The notes beneath the pieces were generated by a model. It did no database searches. It worked only from the letters and a program-made list of their open reading frames with translations, and was not told the origin of the DNA. A program made the translations under genes and the position numbers. A DNA stretch of 64,000 nucleotides from Candidatus Nitrosotenuis uzonensis. Lineage in GTDB: Archaea; Thermoproteota; Nitrososphaeria; Nitrososphaerales; Nitrosopumilaceae. Shown piece by piece: positions 1 through 64,000 of this stretch (positions are counted from its first letter, which is position 1; every line of letters starts with the position of its first letter). The stretch is taken from contig NZ_CBTY010000011.1 of assembly GCF_000723185.1 (NCBI RefSeq), positions 101,403 through 165,402 on the forward strand, written 5' to 3'.

Positions 1-742
1 CGCGCACTATACCTGGAACTATGATTTCAAACCGTGACGAGTTGGCAGCTGCCACCACCGCCTTTGCAACAGTATTTGCGGAAAGTGCAGTTGAGGATTT
101 TGGCATCGACTTGAATGACGGGTTGTCAAAGAACTCTGTCTTTACCATTATTGGGCTGACGACCGTTATTCTAACGCCAGTACCCTTTAGCTCGTGCCAG
201 AGCCCTTCTGAGAAGCCCAGCATTGCGAACTTGGATGCGCAATAAGATGCGATTCCGGGCAGACCAAAGCTTGCTGCAACAGAGGCCACGTTCACTATGT
301 GTCCCGATTTTAGCTCAAGCATCTTTGGCAGGAAATTTTTGGTGCAATAGACCATGCCAAGATAGTTTGTTGCCATCTGGGATTCAATTTCTTCTATTGT
401 GAGCTTGGATACAGAGCCCCATATTGCAAAGCCTGCATTGTTCACAAGTATGTCAACTCTGCCGAATTCGTCAAGTGTGCGCGTACGCATTTTTTCTACC
501 TGCTCTTTTTGCGAGATATCGCACTGGTAGACAAGTATTTTTGTGTTGTATTTTTTGAGCTGGCTTGCAAGCTCTTCCAGCTTTTCCTTCCTTCTTGCTA
601 CAAGAATAACATTGGCGCCTCTTTTTGCAAATTCGATGCACGATGATTTTCCGATACCGCTTGAGGCTCCGGTGACAAGCACTATCTTATTTTGAAATGA
701 CACAGTGCTCAAAGTATCACCCAAAGATAAGTTGGTTTCCAT
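1..742 (-). CDS. short-chain dehydrogenase/reductase (3' end outside the window)
   Basis: An NAD(P)-dependent oxidoreductase of the SDR family with unknown substrate. Read from an ATG at 742, the frame is open to the window edge (247 codons, C-terminus missing). It shows the nucleotide-binding motif TGASSGIG near residue 27, the structural NNAG-type segment, and the catalytic YCASK (Tyr-x-x-x-Lys) motif, followed by the usual phosphate-binding helix. It is one of four SDR genes in the window and one of three with an intact Tyr/Lys pair. It ends close to the WW-repeat protein upstream (749), on the same strand, so the two may be cotranscribed. Family assignment is firm; the reaction is not known. 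Confidence 0.85.
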   Translation of the reverse strand, partial: METNLSLGDTLSTVSFQNKIVLVTGASSGIGKSSCIEFAKRGANVILVARRKEKLEELASQLKKYNTKILVYQCDISQKEQVEKMRTRTLDEFGRVDILVNNAGFAIWGSVSKLTIEEIESQMATNYLGMVYCTKNFLPKMLELKSGHIVNVASVAASFGLPGIASYCASKFAMLGFSEGLWHELKGTGVRITVVSPIMVKTEFFDNPSFKSMPKSSTALSANTVAKAVVAAANSSRFEIIVPGIVR

Positions 743-748
743 ATTTTC

Positions 749-1399
749 TCAGAGTCGGATTATTCCCTTTTCCACCATGTATTTTATGCCGCTCACAAAG
801 TCAGAATCAGGTATTCTGCCTTCCGACCACCACTTGGCGCTGTTTTTTATCCAGCCTGGAATCTGACTTGGGCCGGTCTCCTGTTGAGCTGTCTTTGAGA
901 CCACAATGATGTTGTTTTTTATCAGGTATTGTATTCCCTGAACAAAATCGCTATCAGAGATCGCTCCCTCAGACCACCACTTGGCGCTGTTTTTTATCCA
1001 GCCTGGAACCATTGCATCTTGCAGATTTACTGACAGTGTCTGGCTTTGGTAGGTGCATATCTGCCTGTGAACCTCAAGGCAGTGTGATGTGATTACTATG
1101 TCGTATCTTCCTGGCTCAAGATCTCTTGTTTCGAACTCGAACGTAAAGTTCCCAGTATCATCGCTTGGAAAAGACCTCTCAGCTAGCACGCCCACAGGGC
1201 CTGTCACTTTGAAGTTGAGAAGAACGTCTGCTGTAGGTATCTCGTTATAGTTTACCCAGCCGCGGATAGCTACCTTTTCACCAATTATGTACTCGGTTTT
1301 TGGCTCCACCACCACTGGCTTTGATATATGGGTGGCACTTGCCGGAATCGACGCAAATGCAAACGCCATTAGTAATGCAAAGACCACCGTCTTTTTCAT
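749..1399 (-). CDS. secreted protein with two C-terminal WIKNSAKWW repeats
   Basis: A 216-residue exported protein of unknown function. I chose the ATG at 1399 because it begins a clear signal peptide (MKKTVVFALLMAFAFASIPASA); a longer reading to 1546 would overlap the next gene without adding sense. The middle looks like an Ig-like beta domain of the type found in archaeal surface proteins (about residues 25-125) with two cysteines that could pair. The C-terminus holds two copies of a module starting PGWIKNSAKWWSEG and running to a hydrophobic I-K/N-x-x-I-I end. The DNA of the two copies shares a 37-base exact repeat. The same module occurs in the genes at 27579 and 54769. Probably cell-surface or periplasmic-like space; role unknown. 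Confidence 0.8.
   Translation of the reverse strand: MKKTVVFALLMAFAFASIPASATHISKPVVVEPKTEYIIGEKVAIRGWVNYNEIPTADVLLNFKVTGPVGVLAERSFPSDDTGNFTFEFETRDLEPGRYDIVITSHCLEVHRQICTYQSQTLSVNLQDAMVPGWIKNSAKWWSEGAISDSDFVQGIQYLIKNNIIVVSKTAQQETGPSQIPGWIKNSAKWWSEGRIPDSDFVSGIKYMVEKGIIRL
825..1008 (-). repeat. 37-base exact direct repeat inside the WW-repeat gene
   Basis: Positions 825-861 and 972-1008 are identical. The offset is 147 bases, exactly 49 codons, so the copies encode the same part (PGWIKNSAKWWS-) of two successive protein modules. The nucleotide identity is higher than codon redundancy requires, suggesting a recent duplication or gene conversion. Confidence 0.9.
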
Positions 1400-1437
1400 G
1401 AAAATGTTTGAATGAAACAGCCAAAAAGTTTTGCGCT

Positions 1438-2448
1438 CTATTCGACTTTCTGGTATTTTCTTAGCGCCATCTTCATCAAAAGAAACCATGCAATAGGAAT
1501 AGGCAGCTGGTATGTAGCAATGCGCCATGCAATAATCGTGTTCCATTCAACGCTGTTCTCTGGAAGCTCTAGCTTGAATTCTGCAAGGTGGTTCAGGTAC
1601 GCCCACACGCCAAACTCGGTAAGTCCGGAACCTCCTACCGTGATAGGCAGGTTCCCTATTGCATTGCCTGCCATCACAGCCAGTATCGAATCAATGGCAG
1701 AAACCGTGTTTTCAGTTCCCGACGATATCAGCATGAACGAGATGCCAAACACAAGCCAGGATGCAAGCGATAGTGCAAATGAAATGGCAAAGGCTCTTTT
1801 TGCATCCTTTGAGCGAAAGTTCTCCCTGCTCATAGTGCAGATATCATCCATCCACTGGTTTGTTTTCTGTATGTACTGCTGTCCCTTTTCCTTTCTTATC
1901 CGCACTGCAAGATTGGCAAAGATCTCAGGCACCTGGTATGTTTTCTTGCCGGTGCTAAAGAACAGTCCTGCCCAGAGACTTACAATCGGAATAGACGTGC
2001 CGAGCACCAGCATCCCTATCGCAGAATATCCCGAGATGATGGCAACAATGCCTGCGATTATCGAGACAAGTCCAGCTGCCAGCACTTCTGTTACTATCTC
2101 AAATATTCCAATCCACGAGGCCTTTGCGGTATTGATTCCGCGTTTGTTCATCCAGTAGATTCTGACCACCTCACCTCCGACGAACATCGGAGTAGTCAGA
2201 GTAACAAATTCCGAACCAATCCTGACAAATATCGTCTTCCAAAATGTCTCAAGTCTGCCGTGGAAGACCCTGATGATATAGTAGAATTTTACGCCCTGCA
2301 AAAGGAGCTTGCACATCATGGCGGCAAATGCCGCAAGAAAGCCTACAATGCCGACAGCAAAAATATCCTCAGGTTTTACGTTAAACGAGATTGCAATTAT
2401 TACAAACGGCACAAGACTAGCTGCAAAGGACACTATTCGCCAGTTCAA
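1438..2448 (-). CDS. flippase-like integral membrane protein (UPF0104/LPG synthase TM family)
   Basis: A 336-residue polytopic membrane protein with about eight hydrophobic segments. The pattern, including GSEFVTLTTPMFVGGEVVRIY near residues 78-97 and PITVGGSGLTEFGV near 273-286, matches the PF03706 family (the flippase half of lysylphosphatidylglycerol synthases, also found alone as glycosyltransferase-associated or lipid-flippase proteins in archaea). A role in moving or modifying a lipid-linked substrate is an inference from the family. It starts 52 bases from the divergent GPN GTPase gene, so the short gap must hold both promoters. Confidence 0.75.
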   Translation of the reverse strand: MNWRIVSFAASLVPFVIIAISFNVKPEDIFAVGIVGFLAAFAAMMCKLLLQGVKFYYIIRVFHGRLETFWKTIFVRIGSEFVTLTTPMFVGGEVVRIYWMNKRGINTAKASWIGIFEIVTEVLAAGLVSIIAGIVAIISGYSAIGMLVLGTSIPIVSLWAGLFFSTGKKTYQVPEIFANLAVRIRKEKGQQYIQKTNQWMDDICTMSRENFRSKDAKRAFAISFALSLASWLVFGISFMLISSGTENTVSAIDSILAVMAGNAIGNLPITVGGSGLTEFGVWAYLNHLAEFKLELPENSVEWNTIIAWRIATYQLPIPIAWFLLMKMALRKYQKVE

Positions 2449-2500
2449 TTTAGTGAGCTCTTAATTGATTCAAATATAAGCCAACACTAGTTCAGTTAAA

Positions 2501-3259
2501 TTGAAAGTAATTTTTGTCGCAGGCACAGCAGGCGCAGGAAAGTCACTGCTGACATCAAAGATTCATGAATATTATACTAGGAACGGCGCCTTTACCTCCA
2601 TACTAAATCTTGATCCCGGAATAATTACTTCCCCATACACTGCTGACATTGACATCAGGGATCATGTGGATATTGTATCAATAATGAGGCAGTTCGATCT
2701 TGGCCCCAACGGAGCCCTCATGATGGCAAACGATCTTATCGCCTCAAAAATAGACGAGATCCAGCAGGAAGCAGACAGAATAAACCCTGACTATCTCATA
2801 GTCGATACGCCAGGACAGATAGAGCTTTTCGCATACAGGACAAGCGGGCCGTACTTTATCAGCAATTTTGTCTCAGAGCAGAAGGTGGGCCTGTTCTTGT
2901 ATGACGGAGCACTTGTGACAACTCCCCTTAACTTTGTCTCGATGGCCCTTCTTGCAACGTCGATCAAGCTAAGACTTGGCATCCCCACAATCAACGTTCT
3001 GACAAAGACGGATCTGATTGCTGATAAGATATCAGAGATACTACGGTGGACTACGAATGTCAAGGCGCTAGAGAACGCAATTGCCGAGGGATCAGATGGG
3101 GAGACGTATATCCTCCTAACAAACATACTGCGCAGCCTAAACCTTGGCGGCTTTGCACAAGGATTAATTCCAATTTCAAACTCTACCGGTGACGGAATGA
3201 TAAACCTTGAAGCAGCTTTGAGCAGAATTCTTAACTTGGGAGAGGAGGTAGAAGACTGA
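2501..3259 (+). CDS. GPN-loop GTPase
   Basis: A 252-residue P-loop GTPase of the GPN family (relatives of eukaryotic Gpn1-3, which help assemble RNA polymerase; the archaeal protein's partner is not settled). Visible motifs: Walker A GTAGAGKS (residues 7-14), the family-defining GPN tripeptide in DLGPNGALM (about 69-77), VDTPGQIE (G3, about 103-110) and TKTD (G4). The start is a TTG at 2501, placed at the first residue of the conserved beta strand. The stop overlaps the thrB start (TGATG), so the two are translationally coupled. Length and motif order are normal for archaeal members. Confidence 0.9.
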   Translation: MKVIFVAGTAGAGKSLLTSKIHEYYTRNGAFTSILNLDPGIITSPYTADIDIRDHVDIVSIMRQFDLGPNGALMMANDLIASKIDEIQQEADRINPDYLIVDTPGQIELFAYRTSGPYFISNFVSEQKVGLFLYDGALVTTPLNFVSMALLATSIKLRLGIPTINVLTKTDLIADKISEILRWTTNVKALENAIAEGSDGETYILLTNILRSLNLGGFAQGLIPISNSTGDGMINLEAALSRILNLGEEVED

Positions 3260-4173
3260 TGCAAGTTACCGCAAGAGCTCCATCATCTACTGCAAACCTT
3301 GGCCCAGGCTTTGATGTATTCGGTCTTGCCCTTGACGCATTCTTTGATGAGATCACGCTTACAAAGACCAGAGCAGGCATAACCATAATCACCGAAGACA
3401 ATATTCCTTTGAGCCCCTCAAAGAACACAGCCGGACTTGTAGTTGCATATATGAAAAAACGATTCAAGGTAAAAAGCGGAGTGCAAATCAAAATCAGAAA
3501 AGGCGTTCCTGCAGGATACGGAATGGGAAGCAGTGCCGCATCCGCTGCAGCCACTGCAGTGGCATTTGATAGGCTGTTTAGGCTCTATCTTGACGGCAAT
3601 ACGCTTGTAGAGTGTGCCGGAGTTGGCGAGCGCGCAAGTGCGGGCTCTATTCATTACGATAACGTCTCAGCCTCCGTCCTCGGCGGCTTTGTAATAGTGA
3701 GAACAAAACCTCTTGATGTAATCAGGATAACTCCGCCCGCTGACCTTAGGTTGTGTGTGGCAGTACCGAAGCTAAAAGTGCCCCCGAAAAAAACCGAGGT
3801 ATCCCGCAGCGTAATTCCAAAACAAGTTAACCTTTCTGATTCGGTGAAAAATCTTTCCAACGCAGCTGCAATAGTTGCAGGCTTTCTGAAAAAAGATTCT
3901 ACTATGATAGGAACCTCAATTCAGGACGTCATAGTAGAGCCGGCAAGGCAGCATCTCATACCAGGATTTTCCGCAGTGAAAAAAAACGCGCTGCGAGCAG
4001 GAGCACTTGGAGTTACGATAAGCGGAGCCGGCCCGTCTGTAATTGCATTTGCAACTAAAAAATCCGATCTTGCAAAAATTGCAACATCAATGAAGAATGG
4101 ATTTGCTACGGCAAAAACTGACTGCGATGTCATAGTATGCAAGCCAAGCTCTGGCGCCAGGATAACCAAATGA
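3259..4173 (+). CDS. thrB: homoserine kinase
   Basis: Phosphorylates L-homoserine to O-phosphohomoserine with ATP, on the way to threonine; cytosolic. The 304-residue sequence is a GHMP kinase: N-terminal SSTANLGPGFDVFGLAL (substrate side), the ATP loop PAGYGMGSSAASAAA (about 84-98) and the C-terminal motif GVTISGAGPSVIAF. SSTANLGPGFD is typical of ThrB rather than mevalonate kinase. Its ATG overlaps the GPN GTPase stop, and its stop overlaps the queC start (ATGA at 4170-4173), so all three genes form one tightly coupled unit although their functions are unrelated. Confidence 0.93.
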   Translation: MQVTARAPSSTANLGPGFDVFGLALDAFFDEITLTKTRAGITIITEDNIPLSPSKNTAGLVVAYMKKRFKVKSGVQIKIRKGVPAGYGMGSSAASAAATAVAFDRLFRLYLDGNTLVECAGVGERASAGSIHYDNVSASVLGGFVIVRTKPLDVIRITPPADLRLCVAVPKLKVPPKKTEVSRSVIPKQVNLSDSVKNLSNAAAIVAGFLKKDSTMIGTSIQDVIVEPARQHLIPGFSAVKKNALRAGALGVTISGAGPSVIAFATKKSDLAKIATSMKNGFATAKTDCDVIVCKPSSGARITK

Positions 4174-4853
4174 GAAAGGCCGTAGTCGTACTCAGTGGAG
4201 GGCTGGACTCTCTGTGCCTTGGAGCGCACCTTGGCTCAAAGTACGAGCTTTACGGCATCACGTTTTCTTATGGACAGCGTGCCTCACAAGAGCTAAACTC
4301 TGCAAGACGAGTAGGTAGAACTCTAGGGTTAAAGGATCACAGAATGGTTCGAATTGATTTCATGAAGTCATTATACGGGGAAAGCAACGTGCTAACCAAC
4401 ACGAAAAAAAAGCTGCCAGAAAAGTTCGAGTATTCAATAGTCGTGCCAATAAGAAATGCCATATTTGTCACCATTGCATCCGCCTGGGCTTTTGCCCTTA
4501 ACGCATCGATTGTAGCATACGGGGCACACACCGATGACACAAAGTACTCTGATTGCCGCCCGAGTTTCTCAAAAAAACTGCAGGAAGCGCTAAACCAAGG
4601 AGAGTCAGATGGAATCGCGCTTGGAATCAGAAGCAAGATTGAGATCTGGACGCCATATATTGCAGGCCTATCAAAGAGCGATCTTATCAAAGCAGGATAC
4701 AAAAAATTTGGCAATGAGATCTTCAAAACGTGGAGCTGTTACTCTAATGCAAAAATACACTGCGGCAGGTGTGAATCGTGCAACAACCGCAAGACAGCGT
4801 TTGAAAAGGCCGGCATTGCCGACAGGACCAGATATTTAGTACCTAGTTTCTAG
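4170..4853 (+). CDS. queC: 7-cyano-7-deazaguanine (preQ0) synthase QueC
   Basis: Converts 7-carboxy-7-deazaguanine to preQ0 with ATP and ammonia; in archaea preQ0 is inserted into tRNA G15 and becomes archaeosine. The 227-residue protein has the PP-loop SGGLDS near residue 8 and a C-terminal zinc site CYSNAKIHCGRCESC (four Cys). The ATG at 4170 is used because it overlaps the thrB stop by four bases and places SGGLDS at the N-terminus. The partner enzymes folE and queE lie 0.3-1.5 kb downstream on the opposite strand. QueD and the tRNA transglycosylase are not in this window. Confidence 0.93.
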   Translation: MRKAVVVLSGGLDSLCLGAHLGSKYELYGITFSYGQRASQELNSARRVGRTLGLKDHRMVRIDFMKSLYGESNVLTNTKKKLPEKFEYSIVVPIRNAIFVTIASAWAFALNASIVAYGAHTDDTKYSDCRPSFSKKLQEALNQGESDGIALGIRSKIEIWTPYIAGLSKSDLIKAGYKKFGNEIFKTWSCYSNAKIHCGRCESCNNRKTAFEKAGIADRTRYLVPSF

Positions 4854-5090
4854 AATCTTTTTTCCGAGTATTCCATGTCTTATGCCTATGTACCAGCCCA
4901 GTATTATCAGCGCAATTATTCCAAAAAAGTACCAGTTCTGCATAGCAGGTTCAACATCCTTTGCTATGATGTTGACGATCTCGCGAGAGCTAAGGGCGGA
5001 GATTGCAAGCACTATAAAGAACTCTATTGCAAGCCACGTAAAGTGCGGCCACGATTCTCTTGGAATGTGAACGTTGTTGTGTGCTCCCAC
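4836..5090 (-). CDS. small two-helix membrane protein
   Basis: An 84-residue protein with two hydrophobic helices (about residues 20-38 and 54-72) and a basic C-terminus (GKKILETRY). I do not recognise a family. It is convergent with queC, overlapping its last 18 bases, and lies just downstream of folE on the same strand, so it could be the last gene of the queE-folE unit. An amphiphilic N-terminus with PRESWPHFTW precedes the first helix. Function unknown. Confidence 0.65.
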   Translation of the reverse strand: MGAHNNVHIPRESWPHFTWLAIEFFIVLAISALSSREIVNIIAKDVEPAMQNWYFFGIIALIILGWYIGIRHGILGKKILETRY

Positions 5091-5125
5091 GATCGACTAG
5101 GATTCTGATTGATATTTTAGCTTTT

Positions 5126-5677
5126 TCAAAGCTGGTGTTTGTGGTTGCGGATCATAGCAATGACATCCTCGCGGTTCTCCTTCCTTTCATATACGCCCCT
5201 GAAGGCAGACGATGTCATTGTAGCATCGTTGCGCACGCCCCTCATTTTCATGCAGAGGTGTTCCGCATCAGAGAGAACTATTACCCCCTTCACACCCTGA
5301 GCATAAAGCTCGTCTGCAATGTCCTTTGTCATCCTCTCCTGAATCTGCAGGCGCTTGGCGTATTTTTCTACCAATCTGACCAACTTGGAAACGCCAAACA
5401 CGCGACCATTTGGCATGTACGCTATGCTTACCTTGCCAAAGAACGGAAGCATGTGATGCTCACACATTGAATAGAATTTGATGTCCTTTACTACCACCGC
5501 ATCCGAATCTTCAGAGAACTGGACTGAAAGCTCCGAGTCAGTGTCATACCCTGAGAAGATCTCCTCGTACATGTCCGCAATCCTTTCAGGCGTTCCCCTA
5601 AGTCCCTCCCTTGTGGGATCCTCGCCAAGCTCAATTATCAGCTCGCGCACAAGGCGTTTTACTCGTTCCTTGTTCAT
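5126..5677 (-). CDS. folE: GTP cyclohydrolase I (type IA)
   Basis: Converts GTP to 7,8-dihydroneopterin triphosphate, the first step toward 7-deazaguanines and pterins. At 183 residues it has the standard FolE length, with zinc ligands in SMCEHHMLPF (Cys and His, about residues 70-79) and a second Cys in AEHLCMKMRGV, and the GTP-binding region GVSKLVRLVEKYAKRLQIQE. This marks it as type IA (FolE1), whereas many archaea use MptA/FolE2. Its start overlaps the queE stop by four bases, which points to a role in the archaeosine precursor pathway; a folate-like role is also possible. Confidence 0.93.
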   Translation of the reverse strand: MNKERVKRLVRELIIELGEDPTREGLRGTPERIADMYEEIFSGYDTDSELSVQFSEDSDAVVVKDIKFYSMCEHHMLPFFGKVSIAYMPNGRVFGVSKLVRLVEKYAKRLQIQERMTKDIADELYAQGVKGVIVLSDAEHLCMKMRGVRNDATMTSSAFRGVYERKENREDVIAMIRNHKHQL

Positions 5678-6387
5678 GGAGCGCCTATGAGTTTGTGCAG
5701 TTGCGGCACAACTCTTACCTCCGGATAATATGGATACACCAAATCATAAAAGCTCAAAAGATTTTGCAAGCTTGGTTCTGCTATTCCGTAGGTCGGTTGT
5801 ATTATAAAACCCTTGAGATCTCCTGCGTCTGCGATACTAAAAATTTTTTTCACAAGATCTTCAAAGTCATTTCTTTCAGTTCTGCTGCTGACCACAATTT
5901 TGATGTACGTGGTCTTTTTCTCTCTGATCGAGTGCGCAAGGCATTGTAATGCGTTTTCTATAAGCTTGGAATAATGTTGTGTATCTACAAATTCCGAGTC
6001 TGGCGTCTTTAGCTCTATTTTGACAAAATCTATGTGAGGAAGAACGGTGGCAAATCTCTTTGAATCAAAGCATGATGATTCAAGATAGGTGGGTATGTTT
6101 TTTGCCTTGACGTGTTTTGCAAGCTCTGCGACCGCCTCATGCTGGACAAGCGGGTCGCCGCCTGTAAAGTTCACCTTGTATGTTTTCTTTTGCAGATGCT
6201 CGTCTATGAGGTTGTATGCATCGCTTATCTCATACTCTTGGCCCGAATCAAGAGGCAATGACTCTTTTGTGTCACAGTAAAAGCACGTGAATGGGCATCC
6301 TGCAAGCCTGACAAACAGAGTCTTTGTTCCATACAGTATGCCTTCTCCTTCAAGTGAGGTGAATATCTCGTAAAGTCTGACCTTCAA
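5674..6387 (-). CDS. queE: 7-carboxy-7-deazaguanine synthase QueE (radical SAM)
   Basis: A radical-SAM enzyme that contracts 6-carboxy-tetrahydropterin to 7-carboxy-7-deazaguanine. The 237-residue sequence begins YEIFTSLEGEGILYGTKTLFVRLAGCPF and carries the cluster motif CFYCDT; I see Cys at the first position in GCPFTCFYC, giving CxxxCxxC. VNFTGGDPLVQ is the GGEP-like SAM-binding segment. It is first in a two- or three-gene unit with folE. A TATA-like AT-rich stretch lies in the 37 bases before the start. Its step feeds QueC, encoded nearby. Confidence 0.9.
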   Translation of the reverse strand: MKVRLYEIFTSLEGEGILYGTKTLFVRLAGCPFTCFYCDTKESLPLDSGQEYEISDAYNLIDEHLQKKTYKVNFTGGDPLVQHEAVAELAKHVKAKNIPTYLESSCFDSKRFATVLPHIDFVKIELKTPDSEFVDTQHYSKLIENALQCLAHSIREKKTTYIKIVVSSRTERNDFEDLVKKIFSIADAGDLKGFIIQPTYGIAEPSLQNLLSFYDLVYPYYPEVRVVPQLHKLIGAP

Positions 6388-6424
6388 GTAGACGATCTAA
6401 CTTGCATCGTTATTTAATTCAGAT

Positions 6425-6619
6425 CTAGGTGACTACCGGCTCTTTTGTATACAAGAGGCCTGCTACAAAAAATATCACACCTAGTATTCCGATCAGGGCG
6501 CCCACAAACTCGATGGTCTCGAAAAATTCTGCATCAGTTGGAGCCCAGATAAATGCCATCAGTACGCCGACCACAATCATAGGGATGCCTACTCCTGCTG
6601 TGATCTGCTTTGATGCCAT
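6425..6619 (-). CDS. small two-helix membrane protein
   Basis: A 64-residue protein with two long hydrophobic segments (about residues 8-26 and 37-58), separated by the acidic turn PTDAEFFETIE, and a short polar tail ending PVVT. No family recognised. It stands between queE and the coiled-coil gene on the same strand with 37-46 base gaps on either side, enough for its own promoter. Good codon structure and a clean ATG support it as a gene; function unknown. Confidence 0.6.
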   Translation of the reverse strand: MASKQITAGVGIPMIVVGVLMAFIWAPTDAEFFETIEFVGALIGILGVIFFVAGLLYTKEPVVT

Positions 6620-6665
6620 GTGAGTGCTAGTTTTCTAAAATGTATATGAAGTTTTGTTCAGTTGA

Positions 6666-8036
6666 TCATTCTTTTTTCTCGGAGCTTCGCTTGAGGTTGG
6701 CAGCTCTTTCCTCTGCAGGCTTTGCCTTCTCTTCTGAGTGCTTCAAAGAGTCCTCCATGTCCCCGATTAGCATCTCTAGTGCCTTTGCCGTCCTTGTAAA
6801 CGACGGATCACCTGACGCTGTCTGACTTTTTATCTTGTTCAGCAACGCCTTTGCGGTGTCAAGCTTGGGTTTCATTGAACTGTCTACTTTACTCTCAAGT
6901 TGCACAAGTCTTTCCTCCAGTCTCATTATCTCTTCAAGTCTGGGATTTTTGGTCTCTTTTTGCTCAGGTACTGGCTGGATTTCCGCTTTGTTTTCCCTGC
7001 TCTTTGATTGTACGTACGACTCGATCTCCCTTACAGCAGAGTCGATTAACGCCAGCTTTTCAAGTGTGTCTTCGCTTGCAGTCTGGTTCTTTATTTGCGT
7101 GAGAAGCTGCCTTGCCGCGTCAAATTTGGTTTTTACTGAGCCATCAATGCTTCTCTCAAGGCCCATCAGTCTGCCCTCAAGCTTTGCAATTTCGGACTGG
7201 ATTTTCTGGCTCTTGTAATCAGATATGCTGATGTTAACAGAATAGTGTTTTATCTTGATAATGAGCTGGCTTGCATCTCGTGTTGAGACAAGTTCTTCCT
7301 TTATTTTGGTCAGCTTTGCAATGTCTACATCCGAGAGCCCAAGCTCCTTTGCCTGCAATAGTATGGCATCAATTTGCGCAATGTATTCATTTACAAATGC
7401 CTTCACTCTGGCGTTTGACTGTTGGATGGTCTGCTCTTTTATCTCGCGCTGTATCCTGTTCTGCTCAGCTTTGAGCTCGCCTAACATCCTGTCAACTTCT
7501 GCAAAGTTACCTGCTGCCAGACTTGATTTGGCATTCTGTATCAGCTCGTCGGCCTTTGCAAAGTCTACTGTAAGACTGTTTCTTATGACTGTAGTTCTCA
7601 GCGTGTCAATGTATTTCTCCGTCCTGACAAGATTATTCCTGTACGTTGCCTCCGATACCTGCTGGGTCGTGGCAGTCATCATGCTTGTGTCGGCTGCTGG
7701 CACTGCCTTTTGTGCAGGTGCCGGCTCTGAGAACGTCTGTGAGATCTGCCTGAAGATCTTCATTGCAGACATGAAGCGTTGCTTTGCCTCTGAGGTGTTG
7801 TTCTGATTTGCGGCCGCAACAAGTAGGTCCGTTTCCGCATCGCCTTTTGCGTACAGCTCCTTTACCTCTGCAGACACACTGTTCATCCTGTCAAGCTGTA
7901 TCTTTATCTGCGCCCTTGCCTGCGTGGCAAGATTGACAAGCGAGTCAAGATAGGCATCTGCAAATACCTGCTCGTATCCTACCATCATGCTTCCTACCAA
8001 TACAAGCAGTATTGCTGAAAATAGCTTTGATCTCAT
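6666..8036 (-). CDS. secreted coiled-coil protein with an internal repeat
   Basis: A 456-residue exported protein of unknown function. A signal peptide (about residues 1-26, ending GYEQVFA) precedes an almost wholly helical, charged sequence. Two related units of about 60 residues are visible near 285-345 and 370-435: each has LEGRLMGLERSID- or LEERLVQLESKVD-like heptads followed by K-x-K-x-D-x-A-(K/R)-x-L-L-x-(Q/K)-I-K-x-Q-T-A-S. The C-terminus is rich in Lys and Glu. Its ATG overlaps the stop of the membrane winged-helix gene at 8033-8036, so the two are cotranscribed and probably work together at the cell surface. Confidence 0.7.
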   Translation of the reverse strand: MRSKLFSAILLVLVGSMMVGYEQVFADAYLDSLVNLATQARAQIKIQLDRMNSVSAEVKELYAKGDAETDLLVAAANQNNTSEAKQRFMSAMKIFRQISQTFSEPAPAQKAVPAADTSMMTATTQQVSEATYRNNLVRTEKYIDTLRTTVIRNSLTVDFAKADELIQNAKSSLAAGNFAEVDRMLGELKAEQNRIQREIKEQTIQQSNARVKAFVNEYIAQIDAILLQAKELGLSDVDIAKLTKIKEELVSTRDASQLIIKIKHYSVNISISDYKSQKIQSEIAKLEGRLMGLERSIDGSVKTKFDAARQLLTQIKNQTASEDTLEKLALIDSAVREIESYVQSKSRENKAEIQPVPEQKETKNPRLEEIMRLEERLVQLESKVDSSMKPKLDTAKALLNKIKSQTASGDPSFTRTAKALEMLIGDMEDSLKHSEEKAKPAEERAANLKRSSEKKE

Positions 8037-9244
8037 AGTCCTTCCTCCTTTTTCTTTAGCTTGACCAAGTTTTGAAAGTCCTTCTTTTCAATCTCAATAA
8101 TACCTTGTCTTTCCAGACGCTTGACTGCCCTCCACATGGTGGTTCTAGGCATGAGGAATTTCTTGCGCAAATCACGTTCGTATGCTTGGCCCCCGTTTTG
8201 TGTGATAAACTCGACTAGCTGCTTGTCATCCTCCCTCATCTCTTGTCCTGTGGCCATATCGTCCACGTCCTGCTCTGCCTCCTCGACATTTCTCTCAACA
8301 TGATTTGTCTTTTTTAGGACGCTCTTTGTCCTCTTGGCAATTAGTGTAATTGTTGTGATGGCGCCGCCTATTGCAGCTATCGATGTCGCAATTCCAACTA
8401 TGTTGTTGCTAAAGTAGGTCAGAGGGTTGTTTGTAGTCGAATTGCCTTTGGAGCTTCCTTCGGCAGCTTCTGCAAGGACTTTTGCTTCGTTTGCAAGCTT
8501 TTCTGCCTGATCATATTTTCTTTCCTCAAATGCCTTCTTTGCGGCATCAAGCTTTGTTTTGATTTCAAAGGTAGCGATGCCCTGGCTTTCGAGTCTGCCT
8601 ACCATCTCCTCGACTCCTGATATCAGGTTCCCGATTATGGTTCCCCTTCCAGTAACTCCGAAAAAGTAGTCCACCTCGTTGGGCCCGTTTGCAAGTGAGA
8701 GCCTTGGTTGGTCACCCACAGTAAGCACCGAGTTTGGAATGCTGGTCATGCCGACAACCACCGTGTTTTGCGGTAATGTCAGGGTGTAGTCAATTGGCGA
8801 ATCTACTTTGAACGTCCAGATTCTGCCGTTTTTTGTAACCAAGTCATAACTGTCATAACCGACGAAAATGCTAGTAGCACCAAAAGTGTCAATTTTTGCA
8901 GTATCGCCAATAATCTCATACGATAGCAATAATCCGTCCTGGTCCTGCGCCACAAAGTTCTCTATTGTAATGCCAAAAAGTTCCACCACTATTTCTGCAT
9001 CCTGTGGGCTGGACAGGACCTCCTGCGAGACGTGTGTAGTGCCATCAGGATAAACTGTAAAGTCCACCGTACGTAACGTAGATCCAAAAGAGTTGGCAGG
9101 CAGTACTACTGTAAGCAGTAGGCCGAACAGTATCAGGGGCGCCTTTAGCATTCTATTGAGGATATCTGCAATCCTTACAAAAAGCATTCCCTCCAGGTTC
9201 GGAATCTCCTGTGGGTTACAGAGTACTGCCTCGTGGTTTTCCAT
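8033..9244 (-). CDS. membrane-spanning winged-helix protein with an extracellular domain
   Basis: A 403-residue protein that looks like a one-component transmembrane regulator. From N- to C-terminus: a hydrophobic signal/anchor (about 33-53), a beta-rich extracellular domain (to about 215), a helical segment related to the repeats of the neighbouring coiled-coil protein (KLDAAKKAFEERKYDQAEKLANEA), a second membrane helix (about 283-305, NNIVGIATSIAAIGGAITTITLIA), and a cytoplasmic winged helix (about 335-403, with LRKKFLMPRTTMWRAVKRLERQGII). The start could also be the ATG at 9187 or 9148. It is two bases from the upstream regulator gene. Sensing role is inferred from the domain order. Confidence 0.72.
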   Translation of the reverse strand: MENHEAVLCNPQEIPNLEGMLFVRIADILNRMLKAPLILFGLLLTVVLPANSFGSTLRTVDFTVYPDGTTHVSQEVLSSPQDAEIVVELFGITIENFVAQDQDGLLLSYEIIGDTAKIDTFGATSIFVGYDSYDLVTKNGRIWTFKVDSPIDYTLTLPQNTVVVGMTSIPNSVLTVGDQPRLSLANGPNEVDYFFGVTGRGTIIGNLISGVEEMVGRLESQGIATFEIKTKLDAAKKAFEERKYDQAEKLANEAKVLAEAAEGSSKGNSTTNNPLTYFSNNIVGIATSIAAIGGAITTITLIAKRTKSVLKKTNHVERNVEEAEQDVDDMATGQEMREDDKQLVEFITQNGGQAYERDLRKKFLMPRTTMWRAVKRLERQGIIEIEKKDFQNLVKLKKKEEGL

Positions 9245-9246
9245 GG

Positions 9247-9570
9247 TTAATACCTTAAATTGAGCGCGTCTAGGAGCGATTGGAACTTACGGAACTCCTG
9301 GACAAACTCTATACCCTTTTCGGTTATGGTGTAGAGTCTGTTTTTGTCGGTTCGTACCGTCTGTACCAAGCCGGCAGTTGAGAGTTTTTCACACTTTTCT
9401 ATTACAGCATAGTGTGAAAGGTTGGCTCTCCTTGAGATGGCAGAGACTATAGCACCTTGTCTGCCTCCCTCCATAGTCACGTTAAGGATATCTCCCATTA
9501 TGCCCATTTCGGACCTGTATTGTTGTTTTGACATGGTATAGTAATAGTTGCCAGTATTCATTAGGGACAT
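9247..9570 (-). CDS. winged-helix transcriptional regulator
   Basis: A 107-residue DNA-binding protein of the short archaeal winged-helix type (PF14947-like). The fold is visible as ILNVTMEGGRQGAIVSAISRRANLSHYAVIEKCEKLSTAGLVQTVRTDKNRLYTITEKG, with the recognition helix around SHYAVIEKCEKL and the wing TDKNRLYTI, followed by a C-terminal helix likely used for dimerisation. The ATG at 9534 (MSKQQYRSEM) is an equally good start. It heads a three-gene unit with the membrane winged-helix and coiled-coil proteins. Repeated GCGGAAC and GTTTCAG elements lie just upstream and could be its operator. Confidence 0.75.
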   Translation of the reverse strand: MSLMNTGNYYYTMSKQQYRSEMGIMGDILNVTMEGGRQGAIVSAISRRANLSHYAVIEKCEKLSTAGLVQTVRTDKNRLYTITEKGIEFVQEFRKFQSLLDALNLRY

Positions 9571-9581
9571 TTTGAAACCCC

Positions 9582-9625
9582 AAAGCGGAACAGATAGCGG
9601 AACGGGCGTTTCAGGTTTCTGAAAC
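9582..9625. promoter_or_regulatory. GCGGAAC repeats and CGTTTCAG inverted repeat in a divergent intergenic region
   Basis: Positions 9582-9603 contain AGCGGAAC twice (AGCGGAACAGATAGCGGAAC), and 9607-9626 form the inverted repeat CGTTTCAG-GTTT-CTGAAACG. A 21-of-22 copy of the first element occurs at 9825-9846 inside the next gene, and CGTTTCAG with AGCGGAACGG recurs after that gene (10232-10262). The position between divergent genes suggests regulator binding; this is inference. Confidence 0.45.
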
Positions 9626-9758
9626 GGTGGAAAATCGCATTTTTCTGCGGCGGGGGAGCAAAAATAAAGTGAAGATTTGGTTTGGCAAAGGCCTAAGCTT
9701 TTCTACTGCTTCATCTTTATTAGGCATAATCCGGTATAATTTACAAACCCGTGATACA

Positions 9759-10223
9759 ATGTTTGAAAAACTTAAGAGGAGTGAATCCATCGAACAGGAT
9801 ACTGGAATGATGGAGCAGGAAAATAAAGCGGAACAGATAGCAGAACAGCCCAAGACGGCATCTGATATAGGCATAGGCGAGCTGATTAACAAGCGTGCCA
9901 AGCTAGAGGAGGCAATCGACTATGTCGGCCTTATGATAAAGAATCTCAAGGACAAGAGGACTAGGCTGGAAAAGGAGATAGAGGAAGAGTCAGTCGACAT
10001 AAAGAACCTCAAAGAAAAACTTGTCAAAGTCAGCGAGTATATCGAAGAGGAGAACCGTGGTATAAGAGATCTTTCCAACAAGAGGGCTCAGGTAGAACAC
10101 GAAGCCGATGAGGTAGGGACCCTGATTAACAATCTTAGGAACAAGCTTGCCAACATAGACAGCATAGTCGAATCCGAGGAAAACAAGGTAAAAAGCATCA
10201 AGGAATCAAGGCCAAAGGCATAG
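9759..10223 (+). CDS. coiled-coil protein
   Basis: A 154-residue, highly charged protein predicted to be almost entirely coiled coil, built of repeated units such as LINKRAKLEEAIDYVG, LMIKNLKDKRTRLEKEI, DLSNKRAQVEHEADEVG and LINNLRNKLANI. There is no signal peptide or membrane helix, so it is probably cytoplasmic. The ATG at 9759 (MFEKLKRSES) is chosen: the sequence before it is rich in Arg, Gly and Phe and looks non-coding, and a possible TATA box (TATAATTTA) lies at about 9734-9742. It lies between a winged-helix regulator and the CdvB-like gene. Function unknown. Confidence 0.7.
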   Translation: MFEKLKRSESIEQDTGMMEQENKAEQIAEQPKTASDIGIGELINKRAKLEEAIDYVGLMIKNLKDKRTRLEKEIEEESVDIKNLKEKLVKVSEYIEEENRGIRDLSNKRAQVEHEADEVGTLINNLRNKLANIDSIVESEENKVKSIKESRPKA

Positions 10224-10324
10224 AGTTTCACCGTTTCAGTACAGTATTCCTAGCGGAACGGCAGCTGTTTTTACAAAAATCTTTGATTTTAGGCAGTTAG
10301 AAAATGAAAAGAGGGGAAAGATAC

Positions 10325-10966
10325 TTAGAGGTATCTTGTGGATTGGGCAGACTGGGTACTTGCTGGCATTGACGGGAATTTGTCCCCGATTTGCTGCTCT
10401 GCAAGGGCTGCTGCTTCCTCCAGAATCCTTTCGGACTCTTCGTTTGTTGTTTGATCCATGCCGAACGCTGAATCGCCTGAGAACGATTCCATCATTAGAC
10501 CGTTTAGCATCTCCGTCATTGCGCCCAGTTCTCTGTCCGCTTCTGGCATGAATTTGCCAAGTGAGGATCTGAGACTCTTCATCAGGCCGATGGTTGGTGC
10601 TATTGTGACTACCGTGTCACCTAGATCATGGAATGTGGTTAGTCTAAGTTCTATTTGCTCTAACGCCATTCTGCAGTTTCCTAGCATTTTTGAGACTTTG
10701 CGTACTTCGGCAAGCTCGTTTGCCAGTACCTTGCTTGTGTGAATGTCGTGTTTTTGGGTGGCAGCTACTATTCTTTGGAATATCTTCTCGTCCCTTTGAT
10801 GTAGTTTTGTAAGCATGCCATCAAGCTTGGCGATTTGGCCGTGGAGGTTCTTTACAGCCATCTCTATTCGTGGCTTTAGGGCTCCTTTTGGCTTGATCAC
10901 GTCATTGAACTTTTCCGATATGCTCGGTGTTGGTGGTCTGGACCATGACTTTTGGAAGTTTGTCAT
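10325..10966 (-). CDS. cdvB: CdvB-type ESCRT-III protein
   Basis: A 213-residue Snf7/ESCRT-III family protein. In Cdv-dividing archaea CdvB polymers form the division ring at the membrane and are remodelled by the ATPase CdvC. The basic N-terminus (SWSRPPTPSISEKFNDVIKPKGALKPRIEMA) is the membrane-interacting alpha-1/alpha-2 region, followed by the long helices LHGQIAKLDGMLTKLHQRDEKIFQRI and LANELAEVRKVSKMLGNCRMALEQIELRL, and an acidic C-terminal regulatory part. Nitrososphaerota carry several CdvB paralogues, and this may be any one of them. cdvA and cdvC are not in this window. An AT-rich TATA-like stretch lies just upstream at 10978-10990. Confidence 0.85.
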   Translation of the reverse strand: MTNFQKSWSRPPTPSISEKFNDVIKPKGALKPRIEMAVKNLHGQIAKLDGMLTKLHQRDEKIFQRIVAATQKHDIHTSKVLANELAEVRKVSKMLGNCRMALEQIELRLTTFHDLGDTVVTIAPTIGLMKSLRSSLGKFMPEADRELGAMTEMLNGLMMESFSGDSAFGMDQTTNEESERILEEAAALAEQQIGDKFPSMPASTQSAQSTRYL

Positions 10967-11125
10967 GCTTGAGATTATGTAATTTATTCAAATTGGGAGG
11001 TGTGAAGGAGTTTTCACCAAAAGATCGAAGGGCCATATGTGTAACGCCCGTTTTTAGGCATGAAAACATATCTGTATGGTATACACTAGGCATAAAATAA
11101 AAGAAAAAACAAAAACGCTTTTAGC

Positions 11126-11236
11126 TTATTGGGCTAGGATGCTTTGTGGATGGAATTTTTTGATGTGAACCGATACCCCGTGTGAGGACGAAGCAGGTTC
11201 ACCGCAACATGGACATTTTTCCATTTTATTGACCAT
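11126..11236 (-). CDS. 36-residue C2H2-like zinc microprotein
   Basis: A very short open frame with strong content: MVNKMEKCPCCGEPASSS then HGVSVHIKKFHPQSILAQ. The spacing Cys-x2-Cys followed by His-x4-His is that of a single C2H2 finger, so it probably binds one zinc ion and perhaps nucleic acid or protein. A TATA-like CTTAAATAG lies at about 11251-11259, and GAGGT sits directly before the ATG; the internal ATG (residue 5) would give SD spacing of about 12. No family name recognised. It lies in an otherwise empty stretch upstream of the CdvB gene. Confidence 0.65.
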   Translation of the reverse strand: MVNKMEKCPCCGEPASSSHGVSVHIKKFHPQSILAQ

Positions 11237-11359
11237 ACCTCAAATAAATACTATTTAAGCATTACGTTTTTCGGATCCGAAAAACGGTAGAAGGTAAGAT
11301 CGGATGTAGACAGGATTTTTGTATGAAGGTACGAAATTTACAATTGCATGATCACAGAT

Positions 11360-11503
11360 TTACAGAAGTGATTTTCTGAGAGTTTCGTTGATGAGGCTGG
11401 AAAAACTCACCGACTTGTTTGTCTTTCTTATCAGTTCTGCCTGCATCTTGCGCAAAGCTTGTTCTATGTTTTCGTCTAGTAGGATGGTGTGACGTTTACT
11501 CAT
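11360..11503 (-). CDS. 47-residue ribbon-helix-helix-like protein
   Basis: A small basic protein, MSKRHTILLDENIEQALRKM followed by a helix-rich segment ending SFSSLINETLRKSLL. The pattern, a short beta strand (KRHTILLDE) and two helices separated by a polar turn (TNKSVSFSS), is that of a ribbon-helix-helix (CopG/Arc-like) DNA-binding dimer. A good TATA box (GATTAAATATAACA, 11521-11534) lies 18-31 bases before the ATG, so the message is likely leaderless. Its target is unknown; it faces away from the TFB gene with which it shares the upstream region. Confidence 0.65.
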   Translation of the reverse strand: MSKRHTILLDENIEQALRKMQAELIRKTNKSVSFSSLINETLRKSLL

Positions 11504-11665
11504 CAAATGAAAACCGGATTTGTTATATTTAATCTACAGTTTGATTATCATATAATTATCATATTTTCAACAAATTCATGATTTTTAGTTTTTAAAGGCC
11601 TGGATCTGTGCCTTTTAAATACTATGGACCGAATTTCGGCAAAAATCGGTCTCAAATACGTCCTG

Positions 11666-11686
11666 ATAGTTAAATCTTTTTATTGA
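11666..11686 (+). promoter_or_regulatory. promoter of the TFB gene
   Basis: AGTTAAATCTTTTTATTG gives a TATA-like box with its centre about 30-38 bases before the TFB ATG (11712). Transcription would begin near 11698-11704, where a minimal reading frame ATG-AAC-TTA-TGA (11704-11715) overlaps the TFB start codon. Confidence 0.5.
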
Positions 11687-11711
11687 GAATCGATAGAAAC
11701 ACTATGAACTT

Positions 11712-12623
11712 ATGACACAAACTTCACGAAATAGCGATCGTTGTCCACGTTGCGCTAAAGGTTCCATGGTAACTGATGGAAGTACCGGCGAGATGTTTTG
11801 CAACACTTGCGGGTTTGTTGCCACGGAACGAGTCGAAGAAGAGGGACCAGAATGGCGTTCGTTTTCAAAGGAAGAAGGAGAAAACAGAACAAGAACTGGG
11901 ACTCCGACCTCGTTGGCAATGCATGACATGGGTCTTGCGACCATCATTGGTCAGGCAGACAAGGACGCATCAGGCAAACCGCTAACCTCATCTATGAAGA
12001 GCACCATCGAGAGGCTCAGGACATGGGACTCACGAAGCCAGGTTCACGAGCCAGTAGACAGAAACTTTAGGCAGGCTTTCTCAGAGCTTGACAGACTAAA
12101 GGACAAGCTGGCACTATCTGATGCAGTGATTGAAAAAACTGCGTACATCTACAGAAAGGCGTTGGATAAGGGTCTTGTAAGAGGACGTTCAATTCCAGGC
12201 CTTGTTGCAGCAGCACTATATGCTGCGTGCAGAAACACGGAAACGCCAAGAACCTTGACGGATGTCGCAAACGGAATCAACATCAAGCGAAAGGATGTGG
12301 CAAGGTGTTACAGACTGCTTCTACGGGAGCTTGATCTGAAGATGCCCGTTGTGGATCCAATCAAGGGTGTGGCAAGAATTGCAAGCATTGCAGATCTTAG
12401 CGAAAAGACAAAGAGAAAGGCGCTAGAATTCCTCAAGGAAGCAAGTAGAATCGAGGTCTCGGCAGGAAAGGACCCGATGGGACTTGCAGCAGCTGCTTTG
12501 TATTTGGCATGCGTGATGCTTGGTGAGAACAAGACGCAAAAGGACATTGCTCAGGCAGCTGGTGTAACCGAGGTAACTATCAGAAATAGATACAAGGGCC
12601 TCAAGGAAGCACTAAAGCTCTAA
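11712..12623 (+). CDS. tfb: transcription initiation factor IIB (TFB)
   Basis: Archaeal TFIIB homologue that bridges TBP-bound promoter DNA and RNA polymerase. The 303-residue protein has an N-terminal zinc ribbon (CPRCAKG, CNTCG, about residues 11-36), the B-reader/linker region with EGPEWRSFSKEE, and two cyclin-like repeats (about 110-195 and 205-295). The second repeat ends with the BRE-reading helix-turn-helix TQKDIAQAAGVTEVTIRNRYKGL. Length and domain order are complete. Nitrososphaerota usually have several TFB genes; which promoters this one serves cannot be told. A T-run (12630-12635) follows the stop. Confidence 0.96.
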   Translation: MTQTSRNSDRCPRCAKGSMVTDGSTGEMFCNTCGFVATERVEEEGPEWRSFSKEEGENRTRTGTPTSLAMHDMGLATIIGQADKDASGKPLTSSMKSTIERLRTWDSRSQVHEPVDRNFRQAFSELDRLKDKLALSDAVIEKTAYIYRKALDKGLVRGRSIPGLVAAALYAACRNTETPRTLTDVANGINIKRKDVARCYRLLLRELDLKMPVVDPIKGVARIASIADLSEKTKRKALEFLKEASRIEVSAGKDPMGLAAAALYLACVMLGENKTQKDIAQAAGVTEVTIRNRYKGLKEALKL

Positions 12624-12629
12624 AACCTC

Positions 12630-12635
12630 TTTTTT
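12630..12635 (+). terminator. T-run after tfb
   Basis: Six consecutive T, in CCTCTTTTTTATTGG, begin seven bases after the TFB stop codon. Oligo-T tracts are the usual archaeal termination signal. No hairpin is seen. Confidence 0.45.
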
Positions 12636-12673
12636 ATTGGAAATTTTAAAAACAATCAGACTTGATTTCCCAC

Positions 12674-13099
12674 ATGAGAAAATTAGTCATAGCTGCGGTG
12701 GCAGTCATCATAGTAATCGTTTTGGGTCTTATTCTTACCCCGTCTGAAAAAACTGCAAGAACTCAGATTTACCATGTAAGACTTGCAGATCCGGACATGT
12801 ACAAGGACGGGATATATTCAGAAACATTCCAGATCAAAAAGGGCATATATGAATTCAGATTTGTCCCAAATGGCGATAGCCCTCAGACACTATCGATTGC
12901 GCTAAAGGGGCCCACGTTTTCTTTTGCCGAAGATTTCAAGCTTGAAGGAACACCACACGATACTGGAATATCAAGATACTATACCTGGGAGTATATTGGA
13001 GAAAGTACGATTCAAGTTCCAGATGATCAACAACTTGAGATTCTCATTAATCCGCATGGAAACTTGTTAGGGCCGGTTTCCGTATACTTGATAGAATAA
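12674..13099 (+). CDS. membrane-anchored small beta-domain protein
   Basis: A 141-residue protein of unknown function. The ATG at 12674 begins a single hydrophobic helix (MRKLVIAAVAVIIVIVLGLIL) without an obvious cleavage site, so it is probably an N-terminal anchor. The remainder is rich in aromatic and beta-forming residues (FQIKKGIYEFRFVPNGDSPQ, YYTWEYIGESTIQVP) and ends GNLLGPVSVYLIE, resembling a small beta-sandwich. No Cys pairs or metal motifs. A TTG four codons upstream is an alternative start. Likely outside the cytoplasmic membrane; binding partner unknown. Confidence 0.65.
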   Translation: MRKLVIAAVAVIIVIVLGLILTPSEKTARTQIYHVRLADPDMYKDGIYSETFQIKKGIYEFRFVPNGDSPQTLSIALKGPTFSFAEDFKLEGTPHDTGISRYYTWEYIGESTIQVPDDQQLEILINPHGNLLGPVSVYLIE

Positions 13100-13100
13100 A

Positions 13101-13205
13101 CGGCGGCGTGGCCCCAAGCGCAGAACATGAGAGAATACCTCTCGCTCCCTTTACGCCGATGCGTGTTATGGGACACAAACTAGTTCTACTGGGCCACGCG
13201 TCCTT
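13101..13205 (+). ncRNA. candidate structured RNA of about 100 nt
   Basis: A GC-rich island in AT-rich intergenic DNA that can fold into a closed multibranch shape. Closing stem: GCGTGGCCC (13106-13114) with GGGCCACGC (13191-13199), 9 of 9 paired. Inside: hairpin GAGAG-AATAC-CTCTC (13129-13143), possibly extended by AGC/GCT; hairpin TCCC/GGGA plus ACGC-CGAT-GCGT (13146-13173); and a weak CTAGT/ACTGG hairpin. It has no T-loop sequence, so it is not a tRNA, and it lacks 5S rRNA or RNase P signature segments. Strand is a guess; the inverted stems allow either. Confidence 0.4.
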
Positions 13206-13365
13206 TAGTCGATAGGATTTATGTCCTTTCGCATCAATTCTTATAGGAATTTATGATATTTAAGAATTAGTGTGATTTTTTACAAAAAAGAACCGCATAT
13301 CGTTAAAAAATTTTTGCCTGTTCTTCCAACAAAGCAATTTATGATTTGCCAAAAAGAATACGGTG

Positions 13366-14106
13366 ATGAAGCTTGGCGGAAAGGTTGCATTGGTCACAGG
13401 GGCAAGCCGTGGAATTGGAAAGGCTATTGCAGAGATGTTTGTACGTGAGGGTGCCAGTGTAGTAATAACATCAAAAGATCCGAAAAGGCTCAAAAGTACT
13501 GCAAAAGAGATTAGCGCATTTGCTGTTATTGCAGACATAAGAAAGGATATCCAGGTGAGGAATGCAGTAAAAACGGCCATAGATAAATTCGGCAGGCTCG
13601 ACATACTTGTAAACAATGCCGGTATTTTTCCCAAAATCAAAAAGCTCCATCTGATATCCGAGAAGGAATGGAATGATGTGATCGATGTGAACCTCACAGG
13701 ACAGTTCCGGTTCACAAAGTACGCCATTCCGCACCTACAAAAACACGGAGGCGTCATAATCAACATATCATCTGATGCAGGACTCAAGGCGTACGAGAAT
13801 TTTAATGCCGACGCGTATACTGCGTCAAAGGGTGCACTTGTTTTACTCACAAAATCATGGGCTCTCCAGTATGCAAAAGACAAGATCCGGGTCAACTGCA
13901 TATGTCCGGGAGTTGTCGAAACAGATATGACGCAAGGATTTCTTTCCAGCTTGGCAGACAGGGAGATTCTCAACGCTGAATATCCAATTGGAAGAATAGG
14001 TACGGTAGAAGATGTTGCCAAGTCTGCGCTGTTCTTTGCATCCGATGACTCTTCATGGGTTACTGGTGCAGTGCTTCCACTAGATGGCGGCGAGTCCGCA
14101 AAATAG
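13366..14106 (+). CDS. short-chain dehydrogenase/reductase, FabG-like
   Basis: A 246-residue NAD(P)-dependent oxidoreductase close in shape to 3-oxoacyl-ACP reductase and glucose dehydrogenase SDRs. Motifs: TGASRGIGKAIAEMF (residues 11-25), NNAGIFPK (about 85), catalytic YTASKGALV (Tyr-x-x-x-Lys, about 147-155), PGVVETDMTQG and the C-terminal VTGAVLPLDGGES. The Arg/Lys residues after the first strand (ITSKDPKRLK) suggest NADP preference. The ATG at 13366 is used; a GTG directly before it is possible. Physiological substrate unknown; archaea of this group lack a standard fatty acid synthase. Confidence 0.9.
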   Translation: MKLGGKVALVTGASRGIGKAIAEMFVREGASVVITSKDPKRLKSTAKEISAFAVIADIRKDIQVRNAVKTAIDKFGRLDILVNNAGIFPKIKKLHLISEKEWNDVIDVNLTGQFRFTKYAIPHLQKHGGVIINISSDAGLKAYENFNADAYTASKGALVLLTKSWALQYAKDKIRVNCICPGVVETDMTQGFLSSLADREILNAEYPIGRIGTVEDVAKSALFFASDDSSWVTGAVLPLDGGESAK

Positions 14107-14151
14107 AGTACAATCTAATCAATTTAATATTACAATATTTGAGATAACACA

Positions 14152-14361
14152 TTGGAAACAAAGAGGAAAAAGCGGGCAAAGACGATAATTTTATTGGCAA
14201 TAATCTGGTTTGTGGTGTCGCTCCCGTTACCGTGGCTTTTTACAACGCCTGACGAAGTAAGGCCGCAGACGTTCATACTATTGCAGATAATCGGTCTGAT
14301 CTCGATCCCGTTTATCGTGCTTGCCATAGTTTGGACGATAAAGCCAGAGCTTGCAACATAA
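14152..14361 (+). CDS. small two-helix membrane protein
   Basis: A 69-residue protein starting from TTG at 14152: a basic N-terminus (METKRKKRAK) then two hydrophobic helices (about 11-30 and 42-63) with a short loop containing TTPDEVRPQ. The positive-inside rule puts both ends in the cytoplasm. It stops one base before the CysQ-like gene start, so the pair is likely cotranscribed. No family recognised. Confidence 0.6.
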   Translation: METKRKKRAKTIILLAIIWFVVSLPLPWLFTTPDEVRPQTFILLQIIGLISIPFIVLAIVWTIKPELAT

Positions 14362-14362
14362 C

Positions 14363-15187
14363 ATGGCTGTAGACCTACCTTTTCCAGACCCTCTTGATGA
14401 GGCAAGACTTGCAGTAGAGGCGGCATTTAGGGCAAGCAAGGCAGTGATGGAGATTTACAGTAAGGACTTTGCCGCGCAGACAAAAAAGGACAACTCGCCT
14501 ATCACCATGGCGGATTTGGAAAGTAACAGGATAATCAAAGAAGTGCTTGCGTCATCTGGGCTGCCCATTTTGTCAGAAGAAGATGATGATGACATCTCAA
14601 GACTAGACCACGACAGGATATGGATTGTAGACCCGCTAGATGGCACAAGCGACTTTGTCAACAAGACAGGCGAGTTCACCATAATGATTGCGTTAGTTGA
14701 GAACAAAAAGCCCGTGCTGGGTCTGATCAGCCACCCTACGACAAACTCGCTGTTCCTGGCGCAAAGCGGCAAGGGCGCACATATGCTAATGGATCACACA
14801 TGGAAGAAGCTTTCAGTGAGCAGGACAAGTGAGCTTGCAAAATGCAGAGCAGTCGGAAGCAGATTCCATCTGTCAGAGCAGGAAAAAGAGTTTTTTTCAA
14901 AGCTTGGAGTTCTCAGCTTTGAGAGCAAGGGAAGCTCGCTAAAGGTTGCAGAGATATGCATGGGTAAGGCAGATCTGTACCTGACAGCGTCAAACAAGAT
15001 AAAGCATTGGGATACATGCGCCTCATACTGCCTTATCACAGAGTCGGGAGGAATGATGACGGATATGAACGGCGGCGAGATATTTTACAATGTGGAAAAG
15101 CTAAACCACCAGAACGGCCTTTTGGTGTCTAACGGTCTTGTGCACAAGCAGATAGTAGACAGATATAGATCAGAGTACGTTCTTTGA
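14363..15187 (+). CDS. inositol monophosphatase-family phosphatase, CysQ-like
   Basis: A 274-residue Mg-dependent, Li-sensitive type phosphatase. Motifs include DNSPITMADLESNRII, SEEDDDD (metal Glu), WIVDPLDGTSDFVN (the family signature, about 95-108) and the C-terminal HWDTCASYCLITESGGMMTD. The KDNSP-x-T-xAD and DP-LDGT context fits 3'(2'),5'-bisphosphate nucleotidase (CysQ), which removes the pAp by-product of sulfate assimilation; inositol or fructose-bisphosphate phosphatase activity is the alternative. The convergent neighbour is APS kinase, which makes the PAPS from which pAp derives, supporting the CysQ reading. The 3' ends overlap by 18 bases. Confidence 0.82.
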   Translation: MAVDLPFPDPLDEARLAVEAAFRASKAVMEIYSKDFAAQTKKDNSPITMADLESNRIIKEVLASSGLPILSEEDDDDISRLDHDRIWIVDPLDGTSDFVNKTGEFTIMIALVENKKPVLGLISHPTTNSLFLAQSGKGAHMLMDHTWKKLSVSRTSELAKCRAVGSRFHLSEQEKEFFSKLGVLSFESKGSSLKVAEICMGKADLYLTASNKIKHWDTCASYCLITESGGMMTDMNGGEIFYNVEKLNHQNGLLVSNGLVHKQIVDRYRSEYVL

Positions 15188-15682
15188 TTTTAGAAAGTTA
15201 ACAAGGTTCTGGACGCTCTGCTCAAGTGTCTCTTTTTCCGTATCTAATATTAAATCGGGATTTTCTGGTGCTTCGTAAGGGTCGCTGACACCGGTAAAGT
15301 TTTTGATCTCGTTTGCCCTGGCCTTTTTGTACATTCCCTTGACATCGCGCGTCTCACACTCTTGAAGTGAGCATCTTACATACACTTCAAAGAATCTGCT
15401 GTCATCTGCGATAATCTTTCTTGCGTCCTCTCTGTTTACGATAAATGGGCTTACAAGCGATACTCCGCTTGAGACGTTGTGTTTTAGGAGCAGTTTTGCC
15501 AGGTGCGCCACGCGTTTATTGTGCTCGATCCTGCCTTCCTTGGAAAAGTCCTTGGGCGATAGCCATTCCCTTAGCTCATCACCGTCAAGTATTGCAAGGT
15601 TTGGCACGTGTTTTTGCATTGCTCTAACTATTGTGGTCTTGCCAGAGCATGGAAGACCTGTCATCCAAACTACAAACGCCAT
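15170..15682 (-). CDS. cysC: adenylylsulfate (APS) kinase
   Basis: Phosphorylates APS to PAPS using ATP. The 170-residue sequence has Walker A TGLPCSGKTT (residues 8-17), DGDELREWLS (APS-binding lid start), SLVSPFIVNREDARKII and the C-terminal DLILDTEKETLEQSV typical of CysC. Family length is about 170-200, so it is complete. It converges on the CysQ-like phosphatase gene. No ATP sulfurylase or PAPS reductase gene is in the window, so whether PAPS is used for assimilation or for sulfation cannot be decided here. Confidence 0.93.
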   Translation of the reverse strand: MAFVVWMTGLPCSGKTTIVRAMQKHVPNLAILDGDELREWLSPKDFSKEGRIEHNKRVAHLAKLLLKHNVSSGVSLVSPFIVNREDARKIIADDSRFFEVYVRCSLQECETRDVKGMYKKARANEIKNFTGVSDPYEAPENPDLILDTEKETLEQSVQNLVNFLKSKNVL

Positions 15683-15719
15683 TTGCAGATTCTCCTCAAA
15701 TTCCTAGTTCTTAAAGACT

Positions 15720-16265
15720 TTACGGAATGCGGTACCATTCCTGTTCTTCCAGATATTGTATCTGATCCATTATAGTCTGGATTTTTGTCGATACTGCCAT
15801 CACTGATTGAAACTGCTCGTACATCTCCTTTTCCTCCTCTGCCGAGAGCACTTTGGACTGGGCCTTGGAGAAGAACTCTTCCTCTTTTTTTAGGTGATCA
15901 TGCAGATAGATAAAATAAGTTCTCAGAAAGCGGGCAACTGGTTCGCGTGCATCATTGCCGGCTTTCCATTGCTGCAGATATTTTGAGATGTTCTTTGCTA
16001 TCCTTCTGCTGAACTCGTGTTCGATCATGAACTTTCGGATCTCATCCTTTAGCGCATCATAGCTTGCAACACAGGCAAAGTAAGAATCTTCTTCCCTTGA
16101 ATAGTGGATCGAATCAAGGAATTCTGATATTACAAATGTGATCTTTTCAATGTCGGAGAGCGGGATTTCCTTTCCGGCATACAGATCAAGATAGCATTTT
16201 TCAATTATTTTCTCAAGCCGTTTTATTTTCAGATGGTCTTCTCGGAGGGTCTCAGTGGCGCTCAT
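15720..16265 (-). CDS. hemerythrin HHE-domain protein
   Basis: A 181-residue four-helix protein with the His and Glu pattern of hemerythrin-like diiron domains: EDHLKIKRLEK (about residues 9-19), SIHYSREEDSYF (about 52-63), IEHEFSRRIAK (about 81-91) and LHDHLKKEEEFF (about 113-124). Such proteins bind O2, NO or act in iron and oxidative-stress sensing; no extra output domain is present here. The gene stops 37 bases from the APS kinase start and begins six bases after the zinc microprotein on the same strand, so it may share that gene's promoter. Confidence 0.85.
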   Translation of the reverse strand: MSATETLREDHLKIKRLEKIIEKCYLDLYAGKEIPLSDIEKITFVISEFLDSIHYSREEDSYFACVASYDALKDEIRKFMIEHEFSRRIAKNISKYLQQWKAGNDAREPVARFLRTYFIYLHDHLKKEEEFFSKAQSKVLSAEEEKEMYEQFQSVMAVSTKIQTIMDQIQYLEEQEWYRIP

Positions 16266-16271
16266 TTCCGG

Positions 16272-16367
16272 TCAGGATTGGCAGACTGTGCATGTACACT
16301 TCATCATGTTTGCCTTGCCCATGCACTGATCGTGTTTTTCCTCAAAACACTTGTGACACACTACCAT
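16272..16367 (-). CDS. 31-residue cysteine-rich zinc microprotein
   Basis: A tiny protein, MVVCHKCFEEKHDQC followed by MGKANMMKCTCTVCQS, with six Cys in CxxC...C and CxCxxC arrangements plus two His, enough for one or two metal sites. A TATA-like TTTAAACATAAAAG lies at about 16390-16403, 23-36 bases before the ATG, consistent with a leaderless mRNA. It directly precedes the hemerythrin gene. No family name recognised; conservation in related genomes would confirm it. Confidence 0.62.
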   Translation of the reverse strand: MVVCHKCFEEKHDQCMGKANMMKCTCTVCQS

Positions 16368-16397
16368 GGCTATCCAAAATCGCGCTTACTTTTATGT

Positions 16398-17042
16398 TTA
16401 AAGAACAAAGTTGGAATTTGCTCCATCAAAGTTGATGGTAACTCCGGAAAGATATTTGATCCTGTTTTTCACTATGGCAGCTACAAAATCACCTATTTCC
16501 CTTGGCTCGCCTACTCTCCTCATTGGAAGCGATTTGGCAAACTCGTCAAGATCCCCCACGAGCTCCCTCATCCTGTCTGTGTTTATTGGTCCTGGTGCAA
16601 TGTTTACACAACTGATGTTCTTTGAGCTTAGATCTTTGCTTGCAAGCTTGAATACTGCGGTGAACGCAAGGCGGTATGCGCTGGAGATGACAAGTCTGGG
16701 GTTTGGTTCCCTTATGACGCCAGATGTTATCGCAAAGATGTAGCCGCCGTTACGAACCTTTAGTTTTTGCAACAGAATACAGAATCCAAGGAACAGCTGG
16801 TTGTGGTATTTCTGCCAGTCCTTCTCGGTTACTTGGGAGAACTGTTTTGGGACAGGTCCGCCGGTGTTTAGTACAAGGATATCGGTTTCCTTGTGTTTTT
16901 TGATGAATCGCTTGACGCTTGCAAGATTTGAGGTGTCTATGTCTTTTCTTGATGCGGCAATCACGTCGCAGTCTATTGTTCTAAGAGACTCTGCAATAGC
17001 TCTGCCGATTCCACTGGAGCCTCCAAGAACTATGGCCTTCAT
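16398..17042 (-). CDS. atypical short-chain dehydrogenase lacking the Tyr-x-x-x-Lys pair
   Basis: A 214-residue SDR-fold protein. The cofactor motif GGSSGIGRAIAESL (residues 8-21) and NTGGP (instead of NNAG) are clear, but where the catalytic Tyr-x-x-x-Lys is expected the sequence reads SSAYRLAFTAV, with Phe at the Lys position. The later segment NIAPGPINTDRM matches a divergent SDR subgroup in which an S-x-x-x-R motif replaces Tyr/Lys. The ATG at 17042 is used because it begins the first beta strand. It may catalyse a different chemistry or only bind cofactor. Its start is 33 bases from the phosphoesterase stop. Confidence 0.8.
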   Translation of the reverse strand: MKAIVLGGSSGIGRAIAESLRTIDCDVIAASRKDIDTSNLASVKRFIKKHKETDILVLNTGGPVPKQFSQVTEKDWQKYHNQLFLGFCILLQKLKVRNGGYIFAITSGVIREPNPRLVISSAYRLAFTAVFKLASKDLSSKNISCVNIAPGPINTDRMRELVGDLDEFAKSLPMRRVGEPREIGDFVAAIVKNRIKYLSGVTINFDGANSNFVL

Positions 17043-17074
17043 TTGCTTTCCGTATAAGTGCAATTCATTTTAGT

Positions 17075-17911
17075 TTAGCGATCCACGTTGACTGTAAACA
17101 TGATTAGCTTTCTTGGATCATCCTGCATTACGGCAAAGTGCGGCCTTGCAAAGCCGCCAGTGTGGTGACCCTGTGGGCCCCCAAGCCCCATCCTGAAAAG
17201 ATAGTTGGCCGTTTTTTCTATTAGAAACTCTCTTTTTTTGAGTGAGTGTGAGGAGATTCTTTCTAGCTGGTGGTCAAAGGACCAGATGTTAGTTATCCTA
17301 TCGCCTTCCTGCTTGATGGCAGCCTCAATATGCTGGTGACCGCACAGTATGACAAAGTTGTCAAAATGCTCGCCGACCTCCCTGAATGCAGACGATGGTT
17401 TGTAGTGGTATCCAAAATAGCTGTAAAACTCCGAGTCCTGATCTGAGAGGCGCTGCCATGTCCGTTGGTACAACCACGGATCCTCACCGTTCTTTGTTAT
17501 CTTGTCTGGATTTATCGGCCCCCCGTGCACGCAAAAGAGCTTGCTTTTTTTGTCCACTATGAATTGGTCTCCGTACGTTCCGTCTTTGTTTAGATTAAAA
17601 AACTCTAGATCTTGGGTTGATAGTGCTTGATGTGCCAGCACACTGGCATCAGAGCTTCCGCTGATCTCCTTTTTGTATAGGAATCCCTCGTCATGGTTCC
17701 CCATCACCGAGATCATCTTGTATGATTTTCCAAGCTCTGACATCTTTCTTAGAACTTGGGCTGGCCCGGTTCCACGCTCCATCAGATCACCCAGATTGAT
17801 TATTCTTGATATCTTGCCGTATTTGTTCTCAAAGTCGGCCGAAAAGGCAATTTTTAGAATTGTCTCAAGCCCGTTTATGTCTGCATGAATGTCTGAAAAT
17901 ATTAGATCCAC
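17075..17911 (-). CDS. calcineurin-like metallophosphoesterase
   Basis: A 278-residue dimetal phosphoesterase. The metal-binding motifs appear in order: FSDIHADINGLE (D-x-H, residues 5-16), NLGDLMERGTGP (GD-x-x-x-R), MGNHDEGFL (GNHD), CVHGGP and LCGHQHIEAA (GHxH). The pattern resembles bis(5'-nucleosyl)-tetraphosphatase and PP2A-like archaeal phosphatases; substrate cannot be assigned. It contains an unusual C-terminal HHTGGFARPHFA segment. It is on the same strand as the SDR that follows. Confidence 0.87.
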   Translation of the reverse strand: MDLIFSDIHADINGLETILKIAFSADFENKYGKISRIINLGDLMERGTGPAQVLRKMSELGKSYKMISVMGNHDEGFLYKKEISGSSDASVLAHQALSTQDLEFFNLNKDGTYGDQFIVDKKSKLFCVHGGPINPDKITKNGEDPWLYQRTWQRLSDQDSEFYSYFGYHYKPSSAFREVGEHFDNFVILCGHQHIEAAIKQEGDRITNIWSFDHQLERISSHSLKKREFLIEKTANYLFRMGLGGPQGHHTGGFARPHFAVMQDDPRKLIMFTVNVDR

Positions 17912-17957
17912 GACTAGAAAGAAATCTTTGCAGTAAAAATACCATGCATTATGAAAA

Positions 17958-18110
17958 TTAGGTTAGGATGTTTATTCCGTTTTCTTTGGCTTCCTTTTTT
18001 ATCTCTACTATCTGATTGTTAATCTCCTCGATTTCGTTTACAAGCTCCGTGCGCCTATCTATTAGCGTCTTTAGCATCGAAGTGTATAGATTGATTAGAC
18101 TTTGGCTCAT
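17958..18110 (-). CDS. 50-residue coiled-coil microprotein
   Basis: A short helical protein, MSQSLINLYTSMLKTLIDRR then TELVNEIEEINNQIVEIKKE and a short tail ending GINILT. Leu/Ile heptads over residues 12-40 predict a coiled coil, probably a dimer. A TATA-like GGTTTAAGAG lies near 18146-18155, about 40 bases upstream. Nothing suggests membrane insertion. No family recognised; the protein could be an adaptor or a small structural subunit. Confidence 0.5.
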   Translation of the reverse strand: MSQSLINLYTSMLKTLIDRRTELVNEIEEINNQIVEIKKEAKENGINILT

Positions 18111-18313
18111 TTTTTCACAAGTACCCTTTTCGAGTTGACTCTTAAACCCTTACTGATGAATTGTCCTATCACTCTTGTCAACATCCAGCTCGCCGGCAGC
18201 GCTGGAATTTGCCATGACGGAAGGGGTTATTTTGTTCGTTGCCAAATCGGTCTTGCCCTCTTAATAAAGAACAGACATAGAAGTTAAAGGCAAATCAGGT
18301 TCACGGCTGCCAA

Positions 18314-18643
18314 ATGTTCGAGGATCTGGTAAAGGAGGCAATAAGGGCGCCCAGTGCGGAAGGGGCAAGCGCAATAATGCAGTCAAGCGTGCCAAATGAG
18401 GTACAAGGATTCATTCCTAATCTGGTAGCTCAGCTTGACCAGGGCGCTGACCCGTCAGTGGTGGCAGACGAGGCCCTAAACAGGACGTTTGATATAGTCG
18501 AATCCACTGTTCTGACTGATGCGACAGCCCACGTTCTTGACAAGTTTTCAGACAGGATAGTGAATCTGCTCTTTGGGGAGCCGTTCCTGCGTGTGTTAGA
18601 GCAGGCCGCAATGCTGGTCACAAATAACATTGTGCCTTCCTAG
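18314..18643 (+). CDS. small helical protein of unknown function
   Basis: A 109-residue acidic protein with a predicted all-helix content and Ala-rich amphipathic segments (LVKEAIRAPSAEGASAIMQ, NEVQGFIPNLVAQLDQG, VVADEALNRTFDIVESTVL). No cysteine, signal peptide or membrane segment. A TATA-like CTTAATAAAG lies at about 18258-18267; the 203 bases before this gene (18111-18313) otherwise show no convincing gene. The stop overlaps the convergent zinc microprotein by four bases. No family recognised. Confidence 0.6.
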   Translation: MFEDLVKEAIRAPSAEGASAIMQSSVPNEVQGFIPNLVAQLDQGADPSVVADEALNRTFDIVESTVLTDATAHVLDKFSDRIVNLLFGEPFLRVLEQAAMLVTNNIVPS

Positions 18644-18759
18644 GAAAAAGAATTGCACTTGCAGCCGCGCACAAGGCATTTTCCTTTCTTGTCGTGCGAG
18701 CTGCGGTGGTGAAAACATCCTGCCGAGACGTTTTTGCAGATCATATTTTGTATCTGCAT
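18640..18759 (-). CDS. 39-residue Cys/His-rich zinc microprotein
   Basis: A short protein, MQIQNMICKNVSAGCFHHRS then SHDKKGKCLVRGCKCNSFS. Five Cys and three His (C-x6-C-x-H-H, C-x4-C-x-C) suggest metal binding. It starts 16 bases after the stop of the next microprotein on the same strand and lacks its own TATA box, so the two form a micro-operon. The ATG at residue 6 is an alternative start. Convergent with the helical protein gene, overlapping it by four bases. Function unknown. Confidence 0.58.
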   Translation of the reverse strand: MQIQNMICKNVSAGCFHHRSSHDKKGKCLVRGCKCNSFS

Positions 18760-18775
18760 AACTTGTTAATCCGTA

Positions 18776-18898
18776 TTACGCTACCGCGATTTTGATCTGT
18801 CTTGATTCGTGGTTGCAGATATTCTTGTGCAGTGTCACAATCAGTTCATCCTTGAATGTCAGATCGCATCGGTAGCATTTCCAAGCAGTTGTTGTCAT
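18776..18898 (-). CDS. 40-residue single zinc-finger microprotein
   Basis: A short protein, MTTTAWKCYRCDLTFKDE then LIVTLHKNICNHESRQIKIAVA. The order Cys-x2-Cys, aromatic (F), His, Cys/His matches a single C2H2/C2HC finger (WKCYRCDLTF ... LHKNICNH). A TATA-like GTTAAATAC lies at about 18920-18928, about 25 bases before the ATG, which supports transcription as a leaderless message. It is followed by the 39-residue Cys-rich protein. No named family recognised. Confidence 0.62.
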   Translation of the reverse strand: MTTTAWKCYRCDLTFKDELIVTLHKNICNHESRQIKIAVA

Positions 18899-18991
18899 GA
18901 TATCCAAAATGTGATTTTTGTATTTAACGCGCGCGTATCTTTTGTATGGATGATTTCTCAGTACTCATCAAAATTTAAGAATCCCCCTTAG

Positions 18992-19879
18992 TTGGTTGAT
19001 TTGTTGTCAAACGTAACGGTGATTGGTGGGAATGCTTCTGGAGATCTTGCAAGAAGGCTGGCCAGAAAGCTAAAGGCCGGCTTTGTCGGCTCGAGTCTTC
19101 GTGTGTTTCCTGATGGGGAGGGCAAGATCACACTTCTTGGTAAACCAAAGAGTGGAAAAATAATAGTTGTAAACTCTACCTATCCGCCAGTAGACTCTAA
19201 TCTTGTTTACACGCTGGCGTTGATTTCAAAGGCAAGCGAGTACTCAAACCAAATTACGGCTGTAATACCATATCTTGGATATGCAAGGCAGGACCGAGAA
19301 TTCCTTGCTGGTGAGGTTGTAACGCTGTCGGTAATAGCTGACCTGCTCAAGGCGGCTGGGGCATCAAAGATGATTGTGGTAGACATTCACAGCCAGATGG
19401 GCATGAAACACTTTAAGATTCCAATCAGAAATGTTTCTGCGATCGAAGAGCTTGCAAGATATTTCAAAAAGATGCACCTAAAGGACCCGTTGGTTGTCTC
19501 TCCAGATTCAGGCGGGGCAAAAAGGGCAGAGATCTTTGCAGGATTTTATGGCACAAAATACATTGCGCTTAAAAAACAGCGCGACCGAAGGAACGGCAAA
19601 GTACGCATAATTACATCAGAGCTGGACGATGTCCGTGGACGCGATTTGATTCTGGTGGACGATATGATAAGCACTGGAGGAAGCATAGTAAAGGCAACAG
19701 AGTTTCTAAAAAAACAAAAATGTCGCAGGGTTTTTGTCGCATGCACTCATGCTCTGCTTATCGGTGATGCGGAAAGAAAGATGCGAAAGGCTGGCGTTAC
19801 TCAGATCGTTTCTACTAATACGATTCCTAGAAAGACGGCAGCTGTCGATGTGGCAGGAATAATAGCAAAGGCAATCTAG
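18992..19879 (+). CDS. prs: ribose-phosphate pyrophosphokinase (PRPP synthetase)
   Basis: Makes PRPP from ribose 5-phosphate and ATP for nucleotide, His, Trp and NAD synthesis. The 295-residue protein has the ATP flexible-loop motif YARQDREF (about residues 90-97), VVDIHSQMG (metal site), PDSGGAKRAE, and the PRPP-binding DLILVDDMISTGGS (about 211-224). Length is typical of archaeal type enzymes. The start is uncertain: TTG at 18992 or TTG at 19001; the TATA-like AATTTAAGAA at 18972-18981 favours the later one if the message is leaderless. The next gene follows with no gap. Confidence 0.93.
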   Translation: MVDLLSNVTVIGGNASGDLARRLARKLKAGFVGSSLRVFPDGEGKITLLGKPKSGKIIVVNSTYPPVDSNLVYTLALISKASEYSNQITAVIPYLGYARQDREFLAGEVVTLSVIADLLKAAGASKMIVVDIHSQMGMKHFKIPIRNVSAIEELARYFKKMHLKDPLVVSPDSGGAKRAEIFAGFYGTKYIALKKQRDRRNGKVRIITSELDDVRGRDLILVDDMISTGGSIVKATEFLKKQKCRRVFVACTHALLIGDAERKMRKAGVTQIVSTNTIPRKTAAVDVAGIIAKAI

Positions 19880-20827
19880 ATGCCGGAAAGCTTTTTCATA
19901 GTATCAAAAGAATATCCGGATCTTGCAACCGACGAGGTGATCACTTTGGCAAAGATGTATGATAGATTCTCAAAGGTAAAGGTGATCTCCAATCTTGTCA
20001 TCATACAGTCAAAGACTCCTTGGGAGAAGATCGCAAGGCGGGCTGCATTTGTCAAGACTGCCGGCCAGCTAATAAGAAAGATGTCAAACGTATTCTTTGA
20101 TGAGAGAAACTATTCGGTGCTTTTCGGCGCCAATACGTTCATGTGTAAGGCAATCAATCTCTCAGAAAAACCAATCGATGTTCCAGAAATAGAACGCTCG
20201 CTTGGAAACATGGTAGTAACATTTTGCAATGCAAAGGTATCCTTGGAAAACCCCAGCATGATAATTTATCTGATATTCACGGATGAGGAAAACTTTTTTG
20301 GCTTCTCAAACAGGCTCAACGGGGAACCGCGTCCGAAAAAAGAGATCAAGTTCCACCACGAGCTTGACTGGAAATTAACACGTGCCATGATAAACTTGGC
20401 AAGGATTAGGGAGGGCGAAACAGTGTGCGATCCATTCTGCGGTACGGGAACCACATTGCTGGAGGCCAGATCCATGGGCATAAACGCAATAGGCATTGAC
20501 TTTGACAAGAGAATGTGCAGGATCTCAGAGGAGAATCTTGCAGCAAACAACTATGAACCACACATATTCAACGAAAATTACGACTATATGCTTCAGATAA
20601 AGGACAGGTTTGATGGCATAGTAACAGACCTTCCGTATGGAACTGCCTCCAAGACATCAGAGCCGCCGCAGAAACTGGTAGAGGATTTTTTTACCAAGCT
20701 CCCAAAACAGAAGAAATTTGTGATAATGTGCAAAAAGGGACTTGACAAGAATCTGAAGATAAAGCTAACAAAAAAATATGAAATATACAGGCACAAGAGT
20801 CTGACAAGGATGATTTTGGTAAAATGA
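19880..20827 (+). CDS. Trm11/TrmG10-type tRNA guanine-N2 methyltransferase
   Basis: A 315-residue SAM-dependent RNA methyltransferase. The N-terminal half (residues 1-150) looks like a divergent THUMP-containing RNA-binding part; the C-terminal half has the SAM loop [17 protein letters not shown] (about 183-199), acidic IGIDFDK, and the catalytic TDLPYG (Asn/Asp-Pro-Pro-Tyr type, about 248-253). This motif set fits Trm11/Trm-G10 enzymes making m2G or m2,2G at tRNA position 10. The start directly abuts the prs stop, and the stop overlaps the rnz start by four bases, so it lies within an RNA-maturation operon. Confidence 0.85.
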
Positions 20828-21723
20828 AGCTCGTGATGCTGGGGACTTCGGCAGCCCAACCAACAGAAAGGCGGGGACTTTCGTGCACATGCATTGAAAA
20901 GGACGGCGAGATACTCATGTTTGATGCTGGCGAGGGTGCGCAAGTTGCCTTTCTGAAATCAGGGCTAGGTTGGAATAAAAAAATGAAGATATTCGTAACT
21001 CATATGCACGGGGACCACTGCATAGGCATTCTAGGTCTACTTCAGACAATGACACTACAACACAGAACAGAGAATATGGAAATCTACGGCCCTGATGGTA
21101 TAGAAGAATTTATTGCAAACAACATAAAGTCATTAAATTTTGGATTGTCTTTTTCAGTAATTATTACGGCAGTGAAAAGAGGCCTTGTCTGCGAGGAAAA
21201 GACATACTGTGTTTACTGCGAGGAAGCAGAACATACGACTCCGGCGTTTTCCTACTTGTTTGAGGAAAAGGAAAGGCCGGGCAAATTTGACCTTCAAAAG
21301 GCAAAGGCACTTGGCATCCCAGAGGGTCCTCTCTGGCACGATCTTCAGATGGGTAAAGAAGTCAAGCTCAAAGACAAAACAATAAATCCATCCCAGGTGG
21401 TCGGCCAGAGGAGACCTGGAAGAAGAATTGGTGTATCTGGCGATACTAGGCCAACAAGCAAGCTTGAGAAATTTTTTGAGAACTGCGATTATCTAAGCTT
21501 TGACAGTACGTTTTCGGACAACCTCAAGGATAAGGCAGTGGAAACTGGTCATTCTACTGCCAAGGAAGCTGCCATTCTTGCAAGAAACGCAAACGTAAAG
21601 AATCTGATCTTGACTCATTTTTCAGCAAGGTACAGGGATGAGTCAGATCTTCTAGCTGAGGCAAGAACAGTGCACGGTTCCGTTATTGCGGCAAAGGATC
21701 TTCTGGAAGTTGAAATAAGATAG
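20824..21723 (+). CDS. rnz: ribonuclease Z
   Basis: Endonuclease that removes the 3' trailer of tRNA precursors before CCA addition. The 299-residue protein is a short-form RNase Z: metallo-beta-lactamase zinc motif [14 protein letters not shown] (about residues 59-72), GVSGDTRPT (Asp ligand), the HSTAKEAA segment and the C-terminal LTHFSARY. The N-terminal [16 protein letters not shown] is characteristic of the tRNase Z group. The ATG overlaps the methyltransferase stop. It fits functionally with the CCA enzyme and methyltransferase genes in the same region. Confidence 0.94.
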
Positions 21724-21724
21724 C

Positions 21725-22441
21725 ATGTTCGGTTCGGTGGCCGCAAAAATCAAAGACGCGGAAAAGATTGTTTTCGTGACAGGTGCCGGCATATCACAAG
21801 AAAGCGGAATCTCTACTTTCAGGGGCAAGGACGGATACTGGAGAAGATATGATCCTATGCAGCTTGCAACAATAGAGGCATTTTATGAAAATCCCAAACT
21901 AGTCTGGGAGTGGTACGAGGACAGGAGAAGGACCATACTTGCAGCCAGACCTAATGCAGGCCATACTGCAATTGCAGAGCTTGCAAAATATAAGGAGGTA
22001 ATTGTTCTCACGCAAAATATTGACGGCCTGCACCAGCGGGCAGGAAGCAGGAATGTCTACGAGCTGCACGGAAGCATAATACGAATCAAGTGCACTGCAT
22101 GCACTTTTGTAGAAAACATCACATCGGGATTTGATGTTCTTCCTCCAAAATGCGTTTGTGGGAGCATACTCAGGCCAGACGTAGTCTGGTTTGGAGAGCC
22201 CCTGCCACAGCATGTCTGGGCTGACGCAATAATGCATGCACAAAGCTGTGATGTTATGGTGATTGCAGGAACCTCGCTCCTAGTCTCACCTGCAAATTCA
22301 CTTCCCTTCTACGCAAAACAGAATGGGGCAACTCTAATTGAGGTAAATCCTGAGAGAACCGTGATGTCAGACGAGATGGACTTGTCATTGAGGCAGACTT
22401 CGGCAGCCATTCTGCCGCAACTTGTATCCCTCTTTAAGTGA
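21725..22441 (+). CDS. cobB: Sir2-family NAD-dependent protein deacylase
   Basis: Removes acyl groups from lysines using NAD. The 238-residue protein has GAGISQESGISTFRG (residues 20-34), TQNIDGLHQRAG, catalytic His in ELHGSI, a zinc site KCTAC ... KCVC, and GTSLLVSPANSLP. Tyr64 and Arg67 (WEWYEDRRR) match the Tyr-x-x-Arg pair that lets class III sirtuins (SIRT5, bacterial CobB) accept succinyl- and malonyl-lysine, so this may be a desuccinylase as well as a deacetylase. In archaea a likely substrate is the chromatin protein Alba, but that is not shown here. It begins one base after rnz. Confidence 0.92.
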   Translation: MFGSVAAKIKDAEKIVFVTGAGISQESGISTFRGKDGYWRRYDPMQLATIEAFYENPKLVWEWYEDRRRTILAARPNAGHTAIAELAKYKEVIVLTQNIDGLHQRAGSRNVYELHGSIIRIKCTACTFVENITSGFDVLPPKCVCGSILRPDVVWFGEPLPQHVWADAIMHAQSCDVMVIAGTSLLVSPANSLPFYAKQNGATLIEVNPERTVMSDEMDLSLRQTSAAILPQLVSLFK

Positions 22442-23257
22442 TTATTTGGTAAATACACCATTAATTGTGGTCTGCTCGTTGCCCTGTGGATTGAACACTG
22501 AAGAGTATACCGTTCCATAATCTGCGTGTTCCACTATCATCTCTATGATGTGCGGGCTGTTAGATACGTCGTTTACGTTTGTGTCAAACTTTGATGCAAA
22601 GAACTCGCCGGAGAATAGCTGTTTCTCAGAGTTTCTCAGGTTTACCGTCACTTTGAGCGTCTTGCCTGATGTGTCTTCATATTGTATTGATACTGTGTTG
22701 TCCATATTGCGCACGGTCTTTAGCTGTAACGTGTCAAATATCTGTGAGGAAGGCATGGCTGTGACCGTAAATGATGTTGCATCAGATGGTTGTGATGAGG
22801 ACAGGTATCCAGAATTTGGGGTCTGTGTGATCTGAACCGGTTGATGCTTTTCAAACTGGCAGTCCGGAAGCGTGATGGTGTAAGTGAGTTCCTTGATTCC
22901 GTTAACAGTCCTTGCAAGCTTTGGCACGGAGATTTTACATGATTGATCTTGATTTTTTTCATATACCTGACCACGGTATGTTTTCGGTTCAGGCATGGTT
23001 ATCTTCTCTTCAATCTTTTTTATCGGGTTTATCTCCTCTGCTGCAGGCTTGATCTGCTCTATCTTGCTGCCTACGGTGTCAACTGTTTTGTCTATCTCAT
23101 GGTTAACTCGGGACGTTGTTGTGTCCTTGAGGCTATCAAGATCTTGGGCAACTGCGCTAACTGGAAGATATTTGTCAACAGTGCTGCCAAATTGGGAATA
23201 TACAAGAGCACTGGCTGCTGCAATAATGAGGCCCAATACGAGTATTTTTTTTATCAA
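22442..23257 (-). CDS. membrane-anchored extracellular protein, unknown
   Basis: A 271-residue protein with an N-terminal hydrophobic segment (MIKKILVLGLIIAAASALVYS), a polar helical linker (about 35-90) and a beta-rich C-terminal region (about 95-271). Two cysteines (DQSCKI and LPDCQF) about 34 residues apart could form a disulfide. The first helix lacks a clear cleavage motif, so it may be an anchor. It ends at the base following the sirtuin stop on the opposite strand. No family recognised; such anchored beta proteins are common in this group of archaea. Confidence 0.68.
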   Translation of the reverse strand: MIKKILVLGLIIAAASALVYSQFGSTVDKYLPVSAVAQDLDSLKDTTTSRVNHEIDKTVDTVGSKIEQIKPAAEEINPIKKIEEKITMPEPKTYRGQVYEKNQDQSCKISVPKLARTVNGIKELTYTITLPDCQFEKHQPVQITQTPNSGYLSSSQPSDATSFTVTAMPSSQIFDTLQLKTVRNMDNTVSIQYEDTSGKTLKVTVNLRNSEKQLFSGEFFASKFDTNVNDVSNSPHIIEMIVEHADYGTVYSSVFNPQGNEQTTINGVFTK

Positions 23258-23330
23258 CCATGCCTAATCTACTGAAAATCATAAAAGTGCGCAAATTCAC
23301 TTTCGCTGAGCAACTAGGAAAAAAAGCTGA

Positions 23331-23729
23331 CTAAGAAGTGAGCCACTCTATTATGCGCTCTATGTTCTCTGAGCTAACCGTAACTTTGATTGGCCCCAGT
23401 GGGGATTCGTTGTCTCGCTCGCACAACGCTATTGAGTTTGCAAATGCAGCCTGTTTGTTTAGATAAAACCACGTGGAATCACCCTCAAGATTGTTGTTAA
23501 GAAATTTCGAGTAAACGCGCTGTGAGTGGTGGTTATGTATGGATTCACGTATCTTGGCAAGAGATTCTGCTTGGTCTGATGTTGCCCTTGCAGAATATTT
23601 GTCAAGTTCAAGCTCAAATGCGTCTAAGATGTTTGAGATGGACTGCCGGATTTTCTGTGGATCCTCGGATGGATTTATCTGGCAAACCACCTCTACCGTG
23701 CAGTCGACCTGCGGAATCATTTGAGCCAC
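23331..23729 (-). CDS. UPF0201 RNA-binding-like protein
   Basis: A 132-residue protein of the archaeal UPF0201/COG1325 family, once predicted to be an exosome-associated protein. The pattern VEVVCQINPSEDPQKIRQSISNIL (N-terminal) and the central HNHHSQRVYSKFLNNNLEGDSTWFYLNKQAAF followed by GPIKVTVSS matches the family, which is thought to bind RNA. The ATG could also be at 23720. Its start overlaps the UPF0200 gene by 13 bases; UPF0200 and UPF0201 are often neighbours in archaea. Biochemical role not established. Confidence 0.8.
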   Translation of the reverse strand: MAQMIPQVDCTVEVVCQINPSEDPQKIRQSISNILDAFELELDKYSARATSDQAESLAKIRESIHNHHSQRVYSKFLNNNLEGDSTWFYLNKQAAFANSIALCERDNESPLGPIKVTVSSENIERIIEWLTS

Positions 23730-24265
23730 TTTTTTATTATCTGGTATGCCGTGTCGACAAGCTGATCAATAGAAAGATTGTTGTTAGATATTGTCTCGTC
23801 TGCAAGTGCTATTGAGGCCGATATGCCGACGCCGATTTCTCGATTATCCCTTTCATCAAACATTTTCCTGTCAGAAGGATCGTCTGACCTTTTTCGCGTA
23901 CTAAGAAATCCAAATCTTGTATCTGTTGAGGCATGAATGGCAAGCAGTTTGACCTGAGTAATTTTTTTCAGAACTTCGATCTCTGCGTTGGATCTGACAC
24001 CGTCAATTACAACCACGTCAGACTTGGAGTTTACAATTTTGTCTTTTATCAATTCTGCTACGGCCCCCTGTCCGTTCTTTTCCCGCAGTTCAAGCATGAG
24101 TTTTCCAAGATTCTGCCCGCTGGGATCAATGTTCCTTCTTTTTGCTTCAGCACGCACAGCGTCGCCCATATTGATGCTGGTGAATCCCTTTTTTTCCAGG
24201 CCGGCGGCTATGGTAGACTTGCCTGCTCCAGGCATTCCAGTGAGGCATACAATTAGCTTTGGCAT
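23717..24265 (-). CDS. UPF0200 P-loop kinase-like protein
   Basis: A 182-residue nucleotide kinase-like protein of the archaeal UPF0200 family, distantly related to dephospho-CoA kinase and adenylate kinases. Walker A is TGMPGAGKST (residues 9-18); a conserved INMGDAVRAEAKRR follows, and VVIDGVRSNAEIEV is the Walker B-like region, with an Arg-rich lid RKRSDDPSDRKMFDERD. The real phosphate acceptor is not known. It is divergent from thpR, with 71 bases between the starts. Confidence 0.85.
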   Translation of the reverse strand: MPKLIVCLTGMPGAGKSTIAAGLEKKGFTSINMGDAVRAEAKRRNIDPSGQNLGKLMLELREKNGQGAVAELIKDKIVNSKSDVVVIDGVRSNAEIEVLKKITQVKLLAIHASTDTRFGFLSTRKRSDDPSDRKMFDERDNREIGVGISASIALADETISNNNLSIDQLVDTAYQIIKKWLK

Positions 24266-24336
24266 CGCAGTGACTTTTTTTGTCTACTCTATGAAGGTAC
24301 CGAAAACCATGTAAGAGGAGCTTGGCTGATTGTAAT

Positions 24337-24873
24337 ATGCGAGCTTTTGTTGCAGTAGAGATAACCGACGGTAAGATTTTGGATTCCATAAAAAACGTGC
24401 AAAACGAAATTAAAATTGAAGCCAAGGCAGTAGATACACAAAACGTGCACTTTACATTATTGTTTCTTGGCGAGATTACAGAAGAAATGGCAGCCAAGGT
24501 GGCAGAACGGTTGAAGACAATAGAGTTTTCTCCGTTCGTCATAAATTTTGAGGGAGTTGGGGCATTTCCAAAACCCCGATTTGCACGCGTGATATGGGTC
24601 GGCATCAAGGAAGGAAGTGATGAGCTAATACGCCTTGCAAAATCAGTCGAGGAGAGACTTGCCGTGCTGGGCTTCAAGGCTGACAAGCCGTTCAAACCGC
24701 ATGCAACGATTTTTAGAATCAAAGGTAGAGCCCTAGATGTAACTGAACGCATATCAAGTTGTGCTAAAATCAATTTTGGAACACAGCGTGTATCCGAGAT
24801 TAAATTAAAGCGGAGCGTTCTTACCCCACAGGGGCCGATTTACTCTGACTTGGAAGTGATACATGCAAAATGA
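24337..24873 (+). CDS. thpR: RNA 2',3'-cyclic phosphodiesterase
   Basis: A 2H-superfamily enzyme that opens 2',3'-cyclic phosphate ends to 2'-phosphates (older name 2'-5' RNA ligase LigT). The 178-residue protein has both catalytic His-x-Thr motifs: VHFTLLFLG (about residue 40) and PHATIFRIKG (about 124). The ATG at 24337 starts the conserved MRAFVAVEI strand. The stop overlaps the CCA enzyme start by four bases, a common archaeal pairing that suggests work on tRNA ends. Confidence 0.92.
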   Translation: MRAFVAVEITDGKILDSIKNVQNEIKIEAKAVDTQNVHFTLLFLGEITEEMAAKVAERLKTIEFSPFVINFEGVGAFPKPRFARVIWVGIKEGSDELIRLAKSVEERLAVLGFKADKPFKPHATIFRIKGRALDVTERISSCAKINFGTQRVSEIKLKRSVLTPQGPIYSDLEVIHAK

Positions 24874-26204
24874 ACCACGTGCTAAATCAGATCAAAAAGA
24901 AGGTAGTTCCAGCAAAAAGCCTGCAGGCCCGAAAGGACAAGTTGGTAAGTAAGGTTATAGATTTAGTAAGCCGGGAAACTGCAGAGTATTCTCAAGTAAT
25001 AGGAATAGAGCTTGGCGGATCTTTTGCAAAGGGAACTTGGCTTCCGGAAAGGGCAGACATTGACATTTTCATAAAGTTCAGAACTGATGTAAGTGAAAAA
25101 GAGTTTGCGGAGGTGGGCAAGAAGATAGGCTTTGCAGCGTTGGCAGACTATATGCCGTACGTCAGATATGCAGAACACCCGTTTGTCGAGGCGCAAATAG
25201 GGGATACCAAAGTCAATCTTGTGCCCTGTTACGCGGTGGAGGAAGGTAGCTGGAAGTCTTCTGCAGACCGCTCGCCGTTTCACACCAGATTCATGAAGCA
25301 GTCGCTTACCGATGAGATGAAGGATCAAGTGAGAATTCTAAAATGGTTCTTAAAGTGCAATGGCATCTATGGTGCGGAGATTGCAAGGCAGGGATTTTCA
25401 GGGTATGTTGCCGAAGTGCTCATTCTAAACTTTGGGACTTTTGAGGGAGTGCTCAAGGCAATGTCACATCTAAAGTGTGGCGAAGTGATTGGCAAGGCGG
25501 CAAAAGAATTTGACTCTCCGATAGTGATAATCGATCCGATTGATGCTAACCGTAACTTGGGAGCAGCAATTTCCACTGAGAATTTGGGCAAGCTTGTTCT
25601 TCTGTCAAGGGCATTTTTAAGAAAGCCATCGCATCTGTTTTTCAAACCTAGAAAGCCAAATACATTTATGAAAAGTTCTCTTAGGAACGTACTGGTCATC
25701 AGCTTCAGATACAAGAAACGTAGCCCGGATGTGATCTGGGGTCAGCTAAAACGCGCAGCCGCCTCCATCGCAACGCAAATAGATCAGGAGGGCTTTACCG
25801 TCCTAAGAAAATCTGCGTTTGTTCTGCGTGATAATGAAGCGTTTTTGCTGTTCTTGCTCCAGTCACCAACCCTTCATGATAGCAAGTTGAGAGTGGGGCC
25901 GGATTTCTTTGTCTCCGAATATGCCGACAAATTCGTCATGTCCAACAAGAAAAAGAGCGTCATGATGTGGATTAATGACGATGGTAAGATATGTTCGCTA
26001 CAGAAACGACCTTACACTAGCGTGCAGTCATTTGTGAGGGATTTACTACGCAAGAATCTGCAGAGTGCCGGGATTTCGGTAGGCCTGCAAGAAGACATCA
26101 AAGAATTCAAGATCACAGTAGGTGACAGGGTTAAGAGCAAATCCATTAAAGAGGCAATCGCAGAGCTTGTCTCAACCGATGAGGCCATATTTTCTTCCAA
26201 TTAG
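24870..26204 (+). CDS. cca: CCA tRNA nucleotidyltransferase (archaeal class I)
   Basis: Adds or repairs the 3' CCA of tRNA without a nucleic acid template. The 444-residue protein has the catalytic GGSFAKGTWLPERADIDIFI (GS ... D-x-D, about residues 49-68), followed by the third carboxylate region and the archaeal-type tRNA-binding domains. Length is typical (about 440-460). The window's tRNA-Pro gene does not encode CCA, so this enzyme is needed. The last 26 bases overlap the start of the kinase-like gene in another frame. Confidence 0.94.
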   Translation: MNHVLNQIKKKVVPAKSLQARKDKLVSKVIDLVSRETAEYSQVIGIELGGSFAKGTWLPERADIDIFIKFRTDVSEKEFAEVGKKIGFAALADYMPYVRYAEHPFVEAQIGDTKVNLVPCYAVEEGSWKSSADRSPFHTRFMKQSLTDEMKDQVRILKWFLKCNGIYGAEIARQGFSGYVAEVLILNFGTFEGVLKAMSHLKCGEVIGKAAKEFDSPIVIIDPIDANRNLGAAISTENLGKLVLLSRAFLRKPSHLFFKPRKPNTFMKSSLRNVLVISFRYKKRSPDVIWGQLKRAAASIATQIDQEGFTVLRKSAFVLRDNEAFLLFLLQSPTLHDSKLRVGPDFFVSEYADKFVMSNKKKSVMMWINDDGKICSLQKRPYTSVQSFVRDLLRKNLQSAGISVGLQEDIKEFKITVGDRVKSKSIKEAIAELVSTDEAIFSSN

Positions 26205-26949
26205 CAGGCTGGCAGAACAGCCGTATTCCCAGATTCTTGGATATCCAAAGGCAAGCAGAACCCAAATAAGGTCACGGATCTCTGAGCTTAGGGCACTCAA
26301 AGTCGATGGTGTTGCGTTCGTAGGCCCAATGCTTATTGGCAAGACGTATGTCCTTGGGAAAGGATACACCGGAATAGTGGTTCTGGCAAAACTCGGCGGC
26401 AGGAAGGTAGCGCTGAAGATAAGGAGAACGGACTCTCCGCGCAAGAGCATGGCTGATGAGACTGCCTTCCTAGTTGCTGCAAACAAAGTTAACGTGGGAC
26501 CTAAGATGATAGCAAGCAGTAGAAATTTTCTTGTGATGGAATTTTTAGATGGTATCAAGATTCATGACTGGGTTGGCCAAATTCACGGCAGGAAGGCTGT
26601 AAAACAGCTAAAATCGATACTAAGAAAGATCTTGTTGGACTGTCAGAAGCTTGATGGGATTGGCCTTGATCATGGGGAGTTAAGCTACATATCAAAGCAT
26701 GTGATTGTGGGAAAAAAGACGACGATTATAGATTTTGAGAGCTCAAGCCTTGAACGCAGGGCATCCAATGTGACATCAGCTGCGCAGGGACTGTACATAG
26801 GCTCAGGACTTGCCAAGATAATTCAAAAGACATGTCCTGTTCCTCCAAAGAACAAAATTATTGCCGCCTTGCGGGAATACAAAAGAAACCAGACAAGAGA
26901 GAGTTTTGAGAACATATTAGGGGTACTAAAAATACGGAATGCCACATAG
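26179..26949 (+). CDS. RIO-like predicted protein kinase (COG2112 type)
   Basis: A 256-residue kinase-fold protein. Visible parts: glycine loop LGKGYTGIVVLA, the ATP lysine in VALKIRRTD, hinge VMEFLDGIKIHDW, a catalytic-loop-like LDHGELSYISKHVIV and the metal site IIDFES in place of DFG. In RIO kinases the loop reads HADL or HGDL; here Glu stands where the catalytic Asp is expected (HGEL), so activity may be unusual or lost. The ATG at 26179 overlaps the end of cca by 26 bases, and the stop overlaps the glycosylase start by 11. Substrate unknown. Confidence 0.8.
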   Translation: MRPYFLPISRLAEQPYSQILGYPKASRTQIRSRISELRALKVDGVAFVGPMLIGKTYVLGKGYTGIVVLAKLGGRKVALKIRRTDSPRKSMADETAFLVAANKVNVGPKMIASSRNFLVMEFLDGIKIHDWVGQIHGRKAVKQLKSILRKILLDCQKLDGIGLDHGELSYISKHVIVGKKTTIIDFESSSLERRASNVTSAAQGLYIGSGLAKIIQKTCPVPPKNKIIAALREYKRNQTRESFENILGVLKIRNAT

Positions 26950-27541
26950 AGCAATCAAGTTTCTCAAAAAGGATCCAAAGCTTGCTAACATAATAGAATC
27001 GGTCGGAACCTACAAGATATCTTTCATAGAAAATCCATACGAATCTTTGGTGGAGGCAATCATAACACAGCAGTTATCTGGCAAGGCGGCAAAATCCATT
27101 TCTAGCAGATTCAGAAGCCTGTACAAAAAGTATCCAAAGCCTTCCGATGTTTTAAAGACGCCAGACTACAAACTGCAAAAAGCTGGTCTATCAAAGATGA
27201 AGATATCATACATCAAAGATCTCTCAAATCGAATAGAGGCAAAGGAATTGCGCCTAAAGGCACTCCACGAAATGTCAGATGATCAGGTAGTTGCAGAGCT
27301 GACAAAGGTAAAAGGCATAGGGCGCTGGACTGCTGAGATGTTCCTTATCTTTTCACTAGGAAGGGAAGATGTGCTTCCGGTAGGAGACCTTGGCCTAAAG
27401 AAGGGCATACAGAGGCTGTACTCGCTCAAGGAGATTCCAGAAGAAAAGCAGGTAGAGGAGCTTGCGGAAAGGTGGAGGCCGTACAGAACGGTTGCGACAT
27501 GGTATTTGTGGAAGAGTCTTAAGCAGTTTGACAAAATCTGA
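26939..27541 (+). CDS. AlkA-like DNA-3-methyladenine glycosylase (HhH-GPD)
   Basis: A base-excision repair glycosylase that removes alkylated purines. The 200-residue protein has the helix-hairpin-helix KVKGIGRWTAEMFLIFSLGR (about residues 122-141) followed by the catalytic Asp in LPVGDLGLKKGI (about 145-156), and the N-terminal VEAIITQQLSGKAAKSI of the AlkA/MAG group. There is no C-terminal iron-sulfur cluster motif, so it is not an EndoIII/MutY enzyme. Overlaps the kinase-like gene by 11 bases. Confidence 0.92.
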   Translation: MPHRAIKFLKKDPKLANIIESVGTYKISFIENPYESLVEAIITQQLSGKAAKSISSRFRSLYKKYPKPSDVLKTPDYKLQKAGLSKMKISYIKDLSNRIEAKELRLKALHEMSDDQVVAELTKVKGIGRWTAEMFLIFSLGREDVLPVGDLGLKKGIQRLYSLKEIPEEKQVEELAERWRPYRTVATWYLWKSLKQFDKI

Positions 27542-27578
27542 TGCCGGTCGCACCACTTTATTATGAGAAGGACAAATC

Positions 27579-28520
27579 TTGTTTGCTTTGCGAACTCTGA
27601 GCGTGTTGTTGGCCATGCTGTTTATAATAGGCATTATTGGGTCAGCCGCAGCTGAGATTCCAGACTCTATAAAAGATAGAATAGGCTTGTGGGCTGGCGG
27701 TAAGAGCACAGATGCCGAGTTTGCACATGTTCTAGTTGATCTGAGTAAAATGGGTATCGTAAAGGAAAAACTAGATCAGAACACCCATACGCTGCCAAGC
27801 TACGGCCAGACTGCATTCGTAAAGATAACAGGGAGGTCAGCAGAGTACGGTCAGACAAGCCCCGTCCGCCTGACGGTAACGGATCCTGATGGAGTAGTCT
27901 CAGAGTATACTGTGCCGATTCTAGAAAGCGGTACGTATTCCACACTCATACCTCTCAGACATGATTCCAAGATTGGTATGTATAGTGTTACAGCATATCA
28001 TGCTGGAAAAAAACTCCACGATTCTGTATTTTATGTGGGATATCAAGCTAGAATTCCAGCATGGATATCACATCTTGCATTGTGGTGGCTTGATGAGAAA
28101 ATCACCGAATCAGAATTTTTAACCAGCATCGAGTTTTTGCTAAAGACAAGGGTAATTGAGTTTGCAGATGTCACGGATTCTACTTTTCTGAATGTAAGCG
28201 TAAGCGGTCTGAATGCAGTAAGGCGCGGTACCACACAAAACATTACCGTATTGGTAAAAGACAGATACGAACCTGTTGTCGGTGTCAGTGTTTTTGTGCG
28301 AATTGAAGATTACGGTGAGAACGTCTTTGAAGAGTTTAAAGGTGTCACAGATAGCAATGGCAGATTCACAGTTTCATGGGAGATAAGCCAAGAGTTTCCA
28401 AATCTGAAGACGCTTTTGGCATATGTTGATGTGACAGACGGAGTTTTGTCAGGCAGTAAAGTATTCACTTTTCAAGTGTACTGTCTGTGTGGCGAGTCAA
28501 ACTGCAAATGCAGGACATGA
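27579..28520 (+). CDS. secreted protein with a Trp-Trp module and Ig-like domains
   Basis: A 313-residue exported protein. The TTG at 27579 begins a signal peptide (LRTLSVLLAMLFIIGIIGSAAA). A short helical region with KDRIGLWAGGKSTDAEFAHVLVDL is a degenerate copy of the WW module; a beta domain follows (about 75-150), then the clear module IPAWISHLALWWLDEKITES (about 157-190), and a second Ig-like domain (about 205-300, with VKDRYEPVVGVSVFVRI). The tail CLCGESNCKC has four Cys and could hold a metal or disulfides. Surface protein; function unknown. Confidence 0.72.
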   Translation: MFALRTLSVLLAMLFIIGIIGSAAAEIPDSIKDRIGLWAGGKSTDAEFAHVLVDLSKMGIVKEKLDQNTHTLPSYGQTAFVKITGRSAEYGQTSPVRLTVTDPDGVVSEYTVPILESGTYSTLIPLRHDSKIGMYSVTAYHAGKKLHDSVFYVGYQARIPAWISHLALWWLDEKITESEFLTSIEFLLKTRVIEFADVTDSTFLNVSVSGLNAVRRGTTQNITVLVKDRYEPVVGVSVFVRIEDYGENVFEEFKGVTDSNGRFTVSWEISQEFPNLKTLLAYVDVTDGVLSGSKVFTFQVYCLCGESNCKCRT

Positions 28521-28527
28521 ATACAAA

Positions 28528-28541
28528 ACCTCTTTTGAGGT
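28528..28541 (+). terminator. small hairpin after the WW-module gene
   Basis: ACCTC-TTTT-GAGGT forms a five-base-pair stem with a TTTT loop, beginning eight bases after the stop codon and lying before the convergent tRNA-Pro gene. It may mark the end of either transcript. Confidence 0.35.
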
Positions 28542-28566
28542 ATTAATTGACTGCATCAAAAGGAAA

Positions 28567-28641
28567 TGGGGCCGGTGGGATTTGAACCCACGATCTCTAG
28601 CACCCCAGGCTAGCATCTTAACCAAGCTGGACTACGGCCCC
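28567..28641 (-). tRNA. tRNA-Pro (anticodon GGG)
   Basis: A full cloverleaf: acceptor stem GGGGCCG/CGGCCCC, D-arm with GGTTAAGA-type loop, anticodon stem CTAGC/GCTAG around the loop CTGGGGT (anticodon GGG), and T-arm GTGGG-TTCAAAT-CCCAC. The discriminator base is A at 28567, CCA is not encoded, and there is no intron. It is read from 28641 down to 28567. Confidence 0.96.
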
Positions 28642-28660
28642 TCAAGAAAAGGCAAAGCGT

Positions 28661-28673
28661 GAAATTATTAAAT
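28661..28673 (-). promoter_or_regulatory. TATA box of tRNA-Pro
   Basis: ATTTAATAATTTC on the minus strand is centred about 26 bases before the tRNA 5' end, the expected archaeal TATA-to-start distance. Confidence 0.65.
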
Positions 28674-28694
28674 TATGAGATCAACCTATAGACA

Positions 28695-28904
28695 TTGAAG
28701 ATCTGCTCTATTTGTCACAAGATTTCTGCAACCGATGATAACCATACTGATTGCAAGGAAAAATTAAGAATTGAGCTTGAAGCTGAGGATTTTAAGAAAA
28801 GCATTCCAGAAAAGCTGGATATGGCAAAAAATGCAAACGACATACAGCCCGATCTTAAGGCGCTCATGGATCACATGGCAAGAGAGAAGAAAGCCCAGTC
28901 ATAG
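28695..28904 (+). CDS. small zinc-binding-like protein
   Basis: A 69-residue protein from a TTG start (28695). The N-terminus MKICSICHKISATDDNHTDC has a CxxC followed by His and Cys, consistent with one zinc site; the rest is a charged helix (KEKLRIELEAEDFKKSI) and a Lys-rich end. It lies between tRNA-Pro and the flavoprotein gene and converges with the latter, overlapping by six bases. No named family recognised. Confidence 0.62.
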   Translation: MKICSICHKISATDDNHTDCKEKLRIELEAEDFKKSIPEKLDMAKNANDIQPDLKALMDHMAREKKAQS

Positions 28905-30032
28905 CCATTTTTGAATCCTTTCCTGCTCAAACTGTTCCTTTTCTGCCAGATGCTCGGGTGCTGGTCTATCAAGCCTTGTGATTGGGCCTTGTTCTGAAAA
29001 CATGTCCACATAAACATATCCTGCGGTATTGCCCATCTCAACAAAGCATCCACCCTTGCCATCAAACGGAGTGGCGGTGCCTTCATTTTTTATCTGTGTG
29101 ACTATTTGTTGTGCTACTGCGATGCCCTCCCCTTCTGCAAATATGCCGGCCTTGGGCACCGCAATTTTTTCTGTCACCATCATGTTCGTCACATCACCAA
29201 TGGCATATACGCGCTCGAACTGTGTCTTGCAATCCCTTTTTACCTGTATGAATTGTCCGTCCTGTGCAAGACCGCTCTCATACACTACTTTTGGGGCTTT
29301 GTGTGGAGGGACTGCAATCAGCAGATCAAACTGTACCGATCTGCCGTCTTCAAACTTTAAACTATTTTTTTCAACAGATACGGTCTTGCATGATCCGTAA
29401 AATTTGATATTCTCTTTTTCCAGCATTTCTAAAAGTTGTCCGCTCACATCGGGCCCTGCAGCAGGAAGTGTGATTGGCCCCACGCTGTAAAATTCAATCG
29501 ATATGGAATTTCTTGTGCCCATTTCCTTTAGCATAGAGTTTATGATCAGTGCAGCTTCAAATGGGGCTGGAGGGCATTTGTATGGCATGCCGGTTATGGC
29601 AAATACGATCTTGCCTGATTTTATTGAGATGATCTTCTCCCTGATTTTTGGACCATGCTCAAGATCATACAGGATTAGTCCATTATCTGCCAGACCAGGA
29701 ATTTTTTCTGGAGCCAGTTCGACGCCAAGTGCCACGATCAGATAGTCATATGTGATCTCTTTTGTTCTAGTTTTTACTTTTCTGTATACCGGATTAATCT
29801 CCAATACCTGCTCGTTAACAAAATCAATTCCCTTTTTTGTGATTGTATTCAACGGCTTTTTTGAGGTTTCAAATTTTCTTGTGCCCTTGATTATCCATAG
29901 CTTGACAAGATCCATCATAAAATAGTCTTTTTTGTCAACTATGGTGATTTTCACATCGGGCAGTCTTGCTCTTATTTCATTTGCTGTCGCAAGACCTCCG
30001 AATCCTCCTCCAAGTATTACTATATGATGCAT
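28899..30032 (-). CDS. FAD-dependent oxidoreductase, sulfide:quinone reductase-like
   Basis: A 377-residue flavoprotein of the SQR/NDH-2 group. FAD-binding ILGGGFGGLATA (residues 6-17), second nucleotide-binding region GKIVFAITG, and the C-terminal AIGDVTNM are clear. Cys153 (YKCPPAP) and Cys329 (GGCFVEMG) occupy the places of two redox-active cysteines of SQRs; the third cysteine seen in some SQRs is not evident. No membrane helix; SQRs bind peripherally. It could oxidise sulfide, polysulfide or NADH. The ATG overlaps the stop of the SDR upstream by one base, so they are cotranscribed. Confidence 0.82.
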   Translation of the reverse strand: MHHIVILGGGFGGLATANEIRARLPDVKITIVDKKDYFMMDLVKLWIIKGTRKFETSKKPLNTITKKGIDFVNEQVLEINPVYRKVKTRTKEITYDYLIVALGVELAPEKIPGLADNGLILYDLEHGPKIREKIISIKSGKIVFAITGMPYKCPPAPFEAALIINSMLKEMGTRNSISIEFYSVGPITLPAAGPDVSGQLLEMLEKENIKFYGSCKTVSVEKNSLKFEDGRSVQFDLLIAVPPHKAPKVVYESGLAQDGQFIQVKRDCKTQFERVYAIGDVTNMMVTEKIAVPKAGIFAEGEGIAVAQQIVTQIKNEGTATPFDGKGGCFVEMGNTAGYVYVDMFSEQGPITRLDRPAPEHLAEKEQFEQERIQKWL

Positions 30033-30772
30033 TAGCGTTCTTGTGTGGTGGGCCTGATCAGAATTTCGTTGACGTTTACATGGTTTGGAGATTCGGCCGC
30101 GTATAGTATTGCATTAGCTATGTCTTCTGCCCTAAGTGCTTCCATCTTTTTTGTGGATTCGACAAACGCCTTGAGGGATTCATCTGTTATGGTGTTGGTA
30201 AGCTCGGTGGCAACTACTCCTGGCTCAACGCAGGTCACCCTGATACCTGAGCGCTGGCTGAACTCCTGTCTGAGTCCTTCGCTTAAGGCCGTTACTGCGT
30301 GTTTTGTCGCACAGTATACGGAGCCGGCTGGAAAGACTATCCTGCCTGCAACAGACGAGATGTTGATGATATGGCCAGATTTTTTTGCAAGCATGTGCGG
30401 TATGGCAGCAGCAGTACAATACAATACTCCCTTGATGTTCACATCGATCATCTGATCCCACTCATCCAGTTTTCTATTCTTAAAAAAGCTCAGAGGCATT
30501 AGCCCGGCATTGTTGACTAGGATGTCCACTGTACCCCATTTTTTTACTACCGCATCAATAAAGGAATCACAGTCGGATCTTTTGGTCACATCGAGTTTTT
30601 GGACGTGCACTTGCCCGCCCATCTTTGTGATCTCTTCTCTGAGGGATTCCAGTTTGTCAGTTCTACGTGCACCCACTGCGACCTTGGCGCCTGCTTTTGA
30701 GAACGCTACGGCGGTAGCATATCCTATTCCGCTTGACGCTCCAGTAATAATTGCAATTTTGTCTTTTAGCAT
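30032..30772 (-). CDS. short-chain dehydrogenase/reductase, YdfG-like
   Basis: A 246-residue classical SDR. Motifs: ITGASSGIGYATAVAFSKAG (residues 9-28), the NADP-favouring ARRTDKLE, NNAGLMPL, catalytic YCATKHAVTALSEGL (Tyr-x-x-x-Lys) and CVEPGVVATEL. The sequence resembles 3-hydroxy acid/serine dehydrogenases (YdfG) and similar NADP enzymes. It is the first gene of a two-gene unit with the SQR-like flavoprotein. Its start faces the AN1 zinc finger gene with 78 bases between them. Confidence 0.9.
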   Translation of the reverse strand: MLKDKIAIITGASSGIGYATAVAFSKAGAKVAVGARRTDKLESLREEITKMGGQVHVQKLDVTKRSDCDSFIDAVVKKWGTVDILVNNAGLMPLSFFKNRKLDEWDQMIDVNIKGVLYCTAAAIPHMLAKKSGHIINISSVAGRIVFPAGSVYCATKHAVTALSEGLRQEFSQRSGIRVTCVEPGVVATELTNTITDESLKAFVESTKKMEALRAEDIANAILYAAESPNHVNVNEILIRPTTQER

Positions 30773-30850
30773 GAGGATTTTGTTGTTTTGTGTGCTTTAT
30801 GTTTTTGGCAGATTTGAGAGTTTATTAGTGAAAAAAAATGAGATTATTTA

Positions 30851-31060
30851 GTGAAAAGAGTAAACTGCGCCTATTGTGGAAACGAAACCGACTTGCCATT
30901 CCAATGCAATTACTGCAAGGATGAATTTTGCGCCGAGCATAGGTTGCCAGAAGAACATCGGTGTGTGAAGCTGACTTCGATCCGCGCAAGAAAGTTTGGC
31001 GAAAAAAAGGTCGTAAGAGAGCAAAAGGGTGGATTTTTCAAGAAAATCTTTCGAAGATAG
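30851..31060 (+). CDS. AN1-type zinc finger protein
   Basis: A 69-residue protein, GTG start. The AN1 ligand pattern is complete: NCAYCGNETDLPFQCNYC, then KDEFCAEHRLPEEHRC (C-x2-C-x9-C-x2-C-x4-C-x2-H-x5-H-x-C), binding two zinc ions. A basic tail (GGFFKKIFRR) follows and may contact nucleic acid or membrane. AN1 proteins in eukaryotes act in ubiquitin and stress pathways; in archaea the role is unknown. It converges with a small membrane protein gene, adjacent without overlap. Confidence 0.88.
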   Translation: MKRVNCAYCGNETDLPFQCNYCKDEFCAEHRLPEEHRCVKLTSIRARKFGEKKVVREQKGGFFKKIFRR

Positions 31061-31336
31061 TCAGTAGACGGATTTGCCAGGTTTGATCTTTGCAAGTCTT
31101 GCCTGATAGAACAATGCGATTGCAAGCGCTAGCAATACTAGTGCGGTGAGCCAATGAGCTGTAATCAGCGTAACGTATGCTATTGCAAATCCTATCGATA
31201 CTATACCCTGAGTGAGAAGCTTTATCCAGGTTGTAATCTTGGCCGCCCTGCTGATTATCTCTATTATGAAAAGTGCAGCTACTGGGTATACTGTGAGCAG
31301 CAAAAAATCAACCACATCTACATCTATGTGAGACAT
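31061..31336 (-). CDS. small three-helix membrane protein
   Basis: A 91-residue protein with three hydrophobic segments (about residues 8-28, 36-60 and 62-80) and a basic C-terminus (ARLAKIKPGKSVY), which is probably cytoplasmic. The N-terminus MSHIDVDVVDF is acidic. No family recognised. It is downstream of the GINS gene on the same strand with a 33-base gap and could be part of the same transcript. Confidence 0.6.
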   Translation of the reverse strand: MSHIDVDVVDFLLLTVYPVAALFIIEIISRAAKITTWIKLLTQGIVSIGFAIAYVTLITAHWLTALVLLALAIALFYQARLAKIKPGKSVY

Positions 31337-31369
31337 TTGCTTGTTTTTGTTACAAAGTCGGTATATCTG

Positions 31370-31927
31370 TTATTCTTCTATGGTTATCTTTACTGAGATG
31401 TTTTTTGCGATCAGGGCCTGAGCGTTTTCGTTTGGAAGTGTTGCTATGTCTTCTGCCTTATATGGACCATATTTGGTATAGTCTGCGCCCACGAATTGGT
31501 CAAAGTCTTTTAGGAATCTTACCGTGACGGGCTTTGTCTTGTGTTTTTTTGATACGGATTGAAGCGTCTTTGTCCTGCCGTTCAAAGTGGCAGAGAGTAT
31601 CATCTCCTTTCTTTCTGCCAAGTCCTGCTGGGATTCAAGTATGTATTTTTCCTCATCCAAGAGGTTAGTAAAATCAAGAGTGTCGGAGGCGGATGCTTTT
31701 TCTATGCGTGTCTTGAGCAAGAGTGTCACAGACTGAGTTATCAGCTCTGTTAGTCTTGCCTTGATTTTACTCTCAATGCCATCATATCCCTCACTTTTTA
31801 GCTTGCCAAGATATTCTGAGAGAGTTCTGTAAAAGTCAGGATCTATTTCTTGGACCTGATCATTTTCAATTTCTCTGACAAGTACGGAATACAACAAGTT
31901 TAGATCAATTTTCTTTGTTTCCGACAT
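31370..31927 (-). CDS. GINS complex subunit (Gins15/Gins51 type)
   Basis: Part of the archaeal GINS complex, which binds MCM helicase and GAN/Cdc45 at replication forks. The 185-residue protein has the helical A domain (EIDPDFYRTLSEYLGKLKSEG, KARLTELITQSVTLLLKTRIEKA) followed by the small beta B domain at the C-terminus (VRFLKDFDQFVGADYTKYGP, YKAEDIATLPNENAQALI), the A-B order of the Sld5/Psf1-like subunit. The ATG at 31927 (MSETKKID) is preferred to a longer reading. It is divergent from glnA. The replication origin and polD genes lie 5-15 kb away. Confidence 0.85.
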   Translation of the reverse strand: MSETKKIDLNLLYSVLVREIENDQVQEIDPDFYRTLSEYLGKLKSEGYDGIESKIKARLTELITQSVTLLLKTRIEKASASDTLDFTNLLDEEKYILESQQDLAERKEMILSATLNGRTKTLQSVSKKHKTKPVTVRFLKDFDQFVGADYTKYGPYKAEDIATLPNENAQALIAKNISVKITIEE

Positions 31928-32060
31928 GCAGGTCCTAGTTCTGTTAGATGTTGGGGGTTGATAATCCTTCACCCCACGATTTACACGCAGTTTGATTTCT
32001 TCCCAGCACTACAGGTATTAACTGTCCGTGTGTGGAGATTCGGTGCCAATATGACTTAAG

Positions 32061-32072
32061 CCTTAAATGCGA
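32061..32072 (+). promoter_or_regulatory. promoter of glnA
   Basis: CCTTAAATGC gives a TATA-like box centred about 23-26 bases before the glnA ATG (32090), so the message is probably leaderless. The 162-base space to the divergent GINS gene contains no other convincing feature. Confidence 0.5.
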
Positions 32073-32089
32073 GGGTTTTTCGTGTATTC

Positions 32090-33562
32090 ATGAAGGGAAA
32101 CTTGCCATACAAAGTCATTCACGGTGAAACAACCCAAGTCAAATACTCTGCAGATGAGATTTTTGCAAAAATAAAACATGAAAATATCAGGTTTATCGAT
32201 TTACAGTTCTCAAGCCTAGTTGGGAGATACCACCACACCACAATCTCTGCTGCCACATTTACGCCCGAGCAGATGAAGGACGGTCTTCCAAAGCTTGATG
32301 GCTCTTCAATAGTCGGATTTACGAGTGTGGATGATTCCGATCTGGTGCTAAAGCCAGATCCTAACACGTTTGCCATTATACCGTGGGTAACTGAAAAAAA
32401 GACGGCACGGCTCATCTGCGATATATACTGGGGAAGAGGCAGAGGAAGACTAGAGCGGGATCCGAGGGGAATAGCGCAAAAGGCAGAGGAATATCTGAAA
32501 ACGCAAGGCTTTGATTTCAGTTACTGGGGGCCGGAGGTAGAATTTTTTGTATTTGACAAAGTGCATTGGGATGTCCTTACTCCGTACAAAGGACAGTCCT
32601 ATTCCATCGAGTCAAAGGAGGCACCGTGGAATCAAGAGGGAACAGGCTATCCGATGGGATTGCAGGAAGGATACTATCCAAGCTCACCGTCAGATACACT
32701 AACTGAGTTTAGAAACGAATGCGTCGATATGCTAAATGAGCATTTTGGAATTTTGTGCGATAACCACCACCACGAGGTGGCCACTGCAGGACAGTGTGAG
32801 ATAGACATCAAATACGATTACCTTACTAACGCTGCAGACGGCGCACAGACCTACAAATATGTGGTAAGGAATGTAGCGCAAAAATTCGGCAAGGTTGCAA
32901 CTATGATGCCAAAGCCGATCTCAATGGATGCCGGCTCAGGTATGCACACCAACGTGAGCCTCTGGAAGGACAACAAGAATGCATTTTTTGACAGGGATGC
33001 AAAAGACGAGATCAGTCAGATTGGCAGATACTTTTGCGGTGGAATCCTAAACCACGCAAGAGCATTGTGCGCAATCACAAATCCTACTACGAACTCTTAC
33101 CACAGACTGGTTCCAGGTTATGAGGCTCCAGTGTATATTGCGTGGAGTCCAAGTAATCGTTCAGCTGCAATAAGGGTGCCAGAGCATTTTAGAGGAGAAA
33201 AATACGCATATCTTAAAAGGTTTGAGTACAGAGCTCCAGATCCGTCATCAAACCCGTATCTAGTTTTCTCAGCTGTGCTAGCAGCTGGCCTTGATGGAAT
33301 AAAAAAGAAGATGGACCCGGGTGATCCAGTGCTTGAGAACATCTACCATATGACAAAGGAAGAACGCGTAAAGCGGGGAATCAAGACGGTTCCTGCAACT
33401 CTAGGTGAAGCTCTAGACGAGTTAGAATCAGACAGGAAGTTCCTCAATCCAGTTTTCTCAAACGATGTAATTGATAAAATAATAGAGCTTGGAAGAAAGG
33501 ATCATCGTGAGATTTCAATAAGGCCGCATCCGCACGAGTTTTATCTTTACTTTGATGTCTAG
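32090..33562 (+). CDS. glnA: glutamine synthetase type I
   Basis: Makes glutamine from glutamate, ammonia and ATP, the main ammonium assimilation route. The 490-residue protein has the N-terminal beta-grasp part (IRFIDLQFSSLVGRYHHTTI), the DGSSIVGF segment, metal-binding YWGPEVEFFVFD, HHHEVATAGQCEID, the ATP/glutamate site SGMHTNVSLWKD, NSYHRLVPGYEAPVYIAWS and the C-terminal barrel. No standard adenylylation-loop consensus stands out, but Tyr is present in ENIYHMTKEE. Length is in the range of GSI enzymes. The stop overlaps the convergent small membrane protein by four bases. Confidence 0.96.
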   Translation: MKGNLPYKVIHGETTQVKYSADEIFAKIKHENIRFIDLQFSSLVGRYHHTTISAATFTPEQMKDGLPKLDGSSIVGFTSVDDSDLVLKPDPNTFAIIPWVTEKKTARLICDIYWGRGRGRLERDPRGIAQKAEEYLKTQGFDFSYWGPEVEFFVFDKVHWDVLTPYKGQSYSIESKEAPWNQEGTGYPMGLQEGYYPSSPSDTLTEFRNECVDMLNEHFGILCDNHHHEVATAGQCEIDIKYDYLTNAADGAQTYKYVVRNVAQKFGKVATMMPKPISMDAGSGMHTNVSLWKDNKNAFFDRDAKDEISQIGRYFCGGILNHARALCAITNPTTNSYHRLVPGYEAPVYIAWSPSNRSAAIRVPEHFRGEKYAYLKRFEYRAPDPSSNPYLVFSAVLAAGLDGIKKKMDPGDPVLENIYHMTKEERVKRGIKTVPATLGEALDELESDRKFLNPVFSNDVIDKIIELGRKDHREISIRPHPHEFYLYFDV

Positions 33563-33843
33563 ATAAGCGGTCTTCCAGTAGTTTGGAAGATGTAGAAAAG
33601 CGATATTGCAATTAGCCCAAATCCAATTCCAAAATAATATCCGCGTTTTTTGTCCGAAGTTGTTGCCTTGTAAACAAGTATGGCCCCTGCCAAGCCGACG
33701 AACAGGATGGCTATGCCAAACACTACATAGTCTTCAGTTCCACCTTGTATGAAAGGGTAGAACAGACCTGAAAGTAGCGCAAAGAACGCTCCCAGATATG
33801 CGTATTTGACGCCGGTGATTATCTTGGTTGCGCCGCTCAACAA
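33559..33843 (-). CDS. small three-helix membrane protein
   Basis: A 94-residue protein with hydrophobic segments at about 13-32, 38-60 and 70-86. The loops are short, with KATTSDKKRGYY being basic and probably cytoplasmic. No family recognised. It converges on glnA and lies 44 bases downstream of the thermosome gene on the opposite... same minus strand, so it could be read through from the chaperonin promoter. Confidence 0.6.
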   Translation of the reverse strand: MLSGATKIITGVKYAYLGAFFALLSGLFYPFIQGGTEDYVVFGIAILFVGLAGAILVYKATTSDKKRGYYFGIGFGLIAISLFYIFQTTGRPLI

Positions 33844-33887
33844 AAAAGGTATGATATGTTAGGAAATAAACGTTTGATGGTTTGCGA

Positions 33888-35597
33888 TTACATCTCGCCC
33901 ATGCCGCCCATATCCATTCCACCCATTCCTCCCATTCCAGGCATTCCTCCCATGCCTCCCATACCGCCCATTCCAGGCATTCCGCCTTCTGGGCCTCCGG
34001 GTGGTCCGGATTTGGCAATAGCAATCACATCATCAATTCTTAAAATCATGCATGCTGCTTCCGTTGCAGCGGAGACTATCTGGTTCTTTACTGCCAGTGG
34101 CTCTACTATGTCGCTTGTCTTCATGTTGCCCACCTTGGATTTCATTACATCGATTCCGGTCCATTTTTCGCCCTTGAGCTGCTTTGAGCGGAGATTTGTT
34201 AGTGTGTCTATTGGGTCCATCCCCGCATTCTCTGACAGTGTTAACGGTATTACTTCAAGCGAGTCTGCAAATTTTTCCACCGCAAGCTGCTCCCTGCCTT
34301 CCATCGATTTTGCCCAGTTACGCAGCCTTGTTGCCGCAAACGTTTCAGGTGCGCCCCCGCCTGCAACGATGGACGGGTTTTCCATGACATCTTTTACCAC
34401 CATTAACGCATCGTGAACTGACCTTTCGACCTCGTCGACCACTCTTTGGGAACCGCCCCTCAGAAGTAATGTGACTGCTTTTGGATTCTTACATCCTTCC
34501 ACAAACACCCATCTGTCCTCCTCGATCTTTCTTTCTTCAACAAGCTGAGCTGAGCCAAGATCCTTTTCAAACAGATCATCAAGGTTTGTAACTATTCTTG
34601 CACCAGTGGCTTTAGCAAGTTTTGCCATGTCGCTTTCTTTTACACGTCTTACCGCTAGAATTCCAGCCCTTGCCAGATAATGCTGAGCCATGTCATCAAT
34701 TCCCTTCTGACATAAAAGGACGGTAGCACCAGAACCGACAACCTTGTCAACCATATTCTTGATCATTCTGTTTTCCTCATCCAAGAATGTCTTCATTTGT
34801 TGCGGGTTTGAGATGTTAATCTTGGCATCAAATTCGGTCTTGTCTATTTCAAGCGCCGTGTTTATGAGTGCTATTTTTGCTTCGCTGATTTTCTTTGGCA
34901 TTCCACCATGAACTACTTCCTTGTCCAGCACAATTCCTTCAACTAAAATAGAATCCTTCATAGAGCCACCTGCCTTTTTCTCCACTTTGACATCGTCTTG
35001 ATCAACGATGAATTTCGTGCCTTCCTTTTCAGCAACTGCAAGCACTGCTTTCACTATCAGGTCAGCAAGATGATCAGAGTCCTTTCTTACCAGCTTTGTC
35101 TGCATTGAGGTTCTTGCAATCTTTGAGAGGATGTTTTTGTCGTTTGCAGTTACCTCCTCGGCTATTTCTTTTAAAAATTGTAATACCTTTTTTGAGGCCT
35201 TTCTGTAGCCGTCCACTATTATTGTAGGATGGACATCTTGGTTTATCAGCGATTCCGCATTTTCAAGCAATGCGCCAGCCAGTATGACTGCGGATGTTGT
35301 CCCATCACCTACTTCGCTGTCTGTGGTCTTGGAAATCTCCACTAGCATTTTTGCTGCAGGATGCTGCACATCGATTTCTTTGAGAATAGTAGCACCATCG
35401 TTTGTAATTGTGACATCTCCCAATGAGTCAACTAGCATTTTGTCCATTCCCCTTGGGCCAAGACTGCTGTGAACTATCTCAGCTATGATTTTGGCTGCAG
35501 CTATGTTGTTTTTTTGTGCTTCGCGGCCCTTGCTTTCTGTGGCACCTTCTTTTAGTAAAACTACAGGCAGACTACCTTTGGGTACTTGAACACTCAT
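33888..35597 (-). CDS. thsA: thermosome (group II chaperonin) subunit
   Basis: ATP-driven protein-folding chamber of the archaeal cytosol, related to eukaryotic CCT. The 569-residue protein has [20 protein letters not shown] (residues about 43-62), [22 protein letters not shown] (ATP site), and the C-terminal VAGGGAPE and GIDV. The tail is a Gly-Met-rich repeat ([15 protein letters not shown] and so on), typical of thermosomes and of GroEL tails. A strong TATA box (GTATAAAAGG, 35621-35630) and a GAAGAAAATTTCTTC palindrome precede the start. One other subunit gene would be expected elsewhere. Confidence 0.96.
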
Positions 35598-35600
35598 AAC

Positions 35601-35630
35601 GAAGAAAATTTCTTCCTTCCCCTTTTATAC
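35601..35630 (-). promoter_or_regulatory. thermosome promoter with a palindromic site
   Basis: On the minus strand GTATAAAAGG (35621-35630) is a good TATA box about 28 bases before the ATG at 35597. Between them, GAAGAAA-A-TTTCTTC (35601-35615) is a perfect 7-base inverted repeat covering the expected transcription start. This is the right place for a heat-shock repressor site. Confidence 0.55.
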
Positions 35631-35683
35631 TTTGCATCTTGCAGAATCGGTGTTTTTAAATTGGGAATTTCAACTGCAAATCC

Positions 35684-37006
35684 ATGGGCAAATCCGCAAA
35701 CAGGGCAGCATACAAAAAAATTCTAGACGATCTTGTGGATCACAACAAGTGGTTTGAAAATTCCATCCCGCTTATTGCCAGCGAGAATGTGCCCAGCCCG
35801 GCTGTAAAGGAGGCACTGCTTTCTGATTTTGGAAACCGATACGCAGAAGGATGGCCAGGAGAGCGAGTATATGCAGGCTGCATCTACATCGACAAGGTTG
35901 AAATCCAGTGCATGAATTTGGCAAAAAAACTCTACCGTGCCGAGTTTGCGGATGTAAGGCCGATTTCAGGTGTAGTTGCAAATTTAGCAGTTTATTCAGC
36001 GTTTACAAATCCTGGCGATGTCATGATTGCCCCCTCAATTCCTGCTGGAGGTCACATATCACATGGCAAAAAAGAGCACTCTGGAACAGCAGGTTTGGTG
36101 CACGGCCTTGATGTAGAGTTTTACCCTTTTGATGCAGACGAGATGACAATAGATGTCGATAAGACAAAAGAAAAGGTTGAAGAGCTCAAAAAGGCAAATC
36201 GACTTCCAAAAATGGCCATGTTCGGGGGATCACTGTTTCTGTTTCCACATCCTGTAAAGGAGCTCTCAGACTTTCTTAAGGGGCATGGAATGCACATAAA
36301 CTATGACGCTGCGCATGTTGCAGGTCTGATTGCAGGCGGCCAGTTCCAAGACCCGCTCAGGGAAGGAGCCGATACGATGACAATGAGTACTCACAAGACG
36401 TTGTTTGGTCCTCAAGGTGGGCTCGTTCTTGGATCAGAAAAACATGCAGAGGCAATCAAAAAGGCAACGTTTCCAGGACTCACAAGCAGCCACCATATAC
36501 ACCACATGGCAGCAAAGGCAATCACGTTTGCAGAGGCGTTAGAATTTGGTAAAGAATATGCCAAACAAGTAATCAAGAATGCAAAAGCATTAGCAGAGGC
36601 TCTAAGCGGTGATGGATTCAAGGTGCTCGGAGAAAAGCGCGGATTTACAAAGTCGCACCAGATTGCAGTCAACGTACTCGATTATTCCGATGGAGGCAAG
36701 GTGGAGGCAGACCTAGAAAAAGCCAACATAATTGTAAACAGACAACTCATACCAGGCGATATCAAGGCGGGTAGAAATTATTTCCATCCTGGCGGAATCA
36801 GACTCGGTGTATCAGAGATCACACGGCTAGGTATGAAAGAATCGGAAATGAAAGAGATTTCCTCGTTCATCAGGAAGATAGTCATAGAGAAGAAAGAGCC
36901 GAAAAAATTAGCTGCTAAAGTAAAGGCTTTCAGGAAGGATTACCAAAAGGTGCGCTATTGTTTTGATAACAAGCTAGGCGCATACGAGTACGTCAAACTA
37001 CGATAG
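35684..37006 (+). CDS. glyA: serine hydroxymethyltransferase
   Basis: PLP enzyme interconverting serine and glycine, with transfer of a one-carbon unit to a pterin. The 440-residue sequence has PLIASENVPSPAVKEAL (about residues 27-43), NRYAEGWPGERVYAGC, YDAAHVAGLIAGGQFQDPL and the PLP-lysine motif MTMSTHKTLFGPQGG (about 229-243). Archaeal SHMTs have a shortened active-site region compared with bacterial ones, as here. A TATA-like GTTTTTAAATT (35651-35661) lies about 28 bases before the ATG. It converges with the DP2 gene with no gap. Confidence 0.95.
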   Translation: MGKSANRAAYKKILDDLVDHNKWFENSIPLIASENVPSPAVKEALLSDFGNRYAEGWPGERVYAGCIYIDKVEIQCMNLAKKLYRAEFADVRPISGVVANLAVYSAFTNPGDVMIAPSIPAGGHISHGKKEHSGTAGLVHGLDVEFYPFDADEMTIDVDKTKEKVEELKKANRLPKMAMFGGSLFLFPHPVKELSDFLKGHGMHINYDAAHVAGLIAGGQFQDPLREGADTMTMSTHKTLFGPQGGLVLGSEKHAEAIKKATFPGLTSSHHIHHMAAKAITFAEALEFGKEYAKQVIKNAKALAEALSGDGFKVLGEKRGFTKSHQIAVNVLDYSDGGKVEADLEKANIIVNRQLIPGDIKAGRNYFHPGGIRLGVSEITRLGMKESEMKEISSFIRKIVIEKKEPKKLAAKVKAFRKDYQKVRYCFDNKLGAYEYVKLR

Positions 37007-40000
37007 TCATTGATAGTCCGTAAGCAGTAGTTGGTCTCCCGCTCTTTTGCCGAACACCAGGTCTATTTCATCGGACAGCGTGTTAATTCTACCTTTCAGA
37101 TACGGGCCCACGTCGTATTTTTCTACCAATCTCTTTGCAAGGCGAAGGTACTTTTCAATTGACGGTCTTGTTATGGTCTGGATGAGATTGTTACCGCATA
37201 CGCAGTGCTGGATTAACGGTACTCGGCGGTATTTCCTACCGCACGCTGTACACCTGAACTTTTGCCTACCGTATGCGCGAAGGTTGCCTATAATGTCTGG
37301 TACCAAGTGAGTTGTTATCACGTTAGTTACGATCTCTGTTGCGTCTACTGCACCTATCAGCTCGGCGTTTCTTATTTGCAGGTCGAATTTATCAAGCATT
37401 GAGCCCAGCGTAGAGTATGCACTGCGCGATCTTGAGGTTGTAAGAGTCGATGTCTCGTGGGTGTAATAGTAGCCGTAAAATTGAGTCTCCGTTTCCAGGC
37501 GAGCTTTGATTATCTCTACGGACGTGACCTCGGTCGCCTTTTTTCTCTGCAGTGTATCCTCAAAGAACTCGAGTGGAAGTGTTTTTGTCACTTCAAAGTT
37601 GTGCGCCTGAGGCTGAGATTCATGTGGAAGTACTACAGGTTGGATGAGCAACGGTGCGTCCATAAGGCCGCCTATTTTGTCGGAAAGAAACTGCCTTGAG
37701 AAGTTGAGCAAGGCGTCAAGCAATAGCATTATCGAGTCAGCATCGCCGTCTGCATCCCTGCGTTTTGCAGAGTGCCAGTTAGGGGTTCCAAAGCAGACAT
37801 GTGTGTCTGTATATCCGATTATTCTTCCCACTATACCGACAGAGGTATGCGGTGCAAGACCGATTATTAGGTGGCCTACAAGCTCGTCGGTGTTTTTGAC
37901 GTTATAGAATGGCTGCCTGCCATACAATTTTTCCAGCTCAAGATCAATGTACTTGCATGCCTGCACCAAGTATTTGCCGCTCTCGTGTGGAATTATTACG
38001 TCCTGCATTTTTATTTCGATCATTTGATCAGGACTGCTCAGTGGGATACCGTCAATGTCATGTGTATATCCAAGCTCGTGCAGTTTTTGTATGGGAGTAC
38101 CTATCCAGCGCGGCTTAAAGTGGGTGAGCGGCGAGTTGGTTGCATCAAACCTGACTGTTCCATCCTTGAATACTGTAAGATCCAATGACTGCCTGATGAG
38201 TCCTTTTTCCAGCGGTTCGGCTATCCTGTCTTGACCGATAAGTTCCATTACCCCCTTGAAGGGCTCTTGTACTCTTATGCCGGTTTTTTCTTGCGCAAGA
38301 AAGAGCTTTTCTTTTAGCGGAAATGGCTTGAATGAATGTGTCGGGGCTTTTTTCTTGCATTTTTGGCAGAATGGTTCCTCAAGCGTAGCTCTGCAAATCG
38401 GGCATGTCAATTCCACCGCCGTTTTGTTGCCGCATTTTTGGCACATGATGCTAATTGATGGTTCATTGCATGCCTTGCACATTCTGTTGTTTATGTTGCA
38501 GTAAAAATTGGGAGACGTGCAAGCCTTGACTATATCTCGTGTTATGCCGCCCTTATCACCTGTTGGAAACAGTATATGGACTGGGGGCTTCATTAGCCTT
38601 GGCGCTGCCTTTTCCGGGCGACCTATTCTGACTCCAATAGATGTTGAGAATTTTGGCCTTATTGTTATGCCTGATGATTTTGAGATCGTTTCAGGTACGG
38701 TTTCAGCGTACTGCAGTGGGTTTGCAAAGAGAAGCTGGTAGAATATTTCAGCCTCCAAGTCTTGAATCACGATCTCCGATTCTGATACCTTGTGCGGTAC
38801 GCCGATTTTTTCTAGAATCGGCTTGCACCTGCTTGCGTACCGAATCGCATTCTCTTCTATTTTTAGTGGTGAGGCAAGCTCACGAAGCTCCTCGATTGTG
38901 ATTTGTTCCCAGTAGAAGAGGTATTGCGGGTGTAATGGGATTTTAAAGTTCAGTGAAATCTCAAGTGCCTCTTCAAAGTCGGGCGTCCTCTGCAGGAACT
39001 CGCCTAGCTCTGAATTCGGTTCGTATTTGAGAATCCGTTGTTTTAGCTCTTCAATCCAAAACTCTTCTACATACCCGGAAGGAATCAGCTGGGCGTTGTT
39101 CTCTAAAAAGTCGCCGTATGAGATCAGTATGTCCCCAAGATAAAGCACTTTTTCAATCTGGTCTCTAATTTTTATTCCATGTTCTACATCCTTTATCTTT
39201 ACAACCTCGCCGCCCTTGAGCCGGACCGTCGGGGTTTCAATTGTGTCTACAAACGCCACCGTTGCCCCTTTTCCAGGAATATCGATCTTTATCTGGGTTC
39301 CAACCGCTATGGTGTGGTGTAGAATTTCTGCAATGACCGGATGAATTCCGACGGCTGCAAACCCGGTGTTACATGCCCGGCCGTACCTGAGCCTAAAACC
39401 TCCTATCTTGTTTGGTAGCGAAAGTACGGATCTGCCGGTAATTACCTCTTTGAGCCTTTTTGCAGCCGAGTCTTCTCCATCCCCTTTCTGCACTCCTCCC
39501 TTAATCAGGCCCAGCCATTCCCAGCCATCAAGCTTGTAGAGATCTATTCGTTTGAGTAGCTTCTTGGCCCGCCCTATGAGGCCGTCGTTTAGGACGCGCA
39601 GTGCGCCGCCCCGAACGCGGTCGGTTTTGATTCTCACCATGTTCTTGTGGTTTACTACTTCGTTCGGGTCTGTATCAACTCCATCAAGTTCTACTGGCAA
39701 GTTGGAGATTACAGTGACTATATCTTCATCATGTACGTGATATTGAAAGCTGCCCACATCCCGCTCGTAGATGCGCAGCTCCTCGACAAACCTGCCAGTT
39801 TCATCGTCAAACGAGTTTGCTTGGTATTTTTGCAGCCCTACAGTACGTCTTACATGGTCTGCTATGAGCATGGTGACAGCCGATTCTGTGCCTCCTGCAG
39901 AACGCATCGGACCGGCAATTGACACTGATAGATAGTCCGTGCCGTCCCTGTTTTTCTTGATTGTAACGCTGTTAATTCCCTGAAGAGGCGCTATTGTGAC

Positions 40001-40375
40001 CCCCTCAGTAACTATGGCAAGCCCAACACGCACTGCGTTGTCAAGCCTTTTTTCAAGTGGCGTATCCTCTGGAAGGTACCTGCCAAGAGCTATGTTTTTT
40101 GAAATCTCAAGTGCGGCCAGCTCCTTTCCCATCGTCTTTAGTAACTCTCTTAGCGGTTCGGCAATGTCTATATCATGCATCTTTGCCACCCGATCTGCAA
40201 GATCAAATGCAATCTTAGGTTCCACTATTCCTGAAGAGTCCACAAGGGTGGATTTGGCCTGTGCTGCGTGCTCAAATATCTTGTATGTGTTCTCAGACAA
40301 GCTGGCGTAATAATCCAAATAGTATGTTGGCATAGGTATCCCATTAAGGCGGGATGTTGCCGCATTCTCCGACAT
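37007..40375 (-). CDS. polC: DNA polymerase D large subunit DP2
   Basis: Catalytic subunit of the archaeal replicative polymerase PolD. The 1122-residue protein is uninterrupted (no intein). Features in order: N-terminal helical region, the double-psi beta-barrel core with SIAGPMRSAGGTESAV and the catalytic DADGDAD (RRDADGDADSIMLLLD), two zinc-binding groups around CKACNEPSISIMCQKCG and CPICRATLEEPFCQKC, and a last zinc site CTACGRKYRR ... CVCG. The C-terminal QLLLTDYQ may be a PCNA-interacting box. DP1 lies 4.5 kb away on the same strand beside orc1. The GGGP synthase gene lies one base upstream. Confidence 0.97.
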   Translation of the reverse strand: MSENAATSRLNGIPMPTYYLDYYASLSENTYKIFEHAAQAKSTLVDSSGIVEPKIAFDLADRVAKMHDIDIAEPLRELLKTMGKELAALEISKNIALGRYLPEDTPLEKRLDNAVRVGLAIVTEGVTIAPLQGINSVTIKKNRDGTDYLSVSIAGPMRSAGGTESAVTMLIADHVRRTVGLQKYQANSFDDETGRFVEELRIYERDVGSFQYHVHDEDIVTVISNLPVELDGVDTDPNEVVNHKNMVRIKTDRVRGGALRVLNDGLIGRAKKLLKRIDLYKLDGWEWLGLIKGGVQKGDGEDSAAKRLKEVITGRSVLSLPNKIGGFRLRYGRACNTGFAAVGIHPVIAEILHHTIAVGTQIKIDIPGKGATVAFVDTIETPTVRLKGGEVVKIKDVEHGIKIRDQIEKVLYLGDILISYGDFLENNAQLIPSGYVEEFWIEELKQRILKYEPNSELGEFLQRTPDFEEALEISLNFKIPLHPQYLFYWEQITIEELRELASPLKIEENAIRYASRCKPILEKIGVPHKVSESEIVIQDLEAEIFYQLLFANPLQYAETVPETISKSSGITIRPKFSTSIGVRIGRPEKAAPRLMKPPVHILFPTGDKGGITRDIVKACTSPNFYCNINNRMCKACNEPSISIMCQKCGNKTAVELTCPICRATLEEPFCQKCKKKAPTHSFKPFPLKEKLFLAQEKTGIRVQEPFKGVMELIGQDRIAEPLEKGLIRQSLDLTVFKDGTVRFDATNSPLTHFKPRWIGTPIQKLHELGYTHDIDGIPLSSPDQMIEIKMQDVIIPHESGKYLVQACKYIDLELEKLYGRQPFYNVKNTDELVGHLIIGLAPHTSVGIVGRIIGYTDTHVCFGTPNWHSAKRRDADGDADSIMLLLDALLNFSRQFLSDKIGGLMDAPLLIQPVVLPHESQPQAHNFEVTKTLPLEFFEDTLQRKKATEVTSVEIIKARLETETQFYGYYYTHETSTLTTSRSRSAYSTLGSMLDKFDLQIRNAELIGAVDATEIVTNVITTHLVPDIIGNLRAYGRQKFRCTACGRKYRRVPLIQHCVCGNNLIQTITRPSIEKYLRLAKRLVEKYDVGPYLKGRINTLSDEIDLVFGKRAGDQLLLTDYQ

Positions 40376-40376
40376 G

Positions 40377-41129
40377 TTATTTCCTATTGTTTTTGAGGCT
40401 ATTTGCTATTTCGGCCAGCTTTTTGAGGCTATCATTTTCCTTTTCAAGCAGTGTTCCTATGACTATGGCGTCAGCCCCAGCCTTTACAATCGTGGCCGCG
40501 GTCTTGGCATCCCTAATACCTCCACCCACGATAAGAAATCCCTTGAACACTTTTCTTACGGCCTGAATCATCTCTGGCCTGACACTTTGTTTTGCGCCTG
40601 AGCCTGCCTCAAGGTAAACAAACCTCATTCCTAGAAATTGTGCCGCAAGACAGTATGCTGCTGCTATTCCTGGCTTGTCAAACGGTATTGCCCGCGCGGA
40701 TCCTACAAACCATGCAGTAGTTCCTTCACCAATTATTATGTATGCGGTTGGTAATGGTTCTAGGCCGAATTTGAGTACAGTAGGGGCTCCAAGTGCCTGA
40801 GCCTGCGTAATATAGTATGGGTTTTCTGAGTTCATAAGAGAGCTAAACAATATTGCGTCTGCCTTGGGAACCACACCAGTAACATTTCCAGGAAATAGAA
40901 TTATTGGAATTTTTACGGATTTTTTTATAGTTTTTACAACCTGTGCCATCTCCAGTTGGTTAATTGCGGAGGATCCGCCCACCAATATGGCTGCCGCACC
41001 AAGCCTTTCAACATTCTTTGCAAGTTTGACCGATTCTTTCATTTTTGAAACCTCGGAATCAATCAACACGAAGATAAGACTGGCCTTTCTTTTCCTAGCC
41101 GACAGTAAGTATTGTTCTACTTTGCCCAT
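40377..41129 (-). CDS. geranylgeranylglyceryl phosphate synthase
   Basis: Makes the first ether bond of archaeal lipids, joining geranylgeranyl diphosphate to glycerol 1-phosphate. The 250-residue TIM-barrel has LIFVLIDSEV, LVGGSSAINQLEM, LFPGNVTGVVPKADAILF, YLEAGSGAKQSV and LIVGGGIRDAKTA phosphate loops, which are diagnostic for GGGPS. It pairs functionally with G1P dehydrogenase at 58536. It ends one base from the DP2 start, so the two are cotranscribed. A TATA-like AATTTAAAG-type stretch lies in the 65 bases between it and the divergent gene at 41195. Confidence 0.94.
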   Translation of the reverse strand: MGKVEQYLLSARKRKASLIFVLIDSEVSKMKESVKLAKNVERLGAAAILVGGSSAINQLEMAQVVKTIKKSVKIPIILFPGNVTGVVPKADAILFSSLMNSENPYYITQAQALGAPTVLKFGLEPLPTAYIIIGEGTTAWFVGSARAIPFDKPGIAAAYCLAAQFLGMRFVYLEAGSGAKQSVRPEMIQAVRKVFKGFLIVGGGIRDAKTAATIVKAGADAIVIGTLLEKENDSLKKLAEIANSLKNNRK

Positions 41130-41175
41130 GGGGTTGGTTTACCTATAGTGCTTTAAAGTTTAATTTAGACTGTGG

Positions 41176-41191
41176 TATACAGATCTGTATA
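41176..41191. promoter_or_regulatory. 16-base perfect palindrome before the 41195 gene
   Basis: TATACAGATCTGTATA is fully self-complementary and ends four bases before the start codon at 41195. A TATA-like AGTTTAATTTAG lies at about 41158-41169, so the palindrome covers the likely transcription start, an ideal repressor position. Confidence 0.6.
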
Positions 41192-41194
41192 GCT

Positions 41195-41557
41195 ATGGGA
41201 GAGTTCGAAGGGTCTAATTTTAATAACATTATACGTCAAATTATAAAAAAATCATTATTTACAGAACGACAAATTGAAATTATTTTAAATCACAAGAATA
41301 TCGAGCAGCTCGAGTTCAACATAAGTAAAGGAGCCTACTTTAGGCAGGTATCTCAGTCAAGGGACAAGCTCATGGGCTTGTTTTATTCCATCATACTGCT
41401 TCGGGGCCTCGGCATATTACTTCCAGATGACATTGATGTGATATCTAGGCTTGCGCAACAGGTTTCTGTGATAAAAGACAGTGATGTTTTTCCAGAAAGA
41501 GAGGAGCAAGTGATGAATGTCATAGACAAACTGGTCAGACAGGCGTGTGGAATGTGA
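41195..41557 (+). CDS. conserved-looking helical protein, unknown
   Basis: A 120-residue protein, probably all helical, without signal peptide or cysteine cluster (one Cys near the end). Segments such as NIIRQIIKKSLFTERQIEIIL and QSRDKLMGLFYSIILLRGLGIL alternate charged and hydrophobic faces and could form a helical bundle or a DNA-binding fold. No family recognised. Its start region holds a perfect palindrome, so it is probably tightly regulated, possibly by itself. The next gene encodes a membrane-anchored winged-helix protein. Confidence 0.65.
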   Translation: MGEFEGSNFNNIIRQIIKKSLFTERQIEIILNHKNIEQLEFNISKGAYFRQVSQSRDKLMGLFYSIILLRGLGILLPDDIDVISRLAQQVSVIKDSDVFPEREEQVMNVIDKLVRQACGM

Positions 41558-41664
41558 TGTATCACATTATTGCTGGCATCCGCTCTATCTAGATAGTGAT
41601 TAGTGATGATGCACATGTTGACTCAAAGTGTGAAATTATGTTGTCCAATCACAATAAATCACAA
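41551..41664. promoter_or_regulatory. cluster of GTGAT/ATCAC elements
   Basis: AATGTGAT-GT-ATCACATT (41551-41568) is a perfect inverted repeat over the preceding stop codon; AGTGAT occurs at 41595-41600 and 41602-41607; AATCACAA occurs twice (41647-41654, 41657-41664), exactly 10 bases apart. CTATCTAGATAG (41585-41596) is a further palindrome. The cluster lies in the 126-base gap before the winged-helix gene. Confidence 0.5.
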
Positions 41665-41683
41665 CATTTGTTCTCATTAAGTG

Positions 41684-42241
41684 ATGCTAATCGAGATTCC
41701 TGACCCACAAATCATAGCTAGTGTGATTATCGCATTCGTGGTTGGTATATTCGGTATGACAATTTACAACAAAATCAGGTCATTTTCGGCCCAGAAAGGT
41801 ATGGATCCTTCATATTTGTCACGCCTAGAGTATTATGAGAGGCAGTTAATCGACATGAAAATACGCATGGATGCACTTGATTTGGAAGAGACTAAGGTTC
41901 CTGCACCAGTAATCGAGAAAGTTGAGGCCGTTTTGGAGAAAAAGGTAGAGGAGCCGGTAAGAAAAGAGCCTGAAAGGCCGGTTTCAAAGCCAAGAATGCC
42001 CAATATGGACTTTAACGGCATAGCAGAACATGTGTTAGGATTAATCACAACCAAGGAAATGACGTCACGTGACATCCAAATCACAATAGGTCGAAGCCGT
42101 GAACACACATCTAGACTGATGAAGCGGCTTTTTGAGGATGGTTTGGTGGAAAGAAATACAAAAAAGAAACCATTCACTTACAAGATTACGGAAAAAGGCC
42201 GGGCCAGATTAGGAAACCTGGAATCGCCAATTACGGCCTAA
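41684..42241 (+). CDS. membrane-anchored winged-helix protein
   Basis: A 185-residue protein: one N-terminal membrane helix (about 7-28, IIASVIIAFVVGIFGMTIY), a coiled-coil/acidic-Pro linker (about 45-105, many KVEEPV- and EKPERP-like stretches) and a C-terminal winged helix (about 110-180, with MTSRDIQITIGRSREHTSRLMKRLFEDGLV and the wing KKKPFTYKITEKGRARLG). It can therefore tether DNA or regulate genes from the membrane. ATG at 41684 is preferred; a GTG directly before it is possible. The upstream GTGAT cluster may be its own binding region. Same design as the C-terminus of the 8033 gene. Confidence 0.75.
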   Translation: MLIEIPDPQIIASVIIAFVVGIFGMTIYNKIRSFSAQKGMDPSYLSRLEYYERQLIDMKIRMDALDLEETKVPAPVIEKVEAVLEKKVEEPVRKEPERPVSKPRMPNMDFNGIAEHVLGLITTKEMTSRDIQITIGRSREHTSRLMKRLFEDGLVERNTKKKPFTYKITEKGRARLGNLESPITA

Positions 42242-42299
42242 GTCTACTGATATTTTTCGATCTGTTTTTCTGGATCAGTATGGTAAATTCTGGCCAGAC

Positions 42300-42362
42300 G
42301 GTACTAAAATCTTATAATTTAATAATCTATAAAATATTAAATATCTTGAATTAATAAATTAA
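42300..42362. other. AT-rich tract next to the origin region
   Basis: About 60 bases that are roughly 90 percent A+T (TTATAATTTAATAATC, AATATTAAATATCTTG, AATTAATAAATTAATTATG). It contains the AbrB gene promoter; it could also serve as an easily melted element 0.6 kb from the ORB-like repeats. Confidence 0.45.
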
Positions 42363-42364
42363 TT

Positions 42365-42523
42365 ATGCTAACAGAAAATGATGAGTTGGTAAAGATCACA
42401 GCAGTAGGCACAATCTCAATACCAAAGCAATTCCGTAAATACCTTGGTATACAGAAGGGTGACTATGTCAAAATCAGTTTGCAGGGCGATTCGCTAGTTG
42501 TTAGGCGGGCGACTATATCCTAG
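42365..42523 (+). CDS. AbrB/MazE-type DNA-binding protein
   Basis: A 52-residue protein, MLTENDELVKITAVGTISIP followed by KQFRKYLGIQKGDYVKIS and a short strand-rich end. This is the swapped-hairpin AbrB fold: V-T-x-V/K-G-x-I-x-I-P-K-x-x-R-x-x-L-G-I-x-x-G-D. Such proteins are dimeric transcription regulators or antitoxins. No toxin gene is adjacent, so a chromosomal regulator is more likely. The stop overlaps the convergent winged-helix gene by four bases. Confidence 0.85.
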   Translation: MLTENDELVKITAVGTISIPKQFRKYLGIQKGDYVKISLQGDSLVVRRATIS

Positions 42524-42906
42524 TCTGCTCTCTGTGGGATTTTTACCAGTTGGTATACCCATTCTCTACCGTTACGCAGCCTGTTAATCCTACCCTTGGT
42601 GTTAAACCTGGCCAAATAAGTCGAAATTATGCTTAGTTTTACAGGTTCGTTATACTCGTCTTCGTATTTTTCCAGTATTTCTGTAGAGGTAAACTTGCCC
42701 ATAGGGAAGTATTTGTCTACTATGTGCCATATTTTGGCACCTACAGAATCCAGTTGTGGTGCCTCCTCCTGATCCTCAATATTCATCAAATCCATTAACT
42801 CGAATATCTTGAGAACTTTATCTCTAGTGATATTGCCTTCTATGTTAAAGTTGTATTTGGCACCATCTGTATCCTCCAAATCTATCCGTATCCTTTTCTT
42901 GGCCAT
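42520..42906 (-). CDS. origin-adjacent winged-helix-like protein, unknown
   Basis: A 128-residue protein not assigned to a family. The N-terminus (MAKKRIRIDLEDTDGAKYNF) is basic and strand-forming; the C-terminal part (about 55-120) looks like a winged helix: VGAKIWHIVDKYFPMGKFTS, TEILEKYEDEYNEP, a recognition-like helix LSIISTYLARFNTKGRI and a wing RLRNGREWVYQLV. It reads away from the origin-like region; its promoter lies among the GTTAAC palindromes, so it may bind them. A replication or partition role is an inference from position only. Confidence 0.7.
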   Translation of the reverse strand: MAKKRIRIDLEDTDGAKYNFNIEGNITRDKVLKIFELMDLMNIEDQEEAPQLDSVGAKIWHIVDKYFPMGKFTSTEILEKYEDEYNEPVKLSIISTYLARFNTKGRINRLRNGREWVYQLVKIPQRAD

Positions 42907-43004
42907 TGTGATCGATCGTGTTAACTAGTTAACAGTTGAATTGATCCGATGATAATTGTTAACCAGTTGAGTTGTTAACATTGACTGCGTGGCTCACGCC
43001 TAAC

Positions 43005-43104
43005 CGTTTTTAGGCTATTAACAATTACACCCACCTGAAAAACCCATATTAATTAGATTTCGTGCCTAGAGTGGAAATAAAGGGGTTGTTTTTAGGCTAT
43101 TAAC
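43005..43104 (+). repeat. 18-base direct repeat in the origin region
   Basis: GTTTTTAGGCTATTAACA occurs exactly at 43005-43022 and 43087-43104. The first copy also forms the inverted repeat GCCTAA/TTAGGC with 42997-43002. A 12-base part, CCGTTTTTAGGC, is also found at 11048-11059 upstream of CdvB. Confidence 0.85.
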
Positions 43105-43147
43105 ACTGTTAATATCGATCTTCACGCCTAGAGTGGAAATAAAGGGG
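43063..43147 (+). repeat. two exact ORB-like elements
   Basis: A 23-base sequence from GCCTAGAG to AAAGGGGT is identical at 43063-43085 and 43125-43147. It contains GTGGAAA and a G-run as in known origin recognition boxes bound by Orc1/Cdc6, whose gene starts 550 bases downstream. Same orientation in both copies. Confidence 0.8.
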
Positions 43148-43372
43148 TCAAATTCGGGTTTTTCCTACCCAATCTTAACATAAACTTAACAGTTTGTGAA
43201 TAAACACACCCCCCATCTTTAACTAGAGACACACCTATACTTCCACTGTTCCTCTTTTCAAAATTTTTTTTAAAAAAGAAAATGAAATGAATGATTAGGT
43301 ATAGGTTGTTATCAAAAACTAACATAATGATTGGAAATTATGGTGTCTCTCTATCTTTTAATGAGGGGTGTG

Positions 43373-43684
43373 ATGGTTTTTCACATGCAGAAGGTAAACA
43401 AAGAAAAACATCAAGCGGCCCTGGAAGAAAAGATAAGAGAATTAGAATTGGAAGGATGGCGTGTTGTTAATCTACATGGAAAGTCACCTGATGCAATAGC
43501 AGTAAAGGATGACCGTATTGTTGCAGTTGAGATCCTAAAAAAAATAAAAACTGAGAGAAAGAACCCAGAGCTGGCCAAAAAGAAAGGCAAGTTCAAATGG
43601 ACATTTGCAGGCGGGTTTACACTTACTAGTAAAAGGTCAAATTATGATATGTTTGATGATGTTATCTTTGGTTTCTACAAATAG
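43373..43684 (+). CDS. origin-adjacent nuclease-fold-like protein, unknown
   Basis: A 103-residue basic protein between the origin and orc1. GAGGGG sits just before the ATG at 43373; other in-frame starts exist at 43340, 43361 and 43385. A helix (HQAALEEKIRELELEGWRV) is followed by VVNLHGKSPDAIAVKDDRIVAVEILKK, which resembles the PD-x(n)-(D/E)-x-K core of restriction-endonuclease-like folds (PD, then Glu in VAVEI), although the usual Lys two residues after Glu is replaced by Leu, with Lys next. A catalytic role is doubtful; DNA binding is plausible. It ends 12 bases before orc1, so the two are cotranscribed. Confidence 0.65.
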   Translation: MVFHMQKVNKEKHQAALEEKIRELELEGWRVVNLHGKSPDAIAVKDDRIVAVEILKKIKTERKNPELAKKKGKFKWTFAGGFTLTSKRSNYDMFDDVIFGFYK

Positions 43685-43696
43685 GTGTGGGAGTAA

Positions 43697-44896
43697 TTGA
43701 GTAACGATCCGGTTGACAAATTATTGGATAACGCAATACAAGGAAACTCACTACTCAAGGATAGAAGCGTCCTGCAGACAAAATTCGAGCCTGAAGTAAT
43801 TTTGCATAGGGATGCAGAGCTAGCCAAGGTAACCCAAGCACTATTACCGATATTGAAGGGAAGTAGGCCATCAAACCTGCTAATATATGGCAAACCAGGA
43901 ACGGGCAAGACCTTGGTAGTTTCCAAAGTACTCTCAAAAATAGAAAAAAAAGTCCAAGACAGCAAATTTCCAATCAAATTCATCTATGCAAACGCCAAAG
44001 ACGAGACTACGATTTACGGTCTGCTGGTTCACCTTGGCTCAAAACTAGGTATAGAATTACCCACGACAGGCCTATCAATTAGCATCGTATTCACTAAAAT
44101 CATAGATACCATAAAACACAATTCCATAAACGCCATATTCGTAGTCGACGAGATAGACTATCTGGCCGAGCTTGCATCAAAGACAGGAAAGGACATACTT
44201 TACAATCTTACAAGGGCAAACGAGAGGCTCAAAGAGGGGGGTTCATTGACCCTTATCGGCATATCAAATCTACTTACCTTCAAGGAACGTCTGGATCCTA
44301 GAGTAATCAGTAGCCTCAGCGAGGAGGAGGTGGTCTTTACCAATTATTCAGTTGATCAGATAAAACAGATTCTTGCGGAGAGAATCAAGTCTGCCTTCAT
44401 AAAAGATGCGGTAGGCGAAGCGGCCCTAAATCTCTGCGCCGCACTGGCAGGCCAAGAGCACGGCGACGCAAGAAGGGCCATCGATCTGCTGCGTGTTGCA
44501 GGCGAGCTGGCAGAACGAGAACAGGCAAATCACGTGACAGAAGAACACATCCGACGAGCAGCACAGAAAATGGAGGAGGACAAGGAATTCACAGCACTCA
44601 ACTCATACCCACTGCATGAAAAGCTGCTAATAGTTGCAGTGATGAGGAGCAACGGTGCCGCAACGGGCGAGGTATATCACACATACAAGGAGCTCTGCAA
44701 AACGATAAGACAGAAGGAGGTAACCCAAAGAAGGGCCACTCAGATACTAAGCGATATTGAGCTCTCTGGACTTATCACAGGAAAGATCATCCATCAAGGT
44801 ATGCATGGAAGGACGAAAAAATACAACCTTACAATCCAACCTGAAACCGTCAAGAAGGCGTTTCAGAATGACATAATTTTAGCAGATATACTCTAA
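43697..44896 (+). CDS. cdc6: Orc1/Cdc6 replication initiator
   Basis: Binds origin recognition boxes and loads the MCM helicase. The 399-residue AAA+ protein starts at TTG 43697, after a purine-rich GGTGTGGGAG. Walker A is YGKPGTGKTLV (about residues 64-74), Walker B is VVDEIDYLAE (about 148-157), sensor 1 lies in LIGISNLLTF and sensor 2 in GDARRAIDLLRVA (about 256-268). The C-terminal winged helix (about 310-399) includes the recognition part VTQRRATQILSDIELSGLI. It converges with DP1 (4-base overlap). Its position next to the ORB-like repeats fits the common archaeal arrangement. Confidence 0.96.
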   Translation: MSNDPVDKLLDNAIQGNSLLKDRSVLQTKFEPEVILHRDAELAKVTQALLPILKGSRPSNLLIYGKPGTGKTLVVSKVLSKIEKKVQDSKFPIKFIYANAKDETTIYGLLVHLGSKLGIELPTTGLSISIVFTKIIDTIKHNSINAIFVVDEIDYLAELASKTGKDILYNLTRANERLKEGGSLTLIGISNLLTFKERLDPRVISSLSEEEVVFTNYSVDQIKQILAERIKSAFIKDAVGEAALNLCAALAGQEHGDARRAIDLLRVAGELAEREQANHVTEEHIRRAAQKMEEDKEFTALNSYPLHEKLLIVAVMRSNGAATGEVYHTYKELCKTIRQKEVTQRRATQILSDIELSGLITGKIIHQGMHGRTKKYNLTIQPETVKKAFQNDIILADIL

Positions 44897-46323
44897 ATTG
44901 CCTTTGGTACAAAATCCTTGGTGTAGACCTTGAACGTCTTTAGATTGACCAAAACCGCAACTGCCGACGTTGGAGTTACTCCTACCCCAGCCTGAAATGG
45001 AGTCTGTGACTGCCAAGCACCAGAGTTTACAAGTAACACGCCCCTGTACAAATCCAATCCTATTACATGAACGTGTCCTGTGTGAAAGATATCGGGCACA
45101 TCATCTATTACCATCAAATCCTCAAGCTCAGGCGCAATCGGAGTTTGTGCCCCGTAAATTGGGCTCAGATGCCTTGCCTTCAGAAGATACTGCATGACCT
45201 TTGCAGGATTATCGTAGCTAAGACCCGGGGTTGTCTTTACTATGTCATCTATACTCTGTCCGTGGAATATGAGCACTTTGACACCGTTTAGCGAGATCAT
45301 TGCAGGGTTGCCAACCATGAAAAAGTTCCTGCGGCCCCACATATCATGACTGTATTTTGCTGGTATTGCAGGCTGTGGTAGCGCGCGCCTACCAGGATCG
45401 TGATTTCCAGGCGAAACGAACACTTTGATGTGTTTTGGTATCTTATCAAGCGCCTCAAAGAGCATCTTCATCTGAGTTGCCGTATCTGGAGCCACAAGCT
45501 CTTTATCCTGATTAGGATAGATACCTACGCCGTCGATAACATCCCCACCAATAACTACGAATCTTACTTTGCGCGCTATGGGGTCTTGGCTTGAAAGCCA
45601 CGAGATCATCTCGGAGAACTCTCTTTCCATAAAATACTTGCTACCTATATGCATGTCTGACAAAAACAATGCATAAGCCTCAGTCCTTGAGCGGTTGGGT
45701 GCATGATCGGGGATATCTGGCAATATTATATCCTTGACGATAAAGCCGCCATTCTTACTTGCCACTATTTTTTCCATGACAAACTGGTCCATGAGCAATG
45801 AAGCTGCGACATCTTTTAGATTCTCATCTAACACTATAGTTTCAATTAGACCCGTGTTGTCCTCAAGCGTGATTCTGGTTACATTTCTATCCGTTTTTCT
45901 ATCTGTAACAAGCCCGCATACGTAGACCTCGTCCTTTGATTTGACAGACATGACTGCAGAGATCTGCTTTAGCATCTTTGATTCAGGCCTGTTCGAGACT
46001 ATTTTCTTTAATTTCGAAAACCTGCTGGCAAAAAGGGCGTTAAATCCTGCAACGCCTTCGGCAGAGGCAATTTTGGGCGTGGGATCAAAGATAATCTCAT
46101 GGTCAGAATCAATCACTTCGTCCTCAGATATGCCCAAAAATACTTCCAAATCCTTTTGTGAGATAAGATAGAGCCGCTGCTTTTCCTTCTCTCTAACTAC
46201 CTGCTTGATTATGTTTTCCAAATCCTTGACATCAATCTGCTCTAAAACCTTGAGTGCATCTGGATGAATTTGGAATCCCTTGTTTAAGGCAAAATCAAGC
46301 GCAGCCCCTACATCTTTTATCAT
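44893..46323 (-). CDS. polB: DNA polymerase D small subunit DP1
   Basis: Proofreading 3'-5' exonuclease subunit of PolD. The 476-residue protein has an N-terminal helical domain, an OB fold (about 115-190, with VCGLVTDRKTDRNVTRITLEDNTG) and an active-looking calcineurin-type phosphoesterase domain: LSDMHIGS, VIGGDVIDGVG, SPGNHDPGR, FHGQSIDD and TGHVHVIG. All metal ligands are present, unlike eukaryotic B-subunits. It converges with orc1 and lies about 4.5 kb from DP2. The divergent SpoIIM-type gene starts 101 bases upstream. Confidence 0.96.
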   Translation of the reverse strand: MIKDVGAALDFALNKGFQIHPDALKVLEQIDVKDLENIIKQVVREKEKQRLYLISQKDLEVFLGISEDEVIDSDHEIIFDPTPKIASAEGVAGFNALFASRFSKLKKIVSNRPESKMLKQISAVMSVKSKDEVYVCGLVTDRKTDRNVTRITLEDNTGLIETIVLDENLKDVAASLLMDQFVMEKIVASKNGGFIVKDIILPDIPDHAPNRSRTEAYALFLSDMHIGSKYFMEREFSEMISWLSSQDPIARKVRFVVIGGDVIDGVGIYPNQDKELVAPDTATQMKMLFEALDKIPKHIKVFVSPGNHDPGRRALPQPAIPAKYSHDMWGRRNFFMVGNPAMISLNGVKVLIFHGQSIDDIVKTTPGLSYDNPAKVMQYLLKARHLSPIYGAQTPIAPELEDLMVIDDVPDIFHTGHVHVIGLDLYRGVLLVNSGAWQSQTPFQAGVGVTPTSAVAVLVNLKTFKVYTKDFVPKAI

Positions 46324-46424
46324 AACACAAAATCACTCAAACAAGTTTTAATTAAATCTGTAGCAGTGTTTTACCCTGCTGATTTTCTTCCAAGCAACAG
46401 ACTCAAATAAGCTAAACCAAGAGC

Positions 46425-46979
46425 GTGGATGTGCTAAAGAAAAGAATACTGTATTTTTTTGTATTCCTAGGTGTCTTTTCAGCAGCCTTTTCGCTCGGTG
46501 CAGAGATGGAGGTTCCTGAAGAAGAAGCACAGATCTTTCTGGACGAATTCAACAAACTCCTGACTGCACTACAGACAGGCAACTTTGGATTTGAGATCTT
46601 CATGCACAATACTGAGATCGCACTTGCAATGTTTATACCAGGATTTGGAATCGGGTGGGGGATTTTCTCAGCGTTTTCTACAGGCTTTGCCTTTGCGGCG
46701 CTTGCAACCACTGCACCGTTTCTGGCCCAAATCCCGCCCCTTGCCCTGATCTTTGCTACTCCGTTTGGAATAATGGAGCTTGCTGCATACTCGATTGCAA
46801 TGTCGCGCAGCTTTCTGCTAATATTGGGCCTTTTCAAGAAAATGCCAATCAGGCAGCAGATAAAACCACTTCTAATTGAAATCGGAATAGTGGTTGGACT
46901 TTTGCTTGCAGGAGGAATAATCGAGGCGTACATGATTGAGACCTTCTCCGAATCTAACGGCCCACTCAGGATAAATTAG
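46425..46979 (+). CDS. stage II sporulation protein M-like membrane protein
   Basis: A 184-residue membrane protein with GTG start and about four to five hydrophobic segments. The region NTEIALAMFIPGFGIGWGIFSAFSTG and the later PFGIMELAAYSIAMSRSF match the SpoIIM/DUF95 family, which is widespread in archaea where sporulation does not occur; role unknown, possibly membrane remodelling or peptidase partner. The sequence between the first and second helix (EVPEEEAQIFLDEFNKL) is acidic and probably extracellular. Confidence 0.8.
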   Translation: MDVLKKRILYFFVFLGVFSAAFSLGAEMEVPEEEAQIFLDEFNKLLTALQTGNFGFEIFMHNTEIALAMFIPGFGIGWGIFSAFSTGFAFAALATTAPFLAQIPPLALIFATPFGIMELAAYSIAMSRSFLLILGLFKKMPIRQQIKPLLIEIGIVVGLLLAGGIIEAYMIETFSESNGPLRIN

Positions 46980-47066
46980 GCGTAATTCTGCCTTGATAAA
47001 ATTTAGCAGATTGGACAAAAATAATTTGGTAGTAATCTATAAACAAAATCACATCATCAATATATT

Positions 47067-47942
47067 GTGAAATTATATCTTATCGCAACACTGTTTTTAA
47101 TAAGCATGGCAGTGATTCTGTCGTACCAGCCGGCAGAGGCGCAGATTGCTGCAAATAAAGCATACTCACTTACAGGCAACGGCTTTGCGGTCTCTGAACG
47201 GTCTATCACCGATACTAACATTGAGCTCATTTTCACATCAGGACAGAAGAAAACAAATGTAGATCTTTCATTATCTAGCATGCTGTTTGCCACTGACGGA
47301 AAAGAAATGACCATCTCAGGATTTAGTGGCACGGCGCTGCGGAACGGGCAAATAATCACGATAAGCTCTACTGCAACTGGTACCGATGGAAAACAATACT
47401 CACTCAAGGCACTTGGAAGGCTTGTCGGTAAAACCACAACAGACTCGATATACACCATATCTGGAACTCTTACTGATCCTTCTAGAAAATCAACAAAGCT
47501 CTTTTACACTGCAATGATCTCCGAATTTGCAATCGCTCCAACCCAGACTACGCAGAAATCAGACGTGGTCGTAAAAATATTGAAGGGAGCTGCAAACCCA
47601 GAAGATCGGACCTACGTAGACCAACAAGCTGGATTCAGTTTTAGATATCTCTCAGAGGATAGATTGACAATACCTCCTGGAACCAAGATCACGTTCATAA
47701 ACGAGGATACACAATCACATTCGCTGGAAAGTGGCACTGCCAATTACAACTCAAGAAAAAAGACGTTTACTTCGGATGGCAAGATCTCAAGTAGTGAAAT
47801 CCTACCGGGAAGATCGTGGACAGTAACATTTGATGAACAGGGATTTTACAGGCTATTTGATAAAAAATACCAATGGATAGACATGACGATCTTCGTTATT
47901 GATAGCTCCAAGGTCCAGTCTCCAAAGACCCAGATTAACTAG
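47067..47942 (+). CDS. secreted protein with a degenerate cupredoxin-like domain
   Basis: A 291-residue exported protein, GTG start, signal peptide about residues 1-24 (YLIATLFLISMAVILSYQPAEA). The N-terminal half is a beta domain (about 30-165). The C-terminal part (about 185-285) reads IPPGTKITFINEDTQSHSLESG, then EILPGRSWTVTFDEQGFYRLFDKKYQWIDMTIFV, the layout of a plastocyanin-like domain. The first His ligand is present, but the Cys and second His expected in the G-x-Y...C...H...M loop are missing, so it cannot form a normal type 1 copper site. Likely extracellular; a structural or binding role is inferred. Confidence 0.72.
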   Translation: MKLYLIATLFLISMAVILSYQPAEAQIAANKAYSLTGNGFAVSERSITDTNIELIFTSGQKKTNVDLSLSSMLFATDGKEMTISGFSGTALRNGQIITISSTATGTDGKQYSLKALGRLVGKTTTDSIYTISGTLTDPSRKSTKLFYTAMISEFAIAPTQTTQKSDVVVKILKGAANPEDRTYVDQQAGFSFRYLSEDRLTIPPGTKITFINEDTQSHSLESGTANYNSRKKTFTSDGKISSSEILPGRSWTVTFDEQGFYRLFDKKYQWIDMTIFVIDSSKVQSPKTQIN

Positions 47943-48643
47943 TCTTTGAAATTGATGTATGATTCCAACTTCGTCTGATTAATGACCATCACAGACAGAT
48001 CCGAAAACTCTCTTCCCTCTAGCTCTTGGACGGTACCAACAAACTCGGTTTCTTTTTCAGTGGTCAAAAACTCGTAGACATGCACTTTTAATCTCGATGT
48101 GTCAAAGCCGTTTCTTTTCAAGTATTTTGCAATTTCTGATTGCATAAAGTGTTTTTCCGGCATCCTTGGCCATGGTCTTGGAACCAACACAACACTGTAC
48201 CCGTCAATTAACGCCTTCTGGAGATCGAGTTTTTTGTCCTCAATCGACGTGGTTACATGCATGGTTATCACTCTGGACTTGTCAAGTGGAACCTGAGATC
48301 TTGCCGCCGCCACCTGCACGGCACTAACTCCTGGAACTATCTGGATCTTGCCGAAAATCTCAACTAACCTGTCGACCACTTCGGATTCTGAGAAATTAAC
48401 ATCGCCTGTAAACGGAATTACCAGCTTCTTTTCCCCCAGATTTCTTGCAACCTTCTGGTATGTGTCCTCCTGATCCTTCATAGTCACCTCATAGACTTCC
48501 TTTCCACCAAGGAGCGACTCTATTGTTTTGAGTGTATACTTGTAACCTATGACAACATCGCAATTTTGTATAATGTCTTTTACAATTTCTGTCACATACT
48601 TGCTGGATCCAGGTCCGACGCCAACGGCAAAAACATTTGTCAA
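47939..48643 (-). CDS. cbiE: cobalt-precorrin C5-methyltransferase, CbiE-like
   Basis: A tetrapyrrole methylase of cobalamin synthesis. The 234-residue protein has the N-terminal VFAVGVGPGSSKYVT (SAM site), VIGYKYTLKTIESLL, the second SAM region VIPFTGDVNFSESEVVDRLVEI with VPGVSAVQVAAARSQVPL, and a C-terminal VYEFLTTEKETEFVGTVQEL. The overall pattern fits CbiE (C5) rather than the C20 or C17 enzymes. No other cob genes are in the window. Convergent with the cupredoxin-like gene (4-base overlap) and adjacent to the unknown 48645 gene. Confidence 0.82.
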   Translation of the reverse strand: MTNVFAVGVGPGSSKYVTEIVKDIIQNCDVVIGYKYTLKTIESLLGGKEVYEVTMKDQEDTYQKVARNLGEKKLVIPFTGDVNFSESEVVDRLVEIFGKIQIVPGVSAVQVAAARSQVPLDKSRVITMHVTTSIEDKKLDLQKALIDGYSVVLVPRPWPRMPEKHFMQSEIAKYLKRNGFDTSRLKVHVYEFLTTEKETEFVGTVQELEGREFSDLSVMVINQTKLESYINFKD

Positions 48644-48644
48644 T

Positions 48645-49130
48645 CTAGTGTGTAACTCCTTTTTCCCGTATGTACTGCACTATGGGTTTCCAGTCAACCT
48701 TGAGAAACTTGATCGGGTCTCTTATTGGATAACCTACCCAATCCCTTACAATTGATAACTCAAAACTCTTTTCTTTCTCGCCATCTCGAATCTTGAGATT
48801 CAATACACTCCCCCAAGACTTTTCCTCAGAATCAACTGATATGACATCTGTTAACAAAAACACCTCGTTCTTTTCATTCTGTATATCTTCTTGCAGATTT
48901 TTCTCGTCATATCCGTCATGGATTAGCATAGTGTCTGGGGACTTCATCAGTATTATTGCCTGTCTCTGAACTGCCGCCTTCCACCACTTCATCTTTGCCT
49001 CAGTTTTTGATATGAACATGACGTGTTTTGTAGTGACAAGCAGCATGCATTCCTTTCCCCTTGAGAAAAGCTTCTTTTCTTTGCGCCAGACGGAAAGAAG
49101 ATGGGCCTTTATTTTTTCATCTACATCCAT
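48645..49130 (-). CDS. protein of unknown function, possibly PH-like
   Basis: A 161-residue cytoplasmic protein without cysteine clusters or membrane segments. It is beta-rich in the middle (ECMLLVTTKHVMFISKTEAKMKWW, EVFLLTDVISVDSEEKSWGSVLNLKIRDGEKEKSFELSI) with a final helix (PIKFLKVDWKPIVQYIREKG), an arrangement seen in pleckstrin-homology-like folds; this is a guess. It ends one base before the cbiE start on the same strand, so the two are likely cotranscribed. No family recognised. Confidence 0.65.
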   Translation of the reverse strand: MDVDEKIKAHLLSVWRKEKKLFSRGKECMLLVTTKHVMFISKTEAKMKWWKAAVQRQAIILMKSPDTMLIHDGYDEKNLQEDIQNEKNEVFLLTDVISVDSEEKSWGSVLNLKIRDGEKEKSFELSIVRDWVGYPIRDPIKFLKVDWKPIVQYIREKGVTH

Positions 49131-49203
49131 TCATTTTAGTCTGAATCAAAACTTGTTAAAAACTAACCCAATTAGCTTTTATTTGAGACTAAAAAACGAC
49201 CAC

Positions 49204-50754
49204 TTGTTGAAACTAGGCATAGCAGTAATTCCGATCTTGCTTATTGTATTACTTGCTGTACCACAAGCATTTGCAGAGACTCGTATATCTGACAAGGTGG
49301 TGGTATTGCATACTCCGTCTGGAGAGATGGTAATTGAGCTTTTTCCTGATGATGCACCTGTGACAGTTGAAAATTTCCTCAACCTCACAGAACACCAATT
49401 CTATGACAGAACGATCTTTCACAGGGTGATCAAGGACTTTATGATTCAGGGAGGCGACCCAAAAACAAAACCTGGTGCCTACAAAAAAGTGGAAGAGTGG
49501 GGAACTGGTGATGCCGGTTACTTGATTCCCGGGGAATTTAACAACATAATGCACAAGAGAGGAATAGTCTCAATGGCAAGGGGGCTTGATCCTGACAGCG
49601 GAAGCTCACAGTTCTTTATCGTGCACAAGGACTCTCCACACCTTGATAGAAACTATGCAGCGTTTGGAAGATTAGCTACAAACTCTAGCTATGCCACACT
49701 TGATAAGATTGCCAATTTAGAAACTGGAGGCCAGGCAACTAACGACATACCTCTGAACTGGGGGCAGGGTGAGATCCTAAAAGCCGAGGTAAAACAAAGA
49801 TCAGAGATTCCTGATCTGCTTGATCTTGGAGAACCACAAAGAGTCGACACTCCATCAGAGCAGATGCCACAAAAATATTCTAATGAAAAACTGGGAATAT
49901 CATTTGATGCACCAGCTGGTTGGCTTGTACAAGAACCACCAAAAAGAAACTCACAAACACCTGATATTGTAGCTGTTGGCTCAAAAATCGGCGGATTTAC
50001 ACCGGCGATCTCTGTATCCATACTTGATGCTAATGGCACGTCAATTACCGACTATGCAGAATCCATTAAAAAATCACTAAAACCTGCAATTGAAGCAGGC
50101 ACGGTAAAGATCATAAGCGAAGAGAGCTCCACTATCAACGGCAACGAAGCATTCATCAGATATGTTGACGGAAATTTTGACATGGACTCAGGACTTATCA
50201 ACGTAAAATTCAAGGAAGTAGTTATCAAAAAAGATGACAAATTCTACGTGCTGACCTACACCAATAGCGAAAATGACTTTGCAAAATCCGAACCAAAATT
50301 TCAGGCAGTAATCGACACATTCCAAATATCCACATCCTATGCCACACCACCAACAAAAACATCAGATGAGAAGAACGGTGGGTGTCTCATCGCCACGGCA
50401 GCATACGGAACAGAAATGTCGTCCCAAGTCCAGATGCTCAGAGAATTACGCCAAAACGTCCTGTTTTCCACTGGCTCTGGAACTGCCTTTATGACTGCAT
50501 TCAACCACATTTACTATTCGTTCAGCCCAACAATTTCTGACTTGGAGCGACAAAGCCCACTTTTCAAGGAGCTCGTAAGGATAACAATCACCCCTATGCT
50601 ATCCACACTATCCATTCTAAGCTACGCTGACGTGCACTCTGAACAACAAGTCATGGGCTATGGAATTGGAATAATATTGCTCAATATCCTGATGTATTTT
50701 GCATTGCCTGCAATGCTGCTGGTAAAACTGAGATCATCTAAGAAACTAGTGTAG
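49204..50754 (+). CDS. secreted cyclophilin fused to a CFI-box C-terminal domain
   Basis: A 516-residue exported peptidyl-prolyl isomerase. The TTG at 49204 (or 49183/49207) begins a signal peptide ending PQAFA. Residues about 27-190 are a cyclophilin: VVLHTPSGEMVIELFPDDAP, TIFHRVIKDFMIQGGDP, GIVSMARGLDPDSGSSQFFI and AAFGRL. A middle domain (about 220-380, KLGISFDAPAGWLV) resembles lipoprotein-like PsbP/MOG1 folds. The C-terminus has CLIATAAYGTEMSSQVQMLR, the CFI-box signature, then helices ending in a hydrophobic stretch (ILLNILMYFALPAMLLV) and a basic tail. The last nine bases overlap the convergent DoxX gene. It may anchor a folding enzyme at the cell surface. Confidence 0.85.
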   Translation: MLKLGIAVIPILLIVLLAVPQAFAETRISDKVVVLHTPSGEMVIELFPDDAPVTVENFLNLTEHQFYDRTIFHRVIKDFMIQGGDPKTKPGAYKKVEEWGTGDAGYLIPGEFNNIMHKRGIVSMARGLDPDSGSSQFFIVHKDSPHLDRNYAAFGRLATNSSYATLDKIANLETGGQATNDIPLNWGQGEILKAEVKQRSEIPDLLDLGEPQRVDTPSEQMPQKYSNEKLGISFDAPAGWLVQEPPKRNSQTPDIVAVGSKIGGFTPAISVSILDANGTSITDYAESIKKSLKPAIEAGTVKIISEESSTINGNEAFIRYVDGNFDMDSGLINVKFKEVVIKKDDKFYVLTYTNSENDFAKSEPKFQAVIDTFQISTSYATPPTKTSDEKNGGCLIATAAYGTEMSSQVQMLRELRQNVLFSTGSGTAFMTAFNHIYYSFSPTISDLERQSPLFKELVRITITPMLSTLSILSYADVHSEQQVMGYGIGIILLNILMYFALPAMLLVKLRSSKKLV

Positions 50755-51159
50755 AAATCTTGGAATTCTTTTTACCACGTGCGATATTGACGCCCTTCCG
50801 GGGCCTGAAGCTATTACTAGTAGACAACACGCAAGAATAAGCAAGTCTAGCGCATATCCTCCCTGACCCGTAAGACTCTGGGCTCCCTTTACATGGAAGA
50901 TGGCTCCAAGCATGATGATTGAAAGCAGCGATGCCGAGATTCTGCTCAGAACTCCAACTGCCAGTAGAATCCCTGAAACTACCTCTGCTAGCGCTATGGG
51001 AATCTGCATCTCGGGCGGAAGCCCTATGTTGGTAAGAAATCCGACAAAACCTTCATTGAATTTGCCCGAGCCCTGTACGATAAAAATTACGCCTACTGCC
51101 AATCTTACTCCCAACTGTGTGATATCGTGCAGCTTGCCTCCCTTCAGAGTTGCTTCCAT
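50746..51159 (-). CDS. DoxX-family membrane protein
   Basis: A 137-residue four-helix membrane protein. QLGVRLAVGVIFIVQGSGKF and IPIALAEVVSGILLAVGVLSRISA match the DoxX/SURF4-like family; DoxX was first described as a subunit of a thiosulfate:quinone oxidoreductase, but most family members are of unknown function. Here no DoxA partner is visible. Its 3' end overlaps the cyclophilin fusion gene by nine bases, and it is divergent from the methyltransferase gene. Confidence 0.82.
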   Translation of the reverse strand: MEATLKGGKLHDITQLGVRLAVGVIFIVQGSGKFNEGFVGFLTNIGLPPEMQIPIALAEVVSGILLAVGVLSRISASLLSIIMLGAIFHVKGAQSLTGQGGYALDLLILACCLLVIASGPGRASISHVVKRIPRFLH

Positions 51160-51218
51160 AATGCATGATCAGGTTTTACGATATAATAAAGTCTGTCTTA
51201 CGTCTAGTGTTAGAGAAT

Positions 51219-52076
51219 ATGGCAGGACTCAAGACACGTAAGCTCTATACTGAATACAAAAAAAGACTGATAAAAACTTGGAATGAAATCGCACCAAGAT
51301 ATCATCGGAGGTGGGCAAAAGACGGCGTAGGCCCATTCAAGAGTACCGACGAAATTATAAAATTGGCACAAATCCGTCATGGCGACACTGTACTTGATGT
51401 TGCATGCGGTACTGGAGCTGTAACAAAAAAAATCCTCTCAAAAATTGGCCCGCAAGGACGTGTAGTAGGAATTGATAGCTCTCAGACCGCAATATACATA
51501 GCAAAAAATTATGTCAAAAACAGAAGCGCGGATTTTATTATAGCTGATGCAGAATGTATTCATTTTAATGAAAAGTTTGACAAGGTAACATGTCAATATG
51601 CACTATTTTTCTTTCCAGACTCACAAAAAGTACTCAGAAACATAAAACGTTGTATGAAAAATAACGGAACGCTTGCATTGGCAGTTCATGGAAATGGTAA
51701 TACGGTACCATTTTTTAGCAGCATTGTTGATGTGGTCACAAAGTTTATCCCCGATTACCTGCCCAAGGGCGCTCCATCCCTTGATAGGTTCGGAACAATA
51801 CAGGAACTAAAAAGGGAAGCAGCAAAAGCAGGATTTTCAAACATCAAAATCATGCAATATCAATACAAATACTCACCTGGAACATTTGCAGAATATTGGA
51901 AAAACTACCTGCGGTATCTTGCGACTCCGCTAAAACAAAAGATATGCGAACTGGAAAAAAAAGACCTTAAACAAATGAAAGAAGAGATCAGAACAAAAAC
52001 CCTACCTTTCACAAAAAAAGACGGCCGGATCGTCTTTCCATGGAAGGTGCTCATACTTGTTGCTAAAAAACCATAA
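51219..52076 (+). CDS. class I SAM-dependent methyltransferase
   Basis: A 285-residue methyltransferase of the UbiE/COQ5-like shape. SAM motif I is VLDVACGTGAVTKKILSKIG (about residues 57-76), followed by VVGIDSSQ (acidic loop), IIADAECIHF and FDKVTCQYALFFFPD (motif post II). The C-terminal half is basic and helical (KKDLKQMKEEIRTKTLPFTKKD). The ATG at 51219 is used; a longer reading adds a hydrophobic stretch that would overlap the promoter region. Substrate unknown; quinone biosynthesis is one possibility. Confidence 0.85.
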   Translation: MAGLKTRKLYTEYKKRLIKTWNEIAPRYHRRWAKDGVGPFKSTDEIIKLAQIRHGDTVLDVACGTGAVTKKILSKIGPQGRVVGIDSSQTAIYIAKNYVKNRSADFIIADAECIHFNEKFDKVTCQYALFFFPDSQKVLRNIKRCMKNNGTLALAVHGNGNTVPFFSSIVDVVTKFIPDYLPKGAPSLDRFGTIQELKREAAKAGFSNIKIMQYQYKYSPGTFAEYWKNYLRYLATPLKQKICELEKKDLKQMKEEIRTKTLPFTKKDGRIVFPWKVLILVAKKP

Positions 52077-52203
52077 GAAGAATGTTGGGAGGTATTTTCC
52101 GTTTTAATGGAAGCACACACCCAACAATGACTCCACTAATAACATCATTGTTGCAATTATAGTTAGATTGGTGTATGTGAAAAATGAACGACCATCGAAC
52201 AGC

Positions 52204-53265
52204 CTAAACTATAATCAAATCTTTTGTAAACTTGTGCAAGACAAGAGGCCTGTCCCTTACAATCACAGAATCCTCAATACGCACACCGAACTTTTTGGGA
52301 ATGTAGATTCCAGGCTCAACTGTTATTGCCATATTATTCTGCAAGATGACTTGGCTCTTTTGACTGATTGTTGGGAATTCATGCACTTCAAGTCCGATTC
52401 CATGACCTGTAGAATGAATAAAGTATTGGCCAAATTCTTTTTTGTTGATGTATTCTCTGCATGCATCATCAACAGCTTTGCAGGAAATTCCCGGCCTTAC
52501 AGTCTTGAGTCCTGCACTTTGAGATTCCTTGACAATTTCATACGCCTGCTTTGCTATCTCGCTTACTTTACCAACACCAAATGTTCTAGTCGCATCACTT
52601 ACATATCCTTTGTATCTTAGGGTAAGATCAACTACTACCAGATCCCCTTTGACAAACTTTCTGTCTGTCACTTGTGCATGCGGTAATGCCCCATTCGGCC
52701 CCCCTGCAATTATTAGCGGATTGAGTGTTGAGCGATACCCAGTGCTGAACATGCCGTGCTCGTTCGCAAACGACATTAACATGGATTGCAGCTGCGACTC
52801 CTTTTGCCCTACGTACATCTTATCTGCACATACCTCATACATCTGATCAATGATTTTTGATGCTTTTTTGAGGATCGTGATCTCTTTTTCGTCTTTTATC
52901 TCTCTGGCACGATAGAATGGCTCAGTAGAATGTTTTATACTGGGAACCGATTTACGGAGCAGTTGCATAGTAGTGTATGATTGACAGTCGGTGCAGATCT
53001 TTTTGCCCTTTATTCTAGCAATCAGAGAGGCCACAAGGCCAACTCCGCGCTCTGCTGTAACTACCTGACAATCAACTGACTCCTTTTTTGCTCGCCCTAC
53101 CTCAAGCTCGGGTGCAATTATGGTGGTTTTGCCAGCCTCTAAAACACCGATCGCCTCGCCCCAAAATCCTGTCATGTAAAATAGGTTTTCAGGCTCAAAT
53201 GTGACTAAAACATTGCAATTTACATCGGCTGCGTACTTTAGCAGCCTTTTTCTTCTATCACGCAC
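52204..53265 (-). CDS. M24-family metallopeptidase (Xaa-Pro peptidase-like)
   Basis: A 353-residue peptidase of the pita-bread fold. An N-terminal creatinase-like domain (about 1-120, with LVTFEPENLFYMTGFWGEA) is followed by the catalytic domain: VVVDLTLRYKGYVSDATRTFGVG (two metal Asp, about 213-235), HSTGHGIGLEVHEFP (metal His), NMAITVEPGIYI (Glu) and VRIEDSVIV (Glu). This is the ligand set of Xaa-Pro dipeptidases and aminopeptidases. Cytosolic, probably in peptide recycling. The 127 bases after the methyltransferase gene show no feature. Confidence 0.92.
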   Translation of the reverse strand: MRDRRKRLLKYAADVNCNVLVTFEPENLFYMTGFWGEAIGVLEAGKTTIIAPELEVGRAKKESVDCQVVTAERGVGLVASLIARIKGKKICTDCQSYTTMQLLRKSVPSIKHSTEPFYRAREIKDEKEITILKKASKIIDQMYEVCADKMYVGQKESQLQSMLMSFANEHGMFSTGYRSTLNPLIIAGGPNGALPHAQVTDRKFVKGDLVVVDLTLRYKGYVSDATRTFGVGKVSEIAKQAYEIVKESQSAGLKTVRPGISCKAVDDACREYINKKEFGQYFIHSTGHGIGLEVHEFPTISQKSQVILQNNMAITVEPGIYIPKKFGVRIEDSVIVRDRPLVLHKFTKDLIIV

Positions 53266-53363
53266 AGTTAATCTGAAAAAGCGGCCGGATTAATGTTTTC
53301 ATACTGTCTTCAGAACAATTATGTACTTTGCAAAGTTTGTATAATGGCGATCAAATCTTTTCA

Positions 53364-54377
53364 ATGTTGGAAGAAAAAAAGAAAGTTGTCGCACTGCTCT
53401 CTGGCGGACTAGACAGCCAGCTTGCCGTAAAAATGATGCAAAGTCAAGGATTTGAAGTGTCCGCCGTTGCGATCAAGACCCCTTTTTGTGATTTTGATTG
53501 TGGTAGGGGATGTGGATTTGAGATAAGGGAGAGGGCCGACTCACTAGGGGTCGATCTAAAGACAGTATATCTTGGAGATGAATATATCGAAATGCTAAAA
53601 CATCCAAAACATGGCTTTGGCGCCGGAATGAATCCATGTATTGATTGCAGAGCAATGATGTTCAAGGCCGCAAAAAAACACATGGAGGAGATTGGCGCCG
53701 AATTTATCATATCTGGAGAAGTGTTAGGACAAAGACCAATGAGTCAACACGGACCCGCATTAAGAACCATAGAGAAAGAATCTGATCTTGAAGGCTATAT
53801 CGTACGACCCCTGTCTGCAGCATTACTGCCAAAAACAATCCCAGAAGAGCATGGTCTGATAAAAAGAGAGAATCTTGGAATGATCAAAGGCAGATCAAGA
53901 AGAACACAACTTCAACTTGCAAAAGAGTTTGGAATAGAAAATCCTCCTAACGCAGGTGGGGGATGCCTCTTGACTGACCCCGCATTTGGAAAACGCGCAA
54001 AAGATCTTCTTGCTCACGTGGAAAATCCTACCATCAACGACATTGATCTGTTAAAAATCGGTAGACACTTCAGATTAGATGAAAAAACGAAACTGGTTGT
54101 TGGACGAAACAAAGACGAGAATGAGATGATCAAAGCTCTTGCACTTCCAAACGATTTGATATTTTATGCAAAGGATCATATGGGGCCCACAGCAGTACTG
54201 CGAGGAGAAAACGTGCAAACATTTGCACAACTTTGCGCATCAATAACACTAAGATATTCTGATGCGCCAAGGGAATCCACTGGCATAGTTGTAGTCGAAA
54301 AAAACAACGGCGTAGAAAAATTAGAGATTTCTACAATCGGTGCACAAGAGCAAGACTATCTGCCCCTTCGAGTTTAG
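53364..54377 (+). CDS. PP-loop ATPase, thiouridylase-like
   Basis: A 337-residue ATP-pyrophosphatase related to MnmA/ThiI tRNA thiolation enzymes. PP-loop LLSGGLDSQLAVKMM (about residues 10-24), then CDFDCGRGCGFE and NPCIDCRAMMF cysteine motifs that could hold a cluster or carry sulfur, and a Gly-Cys element AGGGCLLTDPAFGKR. A C-terminal domain (about 230-337) is of the DUF814-like kind that occurs with this family. A function in tRNA 2- or 4-thiouridine synthesis is an inference. The ATG at 53364 is preferred to a TTG 12 codons upstream. Confidence 0.78.
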   Translation: MLEEKKKVVALLSGGLDSQLAVKMMQSQGFEVSAVAIKTPFCDFDCGRGCGFEIRERADSLGVDLKTVYLGDEYIEMLKHPKHGFGAGMNPCIDCRAMMFKAAKKHMEEIGAEFIISGEVLGQRPMSQHGPALRTIEKESDLEGYIVRPLSAALLPKTIPEEHGLIKRENLGMIKGRSRRTQLQLAKEFGIENPPNAGGGCLLTDPAFGKRAKDLLAHVENPTINDIDLLKIGRHFRLDEKTKLVVGRNKDENEMIKALALPNDLIFYAKDHMGPTAVLRGENVQTFAQLCASITLRYSDAPRESTGIVVVEKNNGVEKLEISTIGAQEQDYLPLRV

Positions 54378-54407
54378 GAACAAAAGCCACATATTAGGTT
54401 CATAACC

Positions 54408-54442
54408 GATGCGAAAGACTTTTTGAGGGAGTAGATCGCATC
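54408..54442. promoter_or_regulatory. inverted repeat before sepF
   Basis: GATGCGA (54408-54414) and TCGCATC (54436-54442) are perfect complements 21 bases apart, ending eight bases before the sepF ATG. It could be an operator or mRNA hairpin in the sepF leader. Confidence 0.35.
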
Positions 54443-54450
54443 ATAATTGG

Positions 54451-54729
54451 ATGCAAAAGCAGGAAAGCCCAACTTATCTGAAAGCAATCACAATTCGTGA
54501 TCCGAGCGATATCCATTCAATCAAAGAGGACATGAAAAAAAACATGATACTCATCCTCCGGGTCACACCGCTGGCACAAAAAGATGTCGAGCAGCTCAGA
54601 AAGCTAGTTGAAGAACTTTATGCGCAAGCAAAAAACTACAACGCAGACATTGCAAGATTGGGAGAAGAGCGAATCATAGTGACTCCTCCGGACGTCAAAA
54701 TATGGAAACCAGAATACGATCTAAAATAA
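54451..54729 (+). CDS. sepF: archaeal SepF-like cell division protein
   Basis: A 92-residue protein of the SepF (DUF552) family. The pattern YLKAITIRDPSDIHSIKEDMKKNMILILRVTPLAQKDVEQLRKLVEELYAQAKNYNADIARLGEERIIVTPPDVKIW includes the conserved polymerising beta-alpha-beta core and the final I-x-P-P segment. In other archaea SepF anchors FtsZ to the membrane. It has no obvious N-terminal membrane-targeting helix. Nitrososphaerota divide with Cdv proteins; the CdvB gene is in this same window (10325). Confidence 0.87.
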   Translation: MQKQESPTYLKAITIRDPSDIHSIKEDMKKNMILILRVTPLAQKDVEQLRKLVEELYAQAKNYNADIARLGEERIIVTPPDVKIWKPEYDLK

Positions 54730-54768
54730 TATTAAAATGATTCGCATAATTTCTACGTGTCTTTAATT

Positions 54769-55866
54769 ATGCATACACAAGGAACTTTCGCATTGAAACA
54801 ACTTCTCATAGCAATAAGCGTGCTTGCTATATTCTCAATCGGCACTACAAACAAATCTTTTGCAGAGCTAGATACATCAAAGCTCTCTATTATTCAAAAC
54901 TGCGAGAAGATCTACCCAGATCTTGACAAGCTTGGCAGGGAAAAATTCCAACAAAGACATCTTTACAACAAGGATCTGCGAAGCTGTCTTAAACTGTATA
55001 ATGACATAGCATGGGGTTCCACCGATCCTGATCGCCTAGAAAGACTTGCGTCCGCACTAGATGCGCCATTGGTGACAAAAATAATCAGAGATCGCACAAG
55101 CGAAAGCGAGGGAATACCAAAATGGATCAAAGATGACGCCACAAGATGGTATCAGGGAAAAGAAAGAGATAACATTCTTTCGTACGGAATACGCCATATG
55201 ATAAATTCCAACATAATACCAGTCCAACAGATCCTATCACACTCAATTACGTGCAGCGATATGATCTGTCTTACATACAATGATTACATGACGTACTCGA
55301 TCTCTGAAACCAACAAAGAGACAGTTGTGGTAAAACATACAGTCCAACAGGTAAGCTCATCGTTACTGATAGTCTCTGATCAAATAACAAAGAAAGCAAA
55401 ATCCACAGAATTCTTCCAAATAAACAAGGAAGGCCTTGTTCAGGAAACCCAAAAATGCTGTATCTATTACCAGTTTGCACACAAAGTACCGCTTGAAGTA
55501 GGCTCAAAGGTAAACTCGATAAAAGAGCTCACTGTAACACATGAGATACTCTTCCGTTACAAGGACATACAAAGACCGGCATTTATTGCCAAGGATAGTA
55601 CCGGATACTACCAAGAAGTTATCGATAAGGAGACAGGCATAGTGCTATTCTCAAAAAATCAAGATAACATAAGAAAAGTAACCAAGACCGCTACACTTAC
55701 CGATACTAACGCCTTTTCAAAAAACATCAGAATAGAATACGAAGACATGAAAATTCCACCTTGGTTCAGAAACACGGTAAAATGGTGGAGTCAAGGACAA
55801 ATCTCGGATACAGAATATATTTTGAGCCTGAGCTATATGATAAAAAACAACATCTTGAGGATCTAA
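54769..55866 (+). CDS. secreted protein with two Trp-Trp-type modules
   Basis: A 365-residue exported protein. The ATG at 54769 precedes a signal peptide (ALKQLLIAISVLAIFSIGTTNKSFA). A first module, IPKWIKDDATRWYQGKERDN to MINSNIIPV, lies near residues 115-150, a beta-rich domain follows (about 155-325), and the second module, IPPWFRNTVKWWSQGQISDT to MIKNNILRI, forms the extreme C-terminus. Cysteines SITCSDMIC and QKCCIYY could pair. It converges with the FttA gene, overlapping by four bases. Same module as in the 749 and 27579 genes; function unknown. Confidence 0.75.
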   Translation: MHTQGTFALKQLLIAISVLAIFSIGTTNKSFAELDTSKLSIIQNCEKIYPDLDKLGREKFQQRHLYNKDLRSCLKLYNDIAWGSTDPDRLERLASALDAPLVTKIIRDRTSESEGIPKWIKDDATRWYQGKERDNILSYGIRHMINSNIIPVQQILSHSITCSDMICLTYNDYMTYSISETNKETVVVKHTVQQVSSSLLIVSDQITKKAKSTEFFQINKEGLVQETQKCCIYYQFAHKVPLEVGSKVNSIKELTVTHEILFRYKDIQRPAFIAKDSTGYYQEVIDKETGIVLFSKNQDNIRKVTKTATLTDTNAFSKNIRIEYEDMKIPPWFRNTVKWWSQGQISDTEYILSLSYMIKNNILRI

Positions 55867-57800
55867 AACAGCTTGATGGCCTCTTGGACCTGCGGGTAAT
55901 GGGCTGGTACCCTGAACATTCTACGTATGTTCATAGCTAAGTTCTCGCATTTTCTTCGCTCTCCATGGTTAACCAGGACACGTCTAAGCTTCGGTCTGAG
56001 CTTGTGCACGAACGAGAGAAGTTGATTGTAATCACTGTGGCCTGAAAAGCCATCAAGCTTTATCATGGAACAATTCACGTTTACAACTTCCACCTTGCCT
56101 TCTCGGCCAAGCATTGAGACTTGTTTTGCTCCGTCCAAGACCCTGCGTCCAAGCGTTCCGTTAACTTGATAGGAAACAAATATGATCTTGTTCTTGTTTC
56201 CTGGCGCAATGTTTCTGAAATATTCAAGAACTGGGCCACCTTCAAGCATTCCAGAAGTTGCCAAAATAATACACGGGGTTCCATCCCTTAATGGCTCTTC
56301 ACGTGCATCGGAATGCTCGATATTTGTAAAGTATTCTGAATCAAATGGATTATCATCAGTTTCCAAAATCTTCTGTCGCAGCTCCCTTGCTAAATATTCT
56401 GGGTATGATTCATGAATGGCGGAAGCCTCGGAGATCATTCCCTCCATGAATACAGGAGCCTCAACCATCTGGCCTGCCTTCATGTAGTGATCTATTACCA
56501 TCATTATTTCTTGTGCTCTTCCTACAGCAGGAATTGGGATGAGTACCTTGCCCCCATCTACCAGCGTGTTGTTTACCGCATTAATGAAAGCCGACTCTAC
56601 TTCCTGCCTTGTAGGCTGCACGTCCTCCCTTGCACCATAAGTGCTCTCTATGAGCAAGGTTTCAACACGTGGAAAATTCCATGAGGCACTCTCAAACAAA
56701 ATACTCTTGCCGAACTTTAGATCACCAGTGTAGACAAAATTATGATCACCATTTCCAATGTGGAAATGACATGTGGCCGAACCTAATATGTGTCCGGCAT
56801 TTGAGAAAACCAATTTCATATCGGGCGCTATGTCAGTTACTGTTCCATATGGAATAGTTATGGTCTGTTTCATTATCTGTTTGACATCTCGCTCAGCATA
56901 AAGTGGGGCTCTACCTTGCGCAGATGCTACTTTAATTGCATCAAGCTGAATCAAATTCATCATGGGCAATGTGGGCTCCGTACAGTAAATTGGCCCCTTG
57001 TATCCATACTTGCACAAAACAGGAAGAAACCCGGTATGATCAAGATGTGCGTGACTGATCACGATTGCATCAATTTCGTCAAGAGTGAGATTTGCCCAGT
57101 CCAACCTTGGAAAAGATTCTGCCGGGGTACGTGCTCCCGGGTTTACACCGCAGTCAAGGAGAATCTTGCTCTCAGGAGTTGTTAAAAGCATGCAAGACCT
57201 TCCGACCTGGCCGAATCCGCCCAAAGTCAGAAGCGAGACTTCTGACTTTTGTGCAAGTCTTGGTCTGAATATGTTCTCCCCTATCTGTTTGAGGTGTTTT
57301 GCCCTGTCTGATGAGGAGACCTTTAGATTGTAATTGATAGCCTGAATGGTACTTGACTGGATGCTTGTTGCCTTCCTTATGCGGAGGCGCCAACCCGCGG
57401 CTTCTGTGACTTGCGCCACATTAAAAGCAGGATTGTTGTGCAAAATCCACGGCCTTTTTACTTCTACTGACACCTCGCCTGTTGCATTATCAAAGAAAGT
57501 TCCGGCAAGCTCTGCCTCCTTTGGAAGCGCCTTTGCGATTATCTGCCTTGCCTCCTCTTCTGTCTTTCTTATCGATTCTTCGGTTCTTACCACAATTCGC
57601 TTTTTGATTATGTTGACAAGATCCGATATAATCTCATTGTGTTCCATGAGGTATAGCGGTGACTTTGTGTATAATGCGATGCGCGGCCCCTCGTAATCTA
57701 TCTTGGAGACTTGGGCCTCTTTTGGGATACTCTGCAGTATGGTTGCCATTACAGTTTGGGCTGATGAATGTGCTTCCTTTTCCTGTTGTTTTCGTTGCAT
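55863..57800 (-). CDS. fttA: FttA/aCPSF1 transcription termination ribonuclease
   Basis: Beta-CASP metallo-beta-lactamase nuclease, archaeal counterpart of CPSF73, which cleaves nascent RNA and releases polymerase. The 645-residue protein has N-terminal KH-type domains (about 1-140), zinc site VISHAHLDHTGFLPVL (about 248-263), GDLKFG, the beta-CASP region with ATSGMLEGGPVLEY and a final GFSGHSDYNQLL and VNHGE motif. All catalytic ligands look present. Complete length for archaeal members. It lies seven bases downstream of the proteasome beta gene, so the two are probably cotranscribed. Confidence 0.95.
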   Translation of the reverse strand: MQRKQQEKEAHSSAQTVMATILQSIPKEAQVSKIDYEGPRIALYTKSPLYLMEHNEIISDLVNIIKKRIVVRTEESIRKTEEEARQIIAKALPKEAELAGTFFDNATGEVSVEVKRPWILHNNPAFNVAQVTEAAGWRLRIRKATSIQSSTIQAINYNLKVSSSDRAKHLKQIGENIFRPRLAQKSEVSLLTLGGFGQVGRSCMLLTTPESKILLDCGVNPGARTPAESFPRLDWANLTLDEIDAIVISHAHLDHTGFLPVLCKYGYKGPIYCTEPTLPMMNLIQLDAIKVASAQGRAPLYAERDVKQIMKQTITIPYGTVTDIAPDMKLVFSNAGHILGSATCHFHIGNGDHNFVYTGDLKFGKSILFESASWNFPRVETLLIESTYGAREDVQPTRQEVESAFINAVNNTLVDGGKVLIPIPAVGRAQEIMMVIDHYMKAGQMVEAPVFMEGMISEASAIHESYPEYLARELRQKILETDDNPFDSEYFTNIEHSDAREEPLRDGTPCIILATSGMLEGGPVLEYFRNIAPGNKNKIIFVSYQVNGTLGRRVLDGAKQVSMLGREGKVEVVNVNCSMIKLDGFSGHSDYNQLLSFVHKLRPKLRRVLVNHGERRKCENLAMNIRRMFRVPAHYPQVQEAIKLF

Positions 57801-57807
57801 TAAATCA

Positions 57808-58440
57808 CTACAATGCGATTATGGCTTTCTTCTGCTCTCTTGTCAAGAGGCGGAATCCGTCCTTGTCTATGATTGCGACATTGATACCATCGCCAGTACC
57901 AATATTCCTCACTATTGCCGCCTTGACAGCGCGCAACGCAATAACTTTGGCTTCTTCTACCTTTAGGTTATCAGTGTATTCGTCCTCTAACAGTCCATAT
58001 GCCACGGGAGATCCGCTACCGGTCGTAACATAGGATTTTTCTTCCACAGAACCGAACATGTCCACATTTATGAGTGCAGGACCCGTACTGTCGTAACCTC
58101 CAATTAGGATATCTGCAATGAAAGGATATCCTCTGTTCTGGTGGAACAGAAGGGAGCAAAGTCTTGCAAGCGTCTTTATCGGAATATCTTCGTTTTTCTG
58201 AACTTTGTGTATGTTTGAATGGTATCTTAGAACATCCGTGATGTTTTGTGCGTCAGCCACGCCGCCAGCCATTGTCATGCCTGCGTGTCTTGCAATCTGC
58301 TGTACTTTCATAGTGTTGTTGTTTGCAATAAAATAGCCTGCACTTGCACGCATATCTGCACACAAGACCACGCCGTCTGATGCCTTGATACCTACAGTGG
58401 TCGTTCCGTGTAGAATCTTCTCTTCTATGTTAGATGACAA
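57808..58440 (-). CDS. psmB: proteasome subunit beta
   Basis: Catalytic subunit of the 20S proteasome. The 210-residue precursor has a 12-residue propeptide (MSSNIEEKILHG) removed before Thr13, the active-site nucleophile (TTTVGIKASDGVVLCADMRAS, with Asp and Lys helpers in the following segments). GGVADAQ and GSGSPVAYGLLEDEY are typical core motifs. Length is normal. It is the first gene of a likely two-gene unit with fttA. A TATA-like TTTAAATAA lies near 58478-58487 on the promoter side. Confidence 0.95.
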   Translation of the reverse strand: MSSNIEEKILHGTTTVGIKASDGVVLCADMRASAGYFIANNNTMKVQQIARHAGMTMAGGVADAQNITDVLRYHSNIHKVQKNEDIPIKTLARLCSLLFHQNRGYPFIADILIGGYDSTGPALINVDMFGSVEEKSYVTTGSGSPVAYGLLEDEYTDNLKVEEAKVIALRAVKAAIVRNIGTGDGINVAIIDKDGFRLLTREQKKAIIAL

Positions 58441-58535
58441 ATAAAATCTCCTAGATAGTCTGAAGAGGTTTATCCCCTTTTAAATAACTTTTTGTTCTCA
58501 GGGAAGTTGATAAGGAGTAAAACAACAGGCACCAT

Positions 58536-59582
58536 ATGCCTAATACTCCATCACACACAATGGAGCTTCCGCGCCTAATTGTGGTAGGCGAAAAGAACAT
58601 CATACAAATAGGCAAATTCCTAAAATCTTTGGATTCTCCTTCCAGAGCCTCGATCATAGCTGGCAAGCACGTCCAGAAAATCATACAAAAGAAAATCAAA
58701 AAATCGCTTGCAAACTCGAAAATTCACAACTTCTGGCATGTGCCTGAGGGCAATGATGAAAAATCAATTATCACAATACAAAAAAAAGTTAGATCTGATA
58801 GAAGTGATATTATAGTAGGAGTAGGCGGAGGCCGTTCCGTTGATGTTGCTAAAATGATCGCGTTTAGCTTACACAAACCATTTGTCTCAGTACCTACTGC
58901 CGCATCTCATGATGGCATTGCAAGTCCGTTTGTATCCGTCCGCGGTGAAAAACCGCATTCCATAGTGGCAACTGCACCGCTAGGCGTTTTCGTTGATATT
59001 GACATAATAAAAAAAGCACCACGCAGACTTTTTGCAAGTGGATGTGGAGATCTTGTTGCAAAAATTACTGCAGTACGTGACTGGGAGCTTGGCCGGGATA
59101 GAACTGGTGAATACTATGGCAGATATTCAGCAAACCTGGCATCGATGAGTGCAAAAATACTTGTGGAAGCAGTAGAAAAACACAAAGTCCCTGATACAAG
59201 AGACGTGGTAGAAGCACTGATTAGTGCTGGGGTGGCATCCTGTATTGCAGGAAGCAGCAGACCCTGCTCTGGCTCAGAACATCTGTTCTCTCATGCACTT
59301 GACAAAATAGCCCCAAACGTGGGACTGCATGGAGAAAAATGTGGAATAGGCGCAATACTTATGGCAAAACTGCAGGGGCAAGACTGGAAAAAAATTGTGG
59401 CCACCTTGAAGAACGTTAATGCTCCGACCACAGCAAAACAAATTGGCCTGAAAAAAGAACACCTAGCTCAAGCACTCGTTATAGCACAATCGCTAAGACC
59501 TCAAAGATACACCATTTTAAAAGAAGTTGTTATGACTGAAAAGAAAGCACTAGATCTTGCCAGAGTTACAGGAGTAATCTAG
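58536..59582 (+). CDS. egsA: glycerol-1-phosphate dehydrogenase
   Basis: NAD(P)H-dependent reduction of dihydroxyacetone phosphate to sn-glycerol 1-phosphate, the archaeal lipid backbone. The 348-residue protein has the cofactor site IVGVGGGRSVDVAKMIAF, PTAASHDGIASPF, GCGDLVAKITAV (metal Asp), CSGSEHLFSHALD (metal His) and LHGEKCGIG (metal His), the zinc ligand set of the EgsA family. It supplies the G1P used by GGGP synthase at 40377. Convergent with the FKBP gene (4-base overlap). Confidence 0.95.
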   Translation: MPNTPSHTMELPRLIVVGEKNIIQIGKFLKSLDSPSRASIIAGKHVQKIIQKKIKKSLANSKIHNFWHVPEGNDEKSIITIQKKVRSDRSDIIVGVGGGRSVDVAKMIAFSLHKPFVSVPTAASHDGIASPFVSVRGEKPHSIVATAPLGVFVDIDIIKKAPRRLFASGCGDLVAKITAVRDWELGRDRTGEYYGRYSANLASMSAKILVEAVEKHKVPDTRDVVEALISAGVASCIAGSSRPCSGSEHLFSHALDKIAPNVGLHGEKCGIGAILMAKLQGQDWKKIVATLKNVNAPTTAKQIGLKKEHLAQALVIAQSLRPQRYTILKEVVMTEKKALDLARVTGVI

Positions 59583-60301
59583 GATTTGTTTTCTGTTGGC
59601 TGAGCTGGTTTTTCTACCTTTTTGTTACTGTAACTTTCTATAAAGTTGATTTTTTCAAGCGTAGGAATGAACTTGAAAATGTCAGTCTGAATAAAATGTT
59701 TAATTATCCTCAGGCCTTCAGCACCGAAAATCTCCTCAGGTATGGTTACATCCAGTATGTTTCCGTTTAGTTTTGATACTATCTTAGAGTCCTCGACTGG
59801 CATGTGGCGTTTCAATATGGCTGATATTTTGTCCTCGTTTGTCTCAAGGGATTTTAGCACATTGACATCATACACGATTGTCTTTCCGGCAAATCTGTGG
59901 TTAAAGTCCACCTGCACCCTACCTGATCCGATAAATCTGACAATTCCTGTTCGCTGATCCACCTCGATTACATCTCCTACTGATACTTTTTCGGCATCTT
60001 CACCGAGTTTGCGGAGTGGGATCATTCTCACCTTGCCTGGGTCCCTCTCGCCAAATCCTTTCTCAGGTGTAACATCTACAGTAATTTTGTCGCCAGGTTT
60101 TGCGTTAGCAAGAGCCTCGTCTAATCCCTTTATGACCCAAGACTCGCCTACAGAGACAAGCTTTGGTTGGTACTTTACATTTGCCTCAAATATGGAATGT
60201 TTTTTTGCATCGTCTGCAATCGTGGTTTCAAAGACCTCATTTGTGTCCTTTACCTTTGCAGTGTAATCAATTAAGATTAGTGAGCCTTTAGCCAAAGTCA
60301 A
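59579..60301 (-). CDS. FKBP-type peptidyl-prolyl isomerase (SlyD-like)
   Basis: A 240-residue cytosolic proline isomerase and chaperone. The split FKBP domain is recognisable: GSLILIDYTAKVKDTNEVFETT, then VSVGESWVIKGLDEALANAKPGDKITVDVTPEKGFGERDP, an insert-in-flap (IF) domain with GIVRFIGSGRVQVDFNHRFAGKTIVYDVNV, and a C-terminal extension (about 160-240) with a folded-looking region and a Lys-rich tail. There is no signal peptide. The IF-domain pattern (VDFNHRFAGK) is diagnostic of SlyD-like archaeal FKBPs. Confidence 0.93.
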   Translation of the reverse strand: MTLAKGSLILIDYTAKVKDTNEVFETTIADDAKKHSIFEANVKYQPKLVSVGESWVIKGLDEALANAKPGDKITVDVTPEKGFGERDPGKVRMIPLRKLGEDAEKVSVGDVIEVDQRTGIVRFIGSGRVQVDFNHRFAGKTIVYDVNVLKSLETNEDKISAILKRHMPVEDSKIVSKLNGNILDVTIPEEIFGAEGLRIIKHFIQTDIFKFIPTLEKINFIESYSNKKVEKPAQPTENKS

Positions 60302-60394
60302 CGCGATCCATCCTCGAATTTCCTAATATTAAGTTAAGGTGAAATAACACTCAAACTGGAACCATCGCAATTATCCTGAATATGTCGGGGCGTT

Positions 60395-61540
60395 TCAGAG
60401 TGATTTGAGTTTGTCTTCAGCAATCTTTAGGGCCTCCACCGAGTTTGTCTTGTAACCCATCATATCCAATGTGGAACCTATTGCCGATATAGTTCTCATG
60501 ACATGATATCTGTGGACCTCTCCCATGCATCCTACTCTGAATACCTTGCCTTTGAGATTGCCAAATCCTCCTGCTACTAGAACACGGAATTTGTTTGCAA
60601 GTGTGTTTCGGAATGTTTTGTCTTCAAGACCTTCAAGGTAATTGAGCGCCACAACTACTGTGGATCTTGCATCCTCTTTTGCAAAGGGTGTAAGTCCTAT
60701 TGCACTAAGTCCAGAATACAAAGCATCAGAACATATTCTGTGCCTTCTAATCCTCTTATCAAGCCCTTCCTCCAAAATAACATTCATTGCTTCTCTATAT
60801 GCATACAAAAGCGGCAGAGCTGGTGTAAACGGTGTGTGCTTTGCCTCCTCGTAATATTTGAAGTATCTTGAGAGGTTAAAGTACATTGTCTTTGGCGGAT
60901 TTTGTTCCATGTACTTTTTTGCGCGGGGGTTTACTACAATAGGTGATATTCCAGGCGGTGCAGCAAAGGCCTTTTGTGCTCCCGTCATGGCTACATCCAC
61001 TCCCCATTTGTCCATGGGGAACTCTTCACCGCCTACAATTGATACTCCATCTACAACATAGTAAGAATCATTTCTTGCCGTTAGATCCTTGATTTTATCC
61101 AAATACTTTATCATGGTGCCAGTTGAGGTCTCGTTCCATACACAGTAAAATGCCTTGACATCCTTGTTGTTATCAAACGCAGCCTTGACCTGATCGAAGG
61201 TTGCATTCTCTCCTGGCTTTGTCTCAAGCTTTATCACGTTTGCACCTGCCCATTCTAGCATCTGGGCAAGCCTTCCGCTAAACTCTCCGTTTACTGGTAT
61301 GATGACTTTGTCTCCATTCTTGATAAGATTGATAACGCTTGCTTCTACAGCTCCAGTTCCGGAAGCCGATAGCAACACTGCCTCGCCATTACTTTGAAAA
61401 ACTTTTTTTGTACTTTCTACAGCATCTTCGTATAATTCGACAAAATCGTCACTTCTGTGATTTATCATGGGCGTGAACATAGCACGCATTACTCGTTCTG
61501 GCACGTTTGTTGGACCTGGAAGCATCACTAAATATTCCAA
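60395..61540 (-). CDS. class V aminotransferase (alanine/serine-glyoxylate or -pyruvate type)
   Basis: A 381-residue PLP enzyme of the AGXT family. PGPTNVPERVMRAM (residues 8-21), SASGTGAVEASVINLI, WNETSTGTM, VVDGVSIVGGEEFPMDKWGVDVAMTGAQKAF (PLP Lys in GAQKAF) and a C-terminal FRVGCMGEVHRYHVMRTI are clear. Substrate is likely alanine, serine or glyoxylate; with glyA in the window a serine/glycine link is plausible but not shown. The start is 42 bases from the nadM stop on the same strand. Confidence 0.93.
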   Translation of the reverse strand: MEYLVMLPGPTNVPERVMRAMFTPMINHRSDDFVELYEDAVESTKKVFQSNGEAVLLSASGTGAVEASVINLIKNGDKVIIPVNGEFSGRLAQMLEWAGANVIKLETKPGENATFDQVKAAFDNNKDVKAFYCVWNETSTGTMIKYLDKIKDLTARNDSYYVVDGVSIVGGEEFPMDKWGVDVAMTGAQKAFAAPPGISPIVVNPRAKKYMEQNPPKTMYFNLSRYFKYYEEAKHTPFTPALPLLYAYREAMNVILEEGLDKRIRRHRICSDALYSGLSAIGLTPFAKEDARSTVVVALNYLEGLEDKTFRNTLANKFRVLVAGGFGNLKGKVFRVGCMGEVHRYHVMRTISAIGSTLDMMGYKTNSVEALKIAEDKLKSL

Positions 61541-61582
61541 ATAAGTTCGCCTGATGGGTTGTTTTGGCGGCCGTATTTATAA

Positions 61583-62077
61583 CTACAGGTTTTTCAGTCT
61601 CTGTGGAGCATTAATTTTTAACAGCACTCTCTTGGTTCCATCCGGGACAAGATCATCCCATTTTTGCCCGGCAGCTATCTTTTCACGTATGTCAGTTCCA
61701 GAAAGAATTTCTCTCTGTTTGAGTGGAACTGGTACCACCTTGATGCCGCGCTTTGCATACAGTTCCTGTGTAAATTCATCGTTTGAGAATACTATATCGT
61801 ATGTAGGTATGATCGAGTCCACATGGAAAGTCCACCTGGAATGATCATTTACGTCAGGCACGTAATAGATTTGAATCCTTCCCTTATCGGCTGCATCAAG
61901 TGAGGAAAGTATCATCTCTTTTCTCTCATCTGCAGTGAACGGGTTTCTCTTTTCATTGAATTTGTTTGAGCTACCAATGCCTATTGAGAGGTGATCCACG
62001 TTATCTAACGCAAACTTTACTGCAGCTAAATGCCCGAGATGAAATGGCTGAAATCTGCCTATCAAAAGACCGTTCAT
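61583..62077 (-). CDS. nadM: nicotinamide-nucleotide adenylyltransferase
   Basis: Final step of NAD synthesis, transferring AMP to nicotinamide mononucleotide. The 164-residue protein has GRFQPFHLGHLAAV (nucleotidylyl transferase HxGH, residues 7-20), NPFTADERKEMILSSL and LSGTDIREKIAAG (ISxTxxR-like) motifs, typical of archaeal NadM. Length is standard (about 165-180). It is divergent from rtcA with 57 bases between start codons and upstream of the aminotransferase gene. Confidence 0.95.
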   Translation of the reverse strand: MNGLLIGRFQPFHLGHLAAVKFALDNVDHLSIGIGSSNKFNEKRNPFTADERKEMILSSLDAADKGRIQIYYVPDVNDHSRWTFHVDSIIPTYDIVFSNDEFTQELYAKRGIKVVPVPLKQREILSGTDIREKIAAGQKWDDLVPDGTKRVLLKINAPQRLKNL

Positions 62078-62134
62078 GCAGTCCTTGATTGCAATTCATT
62101 TAAAAAACTATCATGAAATCGAAAATAGCAAACA

Positions 62135-63166
62135 ATGAACATCCTTGAAATTGATGGATCCTTTGGAGAAGGGGGCGGGCAGATTCTGCGCAGCACTCTT
62201 AGTCTTGCATGCATTACATCCACACCAATCAAAATAAAAAACATAAGAAATAACAGAAAGATGCCAGGCCTGCAAGCACAGCATCTTACTGCAGCAAAAA
62301 TTCTTGCTAAAACATGTAATGCAAAAACGGATGGACTGCATCTTGGTTCTACATCACTTACATTTGTTCCAGGACAAATGCAGGATGTTTCGATTTCGGA
62401 AGACATAGGAACTGCAGGGAGCATTTCTCTGATTTTGCAGGCTGTGATACCAGCTGTTGCCTTGGCAGGAAAAAAACTGCACCTTCAAATCAGAGGAGGT
62501 ACTGACGTGCCATGGAGTCCAACCTCAAATTATACCAAATATGTTGTTGCAGAAGCGTATCGAAGAATAGGAATTGATTTTACAATGAAAATAGAGCGCC
62601 GTGGATACTATCCAAAGGGCGGAGGACTAGTTGAGGTAATCGCATCGCCTGCCAAGACAGTTTTTCCCATTTGCCTTCAACAAAGAATGCAAAAAGAAGC
62701 GCGCATTATATGCAGCTGCACAGAGCTTACCGGTACTATTGAAAAATCCATCAACACTGCAAAGAATATGCTGGAACAAAATGGTTTTTCGGTTCTAATA
62801 GAAACAGCTCAGGAGAAGGCGGCCAATAGAGGTGGCTCTGCACTTGTATTTTCTTCAGACCCAAATTCAATCAATGGTGCAGATGAGCTTCTTGATATTC
62901 ACAATGAAGACAAATTTACATCAAGATCCGCTATGACATTCATAAATTCTGATTTGGGGGCTGATGTGAATCTCTCTGATATGTTGGTAGTACCCTTGAG
63001 TCTTTGCAACGAGATGTCAATTTTCACCGTAAAAACCATATCAAAACATCTTGAAACAAATCTTTACATCACATCAAAAATTCTCGGCTGCAAATACGGC
63101 ATAGGTAAAATTGATGGCGGGTATGAGGTAAGACTTCAGGGCATCTCAAATGCCCGCATCAAGTAA
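62135..63166 (+). CDS. rtcA: RNA 3'-terminal phosphate cyclase
   Basis: ATP-dependent conversion of RNA 3'-phosphate to 2',3'-cyclic phosphate. The 343-residue protein begins DGSFGEGGGQILRSTLSLA, followed by PGLQAQHLTAAKILA, the segment SISLILQAVIPAVALA and GGTDVPWSPTSNYTKYV, all characteristic of RtcA. It is complete. Together with thpR (2',3'-cyclic phosphate opening) the window covers both directions of RNA end interconversion. Its last 21 bases overlap the convergent CopD-like gene. Confidence 0.95.
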   Translation: MNILEIDGSFGEGGGQILRSTLSLACITSTPIKIKNIRNNRKMPGLQAQHLTAAKILAKTCNAKTDGLHLGSTSLTFVPGQMQDVSISEDIGTAGSISLILQAVIPAVALAGKKLHLQIRGGTDVPWSPTSNYTKYVVAEAYRRIGIDFTMKIERRGYYPKGGGLVEVIASPAKTVFPICLQQRMQKEARIICSCTELTGTIEKSINTAKNMLEQNGFSVLIETAQEKAANRGGSALVFSSDPNSINGADELLDIHNEDKFTSRSAMTFINSDLGADVNLSDMLVVPLSLCNEMSIFTVKTISKHLETNLYITSKILGCKYGIGKIDGGYEVRLQGISNARIK

Positions 63167-63643
63167 AGCGGCCACAAACAATATGGCAATGGAGATTACC
63201 ACGGTTGTCTCCCCTACTATTATGATCTTTTTTCGTAATTTGGCAATCTGCACTTCTGAAAGCTGTTTTTGAACTATCTTTTGCTCTACTTCTTTTCGTA
63301 TTATCCTAACATGAGCACCAAATGATATTAAAAGTGCAATGACCAAAATTATCTTAATGACAACCATGATCCCATAGCTTGTTGATAGAAGAAAATCAGG
63401 CCTGAGTATCATCTGGTGCACGTTGAATATGCCAGTGGCAATTAAGATAACCAAGGACGGTATGGCTATCTTGTTAAAACGTCGACCCGCTTTGATCATT
63501 ATCTGCAATCGTTCCTCGACAGTTGGAGCCATTGTCTTTAAGAGCGGAGCAAAAACTATTGCGATAAATAAGGAACCACCAACCCAGATTGCCGCACAAA
63601 CAAGGTGAATCCAAGTAATGATAGCCTGTTCGAGTGCCAACAA
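63146..63643 (-). CDS. CopD-like membrane protein
   Basis: A 165-residue membrane protein with four hydrophobic segments (about 8-30, 56-75, 88-106, 143-163). The first helix with WIHLVCAAIWVGGSLF and the third-region GIFNVHQM match the CopD/DUF4149-like family, whose conserved His residues in membrane helices are linked with copper handling. A basic cytoplasmic loop (RIIRKEVEQKIVQKQ) lies before the last helix. Copper transport is inferred from family membership only. Confidence 0.72.
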   Translation of the reverse strand: MLALEQAIITWIHLVCAAIWVGGSLFIAIVFAPLLKTMAPTVEERLQIMIKAGRRFNKIAIPSLVILIATGIFNVHQMILRPDFLLSTSYGIMVVIKIILVIALLISFGAHVRIIRKEVEQKIVQKQLSEVQIAKLRKKIIIVGETTVVISIAILFVAALLDAGI

Positions 63644-63736
63644 AGCACTGCGTTGGCTTTCAAATATTATCTATTGCAATGGAACGTTTTTTAGTTGTAT
63701 GAATTTGATTACAAATGATTGGTTTCTCAGGGCAGA

Positions 63737-64000
63737 ATGATAATTTATGCAGCAATAGCAGCACTATTAGCAATGCTTGGCGGTATAACCTGGTATGCAA
63801 GTCTTGATAATCCGAAACTTGAGATGGCCGAGCTCAGCTTGGGACAGGTAAAGATAATCAACGTAAACAGCATTGAAAACCGCGCAAATCTTGAGGTTGG
63901 ACTGAAAATAAGAAATCCAAGCGATAAACCATTCACTGTTTCACATATTGATTATGAATTGTTTGCAAACGGACAATCATTGGGCAAAGGACAGTACTCT
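63737..64000 (+). CDS. LEA14/WHy-domain-like protein (3' end outside the window)
   Basis: The first 88 codons of a gene cut by the window edge. MIIYAAIAALLAMLGGITWY is a membrane anchor or signal segment, followed by LGQVKIINVNSIENRANLEVGLKIRNPSDKPFTV, the N-Pro-type motif of LEA14-like (WHy) beta-sandwich domains. Such archaeal proteins are membrane-anchored on the outside; function is not known. A start at the ATG of 63737 is clear. Confidence 0.72.
   Translation, partial: MIIYAAIAALLAMLGGITWYASLDNPKLEMAELSLGQVKIINVNSIENRANLEVGLKIRNPSDKPFTVSHIDYELFANGQSLGKGQYS

Follow-up and report, generated by a model that had tools for sequence, protein, structure and literature searches.

A small structured RNA of Nitrosopumilaceae with a conserved, presumably leaderless, nine-codon reading frame at its front

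Introduction

Does a GC-rich and strongly foldable stretch of about 100 nt in the genome of the archaeon Candidatus Nitrosotenuis uzonensis encode a new structured RNA and, if so, from which strand, over what length and with what mode of action? The stretch lies in the DNA that we analysed as a whole (64,000 nt of the contig NZ_CBTY010000011.1; hereafter, the window). The organism belongs to the Nitrosopumilaceae, the family of Nitrosopumilus and Nitrosarchaeum, genera that rank among the most abundant ammonia oxidizers in the sea and in soil. A preliminary description made from the letters of the window had regarded positions 13101 to 13205 as a candidate folded RNA, starting from 13,100.

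The structural elements of that description were all retrieved: the perfect 9-bp closing stem (13106-13114 with 13191-13199), the hairpin with a 5-nt loop (13129-13143), a second, imperfect, internal hairpin (13146-13173) and the local GC peak (0.58 at 13100-13199, as against 0.38 in the sequence immediately preceding and 0.29 in that immediately following). On either strand, none of 200 dinucleotide shuffles folds as well as the 105-nt stretch (z -3.9 for the plus strand and -3.4 for the minus strand), and the fold is not explained by any overlapping long coding gene.

Fold and compensatory changes

Comparison of the aligned copies indicates a three-way-junction fold that is maintained by compensatory changes, and that consists of two stems, closing and inner, and of two hairpins, one of which is topped by the strongly conserved GAGG-NNN-UCUC. 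The compensatory changes, for which the preliminary description had suggested looking, occur on both sides in 27 of the 31 pairs over 86 aligned copies (303 cells, as against 65 in shuffled and at most 69 in slid alignments), copies which are not independent because of paralogues and common ancestry. In the same alignment, which was fitted to a covariance model and thereby leans towards it, 91.8% of the cells in paired columns form pairs. The alignment of a close set of 40 sequences, which was not fitted to the model, exhibits both-side changes in 14/31 pairs, the observed values being reached by 0 of 500 shuffles. Furthermore, seven members folded singly, including the window copy, gave z values of -3.2 to -6.8.

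Read on the minus strand, the closing stem (helix 2) has its 5' arm at 13191-13199 (97.6% of cells paired; both-side changes in 6/9 pairs) and its 3' arm at 13106-13114, whereas the inner stem (helix 3) pairs GUAGAAC at 13183-13189 (95.7% of cells paired; both-side changes in 7/7 pairs) with GUUCUGC at 13120-13126, both 3' arms being placed by alignment and covariation. The variable hairpin (helices 4 and 5; 13153-13164) has an ACGC/GCGU core in the window copy; helix 5 is 91.8% paired, with both-side changes in 4/4 pairs, and helix 4, a single pair, is 82.7% paired. The conserved hairpin (helix 6; 13129-13143), GAGAG-GUAUU-CUCUC, has a stem that is invariant in the 40 sequences, and over the 86 copies it is 95.3% paired with both-side changes in 4/5 pairs.

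A further conserved hairpin inside the reading frame described below (helix 1) was suggested by the single folds, and we rejected it: only 73.9% of its cells pair over the 86 copies, as compared with 91.8-97.6% for the multi-pair helices outside the frame, and its A-C cells outnumber its G-U cells by 20 to 10. As a side observation, the conserved hairpin at 13129-13143 of the minus strand holds the motif GAGG(U), a partial complement of the 16S rRNA tail of the same genome, GGATCACCTCCT.

Strand, promoter and ends of the RNA

We regard it as almost certain, from the comparison of sequences, that the structured RNA is real and that it is encoded on the minus strand. First, G-U cells outnumber A-C cells in the minus-strand reading, by 50 to 25 over all helices (37 distinct sequences) and by 40 to 5 when helix 1 is omitted. 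Second, the aligned copies remain conserved beyond 13205 up to about 13263, and this extension reads, on the plus strand, CAT, 22 nt and then TATTTA in nearly all copies. Third, a TATA-like 7-mer occurs upstream in 86/86 aligned copies, and an ATG follows it at exactly 22 nt in 71/86. A plus-strand RNA, as implied by a start at 13,100, was therefore ruled out by the G-U/A-C counts and the conserved minus-strand TATA box with its near-fixed spacing.

In the window copy, the TATA box (TTAAATA on the minus strand, 13257-13263) stands 22 nt before the start codon. The candidate transcription start at 13235 (minus strand), i.e., the purine right before the ATG, or the A of the ATG, was placed from the TATA spacing. 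This spacing is compatible with transcription starting at, or a few nt from, the start codon; as a weak yardstick, a survey upstream of 115 ORFs gave 18 TATA-like boxes, 17 of them at least about 20 nt away from the start. A stricter TATA-like box occurs only twice in the window, and the composite TTAAATA-N22-ATG-N24-TRA occurs in the window's genome only at its two copies of the RNA (the reversed-pattern control gave 0).

The probable 3' end, or U-rich terminator, lies at 13091-13100 (minus strand) and overlaps the last codons of a convergent gene. TTTT occurs soon past the end of the model in 65 of 85 copies, as compared with 9 in an interval just upstream of the RNA, and the window copy has TTTATT only, without TTTT. 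The GC-rich fold of 13101-13205 is thus, as judged from the aligned sequences, the 3' part of a larger minus-strand RNA gene spanning about 13235-13095, with its own TATA promoter and a predicted length of about 135-145 nt. The span first proposed was too short, in that it cut off the 5' 30 nt with their presumably leaderless nine-codon frame.

The nine-codon reading frame

These 30 nt (13205-13234, minus strand) hold a presumably leaderless mini-ORF of nine codons and a TAA stop (M R K D I N P I D), whose frame is kept in relatives. The comparisons suggest that a nine-codon frame at the front of the RNA runs into the conserved fold, an arrangement for which we found no match among known RNA families. 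Nine codons and a stop follow the promoter-proximal start in 83 of the 86 copies, a count for which a start ATG, GTG or TTG was permitted 19-26 nt from the TATA box, a freedom that favours nine-codon frames. Ranking starts by TATA distance before frame length gave nine codons in 76/86 copies, as compared with 83 when nine-codon frames were preferred. When the start was anchored at exactly 22 nt from the TATA box, frame 0 had nine codons in 69/86 copies, whereas frames 1 and 2 scatter, their commonest lengths covering just 39/86 and 14/86 copies. The three exceptions to nine codons have no ATG or GTG at the usual place (L112), a lost stop (L132) or eight codons (L126).

A second set of copies, chosen by the hairpin pattern and not by the ORF, had nine codons in 75 of 79 cases and eight in the other 4; this set consists of 80 loci minus one without its 5' end (L164), 70 of them distinct, and shares many genomes with the first set. 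The distance from the stop to the closing stem is 3-5 nt in all 83 nine-codon copies, and 4-5 nt in 40/40 close relatives.

The 83 frames start with ATG (77) or GTG (6), end with TAA (55), TGA (20) or TAG (8), and encode 51 different peptides, of which MPKDIIPID is found 11 times and MRKDINPID 7 times. Changes were reconstructed by parsimony on a tree of the 3' parts alone (85 of the 86 copies, 82 distinct, L126 being omitted for its codon deletion), the sites being treated independently and the start-position freedom of 19-26 nt being applied. The stop was preserved in 19 of 20 inferred changes versus 9.6 expected (binomial p about 1e-5). Nonsense changes within the ORF numbered 3.5 versus 7.1 expected, and the very few changes of the start codon comprised 3 kept and 2 lost, versus 1.3 and 3.7 expected. 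When restricted to the 83 ORF-positive copies, a set conditioned on having the ORF, the test gave 18 stops kept and 0 lost. By contrast, synonymous changes (70.2 versus 71.1 expected) and nonsynonymous changes (214.2 versus 209.9 expected) revealed no selection at the level of the peptide, in a test with little power on a peptide of this length. Together, these data point to a frame whose length, start and stop are preserved while its peptide drifts, and we think it likely that the mini-ORF is translated.

Occurrence in archaea

As far as tested, the RNA family appears to be confined to the Nitrosopumilaceae. In BLASTN searches with positions 13090-13220, all 16 same-genus genomes matched (best E 1e-20 or lower), and the window's own genome proved to carry a second copy of the RNA. 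At E <= 1, 50/101 genomes matched, including the own genome, the matches outside the genus being short (up to 38 query bases). A covariance model (R1), run on the class with stricter filters that lose weak matches, was found at E <= 0.1 in 200 of 400 genomes and 18 of 82 genera, all genomes among the matches listed belonging to the window's family. In 40 chosen genomes of 21 other genera of the family, R1 matched 34 at E <= 1, two of these only weakly (E 0.12 and 0.74), and the match was convincing in 17 of the 21 genera. Convincing copies numbered 1-6 per genome, with one more at E 0.06 in G381. A wider model (R2) matched 28/40 family genomes at E <= 0.1, in a set enriched for earlier non-matchers.

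Using the DNA pattern of the inner stem and hairpin on one genome per species (84,980 species), we obtained 95 stretches. The 80 listed came from Nitrosopumilus, Nitrosarchaeum, Nitrosotenuis, Thaumarchaeota and similar names, a few being labelled just archaeon or Nitrososphaeraceae, and all 80 score as the RNA at E <= 0.001, including three that are truncated by the end of a contig.

Several candidates were discarded. In 40 genomes of other families, R2 gave only 4 matches, at E 0.2-0.51 and partial or weak, which we treated as chance, as were the seven early BLAST leads (L025-L031; at most 15.1 bits), the best of which (L026, E 0.0065) covered the hairpin alone. In the own genome, R1 detected the two copies and two additional weak matches (10.7-11.5 bits); the latter were discounted, one being the opposite strand of the window copy. 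Five viral contigs match a short hairpin pattern, yet they reach only 10.0-13.0 bits (E 0.06 or worse).

The genomes without a convincing copy are G020, G041 and G056 (genus g5), G023 (g8), G026, G044 and G059 (g11), and G029 (g14). Since these four genera lack a convincing copy, the RNA is not essential across the whole family; in g5, whose genomes measure only about 0.8 Mb, the RNA may have been lost through genome reduction.

A possible mechanism and its alternatives

What would a frame of fixed length, set against a fold, be good for? The reading that we favour, while standing halfway between belief and doubt, is that of a leaderless, translation-gated small RNA, as deduced from the sequences. 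The ribosome would load without a leader on the 5'-terminal AUG, read the nine codons and terminate when its leading edge has advanced about 5-8 nt into the 9-bp closing stem. Translation would open the fold, which would re-form once the ribosome departs, so that the working part would be the act of translation and not the peptide.

The position of the ribosome edge is taken from the leaderless initiation complexes of Saccharolobus, for which toeprints (reverse transcriptase stops) are reported at +16/+17 (PMC11698992). By this measure, when the stop codon occupies the A site, the ribosome would extend to about nt 40-41, and the stem begins at about nt 34-36; with the edge inside the closing stem, translation should open most of it. 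The output would most likely be in trans, since no gene recurs consistently downstream of the copies, and the RNA would then be a translation-gated regulatory RNA, either ribosome-sensing or ribosome-occupying. For such a switch acting in trans, itself deduced from the geometry, our confidence is at best even and may be somewhat lower. That the frame is kept for its length alone, so as to place the ribosome at the foot of the fold as a mechanical switch or a ribosome counter, with the peptide as a by-product, we propose tentatively, leaning towards doubt.

The main rival is ribosome trapping, which we judge unlikely. In such a trapping or hibernation RNA, the 5' AUG would capture a ribosome, the stem would slow or hold it, and the RNA would act on ribosomes. 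The anatomy of frame and fold would be identical, the GAGG(U) of the conserved hairpin is partly complementary to the 16S tail (GGATCACCTCCT), and small RNAs of Haloferax are reported to be ribosome-occupied yet untranslated (PMC12482152). However, the conserved stop codon suggests that termination is wanted rather than arrest; moreover, part of the GAGG is in a stem, and only a short stretch matches the 16S tail.

If the nine-residue peptide were itself the product of a dual-function sRNA or micro-peptide gene, with the structure as a stabilizing 3' UTR or a base-pairing regulator, one would understand that the frame is preserved in 83/86 copies and that certain peptides recur. The existence of 51 different peptides and the neutral balance of synonymous and nonsynonymous changes make this improbable.

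An ordinary non-coding structured RNA, whose AUG and stop would be side effects of a conserved 5' sequence, has common ancestry in its favour, together with the near invariance of some bases of the ORF region in the close set. Nevertheless, three types of stop interchange at one place, the stop was kept in 19/20 changes, the set selected without the ORF agrees (75/79), and frames 1 and 2 scatter, all of which render this explanation decidedly improbable. The preliminary proposal of a new structured RNA of roughly 100 nt is well supported by covariation, conservation and the lack of an Rfam match; given the conserved, presumably leaderless, nine-codon frame in the 5' 30 nt, the RNA is probably not purely non-coding.

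A leader-peptide attenuator controlling a downstream gene, likewise a short ORF followed by a strong structure, is very improbable. As counted with a simple ORF caller (70 aa or more), the nearest downstream ORF is on the opposite strand in 70 of the 86 copies, on the same strand in 15 and absent in 1, and the peptides have no run of a single amino acid. Nine Nitrosotenuis copies, including the second copy of the own genome, do have a same-strand ORF 77-114 nt downstream, but a separate TATA-like box stands between the RNA and that gene (the reverse strand of the shared ATTTAAAT).

Finally, a bidirectional terminator or antisense RNA of the convergent gene of about 145 aa would fit the RNA end that abuts or slightly overlaps this gene in many genomes, and can practically be dismissed, in that many copies that share the promoter, ORF and fold are located elsewhere.

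Relation to known RNAs

Similarly to a translation-gated RNA of the kind we favour, several known systems combine short frames and structure. SgrS and SR1 are dual-function (coding and regulatory) sRNAs; like the present RNA they are small and structured and carry a short ORF, whereas here the ORF is presumably leaderless, located at the 5' end and fixed at nine codons, with no selection seen on the peptide. As in tmRNA, a short frame inside a structured RNA would engage ribosomes; unlike tmRNA, the RNA has no tRNA or tmRNA match (the latter being absent with both ARAGORN and Rfam 15), and its frame begins at its own 5' AUG. Leader-peptide attenuators share the principle that the position of the ribosome on a short ORF would decide the folding of the RNA after it, and differ by the consistent downstream gene and the amino-acid run, which the RNA and its peptides lack.

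Searching the whole window with Rfam 15 at the gathering score gave a single match, a tRNA at 28567-28641, and none at the fold, in agreement with the preliminary description, which had seen no known family there; the only tRNA that ARAGORN finds in the window is likewise elsewhere. A relaxed search of 12950-13400 gave three matches (E 4-8.5), none over 13091-13205 and all far under their gathering scores, one of them spanning the ORF and promoter region at 13209-13263. Among the best-ranked papers of the literature searches, covered mainly as titles and abstract openings and with few subscription papers, none describes the RNA. Transcripts of it might be among those reportedly collected in a 2009 study of ocean psRNAs.

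Among archaeal RNAs, the ribosome-occupied, untranslated sRNAs of Haloferax volcanii (PMC12482152) are likewise small RNAs tied to ribosomes, whereas a defined ORF and a covarying fold characterize the present family; the likeness is one of description. Tan1, a structured RNA of unknown role from marine Euryarchaeota (PMC5069720), differs by its size (229 nt) and its phylum, and is set apart here by its published description, not by sequence.

The family, often multi-copy and convincing in 17 of the 21 other genera tested, has no entry in Rfam 15. If our reading is true, a frame kept for its length and not for its sequence would provide clear evidence of translation itself serving as the function of a small-RNA ORF, and the paralogues in many genomes would represent a regulatory system of ammonia-oxidizing archaea, and a new kind of RNA gene.

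Neighbouring genes and other features of the window

The convergent neighbour (12662-13099, plus strand; about 145 aa) has a hydrophobic stretch at its N-terminus and no Pfam match for 12674-13096. A similar-sized gene occurs at this place, beside the RNA copy, in many other genomes. The downstream neighbours nevertheless vary: 12 of them, inspected by eye, include CorA, a radical-SAM enzyme, aroA, aroC, TFB and a small heat-shock protein.

The copies L115, L116, L124, L134 and L137 form a divergent subfamily situated, on the opposite strand, between an ORF of about 365 aa and one of 422-438 aa; in L115 these two resemble aroC and aroA. In four of the five members of the subfamily, the top of the hairpin reads GAGGAGAATGC, which looks like a Shine-Dalgarno site with a start codon after it.

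Elsewhere in the window, two direct repeats of 94 nt each (768-861 and 915-1008) are 77% identical and stand 147 nt apart, and tandem 9-nt repeats, which may encode the Gly-Met tail of a chaperonin, occupy 33905-33985.

Follow-up and report, generated by a model that had tools for sequence, protein, structure and literature searches.

A predicted ORB-type replication origin in Candidatus Nitrosotenuis uzonensis beside an orc1/cdc6 gene that seems to have been replaced in place

The DNA analysed here, a 64,000-nucleotide stretch of the Candidatus Nitrosotenuis uzonensis genome (the window), carries repeated, palindromic and AT-rich sequence upstream of an orc1/cdc6 gene. Two questions are raised by this locus: whether the region is the origin of chromosomal replication, and whether the initiator gene beside it shares the ancestry of its surroundings. 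The explanation to which we assign a probability of about 0.82 joins an origin with four ORBs, an in-place replacement of orc1 and a second recognition system composed of TTAAC/GTTAA sites.

ORB boxes and the AT-rich element upstream of orc1/cdc6

The original prediction had placed a replication origin here on the basis of repeats, an inverted copy, palindromes, AT-rich DNA and distances to nearby genes, all of which are present in the window. Two exact 23-mers (GCCTAGAGTGGAAATAAAGGGGT) were found at 43064-43086 and 43126-43148, and an 18-base repeat (GTTTTTAGGCTATTAACA) at 43006 and 43088. The proximity to orc1 and to both PolD genes was also borne out, with orc1 starting at 43697, the small subunit DP1 at 44893-46323 and DP2 at 37007-40375. 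When up to 3 mismatches were allowed, AGAGTGGAAATAAAGGGG matched only the two repeat sites in the window (mean of 0.02 matches in shuffled sequence), and the equivalent 18-mer matched 2 sites only in the whole assembly (1,636,125 bases in 14 contigs, that of the window being 244 kb long).

A matrix made from 62 relatives, with the window left out, was used to scan the 244-kb contig. The top four matches all fell within the region, namely ORB3 (27.6 bits), ORB2 (22.7 bits), ORB1 (20.8 bits) and ORB4 (17.6 bits), and the best match outside the origin scored 13.7 bits. ORB1 (CTAGAGTGGAAATAAAGGGGTT, 43066-43087, plus strand) and ORB2 (CTAGAGTGGAAATAAAGGGGTC, 43128-43149, plus strand) lie 62 bp apart. 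ORB3 (CAGTGGAAGTATAGGTGTG, 43230-43248, minus strand), which ranks first on the contig, is the inverted ORB-like copy that had been claimed at 43231-43251. ORB4 (GATTGGAAATTATGGTGTC, 43329-43347, plus strand) was missed in the earlier reading and is additional to the two exact repeats and the inverted copy. The least stable stretch, a candidate unwinding element, lies between ORB3 and ORB4 at 43254-43312; of the 63,950 50-mers in the window, the one beginning at 43254 belongs to the 114 least stable.

This arrangement is conserved among relatives. The spacing of ORB1 and ORB2 is 61-62 bp, and ORB1 is separated by 155-161 bp from the start codon of the divergent gene wH128, in 64/64 family origins compared. 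ORB3 was detected in 62/62 relatives, an ORB-like site shortly before orc1 is present in relatives too, and their weakest duplex occupies a similar place between ORB3 and ORB4. The gene order DP2-pcrB-120aa-wH186-wH128-ori-orc1-DP1 is also conserved.

A missing skew inflection, or loss of the repeats in close relatives, had been named in the original prediction as grounds for abandoning it. All close relatives keep the repeats ahead of orc1, and the GC skew turns at the locus. In G012, a complete genome of the same genus with a record that starts close to orc1, position 1 gave the best half-circle GC-skew switch among 40 sampled segments; the contrast is small (0.026, permutation p 0.019) and is drawn from half of the genome. 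On the 244-kb contig of the window, cumulative skew peaks at 120-140 kb, and the origin lies at about 144.4 kb.

Four of the attributes looked for in an ORB-type origin were found together: an adjoining orc1/cdc6 (43697-44896, assigned by Pfam and NCBIfam), several ORBs with a TGGAAA core and G-rich end (ORB1-ORB4), inverted ORBs (ORB3 on the minus strand and ORB4 on the plus strand) around the AT-rich element, and a turn in strand composition. Repeat conservation and the skew turn both support the reading as an origin, and 42907-43387 is almost certainly, as judged from sequence comparison, the one origin from which this ammonia-oxidising archaeon replicates its chromosome. The type is already known, given that Nitrosopumilus maritimus had its single origin mapped in 2013 (Pelve et al., as cited in passages of PMC4010727 and PMC5333045); ORB repeats beside a cdc gene in this organism are mentioned in a passage of PMC5797428. 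The N. maritimus origin resembles that of the window in belonging to the same phylum, in having ORB repeats beside cdc6/orc1 and in being the one origin of its chromosome, and the Nitrosopumilus origins in our comparison set have the same layout. By analogy with known archaeal origins, Orc1 would bind the four ORBs, of which ORB1 and ORB2 form a tandem pair about six helical turns apart; the inverted pair ORB3/ORB4 flanks the AT-rich element, where the duplex would be opened and MCM loaded. Measured against its family, the origin is unremarkable.

The spelling of the boxes is a different matter. The full dyad TCCAnTGGA is typical of many ORBs. At the corresponding place the window has CTAGAGTGGA, most of its family CTGGAGTGGA and other families CTCCAGTGGA, so that the full dyad is absent from the window; in our view it is not required of an ORB-type origin. 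It had been suggested that the spelling in the window, CTAGAGTGG..., could define the Nitrososphaerota ORB. This suggestion fails because the classic ORB persists elsewhere in the Nitrososphaeria: outside the family of the window, most families of the order have the classic dyad CTCCAGTGGAAATAAAGGGGT, and their usual spelling is CTCCAGTGGAAA...GGGGT, with a pair of ORBs 59-64 bp apart being common, not universal. Given that the classic spelling is kept in other families, the left (TCCA) half of the dyad was lost throughout the family of the window, and the dyad-less box is treated here as a family-specific variant of the ORB. For comparison, the Sulfodiicoccus ORB reads TCCAGTGGAAACAGAGGGGT when reverse-complemented (PMC6647314). 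Sulfolobus oriC1 with Orc1-1 has in common with the window an Orc1-1-type initiator, TGGAAA...GGGG boxes and inverted boxes flanking an AT-rich element (PMC12141716); the family of the window differs in the loss of the left half-dyad TCCA, the tandem ORB pair at 61-62 bp and a lattice of TTAAC/GTTAA sites.

Ancestry of the initiator gene and its neighbours

The genome gave one Orc1 match only, the gene at 43697-44896 (plus strand), with Cdc6 domains in Pfam and a match to TIGR02928 in NCBIfam. The initiator next to the origin is of the Orc1-1 type; its nearest solved structures are 2v1u and 2qby_A, and its winged-helix sequence aligns with both. DP2, pcrB, the 120-aa gene, wH128 and DP1 share 79-93% identity with Nitrosotenuis and less with other genera, and faster-evolving genes nearby show lower identities throughout with the same ranking of genera. 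The identity of orc1, by contrast with these neighbours, is 66-68% to Nitrosotenuis and 68-75% to Nitrosotalea; with the Nitrosotalea MAG L087 it is 75-76%.

Trees gave the same picture. The Orc1 of the window groups with L087 (100/96), and its placement inside its own genus was rejected by the AU test (p 0.0001); when L087 was omitted, it still joined Nitrosotalea (100/98; AU p 0.003). DP1 (44893-46323, minus strand; identified by Pfam), the right-hand neighbour that overlaps the stop codon of orc1, falls inside Nitrosotenuis in its own tree. Given that orc1 is Nitrosotalea-like and the genes on both sides are those of Nitrosotenuis, the only initiator gene found seems, as far as sequence can tell, to have been replaced at its own locus by that of a different genus, with a Nitrosotalea-like donor. 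In such an event the flanking genes would have stayed native while the sole orc1 found was exchanged. The claim concerns a single genome. Separately, the orc1 of L147, a contig titled Nitrososphaeraceae, groups among Nitrosarchaeum, and the title may be wrong.

A real origin accompanied by a native but fast-evolving orc1, drawn towards Nitrosotalea by long-branch attraction, is the alternative that survives best, and we regard it as unlikely. The Orc1 branch of the window is indeed long (0.43-0.64), and the clade-diagnostic residues are mixed, with 9 of Nitrosotenuis type, 14 of Nitrosotalea type and 13 of neither. Against this, a native placement was rejected by AU tests both with and without L087 under a site-heterogeneous model; identity to L087 (75-76%) is clearly greater than that to the genus of the window (66-68%), L087 is at least as similar as Nitrosotenuis in every block of Orc1, and the neighbouring genes are without such a speed-up.

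The origin sequence is a mosaic with no clear break. Its diagnostic columns lean towards the native type in the left part and towards Nitrosotalea in the right part (Fisher p 0.023), and the identities of its segments are mixed, so no co-transfer of ORBs with orc1 is claimed. The possibility that the CTAG spelling of the window was imported was considered and rejected, the nearest Orc1 relative, L087, having CTGG.

TTAAC/GTTAA sites and the winged-helix protein wH128

Between wH128 and ORB3, TTAAC/GTTAA sites recur in seven clusters of the form TTMAC/GTKAA at fixed places, each occupied in 62-64 of the 64 family origins, which are related and do not represent 64 independent observations. Clusters a, b and c (GTTAACTAGTTAAC, TTGTTAAC and TTGTTAAC) lie at 42919-42979 and are occupied in 64/64, 63/64 and 64/64 family origins, respectively. 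The first copy of the 18-base repeat (43006-43023, plus strand) contains site d (64/64), and the second copy, together with the palindrome TTAACACTGTTAA (43088-43112, plus strand), contains site e (64/64). Clusters f and g (43174-43201) are occupied in 62/64 and 64/64. The GTTAAC palindromes noted in the original prediction are present at 42920, 42928, 42958 and 42974, although their count across the window is ordinary (15 against 11.9 expected). The density of TTAAC/GTTAA at the origin is not: 14-16 sites per 481 bases, compared with a contig mean of 0.57 and a maximum elsewhere of 7. Likewise, G012 has 13 such sites at its origin and at most 5 elsewhere in 800 sampled kb, and among 13 origins outside the family TGTKAA is enriched in the majority, though not in every one. 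These observations are consistent with the lattice being a second, putative conserved recognition system. No prior report of it was found in a limited search of the open-access literature. GATC motifs (GATCGATC and GATCC) at 42907-42950 are conserved next to cluster a in a large part of the family.

The gene divergent from the origin, wH128 (42520-42906, minus strand), encodes a 128-aa protein. The gene is present in 93/121 genomes of the order (76/87 good genomes), and its match adjoins orc1 in many families. The protein is predicted to fold as a winged helix (mean pLDDT 77), for which Foldseek returned generic winged-helix repressors; a weak CopY/BlaI-type match was obtained (E 0.0027), and a profile search of solved structures gave nothing meaningful. 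Next to wH128 lies another winged-helix protein (41681-42238; 186 aa, with a match to HTH_27). On the strength of position, fold and the palindromic form of the sites, wH128 may tentatively be put forward as the most likely binder of the TTAAC/GTTAA sites. Similarly doubtful is a two-part code of Nitrososphaeria origins, in which the ORBs would be read by Orc1 and the lattice by wH128, the two proteins cooperating to initiate replication or to control that step, the Orc1 half here being foreign and the wH128 half native.

The boxes might be mainly transcriptional operators serving autoregulation of orc1 and wH128, with replication starting elsewhere. The region is intergenic between two divergent genes, cluster a is close to the start of wH128, and in relatives ORB4 is close to the start of orc1. 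We nevertheless consider this quite improbable, in view of four ORBs at fixed spacing together with an AT-rich element, the finding of exact sites nowhere else in the genome, the skew turn at the locus and the single N. maritimus origin whose mapping is reported in a passage of PMC4010727. Autoregulation and origin function could coexist.

The 98-aa open reading frame and the proposed exchange of the initiator

In addition to its other-genus orc1, the window differs from N. maritimus in having a 98-aa ORF (43388-43684, plus strand; low-confidence model, pLDDT 54) inserted between the origin, after ORB4, and orc1. Among 398 genomes sampled across the phylum, this ORF was found in the genome of the window only. 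A broken, reversed homologue with 50% identity lies between ORB2 and ORB3 in G006, a member of the same genus; the two copies differ in place and orientation, suggesting separate insertions, and the ORF may be a small mobile gene favouring origins. No match was found among viral contigs, plasmids and phages, and searches of Pfam, NCBIfam, PHROGs and PADLOC turned up no hit that scored meaningfully. A weak AHJR-like endonuclease match (E 0.17), together with the predicted strand order, gives a faint hint of a PD-(D/E)XK fold.

That the difference in orc1 arose from a chimeric assembly, as its occurrence in one genome only might suggest, is scarcely credible, since the divergent part consists of one gene and this small ORF within a 244-kb contig on which the genes to either side, and their order, are native. 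Moreover, identity to the nearest known Orc1 does not exceed 75-76%, which indicates no known contaminant.

Extra origins have been gained horizontally in crenarchaea and haloarchaea (PMC5333045; PMC3528665), and a limited search of the open-access literature found no report of the in-place exchange of a sole initiator. If the replacement of orc1 is true, it would represent a natural exchange of what is apparently the only replication initiator at a native origin, and initiator-origin specificity could then be put to the test in an archaeal group that ranks among the most abundant. The TTAAC lattice, together with the winged-helix gene linked to it, may in turn hint at a second factor that binds the origin, as UBP does in Sulfolobus.
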